Assembly (NCBI RefSeq): GCF_000024945.1
Contig: NC_013520.1
Span: 1,140,501 to 1,204,500 of the forward strand
Length of the DNA: 64,000 nt
Direction of reading: 5' to 3'
Source of the DNA: Veillonella parvula DSM 2008
GTDB taxonomy: Bacteria; Bacillota; Negativicutes; Veillonellales; Veillonellaceae
Below are positions 1-64,000 of the stretch, one piece after another. The notes under the pieces are model-generated. The model was given only the letters and a program-made list of their open reading frames with translations. It ran no database searches and was not told the origin of the DNA. Numbering within the stretch: the first letter of the stretch is position 1; each line of letters opens with the position of its first letter. The position numbers and the translations under genes were made by a program.

Positions 1-382
1 CATTCGCTACGATTTCAGGACCAAATTTATCTACCATTTCTTCATGAGTAGTAGGACGATGGAAACCAGTTGCCAATAAAATGGTAATATCGATAGATGG
101 ATTGGCTTCACGAATACGGCGAAGTAGAATTGGCATCGTAATTTTACTAGGTACTGGACGCGTATGGTCACTTGTAATAATGACCATGTTGGATTTCCCC
201 TTAACCAACTCTTCTAAGCGTTGGCTACCAATAGGGTTATCTAGCGCATGTTCTACTAATGCTTCTTGTGATAGCTCAGCCTTATAAGAATGTGCTTTAG
301 ATTCTAATATACCTGCTATATTTTGATCAGGAATATTGATATCTACAAAACCTTTTGAATAGGGTACTTTAAATGTTTTCAT
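1..382 (-). CDS. larA: Lactate racemase LarA, N-terminal part (cut by window edge)
   Basis: LarA racemises D- and L-lactate using a covalently bound nickel-pincer nucleotide. Only the first ~127 codons are present; the gene runs off the left edge. The ATG at 380-382 is preceded by AAGGAGTGATTTTC, a good ribosome site. The translated start contains SDHTRPVPS followed by an ILLATGFHRPT block, which is the DUF2088/LarA N-terminal signature (nucleotide-cofactor and substrate side). It is the last visible gene of larE-larB-larC-larA, 55 nt after larC, so it is probably co-transcribed with its own cofactor-making enzymes. Some LarA homologues racemise other 2-hydroxy acids, so lactate is the likely but not proven substrate. 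Confidence 0.9.
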   Translation of the reverse strand, partial: MKTFKVPYSKGFVDINIPDQNIAGILESKAHSYKAELSQEALVEHALDNPIGSQRLEELVKGKSNMVIITSDHTRPVPSKITMPILLRRIREANPSIDITILLATGFHRPTTHEEMVDKFGPEIVAN

Positions 383-437
383 GAAAATCACTCCTTAACT
401 AAAAACTACCAAACTATAAATAGATCGCTACGACAAA

Positions 438-1751
438 TCAATCCTCCTTCTTACCCAATTGTCGTTTAAGGTCTAATAAACTCATATCATTACGCTTAGC
501 AAAAGCAGCTAATGAATCATATTCATATTTATTTCTTATTACACCAAAGCCACTGCTTTTTTTAAAAGCAATCGTACTACCTTCCCAGTCTATTTCTCCT
601 ATAGACCTATTCAAAATATATCGTTCACATCGATAGTATCGAATACCAAGGCTAGTAGTATGCTTGAAAATTAAATTTCGTATGATCTCAATATCTTCAA
701 CCTTACATAGAACAGTTAGCATTGTGCCTGGACGTTGTTTTTTCATCATAATCGGTGTTGTAAACACTTCTAGTGCTGGTGAAAGTAGTAACTGTTCTAT
801 ACAAAAACCAATTTCTTCTGGTGTCATATCATCGAGATTACAAGACATTTCAATAATTGAATCTTCAGAATCATTTATCATTTCTACAAAGGCGCGAATA
901 CAATTAGGTCTTTCAAATTGTTTAGTCCCAAATCCATAAGAAACTATCGTTGGTGTCATAACAGGCATTATACTAAATGATGTACCAAAATATTTTGCTA
1001 ATGCAGCGCCTGTAGGCGTGCATAACTCACCCTTAATCTGATAATCTGCGTACATTGGAATGCCAGCTAATAACTCCATCGTTGCTGGTGCAGGTACAGG
1101 TAGTTCTCCATGAGCACAATGAACAGTTCCAGTACCTACATGTATAGGCGATATAATAATCTCATCAAACTTCAATTTCTCTAAAAGTACACAAACGGCC
1201 ACAATATCTGCAATAGCATCGAGCATGCCCAACTCATGGAAATGAATTTGTGTCACTGTCGATTTATGAACCTTGGCCTCCGCTTGAGCTACTAAATGAT
1301 ATACGCTTATAGCATTTTGTTTACAAACATCAGAAATAGATAAACTATTAATTATATTTGTTACCTCCTGTAGGCCTCTACCATGAATATGCTCTTCACT
1401 ATGAGCATGCTCTCCATACGTATGTATCTCATTATATTTGTCGTATTTATGATAAGTACCATGATGGTGATGACCATTATGATGATTACTATTATGATGA
1501 TCACCATGATACTGATCATTAGGACTACCTTTATGGTTTTCAGATTCTTCTATACCATTAATGGTAACCACGACGCGATAGCCTTTTACTCCCTTATCTT
1601 CTTTAGATATTAGTGAGTAAGTAACATCAGGTATTCCTATTTGATTTAGTAGATTTATCCATGTTTGAGGATTATCTACTAAACCGAGTAATGTAGCAGT
1701 CAACATATCTCCTGCAATGCCCATTTGGCAATCTAAAAATAATCGTTTCAT
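438..1751 (-). CDS. larC: Nickel-pincer cofactor nickel insertase LarC
   Basis: LarC is a CTP-dependent enzyme that inserts nickel into the pyridinium bis-thiocarboxylate nucleotide to finish the LarA cofactor. The 437-residue protein is a full-length DUF111 protein: an N-terminal CQMGIAGDM block, a VHFHE-like block ([17 protein letters not shown], about 166-182), and the C-terminal [12 protein letters not shown] nickel-handling domain from about 304. Residues 73-123 form a very His-rich loop (16 His in 51 residues), visible in DNA as an ATG/ATC-rich run at about 1383-1533. In Lactobacillus plantarum larC is split and joined by a programmed frameshift; here it is one uninterrupted frame. The start overlaps the larB stop by 4 nt (ATGA), implying coupled translation. 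Confidence 0.95.
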
Positions 1752-2503
1752 TTATTTTCACCTATATGATTAATCATATTTGCCGTATAGGCAGCACCAA
1801 ATCCATTGTCTATATTGACAACCGTAACTCCACTGGCACAGGAATTAAGCATTGATAGTAGCACTGTAACGCCACCAAAGGCTGTTCCATACCCAACACT
1901 GGTAGGTACGGCAATGACAGGCACATCCACAAGTCCCCCAACTACGCTAGCTAAAGCCCCCTCCATGCCAGCAATGACAACGATAACTTTTGCAGACATA
2001 ATAGTATCTAAATGTTGTAATAATCGATGAATACCCGCAACGCCTACGTCATAAATTCTATGAACGGTATTACCATAAAACTCTGCCGTAATAGCACATT
2101 CTTCGGCAACCTTATAGTCACTTGTACCACCAGTAATAACTGCTATAGCGGATTCAGTTTTTTGACTTGGAAGATCTCCAATATAACCAATATAAGCAGC
2201 ATTTATATAGGTCAATTGATGCTGTTCTTGAACCTCTGCGGCCACATTCGGTGCTAAACGTGTAAGCAATATTTGCTCTTGCCCATAAGATAACATAGAG
2301 GAGATAATGCCAATTATTTGTTCTGTAGTTTTACCGGCACCATATATAACCTCTGGAACACCTTGTCGTATTTGACGATGAAGATCAACATGAGCAAATC
2401 CTAAGTCTTCTAGAGGTTTTATCTTTAGCTTTAATAAGGCTGCATCCACATCTACCTGGCCATTCTTTACTTGCTCTAAAAGAGTTCTAATATTATCATT
2501 CAT
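1748..2503 (-). CDS. larB: Pyridinium-3,5-biscarboxylic acid mononucleotide synthase LarB
   Basis: LarB carboxylates nicotinic acid adenine dinucleotide at C5 and hydrolyses the phosphoanhydride, giving the dicarboxylated mononucleotide that LarE then sulfurates. The 251-residue protein has the usual family size and a PurE-like C-terminal half: EVIYGAGKT (about 51-59), [15 protein letters not shown] (about 121-135), and the glycine-rich [23 protein letters not shown] segment near 180-202. Its start overlaps larE by 4 nt and its stop overlaps larC by 4 nt, so the three cofactor genes form a tightly coupled operon. Confidence 0.95.
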
Positions 2504-3246
2504 GAACGCACCTCTAAATCTAATACAACATCACTAAACATAGATTTAAAATATGTGAGAATCTCACTCCTATTTTTAATAACTATAACTATTTGATTTT
2601 CTGGAACCTGAATTTTAGCATTATTTCCAATCAAACGAACTCGAAAATCAGATAATCCTAGCGAGAAAAGATATCCCTCAGCTTGTTCTATATGAATCAA
2701 ATCATTAATAGTAATTTGTTGTCCTGGTTGAAATCTTGTAGCCAAACAAGCATAAGATGGTTTATCCCAAGTAAACAAATCAGCTTTATAAGCTAAATCT
2801 CGAATCATAGACTTTGTTAGATTACATTCTCGCAGAGGTGATTTAACAGATAGCTCTGCAATAGCTTTCATTCCTGGTCGATTATCTACATCATCACTAG
2901 CATTAGTACCATCACATAAAATAGTAAATCCATCACGTCTAGCATGTTCACTTATAGTTGAAAACACATGATGTTTACAGTAATAGCATCGATTACTTGG
3001 ATTACTCGTTATATCGTCATATTCAAGTACATCAATATCTATTATTTTTAAGGGAATATCTATAAATTCTGCAATTTTCTTGGCATCATTTAATTCAAAT
3101 TGTGGAACAAACTGAGATTTCACAGTATATGCCTTGCATGGAATACCAGATTGTTTGGCCGCATATGCTAAGTAGGATGAATCCACTCCGCCTGACAAGG
3201 CAACTGCTATATTACCAAGACTCGTTAAATACTCTACCAAATTCAT
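2500..3246 (-). CDS. larE: ATP-dependent sulfur transferase LarE, probable [4Fe-4S] type
   Basis: LarE adenylates the pyridinium dicarboxylate and inserts sulfur to give the thiocarboxylate ligands of the Ni-pincer cofactor. The PP-loop motif SGGVDSS is at residues 18-24. There are two LarE classes: a sacrificial type that loses sulfur from a single cysteine, and a type with three conserved cysteines binding a [4Fe-4S] cluster that carries an exchangeable sulfide. This protein has C87 and C90 (a CYYC motif) plus C167 in SYACLATR, the position of the sacrificial cysteine. It is therefore expected to be the cluster type; this is inferred from the cysteine pattern only. It is the first gene of the lar operon. 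Confidence 0.93.
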
Positions 3247-3304
3247 AACTTATGTAACCTTTATTATTTTTCTATACTCTATAGTATTCTGTATAAAAAC
3301 AAAA

Positions 3305-3329
3305 ATAGAGTCTCAAACAAAGACTCTAT
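3305..3329 (-). terminator. Hairpin plus U-run upstream of larE
   Basis: A perfect 9-bp stem (ATAGAGTCT / AGACTCTAT) with a 7-nt loop is followed on the minus strand by TTTTTGTTTTTA, the form of an intrinsic terminator. It lies about 60 nt upstream of the larE start, so it either ends read-through from recO or sits inside a larE leader as an attenuator. The whole gap 3247-3575 holds only this hairpin, a weaker one at 3460-3510, and weak promoter-like hexamers. Confidence 0.7.
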
Positions 3330-3376
3330 CAACACAGATTCTTATAGATTCAATTAAACAACTAACTTATGTATGT

Positions 3377-3406
3377 AGTATAAACTTTTTGAATTAATAT
3401 TTCTAA
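3377..3406 (-). promoter_or_regulatory. Weak candidate promoter for lar operon
   Basis: TTAGAA, an 18-nt spacer and TATACT are found on the minus strand, with the hairpin at 3305-3329 downstream. Matches to the vegetative consensus are partial. If real, the lar transcript would have a leader of about 120 nt containing a terminator. Confidence 0.3.
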
Positions 3407-3459
3407 CTCATAAATAAGATAAATGTGGATGTATCAAATTGCTTTTTTTCTATATAAGA

Positions 3460-3510
3460 AAACCACCTGACTTAAAAAGATTTGTAAGACCTTTATTAGA
3501 CAAGTGGTTT
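3460..3510 (-). terminator. Probable recO operon terminator
   Basis: AAACCAC and GTGGTTT are separated by about 36 nt with partial further pairing. On the minus strand they are followed by TTCTTATATAGAAAAAAAG. It lies 66 nt past the recO stop codon. The long loop makes this weaker than the other terminators in the window. Confidence 0.45.
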
Positions 3511-3575
3511 AATATTAAGAAAAAAATATTATAAGCAAAAGATATATTAATTCTTTTAATAAATATATTAAATCT

Positions 3576-4277
3576 TTATATACTCATCAAAAATTTAACA
3601 CTTTGTAACGGCTTACCTATTTCTTGCTCACAGTATGCAAATAGCAATTTTTCTAGTTCCTTCCATATTGTTTTAGGAAGTTCTATAGGCGTATCTTCGC
3701 CCCACTGGTAAGCAAGAATCTGAGGTAATGCGGCTTTTACAGAGGGCGAAATAGTAAGACTTGTTGATTCTCTCACCTGCATCCAAAATGGATCAATTCC
3801 ATCTTGATGGCTAAAAGCATTAGCACTAGGCACAATTCCTGCGAGGGATAATAATTGCCATCCGAGCATTATCGTTCCCAATTGTACATTGCGACGACGA
3901 ATTTGCTTGGAGTAATTTACTACCGTATCAAAGACCTTACGGTCTACGTCATACATGGCAAATAACTCTTGAATGAGCTCACTCGCTACCGCTGCATAAG
4001 CAATATTATCGAGGTTTACATCTAAGGACTCCACCACATAGGAGCCATCAATTTGCGTAACATTAACATATTCCCCATCAGGTACGACTGTAATATACAT
4101 GGCACTAAATGGACGTAAATAGGAACTGTTACGCATCGTCATCATTCGCTTATGTGGAATCGATGCTTTAATAAGTCCCAAGCTAGGCGTAATAAACGTA
4201 AATACGGAATACAACTTATACTTTTTTCGACTTATGACGATGGCTGGCGTATTAAAACCACCATTAAGATTCTTCAT
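3576..4277 (-). CDS. recO: DNA repair protein RecO
   Basis: RecO anneals complementary strands and, with RecR, loads RecA onto SSB-coated single-stranded DNA in gap repair. The 233-residue protein has the N-terminal OB-fold portion (TPAIVISRKKYKLYSVFTF) and the typical C-terminal end LLFAYCEQEIGKPLQSVKFL. The central helical domain of many RecO proteins has a four-cysteine zinc finger; here that region (about 145-175) has no CxxC pair, and the only cysteine I see is the one near residue 216. It overlaps the CNNM gene by 14 nt and sits in the usual era-recO neighbourhood, which supports the name despite weak sequence conservation in this family. Confidence 0.82.
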   Translation of the reverse strand: MKNLNGGFNTPAIVISRKKYKLYSVFTFITPSLGLIKASIPHKRMMTMRNSSYLRPFSAMYITVVPDGEYVNVTQIDGSYVVESLDVNLDNIAYAAVASELIQELFAMYDVDRKVFDTVVNYSKQIRRRNVQLGTIMLGWQLLSLAGIVPSANAFSHQDGIDPFWMQVRESTSLTISPSVKAALPQILAYQWGEDTPIELPKTIWKELEKLLFAYCEQEIGKPLQSVKFLMSI

Positions 4278-5595
4278 TTTCTTCTTCCGTTGGTTCCTCT
4301 ACTGGTATAGGTGTTACTTTAATGCGAGAAATACGATAGCCTTGCATTTGCGTAACTTCAAAGGTATAACCATGAGCATCCACCGTATCACCTACGATTG
4401 GTGTACGTTCTAATAAACCAAAGACATAGCCACCGATCGTATCAGAATCAGAATTATCAATTTCAATATTCATAATCTCTTCTACTTCGTCTACGAGGAC
4501 CTTGCCATCAAACTCAAAGGAACCATCTGCATAGGACATCGTAGCCGGTAAATGCGGCTCATGCTCGTCTTGTATATCCCCAACCAACTCTTCGATAATA
4601 TCTTCTAAGCCTACGAGACCAACCATGCCACCATATTCATCTACTACAACGGCTAGATAAATACGGCGCGTTCTCATATATTGCAACAAGGTAGATAATT
4701 TCATTACTTCAGGAACAGTAAGGATATCTCGTTTAATATTGCGCAAATCTTTACGGGCTTGATTAGGGCGTTCCATTAAATCTTTAATATGAACAAGGCC
4801 AATAATGTGATCCTTATCCTCTACACAGAGTGGATAACGTGTATGTACTTTAGAGCGGATAACCTTCATAGCTTCATCGTAACCGTCCTCAACGAATACG
4901 CAGTCTACATCTTGACGAGGGACCATAACCTCTTTAGCCATGCGATCTACGAAGTTAAAGACATTATCGATTAACTCAGACTCTACTTGGTCCAGTTGCC
5001 CTTCCTCGTGACTTCGAGAAATCATCATACGAATTTCTTCTTCAGAGTACACAAGGTCTAGCTCCGTCAAATATTTTGTTTTGTAAAAGCCTAGAATAAC
5101 ATTGGAGATTTTACTAGCAATCCAAATAAAAGGATATACCAAGCGACCGGCAGCCACCACGATACGGCTATAGGTATTCACGTATTTCGTAGGGAAGGAT
5201 AAGCCTAATGCTTTAGGTACAATTTCGCCGAAGATTAAGACGATTAAACTAATTAATAGCAATAAAATAACATCTAGTCCCAAATGCATCCAGGTACTAT
5301 GAATATTAAGAACCGCCACTAAACGATCAACGATATTATCGAATACAAAGGTACCAGTGCCTGCAAGAGCCAAGATAAAGAATAGAATCAAAAACTGTGT
5401 AGTATTTAGAAAATACTCTGGATTTTGATAGAGTTTTAATAAAAACTCTCTATCCTTTTCTAAGAGGATATCCATATCCTCCACATGTTCTTTACGAAGG
5501 CGGGCAAAGGAGAACTTTGCAACCACAAAAAAGTTAATTAGAAAAATACATAACAGACCAAACCCGACGGGTATCAGGCCATCTACACTATCCAT
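4264..5595 (-). CDS. CNNM/CorC-type membrane protein (DUF21-CBS-CorC_HlyC)
   Basis: This is a membrane protein of the 'hemolysin C' family, whose members are implicated in Mg2+/Co2+ efflux. The order is an N-terminal DUF21 domain with about four hydrophobic segments (residues ~5-175), a paired CBS module (about 210-330, with VMVPRQDVDCV and AVVVDEYGGMVGLVG), and a C-terminal CorC_HlyC domain (about 345-430). I chose the ATG at 5593-5595 because AAAGGA lies 6 nt upstream; an in-frame ATG 15 nt earlier has no ribosome site. It overlaps recO by 14 nt. Members are often mislabelled hemolysins; a transport or regulatory role is more plausible. Confidence 0.88.
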   Translation of the reverse strand: MDSVDGLIPVGFGLLCIFLINFFVVAKFSFARLRKEHVEDMDILLEKDREFLLKLYQNPEYFLNTTQFLILFFILALAGTGTFVFDNIVDRLVAVLNIHSTWMHLGLDVILLLLISLIVLIFGEIVPKALGLSFPTKYVNTYSRIVVAAGRLVYPFIWIASKISNVILGFYKTKYLTELDLVYSEEEIRMMISRSHEEGQLDQVESELIDNVFNFVDRMAKEVMVPRQDVDCVFVEDGYDEAMKVIRSKVHTRYPLCVEDKDHIIGLVHIKDLMERPNQARKDLRNIKRDILTVPEVMKLSTLLQYMRTRRIYLAVVVDEYGGMVGLVGLEDIIEELVGDIQDEHEPHLPATMSYADGSFEFDGKVLVDEVEEIMNIEIDNSDSDTIGGYVFGLLERTPIVGDTVDAHGYTFEVTQMQGYRISRIKVTPIPVEEPTEEENEES

Positions 5596-5650
5596 CTTTA
5601 TTCCTTTCATATGATTATGGAAATACTTATTATCTTTTTATTATATCAAA

Positions 5651-6550
5651 TTATTTTCTATAACCAAGTTCAGATAACATACCAGATTTATTTCGCCAAT
5701 CTTTTTTAACTTTAACCCAAAGGTCTAAGTAAACTTTTGTAGCCAATAGTTTTTGAATATCTGCACGCGCTTCAGCACCAAGTTGTTTTAACAAAGCACC
5801 TTTTTTACCAATAATAATACCCTTTTGAGAGTCTCTTTCACAGTAAATTGTAGCGCGGATATAGGTAGTACCATCATCACGTGTTTTCATTTCATCTACG
5901 TCTACTGCAATAGCATGAGGAATCTCATCTCGTGTAGCTAACAAGATTTTTTCACGAACGATATCGGAAATAATAAGGCGTTCCGGTTGATCCGTAATCA
6001 TATCCTCTGGGAAATATTGTGGACCTTCTGGCAATGTTTCTTCTAGAACCTTAAGAATTTCAGATAAGTTCTCTTTATCTTTTGCAGAAATAGGAATTAC
6101 ACCTGCAAATGGATATGCATCTTGATAAGAAACGATTGCTTCTAAAAGCTCTTCTTTTTTGAGTGTATCAATTTTGTTGACCACTAAAAATACGGGAACT
6201 TTTACTCGTTTTAATTGTTCAATAATGAAGTTATCCCCAGGGCCACGTTTTTCATTGCCTGCTACGACAAATAAAACGGCTTCCGTTTCTTTTAAAGACT
6301 CGATAGCAGCATCTACCATGAATTCGCCTAGCTTATGTTTTGGCTTATGAACGCCTGGTGTATCCATAAATACGATTTGTTTGGATTCATCCGTATATAC
6401 GCAGATGATACGGTTGCGAGTCGTTTGAGCCTTATCGGATACGATAGCAATCTTATCACCAATTAAAGCATTAATTAAGGTAGATTTACCAACATTTGGG
6501 CGACCTACAACGGCTACAAAGCCTGATTTAAAATGTTCCTTGTTATTCAT
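5651..6550 (-). CDS. era: GTPase Era
   Basis: Era is an essential GTPase that binds the 3' end of 16S rRNA and helps 30S subunit maturation. The 299-residue protein shows GRPNVGKST (G1), DTPG (G3) and NKID (G4), then a C-terminal KH domain with [11 protein letters not shown]. The start [11 protein letters not shown] matches the usual Era N-terminus; GGAGG lies 12 nt upstream and the ATG overlaps the ybeY end by 8 nt. A longer frame to 6574 is open but unlikely. The neighbours ybeY and phoH are its classical partners in rRNA processing. Confidence 0.96.
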
Positions 6551-7019
6551 TATATGGTGCATCCTCCCGCACATAACCGAGATTACCTAGGATAAATTCT
6601 TCCTCTGTGCGCATCTCTTTTTTTTCTTCGTCGTTCATATGGTCATAGCCTAAGATATGTAAACAGCTATGAGTCGTCAAGTATGCTAACTCACGCTCAA
6701 AACTATGTCCATATTCGATAGCCTGCTCACGAGTTCTCTCCAAGGATATAATCATATCCCCTAGTAAATGATGTTCCTCTTCACTACCTTCGTAATCGTC
6801 CCCCTCATTAAGAGCAAAGGACAATACATCTGTAGGTCTATCGATACCGCGATATTCTTTATTAAGTTCATGAATCTTTGCATTATCACACAGCAAAATA
6901 CTCATTTCATCTTCTTCGAGACCATATACGCGACTCACTTCGTCACAAACCTTACGGATAATGGCCTCTATATTAGAATCCTCTTCAATTCCTTCATCAT
7001 AGCTAATATGTATGTACAT
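6543..7019 (-). CDS. ybeY: Endoribonuclease YbeY
   Basis: YbeY is a single-strand-specific, zinc-dependent endoribonuclease needed for 16S rRNA 3' end maturation and ribosome quality control. The 158-residue protein has the metal site [11 protein letters not shown] (H-x3-H-x5-H) near residues 114-124 and the upstream [17 protein letters not shown] block. It lies 3 nt after phoH and overlaps era, an arrangement common in bacteria. Confidence 0.96.
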
Positions 7020-7021
7020 AG

Positions 7022-8032
7022 TTACCCTTTCGCTACATTCTCTGTAGGTGCTTCAGTCGTTGTAGTTTCACCCACTAATTTACGCTCATGGTACGCATCG
7101 TATGCTTTTACAATGCGACCTACTAAGTCATGACGAACTACGTCTTGATCGCTAAAGTACACCATATTTATACCCGGCACATGACGCAATACCTTTTCAG
7201 CCTCACCAAGGCCTGATACTATGCGTGCTGGTAAATCGATTTGCGTTTTATCACCATTTACAACCATTTTAGAATTATTACCCAAACGGGTTAAGAACAT
7301 TTTCATCTGTTCTGCCGTCGTATTTTGAGCCTCATCAAGAATGACAAAGGCATTTTCCAATGTGCGTCCACGCATATATGCCAAAGGTGCGACCTCAATT
7401 GTTCCTCGTTCCATAAAACGTTGTACTTGCTCGATTCCAAACATTTCATGTAATGCATCATAGAGAGGTCTCAAATACGGGTCTACCTTGTCTTGTAATT
7501 CACCCGGTAAGAAGCCTAATCGTTCACCAGCCTCTACGGCAGGTCGAGTCAAAATGATTTTATCCACATTACGGTTTTTTAAATAGAATGCAGCTAAAGC
7601 TACCGCCAAGAACGTTTTCCCTGTACCAGCAGGACCAATACCAAAAGTAATGGTATTTTTACGAATGCTGTCTACATAGTATTTTTGGCCTTCCGTTTTA
7701 GGCGTAATATTTTTGCCACGCATATTAACAGATAAGGTATCTTCAAACATATTATGTACAGCATCAGCCTTACCATTAGCGACAAGTTTAGCCGCAATAC
7801 GCACCTGAGACTCAGTAATCGTACTGCCTTCACGATAGAGAAATACTAATTCTTCAAGAGTACGATAGAGGGCATTAACTTGGTCCTCATCACCCTTGAT
7901 AACTACCGTATCACCTCGAGCTACTACATCGGCGGAGATGACCTCAAGCATCATATGTAAATATCGATTATGTTGACCTAGTATGGATTGTGCTAGGTCA
8001 TATGTAGGAAATGTAAATATTTGTTCGCTCAT
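7022..8032 (-). CDS. phoH: PhoH-family ATPase
   Basis: PhoH-like proteins are RNA-associated ATPases of the helicase superfamily, commonly linked with YbeY and Era in ribosome maturation and RNA metabolism; the exact role is unsettled. The 336-residue protein carries Walker [16 protein letters not shown] (about 138-152) and Walker B-like VILDEAQNT (about 228-236). The C-terminal ~25 residues are low-complexity (Thr/Glu-rich). It is first in the phoH-ybeY-era-CNNM-recO run and starts 8 nt after the preceding radical SAM gene. Confidence 0.92.
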
Positions 8033-8040
8033 ACAACCTC

Positions 8041-9006
8041 CTAATCTATAAATTTACGAACTGCTTTACCATTTAGGTAATCACATAGATCACCTTGATG
8101 TGCATCCAGTTCGTCTAGCTTATCATCAATTAAATCTTGTACGCGCCACCAACCAATGGACCAATTTGTAAAAAGCGTATTATCTTCAGGCGCTCTACCT
8201 ACAAGGCGCTGCAATACAATGTCAGGGTGTAAATGACGTACAAAATTAACAACCCGGTCAGCATATTCTTCAGCACTGATTAAGGTGAACTGACCTTCTT
8301 GATACCACTTGGCCATCAATGTATTTTTAACGATATACAACGCATGTAATTTAACTTGATCTACACCAAGGGCTGACAAAATGCGAGCCCCTTCAATAGT
8401 ATCCTTCATGGTATCCCATGGTAAATTAACTATCATATGAGTTGTTATGTTAAATCCATAGCGCTTAATCCGTAATACGGCATCAATAAACTCAGCTAAA
8501 TCATGACCGCGATTAATTTTCTCTAATGTCTCATAGTTAACCGTTTGAAGACCTAACTCAATATAAATATCCTTTTGAAAGCGATCTCTAATATCCGCCA
8601 ATATTTCTAAGTATTCATCGGCAATACAATCAGGTCTCGTTGCAATAGCAATGCCCACGGCTTCGTCAATGCAACCTTGCTCCATATAGCTTTTAAAATC
8701 ATCAAGACTCAAGTATGTATTACTGAAATTTTGATAATAAGGAATAAATTTTTTAGCCTTATACTTAGGGCCTATGTGAGCAATGTTTTCCTCTAATTGC
8801 ATGCGTACCGTCATCCACACAGGACGGTTTTCGTAGCCCGCCCCAATTTCACCACAAAAGGTACAGCCTCCAACACCAGCTGAACCATCTCGGTTTGGAC
8901 AAGTCAATGGTAATGCTACAGGCAATTTATAAACCTTTTCCCCATAGGTTTCTTTATAATATTTAGATACCATGCGGTATCGTTTTGGTCTCGTTGTATC
9001 GGTCAT
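8041..9006 (-). CDS. YtqA/YhcC-type radical SAM protein (TIGR01212)
   Basis: A 321-residue radical SAM protein of the YtqA/YhcC group, whose reaction is not established to my knowledge. The N-terminus has KYYKETYGEKVYKLPVALPLTCPNRDGSAGVGGCTFC in outline; the cluster-binding cysteines are C36, C48 and C51, with unusually wide spacing between the first and second, which is typical of this group. Next come QNFSNTYLSLDDF and EIGLQT-like radical SAM barrel strands (ELGLQTVNYETLEKINRGHD). It ends 8 nt before phoH and is probably co-transcribed with it. The group resembles elongator-like Elp3 in its barrel. Confidence 0.88.
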   Translation of the reverse strand: MTDTTRPKRYRMVSKYYKETYGEKVYKLPVALPLTCPNRDGSAGVGGCTFCGEIGAGYENRPVWMTVRMQLEENIAHIGPKYKAKKFIPYYQNFSNTYLSLDDFKSYMEQGCIDEAVGIAIATRPDCIADEYLEILADIRDRFQKDIYIELGLQTVNYETLEKINRGHDLAEFIDAVLRIKRYGFNITTHMIVNLPWDTMKDTIEGARILSALGVDQVKLHALYIVKNTLMAKWYQEGQFTLISAEEYADRVVNFVRHLHPDIVLQRLVGRAPEDNTLFTNWSIGWWRVQDLIDDKLDELDAHQGDLCDYLNGKAVRKFID

Positions 9007-9115
9007 AACACTCCTATTAAACTAACCAATCATCGCTTGTTATATAATACTTCTACTATCATAGATTACGTATTTTATGGCTAACAATAAATTAGCTAAC
9101 TATTTTCTTATACTA

Positions 9116-10954
9116 TTAACAAGCCTCTATTTCAGGACGTATAAAAGGTTTTACCTCTTTATTTACGTCGATTACAACTGTAAAAGGTACATTTGGTACA
9201 TTCTCTATACCTAACACTTTAGCCGTGTCCTTAGACATAGGCATTTCTACATATTGTTGGCGAATTTTGCGCCACTCTTTAAATGTATAGTTTGGAATAT
9301 ATTGAGATGCAATTTCTTCATTGCGCCAGAATGCTTCCCCTTCTTGTAAAAGTTCCTTTGTCTGCTTCGGTAAACCAACAGCTTCACTGCGAACCTTACC
9401 GCGATAGCTAACGAGTGTATCATATTGTAATAATTCGGCAGCCACTGTATCGCCTTTAGCTAAGAAGAAATTATACAAGAACTCAATTTGGTCAATATCT
9501 TTTAAATTAATCTTATGATTACCCGCATCGAGCCAAGCCTGTGTCATATCACAGAAATAGGAAAAGGCATCTTTTTTTATCTCCACTTTAGATGGATCGT
9601 ACTTTTTCATAGGTGGTACATGATTAGTTTCTGTATTTTCCCCAGTTATAGATGTATCAGTATGTTCTTTTATAAGCTTACTACCAATATAGCCAAACAC
9701 AGTTCTAAATCGTTCACTATTATAAAAGCGTTCAAAGACATCTTCAAAGTGTTTTAAGAAGCGTATATCTCTATAAGGAAGCACGTGAGTACTTAATACC
9801 TCATATGGCGCTAAGGGATCACTAATGTATTGATACTCTTCCATACGGCGTACACCAGAACCCTTTAACAGTTTTAAAAAACCAATTTGTAACGCATGTG
9901 GCTGTAAACTAAAAAGATCATTAAAGGATAATCCAAATCGTTGTTTATTCTCGTAAGGCAGGCCTACAATTAAATCCATGTGCACATGAGTTCGGCCTGC
10001 TTCAATAATAGGACGAATAGCCTTTTGAATATACGGCCAATCATTATATCGATTAATAGCATCCAAGGTTTTCTTATGTGTACTTTGAACCCCTACCTCA
10101 ATTTGAATACGGCCTGGTGGTGTTTCACAGAGAATATTTGTCTCCCATTTCGTCATTAGCTCTGGTTCCATTTCTAGATGGAAATTCGTCTCCGTATCAG
10201 CATCACGCATGAATTCCATCATAGGTCGATGATGATGTGGCGCACAGTTAAAAGTTCTATCAACAAATTTAACTTGTTTTACCTTATGATCGATAAACCA
10301 CTGTAGTTCTTTAAAAGTTCTTTCCTGCGGGAAAAAGCGAACTGTATTTTTATTGCCAGATAAACAGTACTGACAAGAGAATGGGCACCCTCGAGAGGAT
10401 TCATAGTAGATGATTTTATGTTCTAAATCTATCATATCCTCTTCTACGTAAGGGAATGGTATGGTACTAAGATCTTTTACCTCCACCGTATCAGTAGAGC
10501 CCAGGAGTCGGCCAGAAATGTGGCGACCACGTACGCCAGGAATCTGCTCTTCTAAGCCATCCTTGCCAGCGATTAGTGCACTAATAAGTTGATAAAAAGC
10601 TTCTTCCCCCTCACCTTGTACGACATAGTCCACCGCAGCACAACGATTTAAGATTTCATCGGCTGTGAAAGACACCTCCGGCCCACCTAAAATAATTTTA
10701 ATATCTGGTCGCACAGCTTTCACCATGTCTACTACATGTAAAGTCATCTCGATATTCCAGATATAGCAAGCAAAGCCCAATACATCAATATTGCGCTCTG
10801 TAATATCACTAAGAATATGTAAAACAGGCATATTAATAGTATATTCTACTATATCGTATGCCTGTCCGTGAGCCTGCCCATAAGCTTTGAGATAACGCAA
10901 AGCCAGAGAAGAATGTATAAATTTTGAATTTAATGTGGATAAAACTACGTTCAT
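9116..10954 (-). CDS. B12-binding-domain radical SAM protein (DUF4080 type)
   Basis: A 612-residue protein with an N-terminal cobalamin-binding Rossmann domain (about 1-135; ILGGPEVSF near 93), a radical SAM barrel with the cluster motif GCPFSCQYC (about 188-196), and a C-terminal DUF4080 region ending near 600. Members of this architecture are usually methyltransferases or other B12/SAM enzymes; no substrate is known to me for this branch. The ATG at 10952-10954 has AAAGGGG just upstream. It lies alone between a radical SAM gene and a small membrane protein, so context gives no substrate clue. Confidence 0.85.
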   Translation of the reverse strand: MNVVLSTLNSKFIHSSLALRYLKAYGQAHGQAYDIVEYTINMPVLHILSDITERNIDVLGFACYIWNIEMTLHVVDMVKAVRPDIKIILGGPEVSFTADEILNRCAAVDYVVQGEGEEAFYQLISALIAGKDGLEEQIPGVRGRHISGRLLGSTDTVEVKDLSTIPFPYVEEDMIDLEHKIIYYESSRGCPFSCQYCLSGNKNTVRFFPQERTFKELQWFIDHKVKQVKFVDRTFNCAPHHHRPMMEFMRDADTETNFHLEMEPELMTKWETNILCETPPGRIQIEVGVQSTHKKTLDAINRYNDWPYIQKAIRPIIEAGRTHVHMDLIVGLPYENKQRFGLSFNDLFSLQPHALQIGFLKLLKGSGVRRMEEYQYISDPLAPYEVLSTHVLPYRDIRFLKHFEDVFERFYNSERFRTVFGYIGSKLIKEHTDTSITGENTETNHVPPMKKYDPSKVEIKKDAFSYFCDMTQAWLDAGNHKINLKDIDQIEFLYNFFLAKGDTVAAELLQYDTLVSYRGKVRSEAVGLPKQTKELLQEGEAFWRNEEIASQYIPNYTFKEWRKIRQQYVEMPMSKDTAKVLGIENVPNVPFTVVIDVNKEVKPFIRPEIEAC

Positions 10955-11017
10955 AGGTCCCCTTTAAATCATCGAATGACTCAGCCACCGTCTAGTCATA
11001 ATATATGTATTATACCA

Positions 11018-11434
11018 TTAAAAGAGACTAAAGATAATAGAAATAATAGCACCCACTAAAATAACAACAGTTACTACCGTAAGAATGACACTACCAAAGA
11101 ATACGACAGCTGCCAAAATAATCGCTAAAACAATAAACAAGACAATTCGACTAAGCCAGCTTGTACTAGTAAAGCTATACACCTTAACTTTCGGTTCATA
11201 TTGATTGTTTTCATCGTAATATTGTTGCTCGTCATTGATATTGGTTGGCGTTGAATCTACATGGACGGAATCGCCTACCTCTTCAATAGTTACACCATCA
11301 AATTCTCGTCTCTCATCATCGGATAATACGCGTGTATTAGGTTCACCAGAATAAGTACTGCGACTATAAGTATCATCTGATTGACCATTTCTATATGTAT
11401 ATTGATTATTGTTTATATTGTGTTGATCATTCAT
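11018..11434 (-). CDS. Unknown small membrane-anchored protein
   Basis: I do not recognise this 138-residue protein. Residues 1-~85 are polar and probably disordered, rich in Asn, Tyr, Ser and Asp (NDQHNINNNQYTYRNGQS at the start), with an acidic block around 40-80. Residues ~93-138 form a long hydrophobic stretch with no charge, enough for two membrane spans in a tight hairpin, and the protein ends right after it. There is no signal peptide. A charged WLSR precedes the first span, so the N-terminal part probably faces the cytoplasm. It has a reasonable ribosome site (AAAGGAAAT) and a gene-like length, but no known domain is visible. Confidence 0.65.
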   Translation of the reverse strand: MNDQHNINNNQYTYRNGQSDDTYSRSTYSGEPNTRVLSDDERREFDGVTIEEVGDSVHVDSTPTNINDEQQYYDENNQYEPKVKVYSFTSTSWLSRIVLFIVLAIILAAVVFFGSVILTVVTVVILVGAIISIIFSLF

Positions 11435-11517
11435 ATGTATTTCCTTTATATGAACAAATAATAATAAATTTTATACAATTTATTATACCATATTTTACCA
11501 TCATAATGGCAAATAGA

Positions 11518-11555
11518 AATCCCTTCAGATATAAACTCATATATCTGAAGGGATT
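11518..11555. terminator. Strong hairpin after gatB
   Basis: A perfect 16-bp stem (AATCCCTTCAGATATA and its complement) with a 6-nt loop lies about 45 nt past the gatB stop. The T-run is better on the plus side (GTATTTTTT) than on the minus side (TCTATTTG), so it may act in both directions or mainly as a 3' end stabiliser for gatB. Confidence 0.7.
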
Positions 11556-11600
11556 GTATTTTTTAATATTGATTAATGCTAATATATATTAACACTCATA

Positions 11601-13049
11601 TCAGTCATTTAAGAATTTTTTAAGTAATTCATTTACCATTCCAGGATTAGCTCGGCCTTTGGATTCCTTCATAACTTGACCAACTAAGAAGCCTATAGCC
11701 TTACCATTACCACTCTTGAAGTCTGCTACTGGTTGTGGATTATTAGCAATAACTTGCTTAACAATTTCTTCAATAGCACCAGTATCTGTGATTTGAACTA
11801 GACCTTCCTCTTTTACAATAGTATCAGCATCCTTGCCGGATTCCCACATGGATACGATAACTTTTTTCGCAATTTTACCCGAAATTGTACCTTTGTCGAT
11901 TAGGGCAATCATACCAGCCAAGTTTTCAGGACTTACCTTGGATTCAGCAAATGTTAAACCGCTTTCATTAATCATCTTGGACAAGTCACCAAGCATCCAG
12001 TTAGCAACAGTCTTAGCATCTGCACCCGCTTTTACAGTAGCATCTAAGAAGTCCGCTGTTTTACGGGATACAGTAAGAATAGTTGCATCTTCACGAGACA
12101 AGCCATATTCAGATACAAAACGTTCAATCTTAGCATCTTGTAATTCTGGCAGTGCACGACGTACTTCTTCGATTTTTTCATCTGTAATTACGATTGGTAC
12201 CAAATCTGGTTCTGGGAAGTAACGGTAATCGTTTTCTTCGTCTTTTTTACGCATCCCAAGCGTGATACCTTGTGCATCATCCCAAGTACGTGTTTCTTGA
12301 TCTACTTTGCCGCCAGCTTCGATTAACTTAGCTTGACGCAATGCTTCATATTCAACAACTTTTTGAATTGCAGTTAAAGAGTTCACATTTTTAGTTTCTG
12401 TACGTGTACCAAATTCTGTAGTGCCACGTAAACGTACGGATACGTTACAGTCACCACGCAAAGAACCTTCTTCCATACGACCGTCAGATACTTCTAAATA
12501 TTGCAAAATAGAACGTAATTTCTCAACGTATGCTCTCGCTTCTGCACCGGAACGGATATCTGGTTCAGATACGATTTCAAGAAGAGGTACACCCGTACGG
12601 TTGTAGTCAACATTAGAAGATTTAGAGTCGGAAATAGTGTTGCCACTATGGACGAGTTTACCTGCATCCTCTTCCATATGAATACGGGTAATACCGATGC
12701 GTTTAGTTTCACCATTAACCTCAATATCTAAATGACCATTTAAGCAAATTGGCAAATCATATTGAGATGTTTGATAGTTTTTAGGCAAATCAGGATAATA
12801 GTAGTTTTTACGGTCAAATTTGTTAAAGTTAAGGATTTCACAATTCAATGCTAAACCTACTTTAATAGCAAATTCTACTACTTGTTTATTTAACACAGGC
12901 ATTGCACCAGGTAAGCCAAGGCACACTGGGCATACATGTGTATTTTGATCACCGCCGAATTCAGTGGTACAACCACAGAAGATTTTAGACTTAGTCTTAA
13001 GCTCTGTATGAACCTCTAAACCAACGACTGTTTCGTATTTACTACTCAT
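11601..13049 (-). CDS. gatB: Asp-tRNA(Asn)/Glu-tRNA(Gln) amidotransferase subunit B
   Basis: GatB is the tRNA-binding and kinase subunit that phosphorylates mischarged Glu- or Asp-tRNA so that ammonia from GatA can amidate it. The 482-residue protein begins [24 protein letters not shown] (family signature in outline) and includes [31 protein letters not shown] and a C-terminal YqeY-like domain from about 330. It overlaps gatA by 4 nt in a gatC-gatA-gatB operon. The presence of GatCAB implies indirect synthesis of Gln-tRNA and/or Asn-tRNA. Confidence 0.97.
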
Positions 13050-14506
13050 AGAGAAACCTCCCCAGTTGGTGCTACTAATTGACAGTCTGGACGTGCTTGT
13101 TCAAATGTGAAAGCGGCACGTAACAATGTTTCTTCACCCATAGCAGGTCCAAGCAATTGTAAGCCGATTGGCAAATTACTGTTGCTCATACCTGCTGGAA
13201 TGCTAATGCCTGGAATACCTGCAAGGTTTGCTGGTACCGTACAGATATCTTCTAAATACATTGCCAATGGGTCATTTGCTTTTTCACCAAATTTATAAGA
13301 CGTATTAGGTGCCGTTGGTGTTAAAATCAAATCCACTTTGGAGAATGCTTCATCAAATTCATTTTTAATGAGGCGGCGGACTTTTAATGCTTTCAAATAG
13401 TAAGCATCATAGTAACCAGCACTCAATACATAAGTACCTAACAAGATACGACGTTGTACCTCAGGGCCAAAACCTTCTGTACGAGTTTTAGTAGACATGT
13501 CTACTAGATTATCTGCAGGTACGCGCATACCATAGCTTACGCCGTCATAACGAGCCAAGTTGGAGCTTGCCTCTGCCAATGCGATGATATAGTATGCAGA
13601 CAACGCATATTTAGAGTTAGGCAAGGAAATCTCAACGATTTCAGCACCTAATTTTTTATATGTTTCGATAGCCTCTTCCATAGCTTTGCGAACTTCACTA
13701 TTGAGACCTTCACCAAAGAATTCTTTTGGCACACCAATTTTAAGATTTTTTACATCATTTACAAGAGCTGTAGTGTAATCCACACGAGCACCTGGAATCG
13801 ATGTAGAATCCTTTGCATCGTAACCAGAAATAGCATTCAATACCAATGCAGCATCCGTTACATCCCGTGTAACAGGTCCGATTTGATCTAAAGAAGATGC
13901 AAAAGCAATAAGGCCGTAACGGGATACATTACCATAGGTTGGTTTTAAACCTACTACGCCACAGAAAGAGGCTGGTTGACGAATGGAGCCACCTGTATCA
14001 GAACCGAGAGCCCAAATTGCAGAACCACTGGAAACAGCAGCTGCACTACCACCAGAAGAACCACCCGGTACACAGTCAATATTCCATGGATTAGTCGTTT
14101 TTGCTAATGCAGAATTCTCTGTAGAACCGCCCATAGCAAATTCATCCATATTAAGTTTACCAAGGCTAATATAATGATTGTCTTGTAAGCGCTCGATAAC
14201 AGACGCATTATATGGAGGCACAAAGTTTTCTAACATTTTAGACGCACAAGTTGCGAGTTCGTCTTTGATACAAATATTATCTTTAATTGCACCAGGAATA
14301 CCAGCTAATGGAGAAATCGCTTCACCTTTAGCAATTGCTTCGTCTACAACCTTAGCTATAGTTAAAGCACGGTCATGAGAATCTGACAAGTACGCATGCA
14401 CAGTCGGTTCCACTTTAGCTTTATGAGCAATAACAGCATTCGTCAATTCAACGGCACTGATTTCTTTATTCACAAGTTTTTTATGTAATTCATGAATTGT
14501 CGACAC
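13046..14506 (-). CDS. gatA: Asp-tRNA(Asn)/Glu-tRNA(Gln) amidotransferase subunit A
   Basis: GatA is the amidase subunit that releases ammonia from glutamine. The 486-residue protein carries the amidase-signature triad: Lys in GAIKDNI (about 79), and the Ser residues in [15 protein letters not shown] and [12 protein letters not shown] (about 148-180). The start is GTG at 14504-14506 with AGGAGA 7-8 nt upstream. It sits between gatC (11 nt away) and gatB (overlapping). Confidence 0.97.
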
Positions 14507-14517
14507 AGCAAAATCTC

Positions 14518-14808
14518 CTATTCTTGTACAACACGAGGCACTTTAAAGTACCCATCTTCTGCTTCTGGAGCATTGGATAAAGCTAACTCATGATCAAGGG
14601 ATGGTTTCTTTTCATCCTCTCTAAATACATTGTGTAAAGGTACAGCATGAGCCATTGGTTCAACACCATCTAGTTCTAATGCATCTAGTTCAGCAACATA
14701 GGTCAAGATGTCGGACAACTCTTTTTCTACATGTGCCATATGTTCTTCTTTAACTTCCAAACGTGAAAGCAAGGCGATTTTTTTTATTTCCTCTTGGCTG
14801 ATTTTCAT
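14518..14808 (-). CDS. gatC: Asp-tRNA(Asn)/Glu-tRNA(Gln) amidotransferase subunit C
   Basis: GatC is the small subunit wrapping GatA and stabilising its contact with GatB. The 96-residue protein has the usual [19 protein letters not shown] start and the conserved [13 protein letters not shown] and FREDE blocks. I chose the ATG at 14806-14808 because AAAGGA is 9 nt upstream; the frame is open for six more codons to 14826 without support. It is first in the operon, behind a good promoter at 14835-14863. Confidence 0.95.
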
Positions 14809-14834
14809 CGGAACACATCCTTTCATAATTACTT

Positions 14835-14863
14835 ATTATAAAGCATAGATGTATTATTTTCAA
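14835..14863 (-). promoter_or_regulatory. Promoter of gatCAB
   Basis: TTGAAA, a 17-nt spacer and TATAAT lie on the minus strand; the -10 box ends about 26 nt before the gatC start. The -35 box abuts and slightly overlaps the foot of the long inverted repeat at 14862-14928, so the ligA terminator region and the gat promoter are packed back to back. Confidence 0.7.
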
Positions 14864-14928
14864 AGGAATTACTATACCTGTACAGCGGCTTTACGTAGGA
14901 CGGAGCAATCAGGTATAGTAATTCCTTT
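14862..14928. terminator. 19-bp perfect inverted repeat with 29-nt loop (ligA terminator region)
   Basis: AAAGGAATTACTATACCTG is repeated in perfect inverted form 29 nt later. On the plus strand the stem is followed by TTTTTTT; on the minus strand by TTTGAAAATAAT. It lies between the ligA stop and the gatC promoter. The stem is longer and the loop larger than in the other terminators here. The loop contains a TACGTA palindrome. Confidence 0.6.
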
Positions 14929-14968
14929 TTTTACTAATTAATGCTAATAAAACGGGGCCCATCAAAAA

Positions 14969-16999
<2,031 letters not shown>

Positions 17000-17053
17000 T
17001 TAGTTATATGATTGTATGTGTTTTCTATTTAAATATAAACGTAATTAGATGAA

Positions 17054-19243
17054 TCATCCCTTTTTAACAGGCGCAAATTTTGCCATTACGACACGTACAC
17101 CTTGTGTAGGGAACTCGATAGTCAATTTCATACCCGCCCCTTCACCAGTTACGTTGATTACTTTACCATTACCCCATTTACTATGAATAGCCGTATCGCC
17201 CACCTTCCAGTCGGCAATTACTTCATTACGAACAATTGGCTTCGTCACAGGGCGGCTAGTAACACTCATATGTTGGGGTACATGACGTTTAATATCGTCA
17301 GGCACTTTACGCTTAGCACGTAAGCCATCTACTAATTCTTCGGGAATTTCATCGATAAATCGAGATGGTAAATAACTACTAGTACGGCCAAATACGGTTC
17401 TAGTAGTGGCATTAGAAATATATAATTCCTTTTCAGCACGCGTAATACCTACATAAGCAAGACGACGTTCCTCTTCAATTTCTTCAGGGTTCATCAAGGT
17501 ACGACTATGAGGGAATAAACCTTCTTCCAACCCACATAAGAATACGATAGGAAATTCCAAACCCTTTGCAGCATGTAATGTCATCAATGTCACTTTAGCC
17601 TCTTCTTGTTCGAAGGAGTCTACATCGTTAACAAGTGCTACTTGCTCTAAAAAGTCCTCTACAGTACCAGATGGATTTGTATCTTGGAAGTCTTTTGCCA
17701 CAGATAAAAGCTCACCAATATTCTCAGCACGAGCTTGATCTTGTGGGTCTGTACTCTCTTCTAATTGTGCCAAATAACCTGTTCTATCTAGAATAGACTC
17801 TAAGATATCGAGTACAGTTTTATCTTCCATTTCAGAAACAAGAGTAAAGATGAGAATACCGAATTCTTCTAACTTTTCTTTAGTTTTTCCCTTGATAGAA
17901 TCAATTAAGTGTAACTGCGTAAGCGTCATAAACAAAGACGTTCCTTTTTCACGAGCATAGTCTTGTAGTTTAGCAACTGTAGTGGCCCCAATACTCCGTT
18001 TTGGCACATTAATGATGCGCAATAAGCTCAAATCATCAAAGGGATTGTATAATACGCGTAAATAAGCTAAAACGTCTTTGATTTCTTTACGATCATAGAA
18101 CTTTGTGCCCCCTACCATCGTATAGGGTAAGGCCCGCTTAATAAGTGCTTCTTCAAGGACACGAGACTGGGCGTTTGTACGATATAAAATGGCCATATCC
18201 CCATATGGAACATCGTGAATATCATGTTTTTTAGCGATTGTGTCACCGATAAAAGCTGCTTCCTCATGTTCGGATTGAGCCGTAAAATGCTGAATTTTTG
18301 CGCCTTCTATTTTATCGGTCCAAAGATTTTTCTCTGGGCGACCTTCATTATTATCGATAACAGCATTGGCTGCATCGAGAATAATCTTAGTAGAACGATA
18401 GTTTTGCTCTAATTTAATAGATGTACAATTAGGATAGTCCTTTTCAAAATCTAAGATATTTTGAATATCAGCGCCACGCCAAGCGTAAATACTTTGATCA
18501 GCATCACCCACGACGGCAATATTCTTCCAATGTGAAGCTAATAATTTCGCCAATAAATATTGTGCATGGTTTGTATCTTGATACTCGTCAATCATGACAT
18601 AACGGAAACGATGACTATATTTATCAAGAACAGTTGCATTAGACTGTAATAATTTAACGGCTACTAATAATAGATCATCAAAATCTAATGCATTATTCTT
18701 GCGCAACTCCCGCTCATAATACTCATAAACATCAGCTACCTTTTGTTGGTAAAAGTCTCGTGCTTGTTTTCTAAAATCAGAAGCAAAAAGTAATTTATTC
18801 TTAGCATCTGATATGGCAGCAATCATAGCCCCTACAGGATAGTATTTATCATCCAAATTTAACGCTTTCAATGCGGCCTTAATAACAGCTTGAGAGTCAG
18901 ATGTGTCATAGATAGTAAAATTGCTGTTATACCCTAAGAAACTATCTATTTCAAAACGTAAAAACTTAGCACAAAAGCTGTGGAATGTACTGAGCCAAAT
19001 ACGATTTGCCACATCGCCTACAAGACCTTCTACACGGCTTTTCATTTCTTTCGCCGCTTTATTGGTGAAAGTAATCGCCAAGATTTCATAAGGATTAACA
19101 CCTTGTGCCAATAAATGTGCAATACGAACTGTTAAGACCTTTGTTTTACCAGATCCAGCACCAGCTAAAATCAATAAAGGGCCTTCCGTATGCTGGACTG
19201 CTTGTTGTTGTTCTTTATTTAAACCTGTTAATAATGAATTCAT
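17054..19243 (-). CDS. pcrA: ATP-dependent DNA helicase PcrA/UvrD
   Basis: PcrA is a 3'-5' superfamily 1A helicase acting in repair and in removal of RecA and transcription complexes. The 729-residue protein has the Q-motif LNKEQQQAVQ, Walker A GAGSGKTKVL, motif II DEYQDTN, motif III VVGDADQSIYAWRGA, and motifs V-VI TLHAAKGLEFPIVFL and RRLAYVGITRAEKEL. The C-terminal Tudor-like domain (VGDTAIHSKWGNGKVINV) that contacts RNA polymerase is present. Start is ATG 19241-19243 with AGGTG upstream; the frame opens 17 codons earlier without support. Confidence 0.96.
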   Translation of the reverse strand: MNSLLTGLNKEQQQAVQHTEGPLLILAGAGSGKTKVLTVRIAHLLAQGVNPYEILAITFTNKAAKEMKSRVEGLVGDVANRIWLSTFHSFCAKFLRFEIDSFLGYNSNFTIYDTSDSQAVIKAALKALNLDDKYYPVGAMIAAISDAKNKLLFASDFRKQARDFYQQKVADVYEYYERELRKNNALDFDDLLLVAVKLLQSNATVLDKYSHRFRYVMIDEYQDTNHAQYLLAKLLASHWKNIAVVGDADQSIYAWRGADIQNILDFEKDYPNCTSIKLEQNYRSTKIILDAANAVIDNNEGRPEKNLWTDKIEGAKIQHFTAQSEHEEAAFIGDTIAKKHDIHDVPYGDMAILYRTNAQSRVLEEALIKRALPYTMVGGTKFYDRKEIKDVLAYLRVLYNPFDDLSLLRIINVPKRSIGATTVAKLQDYAREKGTSLFMTLTQLHLIDSIKGKTKEKLEEFGILIFTLVSEMEDKTVLDILESILDRTGYLAQLEESTDPQDQARAENIGELLSVAKDFQDTNPSGTVEDFLEQVALVNDVDSFEQEEAKVTLMTLHAAKGLEFPIVFLCGLEEGLFPHSRTLMNPEEIEEERRLAYVGITRAEKELYISNATTRTVFGRTSSYLPSRFIDEIPEELVDGLRAKRKVPDDIKRHVPQHMSVTSRPVTKPIVRNEVIADWKVGDTAIHSKWGNGKVINVTGEGAGMKLTIEFPTQGVRVVMAKFAPVKKG

Positions 19244-19425
19244 CGAAACACACCTATTGCCCTTACTTATGCAATACAAACTCCAAATATACATAAATGA
19301 TCTTTATAAATCTGTGAAATAAGTATGTATAGTTAAAAGCTAAATTATTATATGCAAATAAACACATTTATAATAGCAATTAAAATATTCATGCAATATA
19401 CTTGAAGCCCTATAAATAGAGAAGA

Positions 19426-19447
19426 AGAACGTTGCGAGCAACGTTCT
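19426..19447. terminator. Terminator after ppaC
   Basis: AGAACGTTG and CAACGTTCT flank a 4-nt CGAG loop about 15 nt beyond the ppaC stop. T-rich sequence follows on both strands (TTTTTT on plus, TTCTTCTC on minus). Confidence 0.7.
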
Positions 19448-19462
19448 TTTTTAGTTTGTATA

Positions 19463-20404
19463 CTATTTCATAGCACCAAGAATTGGTGGTACAATTTGTT
19501 TTTTACGAGACATAGTATTAGGTAAGAATACACCATTATCTTTTATTTCTTTTTCAAATGCTTTAGTAACTACAGCTTCTACATCGCCACTAAACAACAA
19601 TGTTGTACTCTCATCGAGAATATTTGTAATCATGATGTAAGATGCATCGTAGTTATTAGCATTGCGAAGCGCTTCTAAGGCTTGTACTAGTTCACCTTGT
19701 TTAGCCAATATATCAGTTGTATCCATAACAGAAATTTGACCGATAGAAATAGTCTTACCTGCTTCAGAGAATTCTTTCATGTCTGTACGAACAATATCAT
19801 CATTAGTTAAATCAGAAATATCTGCTCCCGCTTTCAACATATCTAGCCCATAGGACTCAATATCTACGCCAGCGATTTCAGCTAATTTATGAGCCATTTC
19901 TTTATCTGTTTCTGTACATGTTGGAGAACGGAATAACACAGTATCAGAAATGATAGCAGATAACATCAAGCCTGCAACGCCTTTAGGAATTTCTTGATTA
20001 TTCTCCATGTACAACTTAGTAATGATTGTATTAGAGCAACCTACAGGTTCTAAACGCATGAATACAGGTCCATCAGTTTCGAAGTCACCAATGCGGTGAT
20101 GATCGACAACACCACACATATTCATGGATTTATAGCCATCAATTATTTGTTTGGATTCGTTATGGTCTGTTAAATACAAATTACCGCCTTCTGGAGCAAA
20201 CTCTTCCCAATTTTTAACAACTTGAGGGTGAGCAAAGCCAAAATGGTTCAAAATATATGTTGTTTCTTTGTTAGCTTCACCTGCACAGACTGGAGTTGCT
20301 GGTGTCCCCATTTGTGTTAGTAAGTTAGCAAAGGAAATAGCAGAACAAATTGAATCAGTATCAGGGCTTTTATGACCTGCTACATATGTTTTTACATCAC
20401 TCAT
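19463..20404 (-). CDS. ppaC: Manganese-dependent inorganic pyrophosphatase (family II)
   Basis: It hydrolyses pyrophosphate to phosphate, pulling biosynthetic reactions forward. The 313-residue protein is the short form without regulatory CBS domains. DHH-family metal motifs are visible: GHKSPDTDSICSA (about 10-22), DHNE, the DHH triad in GVVDHHRIGDF (about 95-105) and the C-terminal DHHA2 signature SRKKQIVPP near 300-308. It is flanked by terminators and probably transcribed alone. Confidence 0.96.
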   Translation of the reverse strand: MSDVKTYVAGHKSPDTDSICSAISFANLLTQMGTPATPVCAGEANKETTYILNHFGFAHPQVVKNWEEFAPEGGNLYLTDHNESKQIIDGYKSMNMCGVVDHHRIGDFETDGPVFMRLEPVGCSNTIITKLYMENNQEIPKGVAGLMLSAIISDTVLFRSPTCTETDKEMAHKLAEIAGVDIESYGLDMLKAGADISDLTNDDIVRTDMKEFSEAGKTISIGQISVMDTTDILAKQGELVQALEALRNANNYDASYIMITNILDESTTLLFSGDVEAVVTKAFEKEIKDNGVFLPNTMSRKKQIVPPILGAMK

Positions 20405-20491
20405 AATATACCTCTTTTATATTAATTTCATACTTAATATCGACTTACGTCAATCCGATTTTTAACTATATTATTATATCATAAATCATAC

Positions 20492-20528
20492 AAAAAAACA
20501 CGCCACTACTAAGTAGTGACGTGTTTTT
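20492..20528. terminator. Terminator after acrB
   Basis: AAAACACG and CGTGTTTT enclose a second stem (CACTACT/AGTAGTG) with one mismatch between. On the minus strand it is followed by TTTTTTTG, and it lies about 30 nt past the acrB stop. Confidence 0.85.
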
Positions 20529-20559
20529 AACATTCTATAAAATTATCTAATATAAATGA

Positions 20560-23500
20560 TTAGTCGTGATTCTTTTTGCGGTTTGTTAACAAACCAGGTC
20601 CAATTGTTTCAATGATGATAAACAACATTGGGATGATAAAGATACCAAACAATGTAGCTGTTGTCATCCCTGCTACTACAGTAATACCCATAGAAGTACG
20701 TGCACCAGAACCAGCACCACTAGATACTGCCAATGGTAATACACCAAGGATAAATGCAAAGGATGTCATCAAAATTGGACGCAAACGAATTTTTGCAGCT
20801 TCGATAGCAGCATCAACAACATTCATACCACGCTCGTCAACGCGAATCTTAGCATATTCGATAATCAGAATCGCATTTTTTGCAGCCAAGCCAACCAAGG
20901 TTAAAAGACCAATTTGCATATAAATATCATTTGCCAAAGAGTATCTGCCTGTGAAGTTCAATAAGAATGGTACTAAAGAAGCACCAATCATACCAGATGG
21001 TACGGAGAACAATACGGCAAATGGAACCTTCCAAGACTCATATAAGGCAGCCAAGATTAAGAATACAAAGACAAGGCCTAAACCTAGAATCAACATAGAT
21101 TGAGAACCGGCTTTTAACTCTTCACGAGATTGCCCTGCCCAATCATATGTATAACCAGCAGGTAATGTTTTAGCGGCGGCCTCTTTTAATGCATTGATAG
21201 CATCACCAGAGGAATATCCTCTAGCTTGAGAACCACCAATTTGTACGGCCATCGCATTATCAAAGCGAGTAATGCTAGATGGTGTACCTGTTTGTTCCTT
21301 TGTAATATAGTTAGAAACAGGAACCATTTGGCCATTGCTATTTCTAACAGCTAACATATTAAGCTGATCCGCATTTTGACGATATGCGTCTTCCGCTTGG
21401 ACTACAACCTTATAGTTTTTACCATAAGTAGTAAAGTCGTTAACTTGAATACTACCATAGAACCCTTGCAAAGTGGTAAAGATATCAGCTAATGCTACAC
21501 CATCTTGAGCCGCTTTTTCACGATTTACATTAAATTGTAATGTCGGCGTAGATGTATCAAAAGTAGTATAAATAGATTGAATTGCTGGGCTCTTACGAGC
21601 TTCCGCAATAAATTCATTAGTACGGTCAGCCATAACTTGTGGACTATCGCCAGCTTTGTTAATGATGTACATACTAAAACCACCAGTAGTACCAAGACCT
21701 GGAATAGATGGTGGATTCATAGCAATAACTGTTGCTTCAGGTACACCTTGAGCGGCAAAACCAAAGGTTTGACCAACCATTGCATTGATAGAAGTTGCAG
21801 CAGTAGTACGATATTTCCAGTCAGACATAGTAGCAAAAATTACACCAGCACTAGACTTTTGACCACCACCTAAAAGGTCAAAACCAGCGACAGTAAATAC
21901 TTCTTGGAATAATTGTTCATCCTTAGGTTTTTCAGGATCATTTTTTTCTTCCAAGAAAGATGCAATTTTTTCAAGTGTAGCCATAGTCCGTTCAGATGTA
22001 GCACCAGGTGGCTCATTAATAGCAATCATGTAGTAACCACTATCTTCAGCTGGTACGAAAGAAGTTGGTAAGAAGTGGAAAACTAAGGCTGTACCACCTG
22101 CAAATACTAGCAATGTAATAACAATTAAACTTAAACGATGGCTTAAACGCGCTAATTGGATGCCATACCAATTACTGAATCGTTCTAGAGCAGCATTAAA
22201 CTTATTTAATTGGCGATGTAACCAATCTTCACGATTTTTAGATATATGTGGTTTCAACATTGTAGAACATAATGCTGGTGTCAACACAAGTGCAATAATA
22301 GCTGAAATTACAACGGAAACAGCAATCGTTAATGCGAACTGTTTGTAAAGGATGCCTGTCATACCACCCATGAAAGCAACTGGTACAAATACAGCAGTCA
22401 ATACAAAGGCAATACCAATTACTGGTCCTTGCACATTTTCCATTGCTTTAATAGCCGCCTCTTTTGGAGGTAAACCATTATATTTTAACTCATATTCAAC
22501 AGCCTCTACCACTACGATAGCATCATCAACAACAAGTCCGATAGCCAAAACCATGGCAAAAAGCGTCAAAGTGTTAATAGAGAAATCTAATAAAACAAAA
22601 GCGCCAAATGTGCCAAGCAAAGATACTGGCACAGCAATCATAGGAATGATTGTGGATCGCCAAGATTGTAAGAAGACATATACTACAACTAAAACAAGGA
22701 GCAATGCCTCTACAAATGTATGCTCAACCTCATTAATAGATGCACTTACGAATTTAGTATTATCTACAACTACGTTATATTGCATATCTGGTGGGAAGGA
22801 TTTAGATTGCTCATCTAGAACCTTCTTAACATTAGCAATTGTTTCTAATGCATTAGCATCATTTTGTAGGGAAATAGCAAAACCGGCAACCTCTTTGTGA
22901 GCAGATTTTGCGATGAAGTCATATCCTTCAGCCCCAATTTGAATACGGGAGACATCTTTTAGATGTAATACCTTACCATTAATGCTTTTAATAGCAATAT
23001 TGCCAAATTGTTCAGGTGTTACGAGACGTCCATCAATTTTGATAGGATATTGAAAGGCTTGTTCACCATTTGTAGGGTTTTTCCCTACTGTACCTGCTGC
23101 GGCTTGTAAGTTTTGACCTTTTATAGCCGCCGTAACTTCAGAGATAGTAACACCAAGTTTTTGCATCTTCGCCGGATCTAGCCAAATGCGCATAGAATAA
23201 TCAGATCCGAACTCCTGTACAGAACCAACACCCTTAATGGATTTGATTGTATCCATCATATAATTGGTACCATAGTTCTTTAAGAATGTTGCATCATATG
23301 TGCCATTTGGTGAACTCAAAGAGAATATAAGTGCCATATCACCAGAAGATTTAGTAGTTGTAACACCTACAGCTTGTACCTCTGAAGGCAATTGTGCAAG
23401 TGCTGCTTGAACACGGTTTTGTGTATTAACCGCATCCATATCAGCATCTGTACCTTGATTGAACTGAACAGTCAACGAATAGCTACCGTTACTGGAACTA

Positions 23501-23742
23501 TTAGATGTCATATAGTCCATATCTTGTACGCCTACAATCTGCGTTTCAATAACACTGGCTACTGTATCATTAACAACTTGAGCAGTTGCACCAGTATAAG
23601 CAGTATTAACTTGAACTGTAGGTGGAGAAATTTGTGGATATCGAGCTACCGGAAGGTTCATCATAGAGATAAGCCCTACCAACGTAATAACAATGGCTAT
23701 TACGATGGCAAAGATAGGTCGATTAATAAAGAATTTCGACAC
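20560..23742 (-). CDS. acrB: RND efflux transporter, AcrB/MexB (HAE-1) type
   Basis: This is the inner-membrane proton/drug antiporter of a tripartite pump that exports drugs, bile salts or detergents through an outer-membrane channel. The 1060-residue length fits the HAE-1 family. It starts FFINRPIFAIVIAIVITLVGL (TM1), has two large periplasmic loops, and carries the proton-relay aspartate pair in GLVVDDAIVVVEAVEYEL near residue 407. The C-terminal TM11-TM12 block is intact. Start is GTG with GGAGG upstream. It follows acrA by 14 nt. No TolC-like channel or TetR-type repressor is adjacent. Substrate range cannot be read from sequence. Confidence 0.95.
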   Translation of the reverse strand: MSKFFINRPIFAIVIAIVITLVGLISMMNLPVARYPQISPPTVQVNTAYTGATAQVVNDTVASVIETQIVGVQDMDYMTSNSSSNGSYSLTVQFNQGTDADMDAVNTQNRVQAALAQLPSEVQAVGVTTTKSSGDMALIFSLSSPNGTYDATFLKNYGTNYMMDTIKSIKGVGSVQEFGSDYSMRIWLDPAKMQKLGVTISEVTAAIKGQNLQAAAGTVGKNPTNGEQAFQYPIKIDGRLVTPEQFGNIAIKSINGKVLHLKDVSRIQIGAEGYDFIAKSAHKEVAGFAISLQNDANALETIANVKKVLDEQSKSFPPDMQYNVVVDNTKFVSASINEVEHTFVEALLLVLVVVYVFLQSWRSTIIPMIAVPVSLLGTFGAFVLLDFSINTLTLFAMVLAIGLVVDDAIVVVEAVEYELKYNGLPPKEAAIKAMENVQGPVIGIAFVLTAVFVPVAFMGGMTGILYKQFALTIAVSVVISAIIALVLTPALCSTMLKPHISKNREDWLHRQLNKFNAALERFSNWYGIQLARLSHRLSLIVITLLVFAGGTALVFHFLPTSFVPAEDSGYYMIAINEPPGATSERTMATLEKIASFLEEKNDPEKPKDEQLFQEVFTVAGFDLLGGGQKSSAGVIFATMSDWKYRTTAATSINAMVGQTFGFAAQGVPEATVIAMNPPSIPGLGTTGGFSMYIINKAGDSPQVMADRTNEFIAEARKSPAIQSIYTTFDTSTPTLQFNVNREKAAQDGVALADIFTTLQGFYGSIQVNDFTTYGKNYKVVVQAEDAYRQNADQLNMLAVRNSNGQMVPVSNYITKEQTGTPSSITRFDNAMAVQIGGSQARGYSSGDAINALKEAAAKTLPAGYTYDWAGQSREELKAGSQSMLILGLGLVFVFLILAALYESWKVPFAVLFSVPSGMIGASLVPFLLNFTGRYSLANDIYMQIGLLTLVGLAAKNAILIIEYAKIRVDERGMNVVDAAIEAAKIRLRPILMTSFAFILGVLPLAVSSGAGSGARTSMGITVVAGMTTATLFGIFIIPMLFIIIETIGPGLLTNRKKNHD

Positions 23743-23756
23743 GATCTATCCTCCTT

Positions 23757-24884
23757 TTATTTTGTAGCTTTCAACTGTTCTTTAGTTAGTAGTTTGCCAT
23801 TTACTTTTACGCCATTTTTCACCTTAGTTAAGCCGTCAACGATGATTGTATCACCAGTAGCCAAACCAGATTTAATGATCGTTTCATTACCTTTAGTACC
23901 ACCAATCTCTACTGTCTTTTGTTCTACTACACCAGCTGCATTTACAACATAAACAAAGTTTTTGTCCATGATTTGTAAAATTGCACGACTTGGTACAAGG
24001 ATTGCATTTTTAATCTTTTCACCAGGAGAAACAACAGTAGCATACATATTAGGTAATAATAAATGATTAGGATTTGGGAAGGACGCTTTCAATACAAGCT
24101 TACCCGTAGATTGATCTAAACTCTTAGCCGCTTGCACGATAGAACCAAGTTCATTATATGTTTCGCCATCAGCAAGTTTTAATTGAATATTTGGACCATT
24201 AGAATCATCCGTTGTAGGATTCTTCATAAAATCAAGATATTCTTGCTCAGTCATACTAAACTCAACGAAGATTGGATCAATAGAATCGATTGTAACCAAT
24301 GTAGTAGAGCCAGCCTGAACATAAGTGCCTGTATCTACGTCATCCATGCGTAATGTACCAGAATATGGTGCATATACCATGGTATCCCCCATATTATCTT
24401 GAGCAATTTTCACGGATGCTTCATACGCTTCATAAGTAGCTTTAGCTTGCTCTGTAGCACTACGTTGCGTATCTACACGTTGTTGAGCAATCGCATCTTG
24501 TGATGCCAAAGTTTCATAACGTTGAAGATCTACTTCAGCATTTTTCAAGTTTGCATTAGCTTGAGCTGCTTGTGCTTCTGCATTAGCAAGACTCGCTTCA
24601 TATTGACGAGAATCAATTCGATATAATGGTTGTCCCGCTACTACTTGTTCCCCACCTTTTACAAACTTCTCAACAATATAACCACTTACACGAGCATGTA
24701 CAGCTACAGAGTTCTCCGCAACTACAGTGCCAGCAAATGTTTGATCAACTTGTGTATCACTTGCTGTAAGTTTATATGTATTAACATTAATCTCACCAGC
24801 TTGCTGTTGATTGTTGCCACACCCTGCAATCATCACAGCAGACATTACGAGAGCTGCTAACATACGGGAATAACGATACTTCAT
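23757..24884 (-). CDS. acrA: RND periplasmic adaptor (membrane fusion protein), lipoprotein
   Basis: The adaptor bridges the RND transporter and an outer-membrane channel. The 375-residue protein has a lipoprotein signal (hydrophobic segment ending in IAGC, Cys22). A biotinyl-lipoyl half follows (VSGYIVEKFVKGGEQVVAGQPLYRID in outline, about 66-92), then an alpha-helical hairpin (about 93-160), the second lipoyl half, a beta-barrel, and a membrane-proximal domain with PSRAILQIMDKNFVYVV. It is first in the acrA-acrB operon and has a good promoter at 24948-24976. A lipid anchor on the adaptor implies attachment to the outer face of the inner membrane. Confidence 0.93.
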   Translation of the reverse strand: MKYRYSRMLAALVMSAVMIAGCGNNQQQAGEINVNTYKLTASDTQVDQTFAGTVVAENSVAVHARVSGYIVEKFVKGGEQVVAGQPLYRIDSRQYEASLANAEAQAAQANANLKNAEVDLQRYETLASQDAIAQQRVDTQRSATEQAKATYEAYEASVKIAQDNMGDTMVYAPYSGTLRMDDVDTGTYVQAGSTTLVTIDSIDPIFVEFSMTEQEYLDFMKNPTTDDSNGPNIQLKLADGETYNELGSIVQAAKSLDQSTGKLVLKASFPNPNHLLLPNMYATVVSPGEKIKNAILVPSRAILQIMDKNFVYVVNAAGVVEQKTVEIGGTKGNETIIKSGLATGDTIIVDGLTKVKNGVKVNGKLLTKEQLKATK

Positions 24885-24947
24885 TATCTGTACTCCTTTT
24901 CAGAAACGAATCATTCATGTCACATAATTTCATAAATATCTTTATAT

Positions 24948-24976
24948 ATTTTACAGGATTCTATAGATAAAGTCAA
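24948..24976 (-). promoter_or_regulatory. Promoter of acrAB
   Basis: TTGACT, a 17-nt spacer and TAAAAT lie on the minus strand about 63 nt before the acrA start. I see no clear palindromic operator over it, though the region is very AT-rich. The rest of the 245-nt gap to the S51 peptidase gene holds only a weak AT hairpin (about 25096-25120). Confidence 0.65.
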
Positions 24977-25129
24977 TTTTTCCGATACCCCTCTACCTTT
25001 GTAGAACATAGATAAAATCTGATTAAACCCACATATATTGTATACAACAAAAATGTTAAAAACTATTGACATTTTATATTCAATATGAACTTAAATAGTT
25101 TTAGAATTATAAAACTATATATTACTAGT

Positions 25130-25747
25130 TTACTTTTTTTCAGTTAATACCGTATAACCATGATCCTCAACTAAGATTACTTCATTATTGTTTATCGGCA
25201 CTAATGGTATCATATCTTGATAAGTATCTAATGTTTTCTGAGCAGTCTCTTCAAATGGATACTCTCCTAAATGAGGCACAACATAATGATTAAATACATT
25301 TACACCCATATAATCATCTAATTCAGATGCTATACTTTTATCATCCATTATCTGATTATATTCAATATTTTCAGACATAATAATTGCGCCAGCAGATTCA
25401 CCAATATATAATAAGCCTTCTTTGATTCTTTCATAAAGTAGGCCTATAAGATTTTTCTTTTTCAGCTCTTGTAATAGATAAAATGTGTTACCACCAGATA
25501 TACAGATACATTCAGTCTTTGAAAGTTTATTTTTTAAATAATCTTCATCATATTTAGAAATATCAATAATTTCCAATTCATATCCTAAAGACTTTAACAT
25601 CTCAATACCTTCATCAATATATCCAGTATATGGTTCAACATTACCAGCAGTAGGAATAAAAACTATCTTATTCGAAACCATTTTCGAAAGATATTTTTTT
25701 GTTATACTTTCTGTTCCCGCTAAATATGACATAAGTAAAATTTCCAT
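25130..25747 (-). CDS. Peptidase E-like serine peptidase (family S51)
   Basis: A 205-residue protein of the S51 family, which includes aspartyl dipeptidases and Gram-positive PepE-like peptidases. The nucleophile-elbow motif GESAGA places the catalytic serine at residue 118, and ISGGNTFYLLQEL (about 83-95) is the oxyanion/strand motif. A His in NHYVVPHLGEYP (about 152-163) completes the likely triad. It stands alone between acrAB and tmRNA with terminators on both sides. Its Ile/Lys/Asn-rich composition is more AT-skewed than most neighbours, which could mean recent transfer. The substrate (Asp-X dipeptides) is a family guess. Confidence 0.85.
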   Translation of the reverse strand: MEILLMSYLAGTESITKKYLSKMVSNKIVFIPTAGNVEPYTGYIDEGIEMLKSLGYELEIIDISKYDEDYLKNKLSKTECICISGGNTFYLLQELKKKNLIGLLYERIKEGLLYIGESAGAIIMSENIEYNQIMDDKSIASELDDYMGVNVFNHYVVPHLGEYPFEETAQKTLDTYQDMIPLVPINNNEVILVEDHGYTVLTEKK

Positions 25748-25810
25748 GCTTTATCACCTCAAAGACTCTTTATTTAAATTAATTTGAAAATTTTATTATT
25801 AATATACAAA

Positions 25811-25840
25811 AAACCGCCTAAGAATCTACTTAGACGGTTT
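25811..25840 (-). terminator. Terminator downstream of tmRNA
   Basis: AAACCGCCTAAG and CTTAGACGGTTT (one mismatch) with a 6-nt loop are followed on the minus strand by TTTTTTTGTAT. It lies 100 nt past the mature 3' end of ssrA and 64 nt before the S51 peptidase gene. Confidence 0.8.
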
Positions 25841-25939
25841 TAAAACCACTTAATCGGCTTTCCTTTATCTATTATAGCCGAATAATCACAAATTTATCTG
25901 TAAGCGCAAACTTATTTCTTAAAATGTACGCTTCTTATT

Positions 25940-26281
25940 TGGTGGAGATGAGGGGAGTCGAACCCCTGTCCAAGAGTGTTGCCATATAGACTTCTCCGAG
26001 CACAGTCTATGATTGAGATCTTGGGTTGCTATCGCTCACAGACAAGCTACACAACCCCAGTTCATATTGTCTCGCCTAATTCATATGAACAACTAAATTA
26101 GACCAGCCTACTGTTTGACGTCCATTCACACTTGGTAGGCACAAGTATGAGGGACGTAGCTTATGCAGCTAATGCAAAATTTTCTTCTGCGTTTAAATGT
26201 TTTCCCACCGTTTAACGGCCTCATGGAACGCCGACTCGCTATCTATACCACACGCACCCCTGTCGAAACCTTTACATCCCC
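25940..26281 (-). ncRNA. ssrA: Transfer-messenger RNA (tmRNA)
   Basis: tmRNA rescues stalled ribosomes and tags the unfinished protein for proteolysis. The 5' end GGGGATG pairs with CATCTCC before an encoded CCA at the 3' end, forming a tRNA-like acceptor stem. The T-arm GGGTTCGACTCCC and the 5' GTTTCGACAGGG segment are standard. The tag reading frame, from GCA at 26190 down to TAA at 26161, gives AEENFALAA. The length of 342 nt is normal for the one-piece form. A strong promoter lies just upstream. smpB, encoding its obligate partner, is about 3 kb upstream on the same strand. Confidence 0.97.
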
Positions 26282-26297
26282 GTGCGTCGGTCTCATA

Positions 26298-26326
26298 ATT
26301 ATAAGCCTATTTATTATAACTGTCAA
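26298..26326 (-). promoter_or_regulatory. Promoter of ssrA
   Basis: A perfect TTGACA, a 17-nt spacer and a perfect TATAAT lie on the minus strand. The -10 box ends 17 nt before the mature 5' end, so the primary transcript would carry a very short leader for RNase P to remove. This fits the high expression expected of tmRNA. Confidence 0.88.
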
Positions 26327-26464
26327 TTGCAATAGACCTTTACGACGCTTGTAAATCACTGATTTCTACTCCAATACAAGAGTAAAACTTTAGTAAATCT
26401 TATTATGATTTTAAATCAATTTATGTCCTACCATAAATTGAACTATCAAATTGAAATTATAAAT

Positions 26465-27619
26465 CTAAGATAATGCTTTTATAGCTTTATCCAATGTCCG
26501 GCACACATAATCAATTTGTTCTCTATTATGTGCAGCTGTAACGGTTAGACGAATTCGACTTTCACCAACAGGAACTGTAGGTGGACGTATCGCTGTACCT
26601 ATAATTTCAGCGTTGTATAAATGATTTGATACCGCTAGAGTATCCTCATTGCTACCGATAAGTATTGGAAAAATTGGAGTTTCATTCGTGGCATATATTC
26701 CCATAGAATTTAAGCAATCTGTCATATAGTTCACATTGTCTTGTAGTCGCCTTAATACGGATGAATCAGACTCTATGATTTGTAATGCGGCCAAAGCGGC
26801 ACCTATATCGGCTGGAGACAATGCCGTAGAGAATATAAAACTGCGACTCATATTCACTAGATAATCGATGATAGTACTATTAGCAGCCACATAGCCGCCA
26901 ACAGCTCCTAGAGATTTGCTCAATGTACCTAGCTGAATATCCACGTCTTTTTCAAGACCATAATAAGCAGCCGTGCCATGTCCGTTGCCAATAGTTCCCG
27001 TCGCATGAGCATCGTCTACCATAAGTAACGCATGATACTCACGGCTGAGCTCGTAGAGCTTATCTAATGGGGCTATGTCACCGTCCATGCTAAAAACGCC
27101 GTCTGTGACAATGAGCTTACGTGCATTACGATTTACTTGTTTAAGTAAAAACTTTAATTCCTCTACATCACAGTGACTATAGGCTTTTATAGTAGCCTTA
27201 CTCAATCTACAGCCATCAATAATACTAGCATGATTTAATTCATCGCTAAAGATAATCGTATTTTTATCTGCTATAGCAGAAATAGTACCTACATTTGCCA
27301 TGTATCCAGTATTAAACACGAGAGCCTTTTCTGTATTCTTAAATTTTGCTAGTTCCTTTTCAAGTTTTGTAAACAATGGAAATGTACCAGATACAAGACG
27401 GGAACCGCCTGAACCAGTACCATATTGTTGAGCCCCTTTAACGGCTTCATTTATTACACGTTGATCAAAGGTAAGACCTAAATAATTATTTGACGCCATC
27501 ATCAAATATTCTTTATCATCTTTTTTAACCCGTACTGCATCTATAGGGCAGTATTCCATTAGAGTACGCAAATTATGGTTATTTATTTTACTATCTAATT
27601 GTTCTTGGAAGAATTTATA
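26465..27619 (-). CDS. bioF: 8-amino-7-oxononanoate synthase BioF
   Basis: BioF condenses pimeloyl-CoA with alanine, the first step of biotin ring assembly, using PLP. The 384-residue protein has SNNYLGL (about 44-50), GTGSGGSRLVSGT, the DDAHATGTIG block and the PLP lysine in LGTLSKSLGAVGGY (about 231-244). I chose the ATG at 27617-27619, 7 nt after the bioW stop; a TTG 48 nt upstream would overlap bioW and is less likely. It is last in bioY-bioW-bioF. Other alpha-oxoamine synthases such as Kbl are similar, but the BioW neighbour favours BioF. Confidence 0.92.
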   Translation of the reverse strand, partial: YKFFQEQLDSKINNHNLRTLMEYCPIDAVRVKKDDKEYLMMASNNYLGLTFDQRVINEAVKGAQQYGTGSGGSRLVSGTFPLFTKLEKELAKFKNTEKALVFNTGYMANVGTISAIADKNTIIFSDELNHASIIDGCRLSKATIKAYSHCDVEELKFLLKQVNRNARKLIVTDGVFSMDGDIAPLDKLYELSREYHALLMVDDAHATGTIGNGHGTAAYYGLEKDVDIQLGTLSKSLGAVGGYVAANSTIIDYLVNMSRSFIFSTALSPADIGAALAALQIIESDSSVLRRLQDNVNYMTDCLNSMGIYATNETPIFPILIGSNEDTLAVSNHLYNAEIIGTAIRPPTVPVGESRIRLTVTAAHNREQIDYVCRTLDKAIKALS

Positions 27620-27626
27620 CATACGA

Positions 27627-28355
27627 TCACCACTGAACAAGTACAGGTTCTTTTTCCAAGTACTCAATTACGCCTTCCAAATCAATATTCGGCTTTACAA
27701 AGAATACACGTCCCCCTAAATTAGAGCCAATTTCCTTCATATTAGGGATGCGATGATAAACACCATTACAAGCGACGTAGCCTATTGTGTAATCTGGATC
27801 ATCAGACCAACATAATTCGCCTACAATCCCTTCTGCAGATTGCACCTTAGACGCCAATACTAAAGCCTCTCTCATATGTTCATTATCTCCTAGTTTATCA
27901 GAATCAAAGGAGTCCATATGACTTACGCGAACACCACGATTACCTGCATCGAGGCGCTCACCAGAAATTGCATCAACTAACATAGCTCCCCGCATAGATG
28001 AAACTAGACTTTTTAATAAAAAAATAGAATTTCTAATAGCTGACTCACTAATATCAGTCCCCTGTAAAAGTTTTACAGCTAATTGATGTGCTTCAGTAAC
28101 TGTGTTTGCCGTATGTTCTTTTACTTTTAAACAATCTATATATGTAATTGTTTCCGACGGAATTAAGTCCACTGTAATATTAATAAAATCAGCAGTCCCT
28201 TTACTGTGATGCAAAGCTCGTTCAGCTAAAGACTGGGCTATAAATCCAACTTGATTTAAGGTCACAATGCGTTCTGCGCCAGAAATATGGTGGCCCCCGT
28301 TTTCATGGGGACCACCTTGAGCCGCGCGCATACGCACACTATATAATTCATCCAT
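27627..28355 (-). CDS. bioW: 6-carboxyhexanoate-CoA ligase BioW
   Basis: BioW activates free pimelate to pimeloyl-CoA with ATP, feeding BioF directly. The 242-residue protein has the family N-terminus YSVRMRAAQGG followed by GGHHISGAERIV. The middle has a family block with SHMDSFDSD (about 145-153) and the C-terminal GRVFFVKP. It overlaps the bioY stop by one base (TAATG). A BioW route means pimelate, rather than the BioC/BioH pathway, is the precursor. Confidence 0.95.
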   Translation of the reverse strand: MDELYSVRMRAAQGGPHENGGHHISGAERIVTLNQVGFIAQSLAERALHHSKGTADFINITVDLIPSETITYIDCLKVKEHTANTVTEAHQLAVKLLQGTDISESAIRNSIFLLKSLVSSMRGAMLVDAISGERLDAGNRGVRVSHMDSFDSDKLGDNEHMREALVLASKVQSAEGIVGELCWSDDPDYTIGYVACNGVYHRIPNMKEIGSNLGGRVFFVKPNIDLEGVIEYLEKEPVLVQW

Positions 28356-28855
28356 TATGATACCTTACCTTTAACTACATTACTTTGAGGTACTTGGTTG
28401 TGAATTTTATGGAATACTTTCACAAATACTGGTGCCATAATTACTGTAAAGATCATACCTGGGACTGCGAGAGCTATCATCGGTAATGCAGCCTTACCAA
28501 CGTATAAAGACAAAGATAATCTCGCTAAAGCAGATGCAATTGGACCAGAAACCATAATACCTATCATGTGATTATGGCACATCCAAAGGATTAGTCCCAC
28601 AATGAGCCGGAATTGCATAGCAATCATAACATTTAAAATGGTTTGAGTACCTAATGCTAAGCCTATTAGACTAGATAAACAACCACTTATAATATACTTT
28701 TTAAATCCGAATACGGCACATATCGCTACCGCCAACGGGGCTGATAATTGAAACTCTATACCTGGAATGACATTAGGTATTTTAATAGCCCCTAATACAG
28801 TAATCATGGCAGTTAAAATAGCAACCTCTGTAATGTACCGAATGTTCTGATTCAT
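28355..28855 (-). CDS. bioY: Biotin transporter substrate-binding protein BioY
   Basis: BioY is the membrane substrate-capture (S) component of ECF-type biotin uptake, working with shared EcfA/EcfA'/EcfT. The 166-residue protein is strongly hydrophobic with about five to six spans and the SAPLAVAICAVFGFKK region typical of small ECF S-components. It leads the operon with bioW and bioF. Given the neighbours it imports biotin or possibly pimelate; the latter is a speculation from context. It is shorter than many BioY proteins and could be a related S-component. Confidence 0.75.
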   Translation of the reverse strand: MNQNIRYITEVAILTAMITVLGAIKIPNVIPGIEFQLSAPLAVAICAVFGFKKYIISGCLSSLIGLALGTQTILNVMIAMQFRLIVGLILWMCHNHMIGIMVSGPIASALARLSLSLYVGKAALPMIALAVPGMIFTVIMAPVFVKVFHKIHNQVPQSNVVKGKVS

Positions 28856-28878
28856 AATGTATCTCCTCTACTTAGAAA

Positions 28879-28938
28879 ATGTCAACTACAAACATCTCTT
28901 ATTGTTTACATTATAAATTCTCACTGTATTTTTATCAA
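28879..28938 (-). promoter_or_regulatory. bioYWF promoter with BirA-box-like operator
   Basis: TTGATA (28933-28938), a 17-nt spacer and TATAAT (28910-28915) form a good promoter on the minus strand. Starting within the -10 box is ATGTAAAC (28904-28911), a 17-nt spacer, then GTTGACAT (28879-28886). The half-sites and spacing resemble the inverted repeat bound by BirA-type biotin repressors, and the position over the start site suits repression. Confidence 0.6.
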
Positions 28939-29009
28939 CCACTAAAAATAACACAGTTAACAAATATACAAGAAGAACCAAGCCATATCGACTTGATTCC
29001 TTATAATTC

Positions 29010-29480
29010 TTAATATTTTTGTTGCTCTTTAATTCGCTTAGCAATATCGCGCTTGGCATCACGTTCCGCCATATCTTGACGCTTGTCATAAATTTTCTTA
29101 CCAGTTACTAGACCTACGGTAACCTTTACATAACCGTGACTGAAATGAAAATTTAGCGGCACTAAAGAGAATCCTTTTTCCTTAACTTGAGCATGTAACT
29201 TATTGATTTCAGATTTATGCATCAACAACTTGCGTGTCCGCTCCGGTTCATGGTTAAAACGATTTCCTTGTTCATATGGGCTAATATGAACGCCATACAA
29301 CAAGAGTTCCCTTTTATCTATACGACAAAAGCTATCTTTAAGATTAAGCTTACCTTGACGAATAGACTTTATTTCAGTTCCTGTTAAAGCAATACCAGCT
29401 TCATAGGTCTCATGAATATGAAAATCATGACGCGCCTTACGATTGTCAGCAATAAGCGATGGGCTAGATTTCTTTGCCAT
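29010..29480 (-). CDS. smpB: SsrA-binding protein SmpB
   Basis: SmpB binds the tRNA-like part of tmRNA and brings it to stalled ribosomes. The 156-residue protein has NRKARHDFHIHETYEAGIALTGTEIKS in outline near the N-terminus and a basic C-terminal tail (YDKRQDMAERDAKRDIAKRIKEQQKY) that enters the mRNA channel. It lies 8 nt after rnr, so the two ribosome-rescue genes are co-transcribed. Confidence 0.97.
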   Translation of the reverse strand: MAKKSSPSLIADNRKARHDFHIHETYEAGIALTGTEIKSIRQGKLNLKDSFCRIDKRELLLYGVHISPYEQGNRFNHEPERTRKLLMHKSEINKLHAQVKEKGFSLVPLNFHFSHGYVKVTVGLVTGKKIYDKRQDMAERDAKRDIAKRIKEQQKY

Positions 29481-29488
29481 ATTCTCCT

Positions 29489-31852
29489 CTATCGTTTACG
29501 TTTACTTTTAGATTTTTTAGATTGACCACGTTTTGTAGCTTTATTTGACTTCTTGTGACTCGATTTACCTTTTTTAGATTTTTTACTGAAAACATCATAT
29601 CTAGAACGCCCAGCTATTGAATCATCTCGTTTAGACGATTTTCTACCGCTTTTACGGGATGATTTACGATCCTTAGAACTACCAAAACCATCACGACTAG
29701 TAGCATAATCGGAACCACTGTTCAATTGTTCTTGGATAGCCATCAGGTTATCTACTTCACCAAGGACAAAGTCGATTTGTTTCTTTTCTACATCGGCTTT
29801 TACAAGTGTAACAGTAACCTTTTCACCTAAGTGATATGTTTTACCTGTACGCTTACCAACGAGAACAAAGTGTTCTTCATCAAAGAAATAATAATCGTCG
29901 TTCATCATGCTAATATGCACAAGACCGTCGATACCATTCTCTAATTCTACAAACATACCAAAGGATGTTATGCTCGCAATAGTACCTTCAAAAACTTCAC
30001 CTACAAAGGGAACCATGTATTGAGTCTTCTTAAGATCTGTAGTTTCACGTTCCGCTTCGGTTGCTACTTGTTCTTGTATGGAAGAATGTTCCACAGCACC
30101 TGCCAAGAAGGCTTCATCTACATCTCGTTTAGAGTATCCACCTTTCCAATGCATATCCGCTTTTAAAAGACGATGCACCATCAAGTCCGGATACCGTCTA
30201 ATGGGAGATGTGAAATGCGTATAGCATGTAGACGCTAAACCAAAATGGCCAACATTTTCTATGCTATATTTTGCTTGCTGCATGGAGCGTAAGGTCATAA
30301 TTTGAGCCACTTGCTCTATATCCTGTCCCTTCACCACATCAAGAATTTTTTGGAAATCTCGTGGCGTTACGCCATCAGCACTGATGACGAGATTTTGACC
30401 TAAATAATTTAATACCTTTTGGAATAAATCTAATTTCTCTTCACTTGGATTTTCATGAATACGATATACCGATGTACGTTCAGTATCTCTCAAATGTGTT
30501 GCTACCGTTTCATTGGCAATTAGCATACATTCTTCGATAAGTCGCTCTGCCATAGTTCGGTCGCGTTTTACAATACGCAACGGCGTACCGTCGAGGTCAA
30601 GTAATACCTTATACTCAGGAAAATCAAAGTCTAATGCCCCTCTACGACGACGCATCCGATTTAAAATCTTTGAAATCTCTGCTAAATCGCGAAGCATAGG
30701 TATAAAATCTACTAAATCGTCAGGAATGATATTTTCTTCAAGCGCTTTATAAACTTCCTTATAGCTACAACGACGTCCTACGTGGATAATAGACGGACGA
30801 ATACGATAATTAACAACTGTACCCGAATCATCAATCTCCATCATGCACGTCATAGCATAGCGGTCCTCATGTGCATTTAAACTACAAATACCATTCGATA
30901 ATACCTCTGGTAACATTGGTACTACGCGGTCCACTAAGTAAACTGAAGTCCCCCGCTTGTATGCTTCATTATCAATAGGCTGGCCTGAAGTAACATAATG
31001 ACTAACATCCGCAATGTGTACACCTAGCTCATAATTACCATTTGGTAATTTACGACCACTTACAGCATCGTCAAGATCTTTTGCATCTTCTCCATCGATA
31101 GTTACCATTTGTAAGTCTCTAAGATCCCACCGCTTCGGATCTTCATGAACAATAGTATCTATCTTCTCACTTGCCTCAATTACCTCTTTAGGGAATGCAA
31201 AAGGAATCTTATGATTAGCCATAATACAGTTAATGTCTAGGCCTACATCCCCCTTATAACCTAAAATTTCTGTTATAATTCCTTCAGGTTTTTTATTGCC
31301 TTCAGGCCATTTTGTAATTTTTACTAAAACTTTAGCGCCACTACGAGCATCTAAAGTATTTTTTAAGTCCACAAAAACATCAGTACCAATGCGTTCATCA
31401 TCAGGTACAACAAAGCCAAAATGTTGTTGTCTATCGTAAGTACCCACAATAGTTTCGTTGGCACGCTCAATAACATCAACGATGATGCCTTCACGTTTAT
31501 GCTTAGTATAATCTGATGGTACAATGCGAACACGTACCTTATCATTATGCATAGCAGTTCCTTTATTTTGTTCTGCTACATAAATATCTTCATCATCCAG
31601 CATAATAACAAATCCATAAGATTTACGATATCCTTTGTAGATACCTTCATATTCTTCATGCTGTTGATCTTCATATCGGTATACATCTGGTCGAGATGAA
31701 GTTAATACGCCTTCACGGGCGAGCATTTTCGCAGATCGAATAAACATTTCAAGATCTTTGCCACCTCGAATACGATTATCCATTGCTGCATCCTCAATAT
31801 GGTATGCATGTGGTTGTATAGATTTATAAAAGTCCAATACCTTCTTCTTCAA
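29489..31852 (-). CDS. rnr: Ribonuclease R
   Basis: RNase R is a processive 3'-5' exoribonuclease that degrades structured RNA, including non-stop mRNAs in trans-translation. The 787-residue protein has an N-terminal winged-helix and cold-shock portion, the RNB catalytic domain starting near DGEDAKDLDDAVSG (about 253-266, metal-binding aspartates), an S1 domain (GEVFEGTIASITSFGMFVEL), and a very basic Lys/Ser/Arg tail from about 715. The start is TTG at 31850-31852 with GGGGGTG upstream. A terminator hairpin lies only about 35 nt before the start, so expression may depend on read-through or a hidden promoter. Confidence 0.95.
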   Translation of the reverse strand: MKKKVLDFYKSIQPHAYHIEDAAMDNRIRGGKDLEMFIRSAKMLAREGVLTSSRPDVYRYEDQQHEEYEGIYKGYRKSYGFVIMLDDEDIYVAEQNKGTAMHNDKVRVRIVPSDYTKHKREGIIVDVIERANETIVGTYDRQQHFGFVVPDDERIGTDVFVDLKNTLDARSGAKVLVKITKWPEGNKKPEGIITEILGYKGDVGLDINCIMANHKIPFAFPKEVIEASEKIDTIVHEDPKRWDLRDLQMVTIDGEDAKDLDDAVSGRKLPNGNYELGVHIADVSHYVTSGQPIDNEAYKRGTSVYLVDRVVPMLPEVLSNGICSLNAHEDRYAMTCMMEIDDSGTVVNYRIRPSIIHVGRRCSYKEVYKALEENIIPDDLVDFIPMLRDLAEISKILNRMRRRRGALDFDFPEYKVLLDLDGTPLRIVKRDRTMAERLIEECMLIANETVATHLRDTERTSVYRIHENPSEEKLDLFQKVLNYLGQNLVISADGVTPRDFQKILDVVKGQDIEQVAQIMTLRSMQQAKYSIENVGHFGLASTCYTHFTSPIRRYPDLMVHRLLKADMHWKGGYSKRDVDEAFLAGAVEHSSIQEQVATEAERETTDLKKTQYMVPFVGEVFEGTIASITSFGMFVELENGIDGLVHISMMNDDYYFFDEEHFVLVGKRTGKTYHLGEKVTVTLVKADVEKKQIDFVLGEVDNLMAIQEQLNSGSDYATSRDGFGSSKDRKSSRKSGRKSSKRDDSIAGRSRYDVFSKKSKKGKSSHKKSNKATKRGQSKKSKSKRKR

Positions 31853-31884
31853 GTCTGCACCCCCTTATTAGGATGAAAAAAGAA

Positions 31885-31905
31885 AAAGCCTGCAAAGCAG
31901 GCTTT
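31885..31905 (-). terminator. Terminator between secG and rnr
   Basis: A 9-bp perfect stem (AAAGCCTGC/GCAGGCTTT) with a 3-nt loop is followed on the minus strand by TTCTTTTTTC. It lies immediately after the secG stop and before rnr. Confidence 0.88.
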
Positions 31906-31910
31906 CATCA

Positions 31911-32156
31911 TTAGAATTGATTAATCATTGCCCCTAATACTAAGCTCAACACAGCAAAGATAATCCCCAATATAATCGTACATTTAGATAAGAAAGCATC
32001 TAAACCGCGTTGCTTACCACCAAAAGAAGAGTCTGCTGCACCAGAAACAGCACCGCCCATGCCTGCGTTTTTGCTATTTTGTGCAACAACTACTACAATT
32101 AATAAAATAGATACGATTACTTCTACAATCATTAAGAAATTTGTCACGACTATCAT
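31911..32156 (-). CDS. secG: Preprotein translocase subunit SecG
   Basis: SecG is a small integral subunit of the SecYEG channel. The 81-residue protein has two hydrophobic spans (about 7-25 and 58-78) separated by the conserved loop with GGAVSGAADSSFGGKQRGLD. It overlaps the sigH stop by 4 nt (ATGA) and ends right at a strong terminator, so it closes the sigH transcription unit. Confidence 0.95.
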   Translation of the reverse strand: MIVVTNFLMIVEVIVSILLIVVVVAQNSKNAGMGGAVSGAADSSFGGKQRGLDAFLSKCTIILGIIFAVLSLVLGAMINQF

Positions 32157-32827
32157 CCTTCCTGTGATGCTCGATGCGAGCCCAATACACGATGTTCTAA
32201 ATACTTCTCTAATTTACGTTTTACCCTTTGTAGCGCATTATCAATAGATTTAATACTACGATCTGTGACCTCAGCCATTTCTTGATAGGAACGTCCATCA
32301 AGGTATCCTTCCAAGACTTCCCATTCAAGATCACTTAAAATATGGCCAATATTGCGCTCAATATCATCTAATTCCTCTTGACTGATAATGAGGTCTTCAG
32401 GATTTGTAATCTTTGTTGAAGATAGCATTTCAATCAATGTACGCTCCGAGTCCTCTGTATACACCGGTTTATTTAAGGATATATAGGAGTTCAAAGGCGC
32501 ATGTTTTTGTCTTGTAGCCGATTTAATGGCTGTAATAATTTGTCTAGTTATACAAAGTTCCGCAAAGGCTCTAAAAGACGCTAATTTATCATGTTTAAAA
32601 TCTCGCGTCGCCTTATAGAGTCCAATCATCCCTTCTTGGATGATATCCTCTCGGTCAGCACCTACCAAAAAATAGGAGCGAGCCTTAGCTCGAACAAAGT
32701 TCTTATATTTATTAACAATATAATCGATTGCAAACTCATTTTGCTCTTCCTGAGCTATGGCCACAACTTGCTCATCGGTCATTTCCTTGAAATTGTAATC
32801 GGACTTGCGTGTATGAATCATTTTCAT
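32153..32827 (-). CDS. sigH: RNA polymerase sigma factor of SigH (sigma-30) type
   Basis: The 224-residue protein matches the sigma-70 family member SigH: region 2 with DYIVNKYKNFVRAKARSYFLVGADREDIIQEGMIGLYKA in outline (about 35-75) and region 4 helix-turn-helix near 160-205 (GRSYQEMAEVTDRSIKSIDNALQRVKRKLE). In Bacillus it drives early sporulation and competence genes. The gene order yacP-sigH is conserved with that of Bacillus. It has its own promoter-like sequence (32869-32897) and GGAGG upstream of the ATG. In a probably non-sporulating lineage its regulon would be different; this is inference. Confidence 0.92.
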   Translation of the reverse strand: MKMIHTRKSDYNFKEMTDEQVVAIAQEEQNEFAIDYIVNKYKNFVRAKARSYFLVGADREDIIQEGMIGLYKATRDFKHDKLASFRAFAELCITRQIITAIKSATRQKHAPLNSYISLNKPVYTEDSERTLIEMLSSTKITNPEDLIISQEELDDIERNIGHILSDLEWEVLEGYLDGRSYQEMAEVTDRSIKSIDNALQRVKRKLEKYLEHRVLGSHRASQEG

Positions 32828-32868
32828 AAGCTCCTCCTTACAATTGAGCGAGAAAAACCAATATATTC

Positions 32869-32897
32869 ATTATACTGGAACAGTATATGATTTTCAA
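32869..32897 (-). promoter_or_regulatory. Promoter of sigH-secG
   Basis: TTGAAA, a 17-nt spacer and TATAAT lie on the minus strand about 42 nt before the sigH start and just past the yacP stop. The spacer holds ATATACTGTTCCAGTATA, an imperfect palindrome (TATACTG/CAGTATA) that could be an operator. Confidence 0.7.
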
Positions 32898-32900
32898 CTA

Positions 32901-33434
32901 TCAATGACCTCGACGCAATTTCTCAAGCTTTTCAGCCACTTCAGGAGATAATAAACCTCCCACTTCATTACGACGCACTGAAAATTGATCACGTCTATGT
33001 TCATGAGCATATTGAAGTCGTTCTTCTTCCTTAGCAATACGAATCATATTTTGCAACTCACGAGCAGGAATACGCAACCCTCCAGAGCCTAGAATTTGAT
33101 TCTGTTCTGCCCCATCGGAGGTTACAACATATACATTAGTATATTTGCCTTTACGTAAAAATACCTCTCGTTCAATAAATGAATCCGCCGTTTCTCCATC
33201 CTCAGTATATACTTCAATGAATCCACTTGTGATGGATTCAATGGAGCCTCCGGATTTTGTATATTTACCGTCAAACACAAGGATTACTTCATAGCCCTTG
33301 AATTTACCATAATTTAACAATCTATCTCGAAGTTCCATTCTCGCATGTTCTAAGGACTCATGAGCCAATTTTTTCAAATAAGTCCATGCAAAAATTACAT
33401 TGTATCCGTCTACAATTAAGATATCTTTCAGCAT
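32901..33434 (-). CDS. NYN-domain ribonuclease-like protein YacP (Rae1 family)
   Basis: YacP/Rae1 of Bacillus is a ribosome-associated endoribonuclease that cleaves mRNA in the A site. The 177-residue protein has the NYN/PIN-like motifs LIVDGYNVIFAW (about 6-17), ILVFDGKYTKSGG, and VVTSDGAEQNQILGSGG (about 102-118) with metal-binding aspartates. It follows rlmB by 2 nt. The position between rlmB and sigH is the conserved Firmicute order, which supports orthology. Confidence 0.9.
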   Translation of the reverse strand: MLKDILIVDGYNVIFAWTYLKKLAHESLEHARMELRDRLLNYGKFKGYEVILVFDGKYTKSGGSIESITSGFIEVYTEDGETADSFIEREVFLRKGKYTNVYVVTSDGAEQNQILGSGGLRIPARELQNMIRIAKEEERLQYAHEHRRDQFSVRRNEVGGLLSPEVAEKLEKLRRGH

Positions 33435-33436
33435 AG

Positions 33437-34168
33437 TTATTTCGCTTGGCGTTGACGTACCGCCTCATACATAAGAACTGCAGCTGCAACAGATGCATTC
33501 AAAGAATTCAAATTCCCATACATAGGAATTGTTACAAGGAAATCACAAGCTTCTTTTACAACGCGACTAATCCCCTTACCTTCATTACCAATGACTATAA
33601 CCGTAGGAATTGTCATATCAGCTTCATACAAGGTACGATCGCCTTCCATATGAGCCCCCATTACCCAAAACCCTTGTTTTTGAAGTTGTTTAATTGTTTG
33701 CGTTACATTACCAATTTGTACAAGTGGAATTTGTTCAATGGCACCTGCAGATGTCTTTGCAACAGTAGCATTAATAGGCGCATTATGTCGTTTAGGAATG
33801 AGTACAGCCGTAGCTCCTGCACATTCAGCAGTACGAATAATCGCTCCCATATTATGTGGGTCTTCAACACCATCCGTTAAGATGAGTAAAGGAACCTCAT
33901 GTGTTGTTTCTTGTAATACCTCTCCCAATTCTTTAAATTGAACGGCCGATACAAGAGCTATAACCCCTTGATGTGGTACCTCTAAATCGTACTTATTCAT
34001 CTGCTTAACTGGTGTTGGTCTAACTTCAATCCCTTGAGATTTAGCAAGATCTACAATATCAGCTAACCCTGTTTTTACCCTATCTTCGCTGACCAAAATA
34101 CGTTGAATAGAACGACCACTTTTAAGGGCTTCTTTAACCGCATTGCGACCTACAATATAATTATCCAT
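33437..34168 (-). CDS. rlmB: 23S rRNA (guanosine-2'-O-)-methyltransferase RlmB
   Basis: RlmB is a SPOUT-class enzyme that methylates a ribose in the 23S rRNA peptidyl-transferase region. The 243-residue protein has an N-terminal substrate-binding domain (GRNAVKEALKSGRSIQRILVSE in outline) and the knotted methyltransferase core with DGVEDPHNMGAIIRTAE (about 99-115), VIGNEGKGISR (about 191-201) and SLNASVAAAVLMYE (about 222-235). It lies 1 nt from mrnC and 2 nt from yacP. Confidence 0.93.
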   Translation of the reverse strand: MDNYIVGRNAVKEALKSGRSIQRILVSEDRVKTGLADIVDLAKSQGIEVRPTPVKQMNKYDLEVPHQGVIALVSAVQFKELGEVLQETTHEVPLLILTDGVEDPHNMGAIIRTAECAGATAVLIPKRHNAPINATVAKTSAGAIEQIPLVQIGNVTQTIKQLQKQGFWVMGAHMEGDRTLYEADMTIPTVIVIGNEGKGISRVVKEACDFLVTIPMYGNLNSLNASVAAAVLMYEAVRQRQAK

Positions 34169-34169
34169 A

Positions 34170-34646
34170 CTACATACCTCGTAGAGTTATAGAAAAGGCT
34201 TGCCCCATGATATGCTGTAAGCGCTCTTCTTGGCGCGTTTCATAAAGAAATCCTAGTACTGCTTCAAAGGCCGTACTACTGCGATATTCTTGAACAGTAC
34301 TACTTTTAGGCACGTTTACATTACTATTTCTAGCACGGCGTGCAATAGCTTGTTCATCTTCTGTGAAAGTATTTTCTATTTCTAGCAATACTTTCGCCTG
34401 TGATTTAGCGCAAATAAATTCAGTAACGATAGTATGTAAAATCTGTACTTTTGTAATATTCATTTGTACCACGCGTTCACGCACATACATGGAGTATACT
34501 GCATCACCAATATATGCTAGCATAACTGCATCAGCACTTAAGCACTCCTCTATTGTTCGTTTGCGCAAACGAAGCGGCTCTTCTTCAAGAGCCGTTAGTT
34601 TTTTTATCGCTTCATTCTTTAAGAATTGAAATTGTTTAAACTTCAC
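34170..34646 (-). CDS. mrnC: Mini-ribonuclease 3 (MrnC)
   Basis: Mini-III is an RNase III-like enzyme without the double-stranded RNA binding domain that matures 23S rRNA ends. The 158-residue protein has the catalytic-helix motif LAYIGDAVYSMYVRERVV (about 43-60) and a C-terminal EAVLGFLYET. I chose GTG at 34644-34646, 7 nt after GGTGG and overlapping the cysS end by 11 nt; an upstream opening to 34694 would overlap cysS more and lacks a ribosome site. Adjacent cysS and rlmB match the conserved order. Confidence 0.92.
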   Translation of the reverse strand: MKFKQFQFLKNEAIKKLTALEEEPLRLRKRTIEECLSADAVMLAYIGDAVYSMYVRERVVQMNITKVQILHTIVTEFICAKSQAKVLLEIENTFTEDEQAIARRARNSNVNVPKSSTVQEYRSSTAFEAVLGFLYETRQEERLQHIMGQAFSITLRGM

Positions 34647-36084
34647 GTTTTTTCCACCGTGCACCTTGAGGAGAGTCCTCAATGGTAATACCAATCTCAG
34701 CTAATCGATCGCGGATACAATCAGCTAATGCCCATTGTTTTTGTTCGCGACAAGCTTGACGTACAGAAAGAATAACTTGCATTAATTCTTCGTATTCAGC
34801 AGCATTGGCGCCCGTGTTGCCTTCCCAAGCTTTTTCGAGAACGCCAATAACATCTGTCATAAATTTGAAGATTCGTTTTACTTCAGCAATTGCCTCTTGG
34901 CAAACAACGCCTTCTCTACTTGTTACTGCTTGATAATAAATATTTATTTCCTTTGCGAGACCAAACATGCTAGATGTTGCTAAAGCCGTGTTGAAATCAT
35001 CGCTCATGGCAGCCTCAAATTCTTCTTCGTATTCTTTCGCTTTTTCTAATAAACGTTGAGCTTCATCACATGCACCTGGTTCACATTTTTCAAGATAAAG
35101 AAGGTTTTCAATAGCTGTGCTTAACCGTTCCAAAGATTTATTAGCTTCTTCTAGACGCTCATCAGAGAAATCTAATGGGCTACGGTAATGCGTGCTCAAT
35201 AAGAAATAACGCAATGCATCAGGACTATATTGTTCTAAAATATCTTTTACCAAGAAGAAATTATTCAAGGACTTAGACATTTTTTCAGAGTTAATAGTGA
35301 TAAAACCATTGTGCAACCAGTAGCGCACTGATGGATGTTGACCAGAGCAACCTTCTGATTGAGCAATTTCATTTTCATGATGAGGGAAAATCAAATCGCT
35401 ACCACCACCGTGGAAGTCAAATTCTGTGCCTAAATATTTTTGGCTCATAGCAGAACATTCAATGTGCCACCCTGGACGACCATTCCCCCATGGGCTTTCC
35501 CAATAAGGTTCACCAGGTTTTGCTGCTTTCCACAAAGCAAAGTCCATAGGATTCTTCTTACGACCATCTACTTCAATACGTGCGCCTGCTTCCATATCGT
35601 CTAATGTACGACCAGATAACTCACCATAATGTTCAAATTTCTCTACACTATAATATACATCGCCATCAAGTTCATAGGCGTAGCCCTTGTCAATCAATGT
35701 TTGAATCATAGTAATAATATCTTCAATATGTGTAGATACACGTGGATAAATGTCTGCACGTTGTACACCTAACGCATCCATTACTTCAAAATAACTATCG
35801 ATATAACGGTTTGCAATGGTATCCCAAGAGACGCCTTCACCATTAGAAGTGTTGATGATTTTATCATCCACATCAGTAAAGTTTTGCACATAGGTTACTT
35901 TATAGCCTACATGTTTCATATAGCGACGAATTACGTCCCAAGTCACGAAAGGACGAGCATTGCCAATATGAGGATGATTGTATGGTGTGACACCACATAC
36001 GTACATTTTTGCCTCGCCTGGTGTTACAGGATTAAAAACCTCTTTTTGGCGCGTCATAGTATTATAAACAGTAATTTCTCTCAT
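34636..36084 (-). CDS. cysS: Cysteinyl-tRNA synthetase
   Basis: It charges tRNA-Cys. The 482-residue class I synthetase has the HIGH motif in YNHPHIGNARP (about 36-46), zinc-ligand Cys near 31 (YVCGVTPYN) and in HIECSAMS, and KMSKS in SEKMSKSLNNFF. I place the start at the ATG of MREITVYNTM (36082-36084), preceded by GGAGG; the frame stays open 42 codons further but that part is the T-box leader. Expression is predicted to be controlled by the T-box at 36113-36362. Confidence 0.96.
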   Translation of the reverse strand: MREITVYNTMTRQKEVFNPVTPGEAKMYVCGVTPYNHPHIGNARPFVTWDVIRRYMKHVGYKVTYVQNFTDVDDKIINTSNGEGVSWDTIANRYIDSYFEVMDALGVQRADIYPRVSTHIEDIITMIQTLIDKGYAYELDGDVYYSVEKFEHYGELSGRTLDDMEAGARIEVDGRKKNPMDFALWKAAKPGEPYWESPWGNGRPGWHIECSAMSQKYLGTEFDFHGGGSDLIFPHHENEIAQSEGCSGQHPSVRYWLHNGFITINSEKMSKSLNNFFLVKDILEQYSPDALRYFLLSTHYRSPLDFSDERLEEANKSLERLSTAIENLLYLEKCEPGACDEAQRLLEKAKEYEEEFEAAMSDDFNTALATSSMFGLAKEINIYYQAVTSREGVVCQEAIAEVKRIFKFMTDVIGVLEKAWEGNTGANAAEYEELMQVILSVRQACREQKQWALADCIRDRLAEIGITIEDSPQGARWKKREV

Positions 36085-36112
36085 CGTTACCGATGCCTCC
36101 ATTTTTGTAAAA

Positions 36113-36362
36113 TAAAAAAGACCTCTCATCTCATACAGAGACGATGGTCCGCGGTTCCACTCTGTTAGGCACCAACAGTGGTACCCACTCATCGCATAAC
36201 GGCGCGTCACCGGACAAACCTACCTATAATCGGAGTGTCAGCTCGTGAATGCATTTCGTCTACCTATCCATGAACCCTCCCACCATCGGTTCTCGCTAAA
36301 AAGTTAGTTGTAGAGTACTTCTTTCAGTCTCAGCTATTATTATATAATCTATATTTATATAT
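36113..36362 (-). ncRNA. T-box riboswitch controlling cysS (Cys specifier)
   Basis: T-box leaders sense uncharged tRNA and prevent termination. The conserved box AGAGTGGAACCGCGG is on the minus strand at 36149-36163. Downstream, GACC ... GGTC with TTTTTTATTTT (36113-36149) forms the terminator. Upstream, the region from ~36336 folds as stem I with the specifier TGC (Cys) at 36251-36253 in the context GAAATGCATT. The specifier matches the downstream cysS. A good promoter lies at 36369-36397. Confidence 0.93.
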
Positions 36363-36368
36363 AAAATT

Positions 36369-36397
36369 ATTCTACCAATAATGCTATAGAATGTCAA
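36369..36397 (-). promoter_or_regulatory. Promoter of the cysS T-box transcript
   Basis: TTGACA, a 17-nt spacer and TAGAAT lie on the minus strand about 30 nt before stem I of the T-box. Confidence 0.72.
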
Positions 36398-36411
36398 TAA
36401 TTATAAGAAAA

Positions 36412-36489
36412 ATCCTCATCTTTCAAATTTAGCTATTAGCCTATCATACATGTGTATTTCAGCCAACTTAATTAGAAATGATGAGGATC
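36412..36489 (-). terminator. Probable terminator after the BASS-family gene
   Basis: ATCCTCATC and GATGAGGAT are separated by about 60 nt. On the minus strand the second arm is followed by TTTTTCTTATAA. It lies about 95 nt past the symporter stop codon. The long loop lowers certainty. The rest of 36490-36584 shows nothing else. Confidence 0.5.
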
Positions 36490-36584
36490 AATATAATTAA
36501 AATATCTGACCGCTATTATTATAAATAACAATAGCTTTTATAGAAAACAATTAATGGCAATTTTTTAGTTAATATCAATTAATA

Positions 36585-37538
36585 TTATGCATTTTCCAGC
36601 TTTTCTTGATCATCATGTTTACGGCAAATCCCCGCAAAGATGGAGCCCGTAAAGTTATGAATAATGGAGAATACTGCACCTGCTACCGCAGCTTGTGGCG
36701 TAAAATGTTTAAGTGCTAAAGATACTGATAATGCAGAATTTTGCATAGCCACTTCGATTTGCATAGCACGACGAGAAGACACATCAATACTGAGGGCTTT
36801 ACATACCAAGTATGTCACAACATAACCACTCAAATTTTGTACTAAACATGCTACAAAGATAATGAGACCAGTTTCAGCAATTTGTTTTTGGTTAACTGCA
36901 GTTACAGCTGCCAAGATAAGCAACACTGCGATGGCTGCAATCGTTGGACATACAGATTTAACTGGCTCAATTTTAGAGCCAATAAAGTAATTCAATACAA
37001 TACCTAAAATGATTGGTACCAATACGATTTTTACAATGGATATAAACATTGGCATAAATTGAATTTCAATAGAAGATGTTGCACCAGCATATAATACGAC
37101 AAATAAAGGCGTTAAAATAGGTGCCAATAATGTGGATACAGTTGTTGCTGATACGGATAAGGGAACATTACCATTTGCAAGGAAGGTCATTACATTAGAA
37201 GCAGTACCACCAGGACATGCACCCAACAAGATAAAACCAATCCCAACTTCTGGAGGAAAATTAAATGCTAAGGCTACTAAGAAACCTGCCAATGGCATCC
37301 ATAAGAATTGGATTACGGATACGAGAATAACCTTCATTGGTTGCTTAAATACATCAATAAAGACTTGAGCCGTTAATGTTAACCCCATCGCAAACATAAC
37401 AAACTGTAGCATGTAAGCAATATAAGGAGTCATCCAAGAAAATACTGCAGGTAGCATATATGCTAAAACAGCCATCAATAGTACTATCCAGGATAGATAA
37501 CTATTGAATAAGTGATTAATAGAACGAATAACACTCAT
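36585..37538 (-). CDS. Bile acid:sodium symporter family (BASS) transporter
   Basis: A membrane transporter with about nine to ten hydrophobic segments, of the BASS/SBF family (bacterial members carry bile acids, pantoate or other organic anions with Na+). The 317-residue protein shows the family signature GACPGGTASNVMTFLANG (about 106-123) and the second repeat motif EVAMQNSALSVSLALKHF (about 264-281), both in Na+-binding crossover regions. The start is set at the ATG at 37536-37538 (AAAGCGAG upstream). It has its own promoter and occupies the place where Bacillus has cysE between gltX and cysS. The substrate is unknown. Confidence 0.9.
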   Translation of the reverse strand: MSVIRSINHLFNSYLSWIVLLMAVLAYMLPAVFSWMTPYIAYMLQFVMFAMGLTLTAQVFIDVFKQPMKVILVSVIQFLWMPLAGFLVALAFNFPPEVGIGFILLGACPGGTASNVMTFLANGNVPLSVSATTVSTLLAPILTPLFVVLYAGATSSIEIQFMPMFISIVKIVLVPIILGIVLNYFIGSKIEPVKSVCPTIAAIAVLLILAAVTAVNQKQIAETGLIIFVACLVQNLSGYVVTYLVCKALSIDVSSRRAMQIEVAMQNSALSVSLALKHFTPQAAVAGAVFSIIHNFTGSIFAGICRKHDDQEKLENA

Positions 37539-37583
37539 AAAAACACTCGCTTTCATAATAAATCAAAATTTAATACGCCGATT

Positions 37584-37612
37584 ATTATAGCATTTCTATA
37601 GAATATTAACAA
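37584..37612 (-). promoter_or_regulatory. Promoter of the BASS-family gene
   Basis: TTGTTA, a 17-nt spacer and TATAAT lie on the minus strand, about 46 nt before the start codon, with the gltX terminator just upstream at 37621-37658. Confidence 0.65.
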
Positions 37613-37620
37613 CACATACA

Positions 37621-37658
37621 AAAGGAGTTCACATAACACCTGTTACATGAACTCCTTT
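37621..37658 (-). terminator. Terminator after gltX
   Basis: An 11-bp perfect stem (AAAGGAGTTCA and complement) encloses a smaller inner stem (TAAC/GTTA). It lies 16 nt past the gltX stop, followed by TTTTG on the minus strand. Confidence 0.75.
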
Positions 37659-37674
37659 GATTAATTGATCAAAT

Positions 37675-39144
37675 TTATTTTGTTAATGCACCTACATTAT
37701 CTAAACGATGTAAGCACTTTTCTTTACCAAGTAATGTAACAATATTATTCAAATCTGGACCATGCATTTGACCTGTTAAAGCTACACGAATTGGCATAAA
37801 TACGAATTTACCTTTTAAAGAGGTTTCTTTCATTACGGCCTTGATTGTTGCTTTTACAACTTCAGGTGTAATTTCATCAAGTTCAGCCAATGCATTCCGG
37901 AAAGCGCAGAGAACTATTGAAGCTGTTTCTTCATTCAATACAGCACGCAATTCTTCTTCATGCCCCTCTTCAAGGAATACTGTTTCGCCCATAAACAAGC
38001 CTACATGATCTTTGATTTGAGCACCATAGCTAATATGATCACGGAATGTAGAGCATAATAATGTCAACCAATCGATATCAGCTTGATTCAAGCTATCTGG
38101 AGCTAAACCAACCTCTTTCAAATGCGGCAAACAAAGGTGGAATAATTCTTCATCACTCAAATTCTTCATGTAGTGGAAATTTATATGGTTCAATTTATCA
38201 ATATCAAACACAGCAGGATTTTTCGCTACCCGATCCATAGAAAAAGCCTGAATTAATTCATCTTGTGTGAAGAATTCTTCTTCACCTTCAGGAGCCCAAC
38301 CAAGAAGTGCCAAGAAGTTTACAAGTGCTTCTGGTAAGTAGCCTAATTGTTTGTATTGTTCAACAGAAGTAGCACCATGACGTTTGGACATTTTCTTGTA
38401 GTCTTTACCAAGAATTAAAGAAATATGACCAAACTTAGGGACTTCCCAGCCAAGAGCTTCATATATGGCCATTTGTCGAGGTGTATTGGATAGATGTTCT
38501 TCCGCACGAATAACGTGAGTAATCCCCATCATATGATCGTCCATTACTACAGCAAAGTTATATACAGGAATGCCATCAGATTTTACAATTACAAAATCAC
38601 CAACACCATTAGATTCAAAGGATACATGCCCACGTACCATATCATCAAAAGCATATGTTTTATTCAACGGTACACGCAAACGAATTGTAGGTTTACGACC
38701 TTCAGCAATGTATTTAGCCTTTGTCTCTTCATCTAAGTGTTCACAATGACCATTGTATTTCGGTGTTTCCCCACGCTCCATTTGATCTTGACGCACCGCA
38801 TCTAACTCTTCAGGGGTGCAATAACACTCATAAGCTTTACCTTCATCCAATAAGCGTTGTGTTACTTCTTTATATAAATCAAGACGTTCTGTTTGACGGT
38901 AAGGACCATTATTACCGCCTACATCAATGCCTTCATCCCAGTTCATGCCAAGCCATTGTAAGGAAGCTTTAATATTCTCTTCACTTTCACGTGTAGAACG
39001 AGTTAAATCTGTATCTTCAATGCGCAATACAAATGTGCCTTTTTCCTTACGTGCTAATAGCCAGTTAAACAAAGCAGAACGAGCACCACCAATATGGAAT
39101 GGTCCCGTAGGGCTTGGAGCAAAACGAACTTTCATGGAACTCAT
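37675..39144 (-). CDS. gltX: Glutamyl-tRNA synthetase
   Basis: It charges tRNA-Glu, and in an organism with GatCAB may also charge tRNA-Gln for later amidation. The 489-residue class Ib synthetase has PSPTGPFHIGGARSALFNW (HIGH-type motif, about 9-27) and KMSKRHG (about 251-257). GGAGAG lies 8 nt before the ATG at 39142-39144. It is 2 nt downstream of ispDF and ends at a terminator, closing the operon that begins at ctsR. Confidence 0.96.
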   Translation of the reverse strand: MSSMKVRFAPSPTGPFHIGGARSALFNWLLARKEKGTFVLRIEDTDLTRSTRESEENIKASLQWLGMNWDEGIDVGGNNGPYRQTERLDLYKEVTQRLLDEGKAYECYCTPEELDAVRQDQMERGETPKYNGHCEHLDEETKAKYIAEGRKPTIRLRVPLNKTYAFDDMVRGHVSFESNGVGDFVIVKSDGIPVYNFAVVMDDHMMGITHVIRAEEHLSNTPRQMAIYEALGWEVPKFGHISLILGKDYKKMSKRHGATSVEQYKQLGYLPEALVNFLALLGWAPEGEEEFFTQDELIQAFSMDRVAKNPAVFDIDKLNHINFHYMKNLSDEELFHLCLPHLKEVGLAPDSLNQADIDWLTLLCSTFRDHISYGAQIKDHVGLFMGETVFLEEGHEEELRAVLNEETASIVLCAFRNALAELDEITPEVVKATIKAVMKETSLKGKFVFMPIRVALTGQMHGPDLNNIVTLLGKEKCLHRLDNVGALTK

Positions 39145-39146
39145 GA

Positions 39147-40322
39147 TTAAATCTCTCCTTCATATACAGAAACGACAGCTTGTGCAGCAATGCCTTCGCG
39201 GCGCCCAATAGCCCCTAGCATTTCATTCGTTGTCGCTTTAATACTAATGCGATCTAATGGTATCTCTAAAATAGACTGTAAATTCATTTTCATCATATCA
39301 ATGTGAGGCTTTAATTTAGGTGTCTCAGAAATAACCATAATATCAATATTATAGGCTTGTAACCCACGTTCTTTCAATAAGAAATTTACTTTTTCTAGTA
39401 AAAGCATACTAGAAATCCCTTTATACTGGTCATCTTCAGGTGGAAAATAGTATCCAATATCCCGTAAACCTGCAGCTCCCAACAGGGCATCCATCAAGGC
39501 ATGGATGAGAACATCCGCATCGGAATGGCCATCAGGGCCAAGGTCAGATTCGATTTGAACACCACCTAAGATACAAGGACGACCTGCTTTTAATTGATGA
39601 ATATCATAACCAAATCCAACGCGCATACGTTTATCCTCAATTCCTAAATATCGTTTTGCTACAACAATATCATTAGGTGTAGTCACTTTAATATTACAGT
39701 AATCTCCATCTACTATATGCACAGGCAGCCCTAAATACTCAACGAGGGACACATCATCAGTGCCTAAATATTTTTTATCATGAGCCTTTTGATGGGCCGC
39801 TTTAAATAGTTCTTTTTGAAAGCCTTGTGGCGTTTGAATTTGGTATAATTCACTGCGTTTTAATGTTTCTATTACAGTATGCTCTGTATTAACCCGTTTA
39901 ATCGTATCCGTAGCAGGGACACCTACAGTAGCAGCTCCATATTCTATTGCAGCCCTAACAACAGCATCAAACAGTTCCCTAGATGCTAATGGACGCGCTC
40001 CATCATGAACCAGCACAATATTACTATCTTCTGATACAGCTTTGAGTCCATATGCCACAGAATGTTGACGTTCTCTTCCACCAAGTACTATCTTTACAGG
40101 AATATGCAAATCCAACCCTTGAATATGGTTAGACATATATTCTTGTTCGCCTTCAGCTACAACAAGAATAATTTCTTTTAAACCTTCAATCTTTTCTACA
40201 TTCTGTATGGTACGTTGAATAATAGAATATCCTCCTAAAGGAATAAATATCTTATTTTCTTTGTATCCCATACGGCGACCAGCACCTGCAGCGAGAACGA
40301 TACAACTAATTGCCTTGCCCAT
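39147..40322 (-). CDS. ispDF: Bifunctional IspD/IspF isoprenoid enzyme
   Basis: It catalyses two non-consecutive steps of the MEP pathway: CTP-dependent formation of CDP-ME (IspD) and cyclisation of CDP-ME 2-phosphate to MEcPP (IspF). The 391-residue protein has the IspD half (about 1-225; VLAAGAGRRMG, LVHDGARPL, TPQGF) and the IspF half (about 232-391; GFGYDIHQL metal site, DGHSDADVLIHALMDALLGA, IGRREGIAAQAV). The start is the ATG at 40320-40322 with GGAGG 5 nt upstream, overlapping the yacL end by 17 nt. In Bacillus the same slot holds separate ispD and ispF genes, so this is a fusion of neighbours. Confidence 0.96.
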   Translation of the reverse strand: MGKAISCIVLAAGAGRRMGYKENKIFIPLGGYSIIQRTIQNVEKIEGLKEIILVVAEGEQEYMSNHIQGLDLHIPVKIVLGGRERQHSVAYGLKAVSEDSNIVLVHDGARPLASRELFDAVVRAAIEYGAATVGVPATDTIKRVNTEHTVIETLKRSELYQIQTPQGFQKELFKAAHQKAHDKKYLGTDDVSLVEYLGLPVHIVDGDYCNIKVTTPNDIVVAKRYLGIEDKRMRVGFGYDIHQLKAGRPCILGGVQIESDLGPDGHSDADVLIHALMDALLGAAGLRDIGYYFPPEDDQYKGISSMLLLEKVNFLLKERGLQAYNIDIMVISETPKLKPHIDMMKMNLQSILEIPLDRISIKATTNEMLGAIGRREGIAAQAVVSVYEGEI

Positions 40323-41457
40323 TTTGTCCTCCATCTACACGAGCAAAGATCATACGACCAGCACTCGTTTGTAATATGGATGTAACCATAACCTCTACAT
40401 TTTGACCAACATAAGGCTTACCATCCTCTACGACAATCATCGTGCCATCATCGAGATAAGCCACACCTTGGTGTACTTCCTTACCTTCTTTCATGATTTG
40501 AACGCGAATCCATTCTCCAGCGATTAGAGCAGGTTTTAATACATTTGCCAATTCATTGAGGTTAAGTACTTCTATACCTTGTACACGAGCCACCTTATTC
40601 AAGTTAAAGTCATTTGTCATCAACTTCCATTGCTTATCTAAAGCAAGTCGCATAAGTTTTGAATCAACCTCTACAAGATCATCATAATCATCTTCAACGA
40701 CCTCTATAGCAACCTTATTGGCATCTTGCATATCCTTCAAAATATCAAGGCCACGTCGACCACGGTTGCGTTTCGTAGCATCCGCAGAGTCAGAAATTAC
40801 CTGTAACTCATTTAATACAAATAGTGGCACCATAAGAGGACCTTCAATAAAACCCGTAGCACATAGTTCTTTGATACGACCATCAATGATAACTGAAGTA
40901 TCTAGTAATTTTGGCGTACTAGAGGATTTATCTAATTTATGAGTTGAAAACATTTTAAAACGACTTGTTTTTTTAGTGCTATCTCCTCCCCATTGTTGTA
41001 CGTAATTATTATACATTTCGGGGCCTTTACGAGCCATGATTTTAAGTCCACTATATCCAAAAATAGCACTCAAAATTATAGGAATATAAGGTCCTATAAT
41101 AGGTACTTGATTGAATGCAACACCAATTAGATTTGCAATAATAAGGCCGAATAATAAACCGATGGTGCCTGCAATCAATTCTTGATTTGGAATATGAGTA
41201 AGAATACGCTCTAATCTTTTAGCAATTACTAAACCTTGTTTCAAAATAAATGATGAAATCAGATAACCAATAACAAGGCCTAATAGAGTACCTACGATTA
41301 ATACTGCAATGCGTGCAATTGTTAATGACATGTCCCCAAAAGATTCAAATTGAGAAACCAAATACGGGTCAATAATAGGTGCTAAGCTATCCATTCCCAC
41401 GTAGGCTGCTGTACCTACTAAAATGGCTATTACATAGCGTAAAATCCGATAAATCAT
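40306..41457 (-). CDS. yacL: PIN/TRAM-domain membrane protein YacL
   Basis: YacL-type proteins join an N-terminal membrane region to a predicted PIN nuclease and a TRAM RNA-binding domain; the cellular role is not firmly known. The 383-residue protein has four likely spans (about 5-25, 47-70, 95-115, 120-140). The PIN domain (LLDTSVIIDGRIKELC at about 183-198, acidic metal site; LMTNDFNLNKVA) and the TRAM domain (about 315-378) follow. It starts 15 nt after radA. In Bacillus disA lies between radA and yacL; it is absent here. Confidence 0.92.
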   Translation of the reverse strand: MIYRILRYVIAILVGTAAYVGMDSLAPIIDPYLVSQFESFGDMSLTIARIAVLIVGTLLGLVIGYLISSFILKQGLVIAKRLERILTHIPNQELIAGTIGLLFGLIIANLIGVAFNQVPIIGPYIPIILSAIFGYSGLKIMARKGPEMYNNYVQQWGGDSTKKTSRFKMFSTHKLDKSSSTPKLLDTSVIIDGRIKELCATGFIEGPLMVPLFVLNELQVISDSADATKRNRGRRGLDILKDMQDANKVAIEVVEDDYDDLVEVDSKLMRLALDKQWKLMTNDFNLNKVARVQGIEVLNLNELANVLKPALIAGEWIRVQIMKEGKEVHQGVAYLDDGTMIVVEDGKPYVGQNVEVMVTSILQTSAGRMIFARVDGGQNGQGN

Positions 41458-41472
41458 GAAATCACCTCCTAA

Positions 41473-42846
41473 TTATGAAAATACGAGTTGCATCGCCTCT
41501 TGTATAGATTTGACACCTTTAATTTTGATAGAACTATCATTATCCTTGATTTGTTTATAGTTGCCTTCAGGAATAATAAACTTTTTAAAACCTAATTTCT
41601 TAGCTTCATTAATACGCTGTTCAATGCGAGGAATACTGCGAACATTACCAGTTAAGCCTACTTCACCTAAGATAACCATATCTGTTGGCACGATACGATT
41701 TTTTAAGTTTGATACTATAGCAACCGCCATAGATAAATCACAAGCCGGTTCATTTACCTTGAGACCACCGATAACATTTACATATACATCTTTATTACCT
41801 AATGTAAAGCCACAGCGTTTTTCTAAAACAGCCAATAATACGATTAATCGATTGAGATCGTAACCTATCGCCGTGCGTCGTGGCATACCAAAGGCCGTAG
41901 TAACTACCAAGCTTTGTACCTCTACTAAGATGGGACGAACCCCTTCAAGGTAAATCATGACGGCACTGCCGCTTTCTTCATCGGAACGCTCGGCTAAAAG
42001 AGAAGCAGACGGATTGGACAATTCCTGTAACCCTTCCTCTACCATGGCAAAAATGCCTGTTTCTGATGTAGATCCAAAACGGTTTTTAATAGACCGTAAT
42101 ATACGGAATTGATAGGAACGCTCCCCTTCAAAGTAAAGCACTACATCTACCATATGCTCTAACATACGAGGCCCTGCAATGTTGCCTTCCTTTGTTACAT
42201 GACCAATGATTACAGTAGGTATATTTCGTTCTTTACAGAAGCGAAGTAGGCGAGATGTGCATTCACGAACTTGACTAACACTGCCTGGCGCAGCATCTAT
42301 ATCTCCAGTATACATAGTTTGTATAGAGTCAATGACTAGTAAGGAAGGAGTCATTGCTTCAGCTTGCTCCAATATATGATCTAGATCAGTATCTGCAATA
42401 ACTTGTAACCGTTCAGTATTAATATGCAGTCGTTCTGCTCGAAGTTTAAGTTGTAACTGAGACTCTTCACCAGATGCATAAAGAACTGCTCCTACTGTAT
42501 CGGCTACCTTCTGAGAAACCTGTAGTAACAGAGTAGATTTACCAATACCAGGATCACCACCTAAAAGCATTAGAGCACCCGGCACTATACCCCCACCTAA
42601 TACACGGTCAATTTCACCAAAGGTTGTAGATACGCGTGCAATAGAAGAGATTTCGATATCTGGCAAGGCAGTAGGCTTCGCCGTTTGATTTCCAACACCT
42701 CGAGAAGGTGTTCGACTATGTTTAGTTTCTTTAATTATTTCTTCAACTAATGTATTCCATTCTCCACATTGTGGACAACGGCCCATCCATTTAGAGGATT
42801 CAGCCCCACAATTTTGACAAAAGAATACTGATTTTGCTTTTGCCAT
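41473..42846 (-). CDS. radA: DNA repair protein RadA (Sms)
   Basis: RadA is a DnaB-like helicase that promotes branch migration in recombination. The 457-residue protein has an N-terminal zinc finger (CQNCGAESSKWMGRCPQC, about 10-27), Walker A GDPGIGKSTLLLQ (about 92-104), the RadA-specific KNRFG (about 249-253), and a C-terminal Lon-protease-like domain with DVYVNVIGGLKVNEPACDLSMA in outline. It follows clpC across a 164-nt gap containing a terminator. Confidence 0.96.
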   Translation of the reverse strand: MAKAKSVFFCQNCGAESSKWMGRCPQCGEWNTLVEEIIKETKHSRTPSRGVGNQTAKPTALPDIEISSIARVSTTFGEIDRVLGGGIVPGALMLLGGDPGIGKSTLLLQVSQKVADTVGAVLYASGEESQLQLKLRAERLHINTERLQVIADTDLDHILEQAEAMTPSLLVIDSIQTMYTGDIDAAPGSVSQVRECTSRLLRFCKERNIPTVIIGHVTKEGNIAGPRMLEHMVDVVLYFEGERSYQFRILRSIKNRFGSTSETGIFAMVEEGLQELSNPSASLLAERSDEESGSAVMIYLEGVRPILVEVQSLVVTTAFGMPRRTAIGYDLNRLIVLLAVLEKRCGFTLGNKDVYVNVIGGLKVNEPACDLSMAVAIVSNLKNRIVPTDMVILGEVGLTGNVRSIPRIEQRINEAKKLGFKKFIIPEGNYKQIKDNDSSIKIKGVKSIQEAMQLVFS

Positions 42847-42869
42847 AATACCTCAAAACTTTTAAAAAG

Positions 42870-42902
42870 AAAGGCCATGAATGATAACCATTCATGACCT
42901 TT
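42870..42902 (-). terminator. Terminator between clpC and radA
   Basis: AAAGGCCATGAATG and CATTCATGACCTTT (one mismatch) with a 5-nt loop are followed on the minus strand by CTTTTT. It lies about 110 nt past the clpC stop and 24 nt before radA, so it could partly insulate radA from heat-shock transcription. Confidence 0.75.
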
Positions 42903-43010
42903 TATGCATAATTTTACTACATGGTTAACTATCATCATTCTATAGTATACCATTTAACTTATATTTTTTATATGAAAGGTAGTCATCAACTGTATAATTT
43001 GTATTTTTTA

Positions 43011-45458
43011 TCATATTGATACAACAAGATCATTATCCTTTGCATCTGCTTTAATAATTTTGCCTTCTTTTGCATCTCCTTTCAAAATAAGATCCGACAC
43101 TGGGTCCTCAATTAAACGTTGAATAGCACGTTTTAATGGTCGAGCCCCCATCGTAAAATCAGAGCCTTCCTTAACGAGTAATTTCATAGCCTCAGGAGAG
43201 ATTTCTAATTGTAAATCACGCTCTTCAAGACGTTTTGTAACATCACTCATCAAGATAGTTACAATTTCTTTTAAGTCCTCTTCAGTTAATGGATGGAATA
43301 CAATCATTTCATCGATGCGGTTTAAAAACTCAGGTCTAAAATAACGTTTTACCGCATCCATTACCGACTTCTTAGCCTCTTTAAAATCAATTCCTTTATT
43401 TTCATCAACATTAGAATCAGCCTTTTTAGCTGCTAAGAAACCAAGTTCTGGAGAGTTTTTATGTAAAGCTTTAGCACCTAAGTTACTTGTCATAATAATA
43501 ACTGTATTTCTGAAATCTACAGTTCTTCCTTGACTATCAGTAAGACGACCATCATCAAGAACTTGTAACAAAATATTAAAGAAATCTGCATGTGCCTTTT
43601 CCACTTCATCGAGGAGGATAACGCTATATGGTTTACGACGTACCGCATCTGTTAATTGGCCACCTTCTTCATAGCCTACATAACCTGGAGGGGCACCGAC
43701 TAAGCGAGACACAGTATGTTTTTCCATATATTCAGACATATCAAGTCGAATCATAGCAGATTCATCGCCGAACAAGGAGGATGCAAGCGCTCTTGCTAGC
43801 TCAGTTTTCCCTACACCAGTTGGCCCAAGGAACAAGAATGAACCAATAGGCCGTTTTGGGTCTTTTAATCCAGCCCTTGCACGGCGTACAGCTTTAGCTA
43901 CAGCAGTAACAGCCTCATCTTGACCTACTACGCGTTTATGAAGTTCTTCTTCTAAATGTAGTAAGGTTGCAGACTCTTCTTCTGCAATTTTAGCCACTGG
44001 AATGCCTGTCCATTGTGCTACTACAGCAGCTATGTCTTCCTCTGTTACTATTAACTTTTGATCACTTTTTTCTTTAGCGATAGATTTTTTATCACCAATT
44101 TCTTTTACTAGTGATTGTTCTTCATCGCGAAGCTTTGCAGCCTTTTCGAAATCTTGAGACGTAACAGCCGCTTCTTTTTCTTTCTTAACTGTATTGAGGC
44201 GATCCTCTAATGCTTTAACATCAGGTGCTGCAGAAAATACTTTCATACGAACCTTAGATGCAGCTTCATCGACTACATCGATAGCCTTATCAGGCAAGAA
44301 TCGATCTGTAATATATCGGCTAGATAAAGACACAGCTGCTGTTAATGCCTCATCTGTAATCTTAGCCTTATGGAAAGCTTCATACCGATCTCTTAAGCCC
44401 TTTAAAATTTCAAGAGCATCCTCTTCGTTAGGCTCTCCTACTTGAACGGGTTGAAAACGACGCTCTAAAGCAGCATCTTTTTCTATATGTTTCTTATATT
44501 CATCAAGTGTTGTGGCACCGATAACTTGGAATTCACCTCGTGCCAAAGCTGGCTTTAAGATATTAGCTGCATCCATAGCACCTTCAGTAGCACCTGCCCC
44601 AACCAATGTATGAATTTCATCTATAAAGATAATCATATCATCATGTTGTTGTACTTCATCGATAGCTTTTTTTAACCGTTCTTCAAATTCACCACGGTAC
44701 TTAGCACCCGCTAACATAGAGCCAATACTAAGAGATATAATGCGTTTATTACGCAAAATCTCCGGTACATTACCAGTCACAATGCGCTGTGCCAAGCCTT
44801 CGGCAATAGCTGTTTTACCTACACCTGGTTCACCGATAAGAACAGGATTATTTTTAGTTCTACGACTGAGAATTTGAATGACTCGTTGAATCTCCGTATC
44901 GCGACCAATAACGGGATCAATCTTACCTTGTTTAGCAGACTCATTAAGGTCAGTTGCAAAATCTGACAGCTCACCTAAATCATTATTGCTATTTATTCCC
45001 TCTTGACCACCATTATTGCTACCTTTATTCGAGCCAAGAATACTACGAATTGCTTCTACTACGTCATTACTACGTATATTCATAGCTCGTAAAATAGCAA
45101 CTGCAACACCGCTACCATCGCTAAGTAGGCCCAATAGAATATGCTCAGTACCAACGTAATTGTGATTCATGTGATTTGCTACTTGAATGGCAAGCTCAAG
45201 TACATGTTTAACGCGAGGTGTCATATATATTGATGTTGCCTTTTTATTACCACGTCCTACATGTTCTTCTACAGCTTCAAAAATATCTTCTGTAACAAGG
45301 CCAAGCTCTTCTAAAGCTTTAGCTGCTACACCATTTTTAACCTTTGTAAGGCCGATGAGTACGTGTTCAGTACCGACATAGTCATGTCCTAACTCCAAAG
45401 CAGCCTCTTGAGCTAACGAAAGAACACGCTGTGCATCGTCTGTAAACCGTTGCATCAT
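43011..45458 (-). CDS. clpC: AAA+ chaperone ClpC
   Basis: ClpC unfolds substrates, including arginine-phosphorylated proteins, for ClpP. The 815-residue protein has two N-terminal Clp repeats (about 3-145), AAA1 with [13 protein letters not shown] (about 208-220), a UVR-type middle domain ([18 protein letters not shown], about 425-442), AAA2 with [14 protein letters not shown] (about 545-558), and a C-terminal Clp_D2 domain. The start has two adjacent ATGs (45453-45458) behind AGGTGATATT. A 234-nt gap separates it from mcsB; I found no convincing promoter or GTCAAA repeat in that gap, only a small AATGGT/ACCATT hairpin. Confidence 0.97.
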
Positions 45459-45692
45459 AATATCACCTCATCTATCTATGTAAATTGTAATTATTTCTTT
45501 TCAAATATATGTAAACAATGGTGAAATAACCATTGGAATATCAAAAATATTATTAAACTCTATTAATCTATTATGCTATCTAGTATTAATATTTACTATT
45601 TTTTACAAATCTCTTAACAGTAAACTAAGAAAATTATATAAATCAATCTATACAAAATAAATAATCATGCATTAATTATTTATGTACTTATA

Positions 45693-46754
45693 TTAATTTG
45701 AAATTTTTTGACGTATCACCTTTGCACGATAGCTGTCGCGATCGGTATCTGTCAAATTTTCACTACCTAAATATTTAGAGAGGAAGTTTGGTCTAGTTAT
45801 AGCAACAAGCTCATTAAAAGTATCTTTACCCCAGAATGGTAATATTTCTAAATCTACACCTAATTGAATATCACTAAGCTTACTAAGTGCCTCTTTACCG
45901 CTTACACGGCGTGCATATTGTAAAACTCCATAGGATCGCCAAAGTATATCTTCCAAACCTTCTTTATCATTGTGTAATAAAGATTGCCGAGACTTTCGTT
46001 CTTCTGCAATAATTCCTTCTACGATTTTAATCAATTGCTCAATAGTTGCTTCTTCACTAATACCCATCGTTCGTTGATTAGAAATCTGGTAAATACAACC
46101 TAAAGCTTCGGAACCTTCCCCATACAACCCTCGTACAGAGTAACCTAATTGTATTATGTTACGAATGAGTCTCGTAATACGACCAGATAACGTCAATGCG
46201 GGTAAGTGTAACATAACAGAGGCCCGTAAACCTGTACCCACATTAGTGGGGCAAGCAGTTAAATAACCAAATCGCTCATCAAAGGCATAAGGGTATTTTG
46301 CTTCGATAGCTTTATCAATTTGAACTGCATGATTATAAGCTTGTTGCAATTTAAGTCCTGGAGCCATAGATTGAATACGTAAATGATCTTCTTCATTTAC
46401 CATAATTGCGATAGAAGCATCATCAGATACGATCAAATTACGATACAGTAATTTTTCCTCTAAAGCAGGACTCATTAAATGTTTTTCAACTAAGACAGCA
46501 CGTTCACGTTGACTTAATTGCTCAAGGCTAATATTTGTATATTGATGCTCATCAGCCTTTTTTAATATTGGCAATAGGCCTCGAGAGATTGTATTCACTT
46601 TTTCTAAGGAAACTGTATCTTCACGATTCGTAAACAATATATCATCAAAATTTCTCGCCAATCGTATACGACTTGAAATTACAATGTGGTCAGTCGCCTC
46701 TGTATCCTGACACAGCCACTGACTTAGCGGAGAGTCCAATATAGTATCTAACAT
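45693..46754 (-). CDS. mcsB: Protein-arginine kinase McsB
   Basis: McsB phosphorylates arginines on proteins such as CtsR, marking them for ClpCP. The 353-residue protein is a phosphagen-kinase homologue: VISSRIRLARNFDDILF (about 25-41), the ATP-grip region with RASVMLHLPALTLSGRI (about 182-198), and the C-terminal GEGSEALGCIYQISNQRTMG (about 214-233). Start ATG has GGAGG 5 nt upstream. It is 9 nt from mcsA. Confidence 0.96.
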   Translation of the reverse strand: MLDTILDSPLSQWLCQDTEATDHIVISSRIRLARNFDDILFTNREDTVSLEKVNTISRGLLPILKKADEHQYTNISLEQLSQRERAVLVEKHLMSPALEEKLLYRNLIVSDDASIAIMVNEEDHLRIQSMAPGLKLQQAYNHAVQIDKAIEAKYPYAFDERFGYLTACPTNVGTGLRASVMLHLPALTLSGRITRLIRNIIQLGYSVRGLYGEGSEALGCIYQISNQRTMGISEEATIEQLIKIVEGIIAEERKSRQSLLHNDKEGLEDILWRSYGVLQYARRVSGKEALSKLSDIQLGVDLEILPFWGKDTFNELVAITRPNFLSKYLGSENLTDTDRDSYRAKVIRQKISN

Positions 46755-46763
46755 AAGAACCTC

Positions 46764-47303
46764 CTATTCGTTATCACCATCGATGATAACTTCTAGATTT
46801 TTAATTTTATCTCTCAAAATTGCGGCTTCTTCAAAGTTTTCAGCTTGAATAGCTGTATCTAATTGACGGCGCAATTGCTTTACTTCATACTTTGCTTTAA
46901 ATACATTAGTACCACGACTAGGTATAGCCCCTTCATACTCAGAACTACCTTGTATTCGTTCTAATAATGGATTTATTTCACTATTAAAAGTCTCATAACA
47001 TTGACCACAGCCAAACTTACCTACCCGATTGAATTCATCATAAGTAATACCACACTGAGGGCATCTCTTAGATTGATGAGCTTTTAATAAGTTATCTGGA
47101 TAGACCATATTCTTAAAAAAATCATTAGTAAAAAAGTTATTATCCCACATATCATTCATAAAAGAACTATAAGGAGATAATTTTCCAGCTTGTTGTAACT
47201 CGGTGGCACAAGCACTGCAAAGATGTTGCTCAGTCTTTTGATTATTTATGATATTAGTCATATGGATAGTAGCTTCATTTTTATGGCAATGATCACATAA
47301 CAC
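46764..47303 (-). CDS. mcsA: McsA, activator of McsB
   Basis: McsA binds zinc and activates the McsB arginine kinase. The 179-residue protein has CxxC pairs at the N-terminus (CDHC about 3-6; CSAC about 29-32), a second pair set (CPQC about 81-84; CGQC about 98-101) and a C-terminal UVR motif (LDTAIQAENFEEAAILRDKIKNL in outline, about 148-170). It sits between ctsR and mcsB with gaps of 6 and 9 nt. Confidence 0.95.
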   Translation of the reverse strand: MLCDHCHKNEATIHMTNIINNQKTEQHLCSACATELQQAGKLSPYSSFMNDMWDNNFFTNDFFKNMVYPDNLLKAHQSKRCPQCGITYDEFNRVGKFGCGQCYETFNSEINPLLERIQGSSEYEGAIPSRGTNVFKAKYEVKQLRRQLDTAIQAENFEEAAILRDKIKNLEVIIDGDNE

Positions 47304-47309
47304 AAATCA

Positions 47310-47789
47310 TCACTCCTTCCGTAAAGTGTCCACCATTGATGCATATAATTGACGAACAGCATCATTACGTTCTTCTACGTCTACATTTTCAATTAATGTA
47401 GCAAAAGAATTATGCATCAATTGAGCTTCACGACGGGTAATCTTTTCAGATTGTAATAATTGAAATAATGATTGATCTACATCTCGCATATCAATTAATC
47501 GTTCTACCGTATTTGGACCTTCATAAATCCGATAAGTTGTAACAGCAGGTAAAGAATCTGAGCTTTCTGGGTTAATTTTTTTGATTCGAATATATCCACC
47601 CAAGCCACGTCTTGATTCAACATCAAAACCGCGCTCATTAGAAAAACGCGTACTTAACACGTAACTAATTTGGGATGGCGCACAATCTAATTCATCAGCC
47701 AATTCATTACGCTTTAAAATTAGCTTTTCTTGTTCTTCACGCATACGGTCTAATATAAATTTTTCTATTTTATCAGCTATCATACTCAT
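47310..47789 (-). CDS. ctsR: Heat-shock transcriptional repressor CtsR
   Basis: CtsR represses clp and its own operon and is inactivated by heat. The 159-residue protein has the N-terminal winged helix (IADKIEKFILDRM; ANELADELDCAPSQISYVLSTRF-like run, with ERGFDVESRRGLGGYIRI as the wing, about 40-70) and a C-terminal dimer/McsB-target domain. Start is the ATG at 47787-47789, 6 nt after AAAGGGGTG. Its promoter region at 47853-47881 carries two tandem GTCAAA heptads between the -35 and -10 boxes, consistent with autoregulation. Confidence 0.96.
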   Translation of the reverse strand: MSMIADKIEKFILDRMREEQEKLILKRNELADELDCAPSQISYVLSTRFSNERGFDVESRRGLGGYIRIKKINPESSDSLPAVTTYRIYEGPNTVERLIDMRDVDQSLFQLLQSEKITRREAQLMHNSFATLIENVDVEERNDAVRQLYASMVDTLRKE

Positions 47790-47852
47790 AAAAAACACCC
47801 CTTTAAAGTTTATTTACTATAGTTTTGACTATTTGTTCTTTATCATAACTCT

Positions 47853-47881
47853 ATTATATTTGACTTTTTGACCTTAGTCAA
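47853..47881 (-). promoter_or_regulatory. ctsR promoter with tandem CtsR-like heptads in the spacer
   Basis: TTGACT (47876-47881), a 17-nt spacer and TATAAT (47853-47858) lie on the minus strand. The spacer is almost entirely GGTCAAA (47867-47873), one base, then AGTCAAA (47859-47865). The CtsR operator known from Bacillus is a direct repeat of GGTCAAA with a 3-nt gap; here the gap is 1 nt, so this may be a variant operator. The strong promoter match and the position make regulation likely. Confidence 0.7.
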
Positions 47882-47884
47882 CAT

Positions 47885-47920
47885 AAAAGTCAAATTTCAT
47901 AAAAATAACGTTTGACTTTT
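47885..47920. repeat. Inverted repeat AAAAGTCAAA / TTTGACTTTT in divergent region
   Basis: Two perfect 10-bp arms (47885-47894 and 47911-47920) with a 16-nt spacer lie between ctsR and the plus-strand gene. Each arm contains the GTCAAA core seen in the ctsR spacer; another TAGTCAAAA copy lies at about 47824-47832. Confidence 0.55.
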
Positions 47921-47937
47921 AATGTATTCTCATATAA

Positions 47938-47967
47938 TTGGACTTAATGCTTAAATCTATGTATAAT
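47938..47967 (+). promoter_or_regulatory. Candidate promoter for the plus-strand SpeD-like gene
   Basis: TTGGAC, an 18-nt spacer and TATAAT lie on the plus strand, 35 nt before the start codon. An alternative is TTGACT (47912-47917) with TATAAT (47933-47938) at a short 15-nt spacing, where the -35 box is part of the inverted repeat. Confidence 0.45.
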
Positions 47968-48002
47968 AAATGAGATATTATTTTCTGAAGGAAGGTGTTG
48001 TT

Positions 48003-48509
48003 ATGGCAGAAGCATTAGGACAAGAACTGTTAATTGATTTATATTCCTGCGATGAAGACGCAATTTCATCCGCTACAGCTGTACAGGAAAGTGTAGCAAC
48101 CGCATTTGACTTAGCTGAACTTGATGTAGATGAAATCAGTTGTCAGGTTATGGACGAGGAAATCGCCCTCCTTTCTGTCGCACCAGGTTTTCACTTTACA
48201 TTGCACACATATCCTGCACTTGGTTATGTAGCAGTTGATTTGTATTCCTTCGAGCAAACATTACCGCTTACGTTAATTATGAAAGCCTTACGTAAATCTT
48301 TTAGAGCTGAAAAAGTAAAGGCAACAAGTGTGCAACGTGGCGACTTTGGTAACGAACGTGATATGAAGCCACGTCGCAAAACTAAGATTACTACACTTGG
48401 TCGTGTTTCTCGTACACGTATCCAACTCAAACAAACAGGAGGCAAGTTGAAAAAACAAAGTGCTAAGGTTATCAAAACATTAGCTAAAAAGAGTGGCCTA
48501 AAAAAATAA
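48003..48509 (+). CDS. Degenerate AdoMet decarboxylase-like (SpeD-like) protein with basic tail
   Basis: Residues 5-113 follow the prokaryotic S-adenosylmethionine decarboxylase pattern: LGQELLIDLYSCDED (about 5-19), then FHFTLHTYPALGYVAVDLYS (63-82), then KATSVQRGDFG (106-116). In active enzymes the middle block reads ESHxxIHTxPE...AVDxxTCG: the serine becomes the pyruvoyl group and the cysteine aids catalysis. Here those positions are Gly62, Phe63 and Phe83; only His68 remains. Self-cleavage and pyruvoyl catalysis therefore look impossible. Residues 120-168 hold 18 Lys/Arg and essentially no acidic residue after Asp120, suggesting nucleic-acid binding. Start ATG 48003 has AAGGAAGGTG 5 nt upstream. 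It is the only plus-strand gene and is divergent from ctsR. Homology is read by eye, so the family call is moderately sure; function is unknown. Confidence 0.7.
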   Translation: MAEALGQELLIDLYSCDEDAISSATAVQESVATAFDLAELDVDEISCQVMDEEIALLSVAPGFHFTLHTYPALGYVAVDLYSFEQTLPLTLIMKALRKSFRAEKVKATSVQRGDFGNERDMKPRRKTKITTLGRVSRTRIQLKQTGGKLKKQSAKVIKTLAKKSGLKK

Positions 48510-48526
48510 CATAAAATGAAAATGCA

Positions 48527-48556
48527 AAAAAGCTAGAGGATTTCCTCTAGCTTTTT
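48527..48556. terminator. Bidirectional terminator between convergent genes
   Basis: AAAAAGCTAGAGG and CCTCTAGCTTTTT form a 13-bp perfect stem with a 4-nt loop; T-runs follow on both strands. It serves the plus-strand gene ending at 48509 and the minus-strand HAD gene ending at 48590. Confidence 0.9.
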
Positions 48557-48589
48557 ATTTGGGTTGATATGTAATTCTATTTATATAGC

Positions 48590-49273
48590 TTATCTACGAA
48601 CCATCATTTCTTCAAGATTGAGAACATCAGCAATTTCATCAACATCATCACAGATATATTCAGCATCCGCTTCTTTTAACTCAGATTCTGTACCGTAACC
48701 ATAGGTAACACCGATGGAGATACAGCCAAGTTCATTAGCTGCTTCTACATCGTACTTACGATCTCCAACCATGAATGTCAATCGACGACCATTTTCATCA
48801 GTTAATGGGTTACCACATAGCGTGAGAGCTTTTTCAAGAATTTCTTTTTTGTGTAACAATCCCGCTTCGTAATTAGCACCAACAATAACATCAAAGTATG
48901 GTGTCAATTCGAAGTGATCAAGAATATCTTTAGCATAATGTTCTGGTTTTGCAGTAGCTACAGCTATAGTATATTGTTCAGTTTTGCATTTAGCCAATAA
49001 GTCTACAATATTCGGATATACTTTATTTTCAAATTTACCAATGGTACCATAACGTTCACGGAATTTAAAGTATGTTTCTTCCGCTTGCTCAAAGGTCAGA
49101 CCACAATATTCTTGGAAAGCATCTACCAATGGTGGTCCTAAGAACAATTGTAATGTTTCTTCATCAGGTACAGTATAACCGAAATGTTCCAATGCAAATT
49201 TAATGCTTTTAAGAATACCTTCTTGAGAGTCAGTTAAGGTTCCATCTAAATCAAATAATATCGTTTTCTTCAT
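48590..49273 (-). CDS. HAD-superfamily phosphatase (phosphoglycolate phosphatase-like)
   Basis: A 227-residue HAD hydrolase with the nucleophile motif LFDLDGTLTDSQ (about 6-17), a helical cap domain (about 18-85), motif II ATAKPE-like (VATAKPEHYAKDIL) and motif IV VGDRKYDVEAANELGCISIGVTYGYG (about 168-193). The family splits phosphate from small metabolites; phosphoglycolate, pyrophosphate or nucleotides are possible. It lies 1 nt after sufU, so it is carried on the suf transcript, but no Fe-S link is known to me. Confidence 0.88.
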   Translation of the reverse strand: MKKTILFDLDGTLTDSQEGILKSIKFALEHFGYTVPDEETLQLFLGPPLVDAFQEYCGLTFEQAEETYFKFRERYGTIGKFENKVYPNIVDLLAKCKTEQYTIAVATAKPEHYAKDILDHFELTPYFDVIVGANYEAGLLHKKEILEKALTLCGNPLTDENGRRLTFMVGDRKYDVEAANELGCISIGVTYGYGTESELKEADAEYICDDVDEIADVLNLEEMMVRR

Positions 49274-49274
49274 A

Positions 49275-49700
49275 TTATTTCTTTAAAGCCTCTTTCAATG
49301 TATGCCATGCAAGAACTGCACATTTCACACGTGCTGGCATATTAGAAATATTTTGTAATGCCATAGCATCTTCCAATTCTTCTAACTCATTTTCATCGGT
49401 AATTTCTTTTTTAATCATACCTAAGAAAATTTCTACCAAACGAAGCGCTTCTTCAACAGATTTGCCTTTAATGATATCAATCATCATAGATGCAGATGCT
49501 TGGCTAATAGCACAACCAGAACCTGTATATGCAGCATCTTTAATGATACCATCTACTACATTGAGTTGTAATATTAGATCATCACCACAACTAGGGTTAT
49601 GTCCATGTTCAGAATTTGTAAATTCAGATAATTCATGCTTATTACGTTTATCTTGGTTATGTTCCAAAATAAGTTCCGTATATAATTGATCCATTTCCAT
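49275..49700 (-). CDS. sufU: SufU zinc-dependent sulfurtransferase
   Basis: SufU accepts persulfide sulfur from SufS and passes it on to SufBCD. The 141-residue protein has the IscU-like ligand cysteines in NPSCGDDL (about 35-42), SGCAISQAS (about 61-69) and RVKCAVLAWHTL (about 124-135), plus an Asp in the first motif, and the Gram-positive-type insertion between the second and third. It is 14 nt from sufS. Confidence 0.95.
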   Translation of the reverse strand: MEMDQLYTELILEHNQDKRNKHELSEFTNSEHGHNPSCGDDLILQLNVVDGIIKDAAYTGSGCAISQASASMMIDIIKGKSVEEALRLVEIFLGMIKKEITDENELEELEDAMALQNISNMPARVKCAVLAWHTLKEALKK

Positions 49701-49714
49701 TAGTGGTAACTCTC

Positions 49715-50944
49715 CTAATCTTTAAAACCCATTACTGAACGAACAGTCTTTAATACTTCAAGGAATGCGTCTAAATCTTCCTTGCGAGTGTATAAGTACA
49801 TACTTAAACGAGTAGATGCGGATACATTGTAGAACGCACCTAATGGTTGTGCACAATGGTGACCGGAACGAACGCAAATCCCCTTAGAATCCAAAATCGT
49901 AGCTACGTCATGAGGATGTACATCATCTACAGTAAACGCAATAACGCCATGTTTTTCCTTAGGATTTTGAGAACCAATAACATGGACATGTGGCAATTCA
50001 ACAATCTTAGGAAGAATATAAGCTACTAACTCCTCTTCATAGGCTTCTATAGCATCCATTCCAAAGGATTCCAAATAATCAATAGCTGCATGCAAGGAAA
50101 CAGCACCATCAGCATTTGGAGTACCTGCCTCAAACTTATATGGAAGCTCATTGAATGTAGCAGTTTGTTCTTTTACATACTCAATCATATCGCCACCCAA
50201 TAGGAATGGAGGCATAGTTTCTAATAAGTCACGTTTACCGTATAGTACACCAATCCCTTGAGATGCACACATTTTATGGCCAGAGAATACGAAGAAATCG
50301 CAATCCAATGCTTGTACGTCAATTTTTTTATGAGGTGTAGATTGAGCACCGTCTAGAACAACAATAGCACCTACAGAGTGAGCCTTCTCAGTTAATTCTT
50401 TTACTGGGAATTCCATACCAAGCACGTTACTAACATGAGCGAAAGCAACAATTTTAGTCTTTTCATCAATTTTATTGATTTCACCATCTTTTAAGTGCCC
50501 ATGTTCATCAAGATACATGTATTCTAAGGTTGCCCCCGTCTGTTCTGCCACATATTGCCATGTTACAAGATTCGCATGATGTTCAGCAACAGTAATGACA
50601 ATCTTGTCACCTTTTTTCACATTATGAAGGCCATAGCTGTGGGCAATCAAGTTCATTGACTCCGTACTATTACGTGTAAATATAACCTCTTCGCGTTCGC
50701 GAGCATTGATAAATTCAACTACGCGATCCCGTGCATTTTCATAGTCTTCAGATGCTTCAATGGCTAAAATATGAGAACCACGATGTGGGTTACCATTACG
50801 TTGTGTCATATGTTCCACAACACGGTCAATTACGGACTGTGGAATTTGAGCAGTAGCACCGCTATCTAAATAGATAACACGATGCCCATTATGCTCTTTA
50901 TGTAATATAGGAAAGTCTTTGTATGCTTCTGCAATTGGTCTCAT
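49715..50944 (-). CDS. sufS: Cysteine desulfurase SufS
   Basis: SufS is a PLP enzyme that removes sulfur from cysteine as a persulfide. The 409-residue protein has the PLP-contact block with EHHANLVTWQ (about 120-129), the PLP lysine in FVFSGHKMCASQGIGVLYG (about 219-237), and the active cysteine in RSGHHCAQPLG (about 360-370). It lies 12 nt from sufD and 14 nt from sufU. Confidence 0.97.
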   Translation of the reverse strand: MRPIAEAYKDFPILHKEHNGHRVIYLDSGATAQIPQSVIDRVVEHMTQRNGNPHRGSHILAIEASEDYENARDRVVEFINAREREEVIFTRNSTESMNLIAHSYGLHNVKKGDKIVITVAEHHANLVTWQYVAEQTGATLEYMYLDEHGHLKDGEINKIDEKTKIVAFAHVSNVLGMEFPVKELTEKAHSVGAIVVLDGAQSTPHKKIDVQALDCDFFVFSGHKMCASQGIGVLYGKRDLLETMPPFLLGGDMIEYVKEQTATFNELPYKFEAGTPNADGAVSLHAAIDYLESFGMDAIEAYEEELVAYILPKIVELPHVHVIGSQNPKEKHGVIAFTVDDVHPHDVATILDSKGICVRSGHHCAQPLGAFYNVSASTRLSMYLYTRKEDLDAFLEVLKTVRSVMGFKD

Positions 50945-50956
50945 AAAAACGCCTCT

Positions 50957-52003
50957 TTAAATTTTATTACGTACAGCTGCTAACGCTGCTTCTTCAATCG
51001 TTTCATCACCAATGCGATCAATAATAGGTCGAATCATAGATTCAACAATGATATGTTTTGCCTCTACCTCACTAAAGCCACGGCTCATGATATAGAACAA
51101 TTTATTATGATCAATTTGGCCTGCACTTGCTGCATGATTACCAACTACATTATCTTCTTTACACAATAAAAGTGGTAACGAAACAGATTTTACAGTTGGA
51201 TCTAACAATAAGCAAGTATCTTCTTCCGCACCTTCAGAAGCTGTTGCTCCATTAAGAAAATCAAGGGTCCCTCTGAAGGATTTTTTAGAATTGCCACTAA
51301 GAGCACCTAAGGTATGAATATCACTAAATGATTTTTTACCACCATGACTCATAACCATAGAAATATCAAATTTTTGCTCTTTATTACCAAGATAAGCAAT
51401 GTCATGAACCATACGGGATTCTTGACCTACTAAATCATGATAGTAATTCAAGATGTTTTCACTGCCACCAATTTCAATATTGATGTATTCTACATCTGCT
51501 TTTTCTTCTAATTTAGTGTATCGATGCTCGATATGTTGTACATGTTCAGGCAAAAGATTTACCTTTTTTACTACAACCTTACCAGCTTCTTTCACATCGT
51601 ATTCGTTTAAATAACTAACATTTATCAATGCATCCCCAGAGCCCGTTACATAAAATTGCACTTCTAGTTCAGCACCTTCACCAACGATAAATTGGAAACG
51701 GTTTGCCACACGAGCATTAGCATCAATGCGGATACCTACAACTTCTTTCGCCTTAGGAGGCACATTGATAGCATAGCCTTCCGCTTTTTCAACTAATACT
51801 TGAACAGCTTCTTTATTAGCACCTTCATAATTACCATCTAGTAATGCTGTACCAACAGGTAATGGTGAAAGTATATCTTTATTCGCTTCCACAGCGATGG
51901 ATTGTACCGCTGTATCTTCTCCAGCTAGAGAGCTTACAGTATGATTAACGCGCAACCATCTGAATGTCGGTCTAGGGAGTTCATTAAATAGTAATTCGCT
52001 CAT
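50957..52003 (-). CDS. sufD: Fe-S assembly scaffold subunit SufD
   Basis: SufD pairs with SufB in the SufBC2D scaffold complex. The 348-residue protein has the beta-helix SufBD core (about 90-300) and the C-terminal helical piece with HNKLFYIMSRGFSEVEAKHIIVESMIRPII in outline. It is about 10 nt from sufB and shares clear end-domain similarity with the SufB protein encoded there (both carry a FYLMTRG/FYIMSRG block). Confidence 0.94.
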   Translation of the reverse strand: MSELLFNELPRPTFRWLRVNHTVSSLAGEDTAVQSIAVEANKDILSPLPVGTALLDGNYEGANKEAVQVLVEKAEGYAINVPPKAKEVVGIRIDANARVANRFQFIVGEGAELEVQFYVTGSGDALINVSYLNEYDVKEAGKVVVKKVNLLPEHVQHIEHRYTKLEEKADVEYINIEIGGSENILNYYHDLVGQESRMVHDIAYLGNKEQKFDISMVMSHGGKKSFSDIHTLGALSGNSKKSFRGTLDFLNGATASEGAEEDTCLLLDPTVKSVSLPLLLCKEDNVVGNHAASAGQIDHNKLFYIMSRGFSEVEAKHIIVESMIRPIIDRIGDETIEEAALAAVRNKI

Positions 52004-52012
52004 AATTCCTCC

Positions 52013-53422
52013 TTAACCGATAGAACCTTCTAATTCAAGATTGATTAGATTGTTCATTTCTACTGCATATTCAAGTGGCAATTCTTTAGAGATTGGCTCT
52101 ACAAAGCCACGAACGAGCATCGCACGAGCTTCTTCTTCACTAATACCACGAGTCATAAGATAGAAAATTGCCTCGTCGGAAATACGACCGATTTTAGCTT
52201 CATGACCTAAATCCACATTGTCATTTTCTACGATAATAGCTGGGATTGTATCAGATTGAGACTCAGCATCAAGCATCAAGGATTCACAAGAAACGGTTGC
52301 TTTGGAATGCTCAGCTTTAGGACCAATCTTCAAAAGGCCACGATAAATTGCAGCGCCACCGGATTTAGAAATGGATTTAGAGTTTACATTACTTGTTGTA
52401 TATGGTGCATTATGTACCACTTTACAACCTGTATCGAGGAATTGTCCTTCACCAGCGAATGTTACACCTGTAAATTCAGCATGTGCACCTTCACCGTTGA
52501 GAATACTCATTGGGTACAAACAAGAAACTTTGGAGCCAAAGGAACCAGATACCCACTCAATTGTACCATTTTTACCTACTACACAACGTTTTGTGTTAAG
52601 GTTGTACATGTTTTTAGACCAGTTTTCAATTGTAGAATAACGCAATGTAGCATTGTCTTTAACGAACAGTTCAACAGCGCCTGCATGAAGGTTAGACACA
52701 TCATACTTAGGAGCAGAACAACCTTCGATAAAGTGCAATTTAGCCCCTTCTTCTACGATAATCATCGTATGTTCGAACTGACCAGCACCTGGTGCATTCA
52801 AACGGAAGTAAGATTGCAATGGAATCTCTACTTGTACACCTGCAGGAACGTATACGAAGGAACCACCAGACCAAACGGCACCGTGAAGAGCAGCCCATTT
52901 ATGGTCTGTAGGTGGAATTAATGTCATCCAGTATTTTTTTACGATTTCTTCATGTTCATGTAATGCTGTTTCGATATCAGTATAGATAACACCTTGCTTA
53001 ACAAGATCTTCTTGAATACTGTGGTAAACAACTTCAGAATCATATTGAGCACCAACACCAGCTAGAGATGTTTTTTCCGCTTCTGGAATACCTAAGCGGT
53101 CAAAAGTACTTTTAATTTCTTCTGGAACTTCATCCCAGTTTTCTTTCATATCTACTTTAGGCTTAACATATGTATGAATATTTGCCATATCTAAGCCCGA
53201 GATATCAGGAATCCAATTCGGAATGCCCATGCGATTATAGATTTCCAAAGACTTTAAACGGAAATCGAGCATCCATTCTGGTTCATTTTTATTAGACCAA
53301 ATCTCACGGATAATATCTTCTGTTAAACCGGCATCAGAGATATAAGAATATTCAAATTCGTTCTTTATATCATAGACGCCACGGTCCATATCCGCGACTT
53401 GGGTTTTCTTTCTTTCTTCCAT
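52013..53422 (-). CDS. sufB: Fe-S assembly scaffold subunit SufB
   Basis: SufB is the main scaffold on which the nascent cluster is built. The 469-residue protein has the typical N-terminus, then WAALHGAVWSGGSFVYVPAGV (about 178-198), LHFIEGCSAP (about 229-238), the C-terminal core HNAPYTTSNVNSKSISKSGG (about 338-357), and the end AIFYLMTRGISEEEARAMLV (about 421-440). It is 8 nt from sufC. Confidence 0.96.
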   Translation of the reverse strand: MEERKKTQVADMDRGVYDIKNEFEYSYISDAGLTEDIIREIWSNKNEPEWMLDFRLKSLEIYNRMGIPNWIPDISGLDMANIHTYVKPKVDMKENWDEVPEEIKSTFDRLGIPEAEKTSLAGVGAQYDSEVVYHSIQEDLVKQGVIYTDIETALHEHEEIVKKYWMTLIPPTDHKWAALHGAVWSGGSFVYVPAGVQVEIPLQSYFRLNAPGAGQFEHTMIIVEEGAKLHFIEGCSAPKYDVSNLHAGAVELFVKDNATLRYSTIENWSKNMYNLNTKRCVVGKNGTIEWVSGSFGSKVSCLYPMSILNGEGAHAEFTGVTFAGEGQFLDTGCKVVHNAPYTTSNVNSKSISKSGGAAIYRGLLKIGPKAEHSKATVSCESLMLDAESQSDTIPAIIVENDNVDLGHEAKIGRISDEAIFYLMTRGISEEEARAMLVRGFVEPISKELPLEYAVEMNNLINLELEGSIG

Positions 53423-53430
53423 TATGCCTC

Positions 53431-54174
53431 CTATGCTAATGCTTTGTATGCGTCATAACCTTTTTCTTCGATTTCACGTACAAGAGAAGCATCACCAGTT
53501 TTAACAATCTTGCCATTGATCAACACATGAACATAGTCTGGTTTTAGTTTTTGCAAGATTTGGTTATGATGAGTAATGATTAATACAGCATTTTCTTCGT
53601 TATGGAAACGTTGTACACCTTCAGATACGATACGAACCGCATCTACGTCAAGGCCAGAATCAGTTTCATCAAGAATAGCCAATTTAGGATTCAAAATGGA
53701 CATTTGAAGAATTTCATTCTTCTTGCGTTCACCACCAGAGAAGCCTTCATTTACATAACGTTGCGCATAAGATAAATCAAAGGACAATTCATCCATTTTT
53801 TCTTTCAATTCTTTTTTGAAAGATAATGCACGTACATTTTCACCAGTAATTGTGGATTTAGCTGTACGAATGAAGTTTTCTACAGTAATACCAGGAATAG
53901 AAATTGGATTTTGGAAGGACATAAAAATACCCGCTTTTGCACGATCGTTTACTGCATCTTCCGTAATATCCTTACCATCAAAAATGATAGAACCACTATC
54001 TACTGTATATGTAGAGTTACCCATGATTGCATTAGCAAGTGTAGATTTACCAGCACCATTTGTCCCCATCACAACATGAATTTCACCTTTATTAATTGTT
54101 AAATCAATACCTTTCAAGATTTGTTTCTCTTCAACAGATACCTTTAAATCTTTTATCTGAAGTAATTCAGCCAA
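53431..54174 (-). CDS. sufC: Fe-S assembly ATPase SufC
   Basis: SufC is the ABC-type ATPase of the SufBC2D complex. The 247-residue protein has Walker A GTNGAGKSTLANAI (about 37-50), the Q-loop SFQNP, signature FSGGERKKNEI (about 144-154) and Walker B LAILDETDSGLD (about 165-176). The best start is TTG at 54172-54174, with AAAGGAG 8 nt upstream; it gives the usual SufC N-terminus MAELLQIKDLKV. It is the first gene of sufC-sufB-sufD-sufS-sufU-HAD, behind a predicted leader carrying a terminator. Confidence 0.95.
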   Translation of the reverse strand: MAELLQIKDLKVSVEEKQILKGIDLTINKGEIHVVMGTNGAGKSTLANAIMGNSTYTVDSGSIIFDGKDITEDAVNDRAKAGIFMSFQNPISIPGITVENFIRTAKSTITGENVRALSFKKELKEKMDELSFDLSYAQRYVNEGFSGGERKKNEILQMSILNPKLAILDETDSGLDVDAVRIVSEGVQRFHNEENAVLIITHHNQILQKLKPDYVHVLINGKIVKTGDASLVREIEEKGYDAYKALA

Positions 54175-54258
54175 AATGTTCACTCCTTTTATTTGTATGT
54201 AACCATAAGAAACATACACTCGTTATATATAAAACGTATATACTGACACATATAAAAA

Positions 54259-54286
54259 GGCGGTACGCACTAACGTGAATACCGCC
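54259..54286 (-). terminator. Terminator in the suf leader (possible attenuator)
   Basis: GGCGGTA and TACCGCC form a 7-bp GC-rich stem with an inner CAC/GTG stem and GTTA loop. On the minus strand TTTTTATAT follows. It lies about 40 nt downstream of the predicted suf transcription start and about 85 nt upstream of sufC, so it is inside the leader. A smaller CTTGC/GCGAG hairpin precedes it (about 54292-54309). Confidence 0.75.
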
Positions 54287-54332
54287 GTAATTCTCGCCAA
54301 CTTAGCAAGTATGTGCATAACAATCTACACTC

Positions 54333-54361
54333 ATTATACATTCTTATCTAAATGATAGCAA
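54333..54361 (-). promoter_or_regulatory. Promoter of the suf operon
   Basis: TTGCTA, a 17-nt spacer and a perfect TATAAT lie on the minus strand. It is the only good promoter in the 294-nt gap between lysA and sufC, and it lies upstream of the leader terminator. The rest of the gap (about 54362-54468) is AT-rich with nothing clear. Confidence 0.65.
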
Positions 54362-54468
54362 GATATTCCTACTAAAATATACAGGAATTAAAAGAATATC
54401 AAGTATTACATATATTGATAGGTTTTTATTAATATTAATTCTCATCCTATTCGATTCTCAATATTAAA

Positions 54469-55725
54469 TTATAGGTTTGAAAAATCAAGAGTTCCAAATA
54501 AATCATCGTATGTTTCAGCACGACGAATTTGTGTAACAGAGCCATCTTTATGTAGCAATAACTCTGCAGAACGTAATTTACCATTATAATTGAAACCCAT
54601 AGAATGTCCATGTGCACCAGCATCGTGAATGATGACACGATCTCCAATATCAATTTTTGGCAGCTCTCGTTGAATAGCAAATTTATCATTATTTTCACAT
54701 AAGGAGCCTGTTACATCATATACATGATCCTTGGGAGCATTTTCTTTCCCCATTACGGTAATATGATGATAAGAGCCATACAACGCCGGACGCATAAGAT
54801 TTGCCATACAAGCATCTAAACCGATGTAATGACGATAAATATCTTTTTTATGAATAGCAGTAGAAACAAGGTAACCAAATGAACCGGTTACCATACGCCC
54901 ACATTCATAAGCCAATGCTACATCAATAAGTCCATTAGCTACTAAAATCCGATTATACGCTTCTTCTACACCCTTGCTTAATGCGCGGAAGTCTACTGGT
55001 GTTTGTTCTGGTTTATAAGCTACACCTACACCTCCACCTAAATCAATAAATTCAACAGTGATACCAAGTTCTTTTTTAATATCTACAGCAAGATTAAAGC
55101 AAAGCTCTGCTGTACCAACTAAACCGTCAATATCAAGTTCGTTAGAAACAACCATTGTATGAATACCAAAGTGTTTTACACCTTTAGCTTGTAATTGTTT
55201 GTACGCTTCAAATATTTGTTCGCGTGTCATACCATATTTAGCTTCTTCAGGAAGGCCAATAATTGTATTGCCTCCTTCTTTTAAAGAACCCGGATTATAA
55301 CGCACGCAGAATGTATCTGGCAAAGAGCCGTGATTTTTTTCTAAATATTCTATATGCGTAATATCATCAAGATTGATGATTGCACCCATTTCAAGTGCTT
55401 TTTTATACTCCACATATGGTGTGTCATTAGATGTGAACATAATATCATGTCCTGTAATACCCACCTTTTCACATAAAATTAATTCCGCTAAGGAAGAGCA
55501 ATCTGCACCAACTCCAAGTTTTTGTAATAAACGCATGATATATGGATTTGGAGTTGCTTTAACTGCAAAATATTGCTTGAATCCCTTATTCCAAGAGAAT
55601 GCATTGATGAAAGATTTCATATTCTCAATAATTCCTTCTTCATCATAAATATGGAATGGAGTTGGATACTGAGCAATAATATTTTCTAATTGTTCTGACG
55701 TGAATGGAACTGTTTTTTTGTTCAT
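54469..55725 (-). CDS. lysA: PLP-dependent decarboxylase, diaminopimelate decarboxylase (LysA) type
   Basis: A fold-type III PLP enzyme, most likely converting meso-diaminopimelate to lysine. The 418-residue protein has the PLP lysine in YFAVKATPNP (about 51-60), the GVGADCSSLAEL block, the phosphate-binding IDLGGGVGVAY (about 220-230), ECGRMVTGSFGYLV (about 272-285), the MRPALYGSYH and SLCENNDKF blocks (substrate and active-site Cys) and the C-terminal HDAGAHGHSMGFNYNG. Related bacteria use homologues on lysine or ornithine to make cadaverine for their cell wall. The RPALY and CENND pattern fits DAP better, but this is not certain. Confidence 0.8.
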   Translation of the reverse strand: MNKKTVPFTSEQLENIIAQYPTPFHIYDEEGIIENMKSFINAFSWNKGFKQYFAVKATPNPYIMRLLQKLGVGADCSSLAELILCEKVGITGHDIMFTSNDTPYVEYKKALEMGAIINLDDITHIEYLEKNHGSLPDTFCVRYNPGSLKEGGNTIIGLPEEAKYGMTREQIFEAYKQLQAKGVKHFGIHTMVVSNELDIDGLVGTAELCFNLAVDIKKELGITVEFIDLGGGVGVAYKPEQTPVDFRALSKGVEEAYNRILVANGLIDVALAYECGRMVTGSFGYLVSTAIHKKDIYRHYIGLDACMANLMRPALYGSYHHITVMGKENAPKDHVYDVTGSLCENNDKFAIQRELPKIDIGDRVIIHDAGAHGHSMGFNYNGKLRSAELLLHKDGSVTQIRRAETYDDLFGTLDFSNL

Positions 55726-55742
55726 GATAACCTTTCTACATA

Positions 55743-55776
55743 AATAAAAGACTCATCAGCCGATGAGTCTTTTATT
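55743..55776. terminator. Terminator between doxX and lysA
   Basis: A 15-bp perfect stem (AATAAAAGACTCATC and complement) with a 4-nt AGCC loop lies 12 nt after the doxX stop and 17 nt before the lysA start. Its minus-strand tail, TTATG, is short because the outer A/T pairs are part of the stem. Confidence 0.8.
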
Positions 55777-55788
55777 CTAATTTCCTAA

Positions 55789-56205
55789 TTATTTAAATAA
55801 AGCTTTATCTAAACTAAAGCGACCAGCACCAGCAAAGAATAACATAAGTGCACCAAAGCCTAATTGAGATGGGTAGTCCCAGCTAAAGAAACTACCATTC
55901 AAACTCACAATAGTCGCAGTTGCTAAAGTACCTACAACTAGAATAGCACCAATACGTGTAAATAATCCTACTGCAATGAGAATACCACCAATCATTTCTG
56001 CAAGTGCTGCCATAGTGCCTAGCATCTCATAACCACCGGATACACCTAAAGGTGCCAACATAGTTCCTACTTTGTAGAGTCCTTCAGCTCCGCTAAGCCA
56101 TTTTAAATAACCATGATAAAACATGGAAATGCCCAATGCAAGGCGATAAATTAATAAGCCAAAATTTACATAATTAGGTTTACTTTTAAAAATAAAGTTC
56201 AACAT
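55789..56205 (-). CDS. DoxX-family membrane protein
   Basis: A 138-residue four-span membrane protein of the DoxX family: GLLIYRLALGISMFYHGYLKW (about 16-36), a second span with MAALAEMIGGILIAVGLFTRIGA (about 64-86), a third about 88-108, and a fourth about 115-130. Bacterial DoxX proteins are linked to redox or thiol stress, with no agreed reaction. It has two tandem promoter matches upstream and palindromes between them and the gene, so it is probably regulated. It is transcribed as a single gene, ending at a strong hairpin. Confidence 0.85.
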   Translation of the reverse strand: MLNFIFKSKPNYVNFGLLIYRLALGISMFYHGYLKWLSGAEGLYKVGTMLAPLGVSGGYEMLGTMAALAEMIGGILIAVGLFTRIGAILVVGTLATATIVSLNGSFFSWDYPSQLGFGALMLFFAGAGRFSLDKALFK

Positions 56206-56258
56206 AGTGATCCTTCTTTCAATTCAAACATATAAAATCGAATAAATTCGATACGCTA

Positions 56259-56287
56259 ATTATACTATTAGAGAATAACTATGTCAA
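56259..56287 (-). promoter_or_regulatory. doxX proximal promoter with palindrome just downstream
   Basis: A perfect TTGACA, a 17-nt spacer and a perfect TATAAT lie on the minus strand. Just downstream is the 14-bp palindrome TCGAATAAATTCGA (56239-56252), placed where an operator would block initiation. Confidence 0.82.
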
Positions 56288-56313
56288 TAAGACTCACTAT
56301 TAAATTCTATAGA

Positions 56314-56342
56314 ATTATATCATACATTGTATACAAAATCAA
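56314..56342 (-). promoter_or_regulatory. doxX distal promoter with overlapping palindrome
   Basis: TTGATT, a 17-nt spacer and TATAAT lie on the minus strand, about 55 nt upstream of the proximal promoter. The palindrome ATTCTATAGAAT (56304-56315) overlaps the end of its -10 box. Confidence 0.55.
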
Positions 56343-56453
56343 TTTTATCGATGTAATCAACATAATATCGTCAGCTTAAATACAATCATAGTTTTTTTGA
56401 AATTTGAAATTTAAAATATTACACCCTTACAATAGATTAATTTATCAGTAAAA

Positions 56454-56505
56454 AATAATCCTAATGAATATGAAAAAATGTAATTCATAATTCATTAGGA
56501 TTATT
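56454..56505 (-). terminator. Terminator after groEL
   Basis: A 16-bp perfect outer stem (AATAATCCTAATGAAT and complement), extended inward by ATGAA/TTCAT with one bulge, is followed on the minus strand by TTTACTG after an A/T-rich closing. It lies about 35 nt past the groEL stop. The remaining part of the 333-nt gap to doxX holds the two doxX promoters and no gene. Confidence 0.8.
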
Positions 56506-56538
56506 ATATTTCTTATAAAATTAATTCTAAGCAGCTGA

Positions 56539-58176
<1,638 letters not shown>

Positions 58177-58246
58177 CTAAATAGTAACACTATCCAATGT
58201 AACGAAATATATATACCCTTAGGCAATATAGGATGTATCATCAGTT

Positions 58247-58269
58247 TTTATAGTCATGTAGACTATAAA
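58247..58269 (-). other. Intercistronic hairpin between groES and groEL
   Basis: TTTATAGTC and GACTATAAA form a 9-bp perfect stem with a 5-nt loop, 8-30 nt past the groES stop. No T-run follows on the minus strand, so it is not a typical terminator; it may be a processing or mRNA-stability element giving unequal groES and groEL levels. Confidence 0.55.
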
Positions 58270-58276
58270 TTAGCGA

Positions 58277-58558
58277 TTATAATACTGCTAAAATATCGCG
58301 TTCGCTAATAATCAAATGAGTAGCACCATCAATTTCTAATTCGCTACCAGCATATTTTGCGAACATAACAGTGTCGCCAACTTTAACTTCTGGAGCTACA
58401 CGTTGACCATTGTCATATACTTTACCAGCACCTACAGCTACAACTACACCTTCTTGAGGTTTTTCTTTTGCTGTATCAGGAAGGAAGATACCACTTTTAG
58501 TTTTTTCTTCTTTTGCTTCTAGACGGATAAGAACGCGGTCAGCTAATGGTTTTAACAT
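58277..58558 (-). CDS. groES: Co-chaperonin GroES
   Basis: GroES caps GroEL. The 93-residue protein begins [23 protein letters not shown] in outline, has the mobile loop (about 16-32) and [15 protein letters not shown] (about 61-75), and ends [10 protein letters not shown]. It is first in the groES-groEL operon, directly downstream of the CIRCE element. Confidence 0.98.
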
Positions 58559-58598
58559 ATAATGTCACTCCTTTTTTCTAGTTAATCTCCATAATTTA

Positions 58599-58625
58599 TT
58601 AGCACTCTAACTCATTGAGTGCTAA
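58599..58625 (-). promoter_or_regulatory. CIRCE element (HrcA operator)
   Basis: A perfect TTAGCACTC-N9-GAGTGCTAA inverted repeat lies between the groES promoter and the gene. It is the binding site of the HrcA heat-shock repressor; hrcA itself is not in this window. Confidence 0.97.
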
Positions 58626-58636
58626 TTACAAGTATT

Positions 58637-58664
58637 ATTATAACCGAAGTTAAAATAATTGCAA
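58637..58664 (-). promoter_or_regulatory. Promoter of groESL
   Basis: TTGCAA, a 16-nt spacer and a perfect TATAAT lie on the minus strand. The -10 box ends 11 nt upstream of the CIRCE element, so HrcA binding would cover the transcription start. Confidence 0.82.
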
Positions 58665-58689
58665 GTACTAATTTTGATTTTTTGACTTT

Positions 58690-59268
58690 TTAGATGTTAT
58701 TTGACTTATTAGACTGTTTAATGATGAGATTACATGTTTCTATAATAGATATTTGTTTATTCATACTTAAGGTGCGAATGCGATTATACGCTTCCGCTTC
58801 AGATATAGAATATAGTTCCATTAATATACCAGTTCCCTTTTGAATGATTTTACGATCTTCTAATGACTGTTCTAGCTCAGCCATCTTTTCGCGCAACTGA
58901 GCATCACTTTTATAGCGACCTAAAGCCATCTCTAAGGAAGGAACTAACTGTTCCTCCCGTACTGGTTTAATTAAATAGCCATATACACCAGAATCTCGAG
59001 CCTTATCGATTAAATCTTGCTGGCTATAACTTGTTAATAATACTACAGGTGCTTCATGGTGAAAGCCAATTTGACGTGCCGCCTCAATACCATCTAATTC
59101 TGGCATTTTAACATCCATCAATATAATATCTGGCTTATGTTTTTTACAAAGTTCTAAAGCTTCAACACCATTTGTACCTTCTGCAACGACTTCATGACCA
59201 CAAGACTCAATAATATCCCGTAAGTCCATACGTATTAGAGATTCATCATCCACGATTAAAACGCGCAT
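58690..59268 (-). CDS. ANTAR-domain response regulator (PdtaR/EutV-like)
   Basis: A response regulator whose output domain binds RNA rather than DNA. The 192-residue protein has an N-terminal receiver domain (VDDESLIR about 6-13; phospho-acceptor Asp52 in ILMDVKMPELDG; LIKPVREEQL) and a C-terminal ANTAR domain (about 130-188; IIQKGTGILMELYSISEAEAYNRIR in outline). ANTAR proteins stabilise paired hairpins in mRNA leaders and prevent termination. It starts 2 nt after its kinase, with AAGGAGG upstream. Target leaders are not evident in this window. Confidence 0.94.
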   Translation of the reverse strand: MRVLIVDDESLIRMDLRDIIESCGHEVVAEGTNGVEALELCKKHKPDIILMDVKMPELDGIEAARQIGFHHEAPVVLLTSYSQQDLIDKARDSGVYGYLIKPVREEQLVPSLEMALGRYKSDAQLREKMAELEQSLEDRKIIQKGTGILMELYSISEAEAYNRIRTLSMNKQISIIETCNLIIKQSNKSNNI

Positions 59269-60660
59269 TTATGCCTCCTTCTTCATATGTATCGTCACCA
59301 ATACACCTGTACCAGTATTTTCTATGGATAAACTACCTTTCAACTCGTGGGCAACTAAATTATTAATAATAGTTAGACCTAAACGTTTATTAGATGTGAA
59401 AGAAAAATTGCTAGGCAATCCTTTACCATTATCCCAAAAGATTAGTTCGATACTCCCGTTTATATCCGTTACAGTCAAATGAATTTGACCATTTCTACCG
59501 TCTAACCCATGTTCTAAGCTATTTGTAATCAACTCATTAATAATAAGAGATACATAACTTGCCATATGAGAGGAGATTAATATGTCTTCGCCACTGTAAA
59601 TAAAAGTAACCTCTTGGTCTTGTCGCACCATACTCATACGCAACAATCGACATAATTCATCATAAATCGATCGTATACCGATATAATCCTCATCGTAATG
59701 AGATACTATATCGTGAACTAGAGCCATACTCTCGATGCGATTAATTCCCTCTTGGAGTGCTTGTTTTACCTCTGGCAAGCTAGAGCGTCTCGCCTCCATG
59801 CGCAATAAACCTGCTACTGTTTGTAAGTTATTTTTTACACGGTGATGAACCTCTTTGATAATGGAATTTTTAACTAATAATTCTTGTTGCTGTTTGCTTT
59901 CACGAGTACAATCATGAAGAACTAAAAAGCACCTCGTTTCATTGCGCCCCATAGCAATAGGAATCATATGCTGACGAATTACCATATCTTGATAGATTTC
60001 TTCATTTGTAAGTATATTTCTATCTGATAATACCTGCTGTATAGCGGACATCTTTAAGGTACTGCTAAAAATTGATGAACCAACCAAGCGACGGTCAAAG
60101 CCTAATATATCTACTAACTTCATAGCTGCATCGTTAGCATACAGTATTTTATAAGTGTCGTCGAAAATAATTAAACCATCAAAATAGGACATGGGTTCGT
60201 AAGACAATATTTGTTCATCAGTAGCTGTCAGCATAAGACGTTGCATCGTATCAGACAAAACGTATTCTTGCTCATATTGTTCTGCCTTAATAGATGGTGA
60301 TAATGTAAAAGATATCCCCCCAATAATACGACCTCCGTTGTCTACGATAGGAAAGACATGTTGACGCTGCTCGTCATCTAACCCGATAAGTGGCTGACCA
60401 TCTTTCATCATAGTATGCCACGTATGACTGCCTTTTAATTGACGTGTAGTAATCCCTTGATCACTGCGTTCTATGCATAGCATATCTGCACATTGTTGTG
60501 ATCTCTCACCTTGTCCTGTCTCTAGTAGGGGTGTAAAAATCTGTATCCTTTGACGAGTTAAAGACTCGCCAAAGGATATGAGTTTACTAATATGCTCAAG
60601 TAATGAGGTTTGTAATGGTCCTAATGGTGTTCTATTTAAAATATCTTGACCAATATCCAC
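59269..60660 (-). CDS. Sensor histidine kinase, HisKA_2 type (PdtaS/EutW-like)
   Basis: The likely partner kinase of the ANTAR regulator. The 463-residue cytosolic protein has no membrane span. It has an N-terminal GAF-like H_kinase_N region (about 1-145), a PAS domain (about 155-265; FDGLIIFDDTYKILYANDAA), the phospho-acceptor helix in IKEVHHRVKNNLQTVAGLL (about 268-286), and a HATPase_c domain (INELITNSLEHG; FWDNGKGLP; LGLTIINNLV). This order matches the mycobacterial PdtaS and EutW-type kinases. Start is GTG at 60658-60660, 7 nt after GAAAGAGG. The signal is unknown. Confidence 0.92.
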   Translation of the reverse strand: MDIGQDILNRTPLGPLQTSLLEHISKLISFGESLTRQRIQIFTPLLETGQGERSQQCADMLCIERSDQGITTRQLKGSHTWHTMMKDGQPLIGLDDEQRQHVFPIVDNGGRIIGGISFTLSPSIKAEQYEQEYVLSDTMQRLMLTATDEQILSYEPMSYFDGLIIFDDTYKILYANDAAMKLVDILGFDRRLVGSSIFSSTLKMSAIQQVLSDRNILTNEEIYQDMVIRQHMIPIAMGRNETRCFLVLHDCTRESKQQQELLVKNSIIKEVHHRVKNNLQTVAGLLRMEARRSSLPEVKQALQEGINRIESMALVHDIVSHYDEDYIGIRSIYDELCRLLRMSMVRQDQEVTFIYSGEDILISSHMASYVSLIINELITNSLEHGLDGRNGQIHLTVTDINGSIELIFWDNGKGLPSNFSFTSNKRLGLTIINNLVAHELKGSLSIENTGTGVLVTIHMKKEA

Positions 60661-60662
60661 GA

Positions 60663-61694
60663 TTAATCCTCTTTCCAAGATACGTATCCAATTTCAACAC
60701 TAGGCTTTGCATTCAATGTTAAATCGCCAAATTTACCGGCCTGCGCCATATAATAAGCTCGGCATCCAATCATGGCCGCATTGTCAGTAGACAAAATTTT
60801 ATGTGGTTTGTAATAAGTAAAACCTTCTTCTACACACATAGCTTCTAAAGCCTTTTGTAATCCTTTATTGGCTGATACACCACCAGCAATAGTAATACGA
60901 CTTTCACCTAAAGTATGTGCGGCATCTTTCGTCTTTTCTACCAACACATCAACGATGGCCTTCTGGAATGATGCAGCCACATCAGATTGATTGATAGGTT
61001 CATTCTTTTGTTGCTTACTATTTAAATAGTTTAAAACGGCAGACTTTAAACCACTAAAGCTAAATTCAAAATTACCTGGTTCACTTAAAGCCTTTGGAAA
61101 TTCAATAGCCTCTGGATTCCCTTCAGCGGCAAGGGCATCGATATGAGGGCCCCCTGGATAAGGGAATCCCATGACCCGTGCAATCTTATCAAAAGCCTCG
61201 CCAGCTGCGTCATCTCGTGTTTGACCAAGAACATCAAATTCTTCATATCCTTTTACATGTACTAACATGGTATGACCACCAGAGACAACGAGACTTAAAA
61301 ATGGAGGCTCCAGTTCTGGATTAGCTAAAAAGTTTGCAAAAATATGACCTTCCATATGGTGCACTGGCACCAAGGGTATCCCGGTAGCAAAGGATAACCC
61401 TTTTGCAGCAGCTACACCAACTAATAAGGCCCCTACAAGACCGGGACCATACGTAACACCAATATGATTGATATCTTGTAAAGTCACATTTGCATCACGT
61501 AATGCTTGGTCTATTACGGGTATCACTTGTTCTATATGATGACGTGATGCAATTTCAGGTACAACGCCACCAAATTTTCTATGTATTGGCACTTGGCTTG
61601 AAATAACATTAGACAAAACAGTGCGCCCGTCCTTAAGGACAGAAGCAGAGGTTTCGTCACAACTACTTTCCAAGGCTAATGTGTATATACTCAT
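60663..61694 (-). CDS. tsaD: tRNA t6A threonylcarbamoyltransferase TsaD
   Basis: TsaD moves the threonylcarbamoyl group onto A37 of ANN-decoding tRNAs. The 343-residue protein has ALESSCDETSASV (about 7-19), the metal-site histidines in VPVHHMEGHIFANF (about 108-121), VSGGHTMLV, GFPYPGGPHIDALA and IAGGVSANKGL. It overlaps rimI by 4 nt and its stop lies just before the kinase start codon. Confidence 0.97.
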   Translation of the reverse strand: MSIYTLALESSCDETSASVLKDGRTVLSNVISSQVPIHRKFGGVVPEIASRHHIEQVIPVIDQALRDANVTLQDINHIGVTYGPGLVGALLVGVAAAKGLSFATGIPLVPVHHMEGHIFANFLANPELEPPFLSLVVSGGHTMLVHVKGYEEFDVLGQTRDDAAGEAFDKIARVMGFPYPGGPHIDALAAEGNPEAIEFPKALSEPGNFEFSFSGLKSAVLNYLNSKQQKNEPINQSDVAASFQKAIVDVLVEKTKDAAHTLGESRITIAGGVSANKGLQKALEAMCVEEGFTYYKPHKILSTDNAAMIGCRAYYMAQAGKFGDLTLNAKPSVEIGYVSWKED

Positions 61695-62140
61695 TCTATT
61701 TCCTCTGAAACGAGAGACATAATATAAGCATCTTCCGTAGGCTCTGAATAATAATCTTTACGAATTCCTTTTACAGAAAATCCTAAATTTCTATACATAG
61801 CCAATGCTGCAAGATTAGATATGCGCACCTCTAAGAAAATTTCTTTCATACCTCTCATAAGACATTCATCTATTAATTGTTTTGTAAGTTTTGATCCGTA
61901 TCCCTTACCTCGTGCGGAAGGAATAATGGCGATATTCGTAATTTGACCTTCATCGTATACAAGCCAAGCACCTGCATATCCAACAATTTTGTTCTCCTCA
62001 CAAATTACCATATATAATTTATTTGATGCCCCTTCTAACTCAACGAGAACAGATTCTAAACTCCAAGGAACAGAAAAAGACTGTTGTTCAATAGCATAGA
62101 TAGCTTGAGCATCATCTATTGTAGCCAAACGAATCTCCAT
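61691..62140 (-). CDS. rimI: Ribosomal-protein-S18-alanine N-acetyltransferase RimI
   Basis: A GNAT acetyltransferase, likely acting on the N-terminus of ribosomal protein S18 and other proteins. The 149-residue protein has the acetyl-CoA loop ARGKGYGSKLTKQLI (about 74-88) and ISNLAALAMYRNLGFSVKGIRKDYY (about 107-131 in outline). It sits between tsaB and tsaD, a common arrangement in Firmicutes. Confidence 0.92.
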   Translation of the reverse strand: MEIRLATIDDAQAIYAIEQQSFSVPWSLESVLVELEGASNKLYMVICEENKIVGYAGAWLVYDEGQITNIAIIPSARGKGYGSKLTKQLIDECLMRGMKEIFLEVRISNLAALAMYRNLGFSVKGIRKDYYSEPTEDAYIMSLVSEEIE

Positions 62141-62898
62141 TATTCGACTCCTGCTGCCTCAGTAACTACAACTGTAGGATTTTGTTTCAACATTTCAGGA
62201 TTATTTTTATGGCGTTCTTCCCATAACACTTCTGCTTCTGATCGTCGAATATAATAAGGAACCATATCCATAGGGTCAGAACTCTCTTCAGAGCCTACCA
62301 ATCTACGGCCAGCTAGTAATAGAGAACTAGCTTTTGGAATACGTTGCGATATATCTAAAATCGTTAAATTTGTATCACTTTCATCTAGTAGCTTCTCTAT
62401 TCGCTTAACGCCATCCCCAAGGAACACTACATATTCTTCAGAGGCTCGGAGTCGATCTAATAAATCATTAGCAGCAATGACAAAAGGCTCCTCTTTGCAG
62501 ACCAATTCATTACCATCATATTTGTAGATACCTGCATAGACATGTTTTTTCTGAGCATCGATAACGGTACAAATCGTGCGGTCCGTATAAGCTACATTAC
62601 GAGCTAAACTGTCCATGGTCATTACGCCATATAAAGAAATTTGTAAGGCATAAGCCATAGCTTTAGCTGTCCCCATACCAATACGTAAGCCTGTAAAAGA
62701 ACCAGGTCCAATGCTAACCATAATACCTTTTAATTCACTTTTTTCAACTTGAGAAGCTCGTAATAGCATATCAATATGAGGTACCAACTGCTCAGAATGA
62801 GTCAATCCAGCTTGAATGGTCAATTCCCCAATTAGGCAACTTTCATCTATTAAAGCCACACTCGACACGAGAGAGCTCGTCTCAATCCCCAACCACAT
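62140..62898 (-). CDS. tsaB: t6A complex subunit TsaB
   Basis: TsaB is the inactive ASKHA-fold partner that scaffolds TsaD. The 252-residue protein starts LGIETSSLVSSVALIDE and has VSIGPGSFTGLRIGMGTAKAMAYAL in outline (about 61-85), typical of the family. It overlaps tsaE by 17 nt and rimI by one base. Confidence 0.95.
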   Translation of the reverse strand: MWLGIETSSLVSSVALIDESCLIGELTIQAGLTHSEQLVPHIDMLLRASQVEKSELKGIMVSIGPGSFTGLRIGMGTAKAMAYALQISLYGVMTMDSLARNVAYTDRTICTVIDAQKKHVYAGIYKYDGNELVCKEEPFVIAANDLLDRLRASEEYVVFLGDGVKRIEKLLDESDTNLTILDISQRIPKASSLLLAGRRLVGSEESSDPMDMVPYYIRRSEAEVLWEERHKNNPEMLKQNPTVVVTEAAGVE

Positions 62899-63376
62899 AT
62901 GGGCCTCCTATTTCTACTAAATCACCCGTTGTAAGGTAATCACTAGTTAATGTAATGGAACGACTTGTATCATCAATACGTGTTAAATGAATCCATAGCG
63001 TTTCATCAGGCAATTCATGAACGAATTTATCTGCCCATTCTACAATGGATACGCAGTCTTCTGTATATTCATAAAATCCAATATTTTCCAGTTCACTAAT
63101 ATCTTCCAAGCGATATACGTCAAAATGATATAAATGAGTTCTATTCACATCATAGGTATTCATGATGGCAAAGGTGGGACTTGTAATTTCTTCAGTAACT
63201 CCAAAGCCCTTTGCAATGCCTTGCGACAAATGTGTTTTTCCTGTCCCCAAGTCACCAATGAGTGCTATACAAAGAGGATGCCCATTATGTTTAACCCATT
63301 CGCCTAATAATTGGCCAAATTGTTGTGTGTCTTCTACTGTATGAGTCTTTAAATGAACCTGTACCTTATCCTTCAT
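62882..63376 (-). CDS. tsaE: t6A complex ATPase TsaE
   Basis: TsaE is the P-loop ATPase that resets the TsaBD complex. The 164-residue protein has Walker A GDLGTGKTHLSQGIAKGFG (about 42-60), SPTFAIMNTY (about 66-75), and HFDVYRLEDISELENIGFYEY (about 83-103). The C-terminal ~25 residues are less conserved. It overlaps thiL by 11 nt. Confidence 0.95.
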   Translation of the reverse strand: MKDKVQVHLKTHTVEDTQQFGQLLGEWVKHNGHPLCIALIGDLGTGKTHLSQGIAKGFGVTEEITSPTFAIMNTYDVNRTHLYHFDVYRLEDISELENIGFYEYTEDCVSIVEWADKFVHELPDETLWIHLTRIDDTSRSITLTSDYLTTGDLVEIGGPYVVGD

Positions 63377-64000
63377 GAAAATGATTATATCCTTTCGCTT
63401 CTATGGTCTTAATCGTTTTATCAAGTGTTACCATTTGAACCCGAGGAGGGCCAGATAAAACTTCCCCAATCAACGTAATGCCTGCTAGCTTTTCCAATTC
63501 CGAAAGTAGTGATTTTGGCGCTGTAAAGACTAACTGAAAGTCTTCTCCACCATACAAAGCATAATCTACTGGATTAGTTTGTAAATGCTTAGCTAATTCG
63601 TAAGTCTCCTCGTGTAAAGGGATTGCTTGCTCTTCAAATACAATGGAAACATTACTAGCTACAGCGATTTCATTCAATTCACTACCTAGTCCATCGCTAA
63701 TGTCATTCATACTATGTATACCAAGCAGTCGCAATTTTTGCCCCAATTCAATCTGTGGTTCAGGACGTTGATGCCCCACTTTGGTCATATCATAGCCTAC
63801 TAAATTATATGATAACGCACCTAAACCTGTAGCTGCATAGCCTACATAGTTTGTAAGACCAACAACGTCTCCTACTTTCGCACCACTTCGCATAACCGCA
63901 GTACCTTTAGGAATCTCTCCGATAATTGTTACGGTCCAAACCATGGGGCCTTCCGTACGTACCGTATCTCCACCCAATATATTGAGTTGATACCGCATAC
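63366..64000 (-). CDS. thiL: Thiamine-monophosphate kinase ThiL (cut by window edge)
   Basis: ThiL phosphorylates thiamine monophosphate to the active diphosphate. Only the C-terminal ~211 residues are here; the start lies beyond the right edge. GGDTVRTEGP (near the first visible residues) is an Asp-containing nucleotide/Mg site, followed by MNDISDGLGSELNEIA (about 97-112) and DYALYGGEDFQLVFT (about 145-159), both AIR-synthase/ThiL signatures. It overlaps tsaE, which fits the conserved thiL-tsaE-tsaB-rimI-tsaD order. Confidence 0.93.
   Translation of the reverse strand, partial: MRYQLNILGGDTVRTEGPMVWTVTIIGEIPKGTAVMRSGAKVGDVVGLTNYVGYAATGLGALSYNLVGYDMTKVGHQRPEPQIELGQKLRLLGIHSMNDISDGLGSELNEIAVASNVSIVFEEQAIPLHEETYELAKHLQTNPVDYALYGGEDFQLVFTAPKSLLSELEKLAGITLIGEVLSGPPRVQMVTLDKTIKTIEAKGYNHFHEG

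Follow-up and report, generated by a model that had tools for sequence, protein, structure and literature searches.

A tailed SpeD-like gene divergent from ctsR in Veillonella parvula

The DNA analysed here, hereafter the window, is a stretch of 64,000 nucleotides from the genome of Veillonella parvula DSM 2008 (contig NC_013520.1). It contains a gene for a protein of 168 residues in which a core resembling S-adenosylmethionine (AdoMet) decarboxylase, SpeD, is followed by a strongly basic C-terminal tail (Table 1). In Veillonella this gene is divergent from the ctsR-mcsA-mcsB-clpC operon, and in the window it is preceded by a GGAAGG ribosome site. The initial annotation had described it as the only plus-strand gene in the window, and this holds because the three other plus-strand open reading frames of at least 150 amino acids (22352-22900, 23392-23952 and 52256-52921) are all antisense to larger minus-strand genes. 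No credible riboswitch or other RNA family was found upstream of the gene.

Table 1. Position of the tailed SpeD-like gene, its parts, its putative expression signals and its neighbours in the window
Feature	Position	Strand	Evidence
Tailed SpeD-like pseudoenzyme gene (predicted), 168 aa	48003..48509	+	Pfam AdoMet_dc, 64 bits
SpeD-fold core, residues 1-113	48003..48341	+	pLDDT ~97 over residues 11-110; match to PDB 1tlu
Gly62-Phe63, replacing the Glu62-Ser63 self-cleavage/pyruvoyl site	48186..48191	+	Alignments
His68, sole classical catalytic residue left	48204..48206	+	Alignments; present in 84/88 family members
Phe83, replacing the catalytic Cys83	48249..48251	+	Alignments; Phe in all Veillonellales sequences examined
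Basic C-terminal tail, residues 114-168, motif DFG..DMKP.+.K...TG.K, net charge +16	48342..48506	+
Predicted long cationic helix, residues 131-163	48393..48491	+	Model, pLDDT ~57-71
Promoter-like site TGGACT-17-TATAAT for the tailed gene	47939..47967	+	Consensus match only, 10/12
Bidirectional intrinsic-terminator-like hairpin, 13 pairs	48527..48556	.	
ctsR, divergent neighbour of the tailed gene	47310..47798	-
mcsA-mcsB-clpC, remainder of the ctsR operon	43011..47303	-

The core retains the decarboxylase fold and has lost most catalytic residues

Profile search and structure prediction, both proposed as checks in the initial annotation, returned the AdoMet decarboxylase fold. Residues 9-113 matched the Pfam family AdoMet_dc (PF02675) at 1.9e-17, with 64 bits against a gathering cut-off of 25; the sequence match to Thermotoga maritima SpeD was 4.7e-9, and the TIGR03330 score of 51.8 bits fell below the equivalog cut-off of 75.65. 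An AlphaFold model, for which window and locus sequences were the input, had as its best fold matches the T. maritima SpeD structures 1tlu, 1vr7 and 1tmi (E ~1e-9, rmsd 1.3-1.4 A, ~111 columns), with values of E 8e-10, TM 0.88 by target length and rmsd 1.4 A over 111 columns for PDB 1tlu, and Aquifex SpeD was also among the best PDB structure matches.

Alignment to T. maritima SpeD revealed the replacement of Glu62 by Gly, of Ser63 by Phe and of Cys83 by Phe, together with those of Ser55 by Ala and Phe49 by Met, while His68 is unchanged. This bears out the earlier reading that the Glu-Ser pair has become Gly62-Phe63 and the catalytic Cys Phe83 within a retained HTYP...AVD signature (HTYP at residues 68-71, AVD at residues 77-79). 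The accompanying statement that only His68 remains is correct for the classical catalytic residues, but other fold residues are conserved too, namely Asp12, Tyr14, Cys16, His64, Tyr75, Asp79 and Arg112. S63, H68 and C83 are needed for self-processing or catalysis in SpeD homologues (PMC10407285), and because two of these required residues, S63 and C83, are replaced in the window protein, formation of the pyruvoyl group is not expected; judging from its sequence, neither decarboxylase activity nor self-cleavage is expected. By alignment and model, then, the window protein has a SpeD fold without the residues for self-cleavage and decarboxylation, and profile, structure, alignment and tree together lend good support to its reading as a catalytically dead protein of the AdoMet decarboxylase fold.

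It had also been suggested that a polyamine- or AdoMet-binding fold is kept. The fold part of this suggestion stands, but the tailed protein has not kept Phe49, Ser55 and Glu72, three residues that never vary among the untailed SpeDs compared, so that binding of an AdoMet or polyamine ligand appears doubtful, pocket residues being judged here by their conservation among those SpeDs.

The tailed protein is distributed throughout the Negativicutes

The tailed gene was found in all 28 genomes of the family, and at the level of the order a PF02675 match was present in 61 of 61 genomes, nearly all with one short copy and one long. Each of the 14 Veillonella genomes has, alongside the tailed gene, a separate E. 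coli-type SpeD of ~260 residues; this second copy in the window genome belongs to class 1a and has an intact active site. With a tail-only profile, the tailed protein was detected in 187 of 189 Negativicutes genomes, each at least 98% complete, and the tail, which had initially been taken for a local addition, is instead class-wide. The only near-complete genomes lacking the tailed protein are two members of family f5 of the Acidaminococcales (G062 and G071). In both of them SpeE gives a match and the SpeD family none.

Outside the class, a sample of 58 genomes from other classes of the same phylum gave no credible tail match, and a pattern scan with the tail alignment, covering 84,980 species with one genome per species, returned 76 loci, all of them with Negativicutes-type names or from MAGs named 'Bacillota bacterium'. 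As far as these searches could detect, the tail seems confined to Negativicutes, whose common ancestor already possessed a conserved basic tail.

The active site decays while the tail is conserved

In a tree of 88 thinned tailed proteins and untailed SpeDs, the tailed proteins group as a single clade (SH-aLRT 99), within which the state changed at least 12 times at Ser63 and at least six times at Cys83, both counts being approximate, since the tree was a quick one and many of its inner branches are weak. The full Glu-Ser-His-Cys set is found in 10 of the 88 members, mostly Sporomusa relatives, and Ser63 is present in 21 (24%) and absent from 67. Conservation in the family amounts to 47% for Glu62 and 61% for Cys83, and to 100% for Arg112 and Pro123, 99% for Thr108, 91% for Asp120 and 90% for Gly146. 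Lineages differ in the state of the site: Glu-Ser-His-Cys is often retained in the Sporomusa-like families, Gly occupies the position of Ser63 in the Selenomonas and Acidaminococcus groups, and the Veillonellales have Phe at position 83 throughout and nearly any residue at position 63.

Three informative Veillonella pairs gave dN values for tail versus core of 0.036 versus 0.193, 0.058 versus 0.249 and 0.066 versus 0.263, that is, a tail evolving ~4-5 times slower than the core in those pairs, with a tail dN/dS of ~0.04-0.05. Among the eight Veillonella pairs compared, the closest also has a lower dN in the tail and four others show a small contrast, dS being saturated in several.

As judged from the alignments and the tree, repeated losses of the active site left the tail in place, and this tail is an ancient feature, shared across the class and better conserved than the SpeD core. 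Since the catalytic residues were lost many times and the tail is nearly unchanged, what the cell needs is probably the tail and not the chemistry. Some Sporomusa-type members have a complete site, and part of the family may still be enzymatic.

Charge, motif and predicted helix of the tail

The last 48 residues of the window protein contain 18 Lys/Arg and no Asp/Glu. The earlier count is thereby confirmed and is unmatched among the 39 neighbouring genes of the window, in which the maximum is 12 Lys/Arg per 48 residues (12,026 stretches) and none reaches 18. The core of the window protein has a pI of 4.3 and the tail one of 11.8, and with a very acidic core and a very basic tail the latter could fold back on the former. 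In most other lineages the pI of the core is near neutral, unlike that of the acidic window core. All 87 members measured have a basic tail, with a net charge of +4 to ~+20 and a pI above 10.5 in 93% of them, and the motif T.[IVL][KR]RG[DN]FG..DMKPK.K...RR.[RK]NTG.K is common to proteins with every active-site state. The conserved DMKP and Thr-Gly would point to a specific contact and not to charge alone.

A helix is predicted within the tail, at residues 131-163 of the Veillonella protein and residues 138-149 of one from Selenomonadales, with a moderate pLDDT of ~55-71. Lineage-averaged hydrophobicity of the tail has a helical periodicity beyond that of shuffles in six of seven lineage groups (p<0.05); the amphipathic signal is weak in Veillonellaceae (p 0.06-0.16), and in Sporomusales and Selenomonadales the C-terminal 18-mer, for example PLRRIRNTGAKVIRLLAR, has a hydrophobic moment of 0.68-0.74 (p 0.001-0.008). 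Searches of Pfam and of PDB sequences yielded no significant match of the tail to any known domain, nucleic-acid-binding ones included. A match to PDB chain PLZ2.3 at 0.0014 was rejected, as no single stretch passes. Binding of nucleic acid by the tail, as initially proposed, is possible, but the tail has no known nucleic-acid-binding domain and an amphipathic helix fits a membrane or a protein equally.

Proposed role of the tailed protein and alternative explanations

The explanation that we favour, and consider reasonably probable, is that of a non-catalytic scaffold derived from SpeD that docks on an anionic partner through its cationic amphipathic tail. The core would dimerise like other class-1 SpeDs, as its relatives suggest, and the dimer, itself inert, would serve as a scaffold that presents two tails. 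Each tail would comprise a linker (DFG..DMKP) leading into an amphipathic, cationic helix in which a Thr-Gly is almost invariant, and would dock on one specific negatively charged cellular partner. A structured RNA or the ribosome is our leading guess for this partner, offered tentatively; the inner face of the cytoplasmic membrane comes second, as a less likely candidate, and an acidic protein third, as one a little less likely again. In a wider form, to which we give slightly less than even credence, the tailed protein would be a class-defining, non-enzymatic protein of the diderm Firmicutes, a decarboxylase fold turned into a dimeric carrier of a cationic docking tail directed to RNA, the ribosome or the membrane, and, with strong selection on the tail alone, its active site would decay separately in many lineages.

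We regard as unlikely, although deserving attention, that the protein is a membrane-docked regulator, the amphipathic tail helix inserting in the cytoplasmic membrane and placing the dead core there, perhaps in the polyamine modification of peptidoglycan that is specific to the class. Such an insertion would fit the Sporomusales and Selenomonadales, in which the hydrophobic moment of the C-terminal 18-mer is very high, whereas the Veillonella tails are long, polar and weakly amphipathic, and the conservation of DMKP and Thr-Gly would speak for a contact of greater specificity. Negativicutes share a polyamine-modified peptidoglycan that is bound by OmpM (PMC10628300, PMC3035260), and the tailed gene is class-wide as well; this co-occurrence is, however, weak evidence, because the class shares many traits.

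Improbable, in our estimation, is a role as a partner of the CtsR heat-shock system, either as an adaptor or as a substrate of McsB/ClpC. It is suggested by an old linkage to ctsR-mcsA-mcsB-clpC, ctsR lying within six genes of the tailed gene in 36 of 128 loci, a lower bound given that many loci are short, and the linkage being found in Sporomusales relatives, Propionispira, Veillonella and family f4. In Megasphaera relatives the tailed gene directly follows what we take, from its sequence, to be a ClpB-like gene, and in several Megasphaera-like loci (L086, L070, L073, L085 and others) it lies between this gene and a co-directional gene of ~200 aa that presumably encodes an HD-domain-like protein; in Sporomusa relatives we recognise by sequence, as presumed neighbours, flavodiiron-like, FabK-like and RlmI genes and a downstream rubrerythrin. 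The Arg-rich tail could also be a target of an arginine kinase. Against such a role, the tailed protein is kept where the ctsR linkage is broken, in the Selenomonas group, the Acidaminococcales, a Dialister-like group and three Veillonellaceae genera, and no CtsR operator was found beyond chance upstream of the tailed gene, the best match having four mismatches to RGTCAAANANRGTCAAA (p ~0.3) and no lineage being convincing. CtsR is present in 189 of 189 Negativicutes genomes, so its co-occurrence with the tailed protein is uninformative. The linkage thus reads as ancestral gene order and as a weak hint of a stress role. The ctsR-SpeD intergenic region contains, at 47820-47920, several GTCAAA/TTTGAC repeats in both orientations, at spacings unlike those of the classical CtsR operator, and Veillonella CtsR may read a different repeat arrangement.

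We find it quite improbable that the tailed protein acts like a prozyme, that is, as a dead paralogue that pairs with an active SpeD and activates it, as in trypanosomes. Such activation has a direct precedent with a dead AdoMet decarboxylase paralogue (PMC5201418, PMC6221367), and the window genome also encodes the intact class-1a SpeD; but this candidate partner is of a class distant from the class-1b-like tailed protein, and the conserved part of the latter is its tail, a part that the prozyme is not described as having. The distribution of the spermidine genes also argues against it. E. coli-type SpeD is present in 135 of the 189 Negativicutes genomes and SpeE in 169, and all 20 SpeE-less genomes keep the tailed protein, which is their sole PF02675 protein. 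It is likewise the only PF02675 protein in the Selenomonas group, where SpeE is present and NspC was found above cut-off in 20 of 22 genomes (G301-G322), in several adjoining speE (e.g. G305:C1:2258067-2261347); spermidine is therefore probably made via carboxyspermidine in this group, which suggests a switch of the spermidine route inside the class. By gene content, the tailed protein is still present in genomes that lack AdoMet decarboxylation and spermidine synthase, and its retention across pathway losses and switches makes a function in spermidine synthesis, or in prozyme-like activation of SpeD, unlikely. An apparently broken speE in the window genome was rejected as an artefact of a masked N stretch. 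RNA-seq of V. parvula has reported an 18-fold lower level in coaggregates for one SpeD gene, Vpar_0438; from its gene number and 520-kb position it is probably the canonical SpeD.

Still a little less credible is a neofunctionalised pyruvoyl decarboxylase of ornithine or arginine, of the SpeDC or SpeDA type. The presence of two SpeD homologues per genome, or of one without SpeE, corresponds to the features by which such enzymes were found (PMC10407285), and Glu-Ser-His-Cys is intact in some Sporomusa-type members, but these enzymes need Ser63, His68 and Cys83 (PMC10407285), two of which are Phe in the window protein, and most of the family has lost Ser63. Finally, a decaying pseudogene or chance open reading frame, to which the missing catalytic residues might point, is refuted by the conservation data, that is, by presence in 187 of 189 genomes, open frames and a dN/dS far below 1, and the gene comes with a promoter-like site and a terminator of its own.

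Comparison with known systems

The closest known proteins are the class 1b SpeDs (T. maritima TM0655, PDB 1tlu/1tmi; B. subtilis type; TIGR03330, PF02675), with which the tailed protein shares its fold, ~22% identity in the core, His68, the HT(Y/W)P and A.D motifs and the Arg112-Gly113 strand end. Unlike them, the window protein lacks Glu62, Ser63 and Cys83 and scores below the TIGR03330 cut-off, and its conserved basic tail is absent from the untailed SpeDs compared.

Dead AdoMet decarboxylase paralogues and degraded SpeD domains are already known. The trypanosome prozyme (PMC5201418), likewise a dead paralogue in a cell with an active enzyme, remains the nearest precedent for the former, but the tailed protein is prokaryotic, is kept without an active enzyme and without SpeE, and has its tail as the conserved part. 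SpeDA and SpeDC (PMC10407285) are also SpeD homologues outside spermidine synthesis, occurring as a second SpeD copy or as a SpeD without SpeE; they keep the pyruvoyl machinery, whereas the window protein has only H68 of S63, H68 and C83. That paper makes no mention of Veillonella, Negativicutes or Firmicutes. SpeD-fold domains without self-cleavage also occur in the SpeD-SpeDC fusions of Victivallis and Desulfobacter and in the C-terminal half of eukaryotic AdoMet decarboxylase, but those degraded domains are fused to an active one and the tailed protein is free-standing. In the literature searched, we found no free-standing, class-wide, tail-conserved dead SpeD from bacteria.

Implications for annotation and for enzyme evolution

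Six tailed proteins in which Ser63 is replaced by Gly (L109, L110, L116, L106, L105 and L119) score above the NCBI TIGR03330 equivalog cut-off, and tailed proteins lacking Ser63 would therefore be annotated as active AdoMet decarboxylase. A nearly universal, single-copy and apparently class-restricted protein receives the automatic name 'adenosylmethionine decarboxylase', and in reconstructions of polyamine pathways for the Negativicutes, which are common in the mouth, gut and rumen, a dead protein would then pass for the enzyme. Within one lineage, the family presents an intact site, intermediates and full loss beside a conserved added part, a series that makes the fate of an enzyme after its recruitment to another job directly testable.
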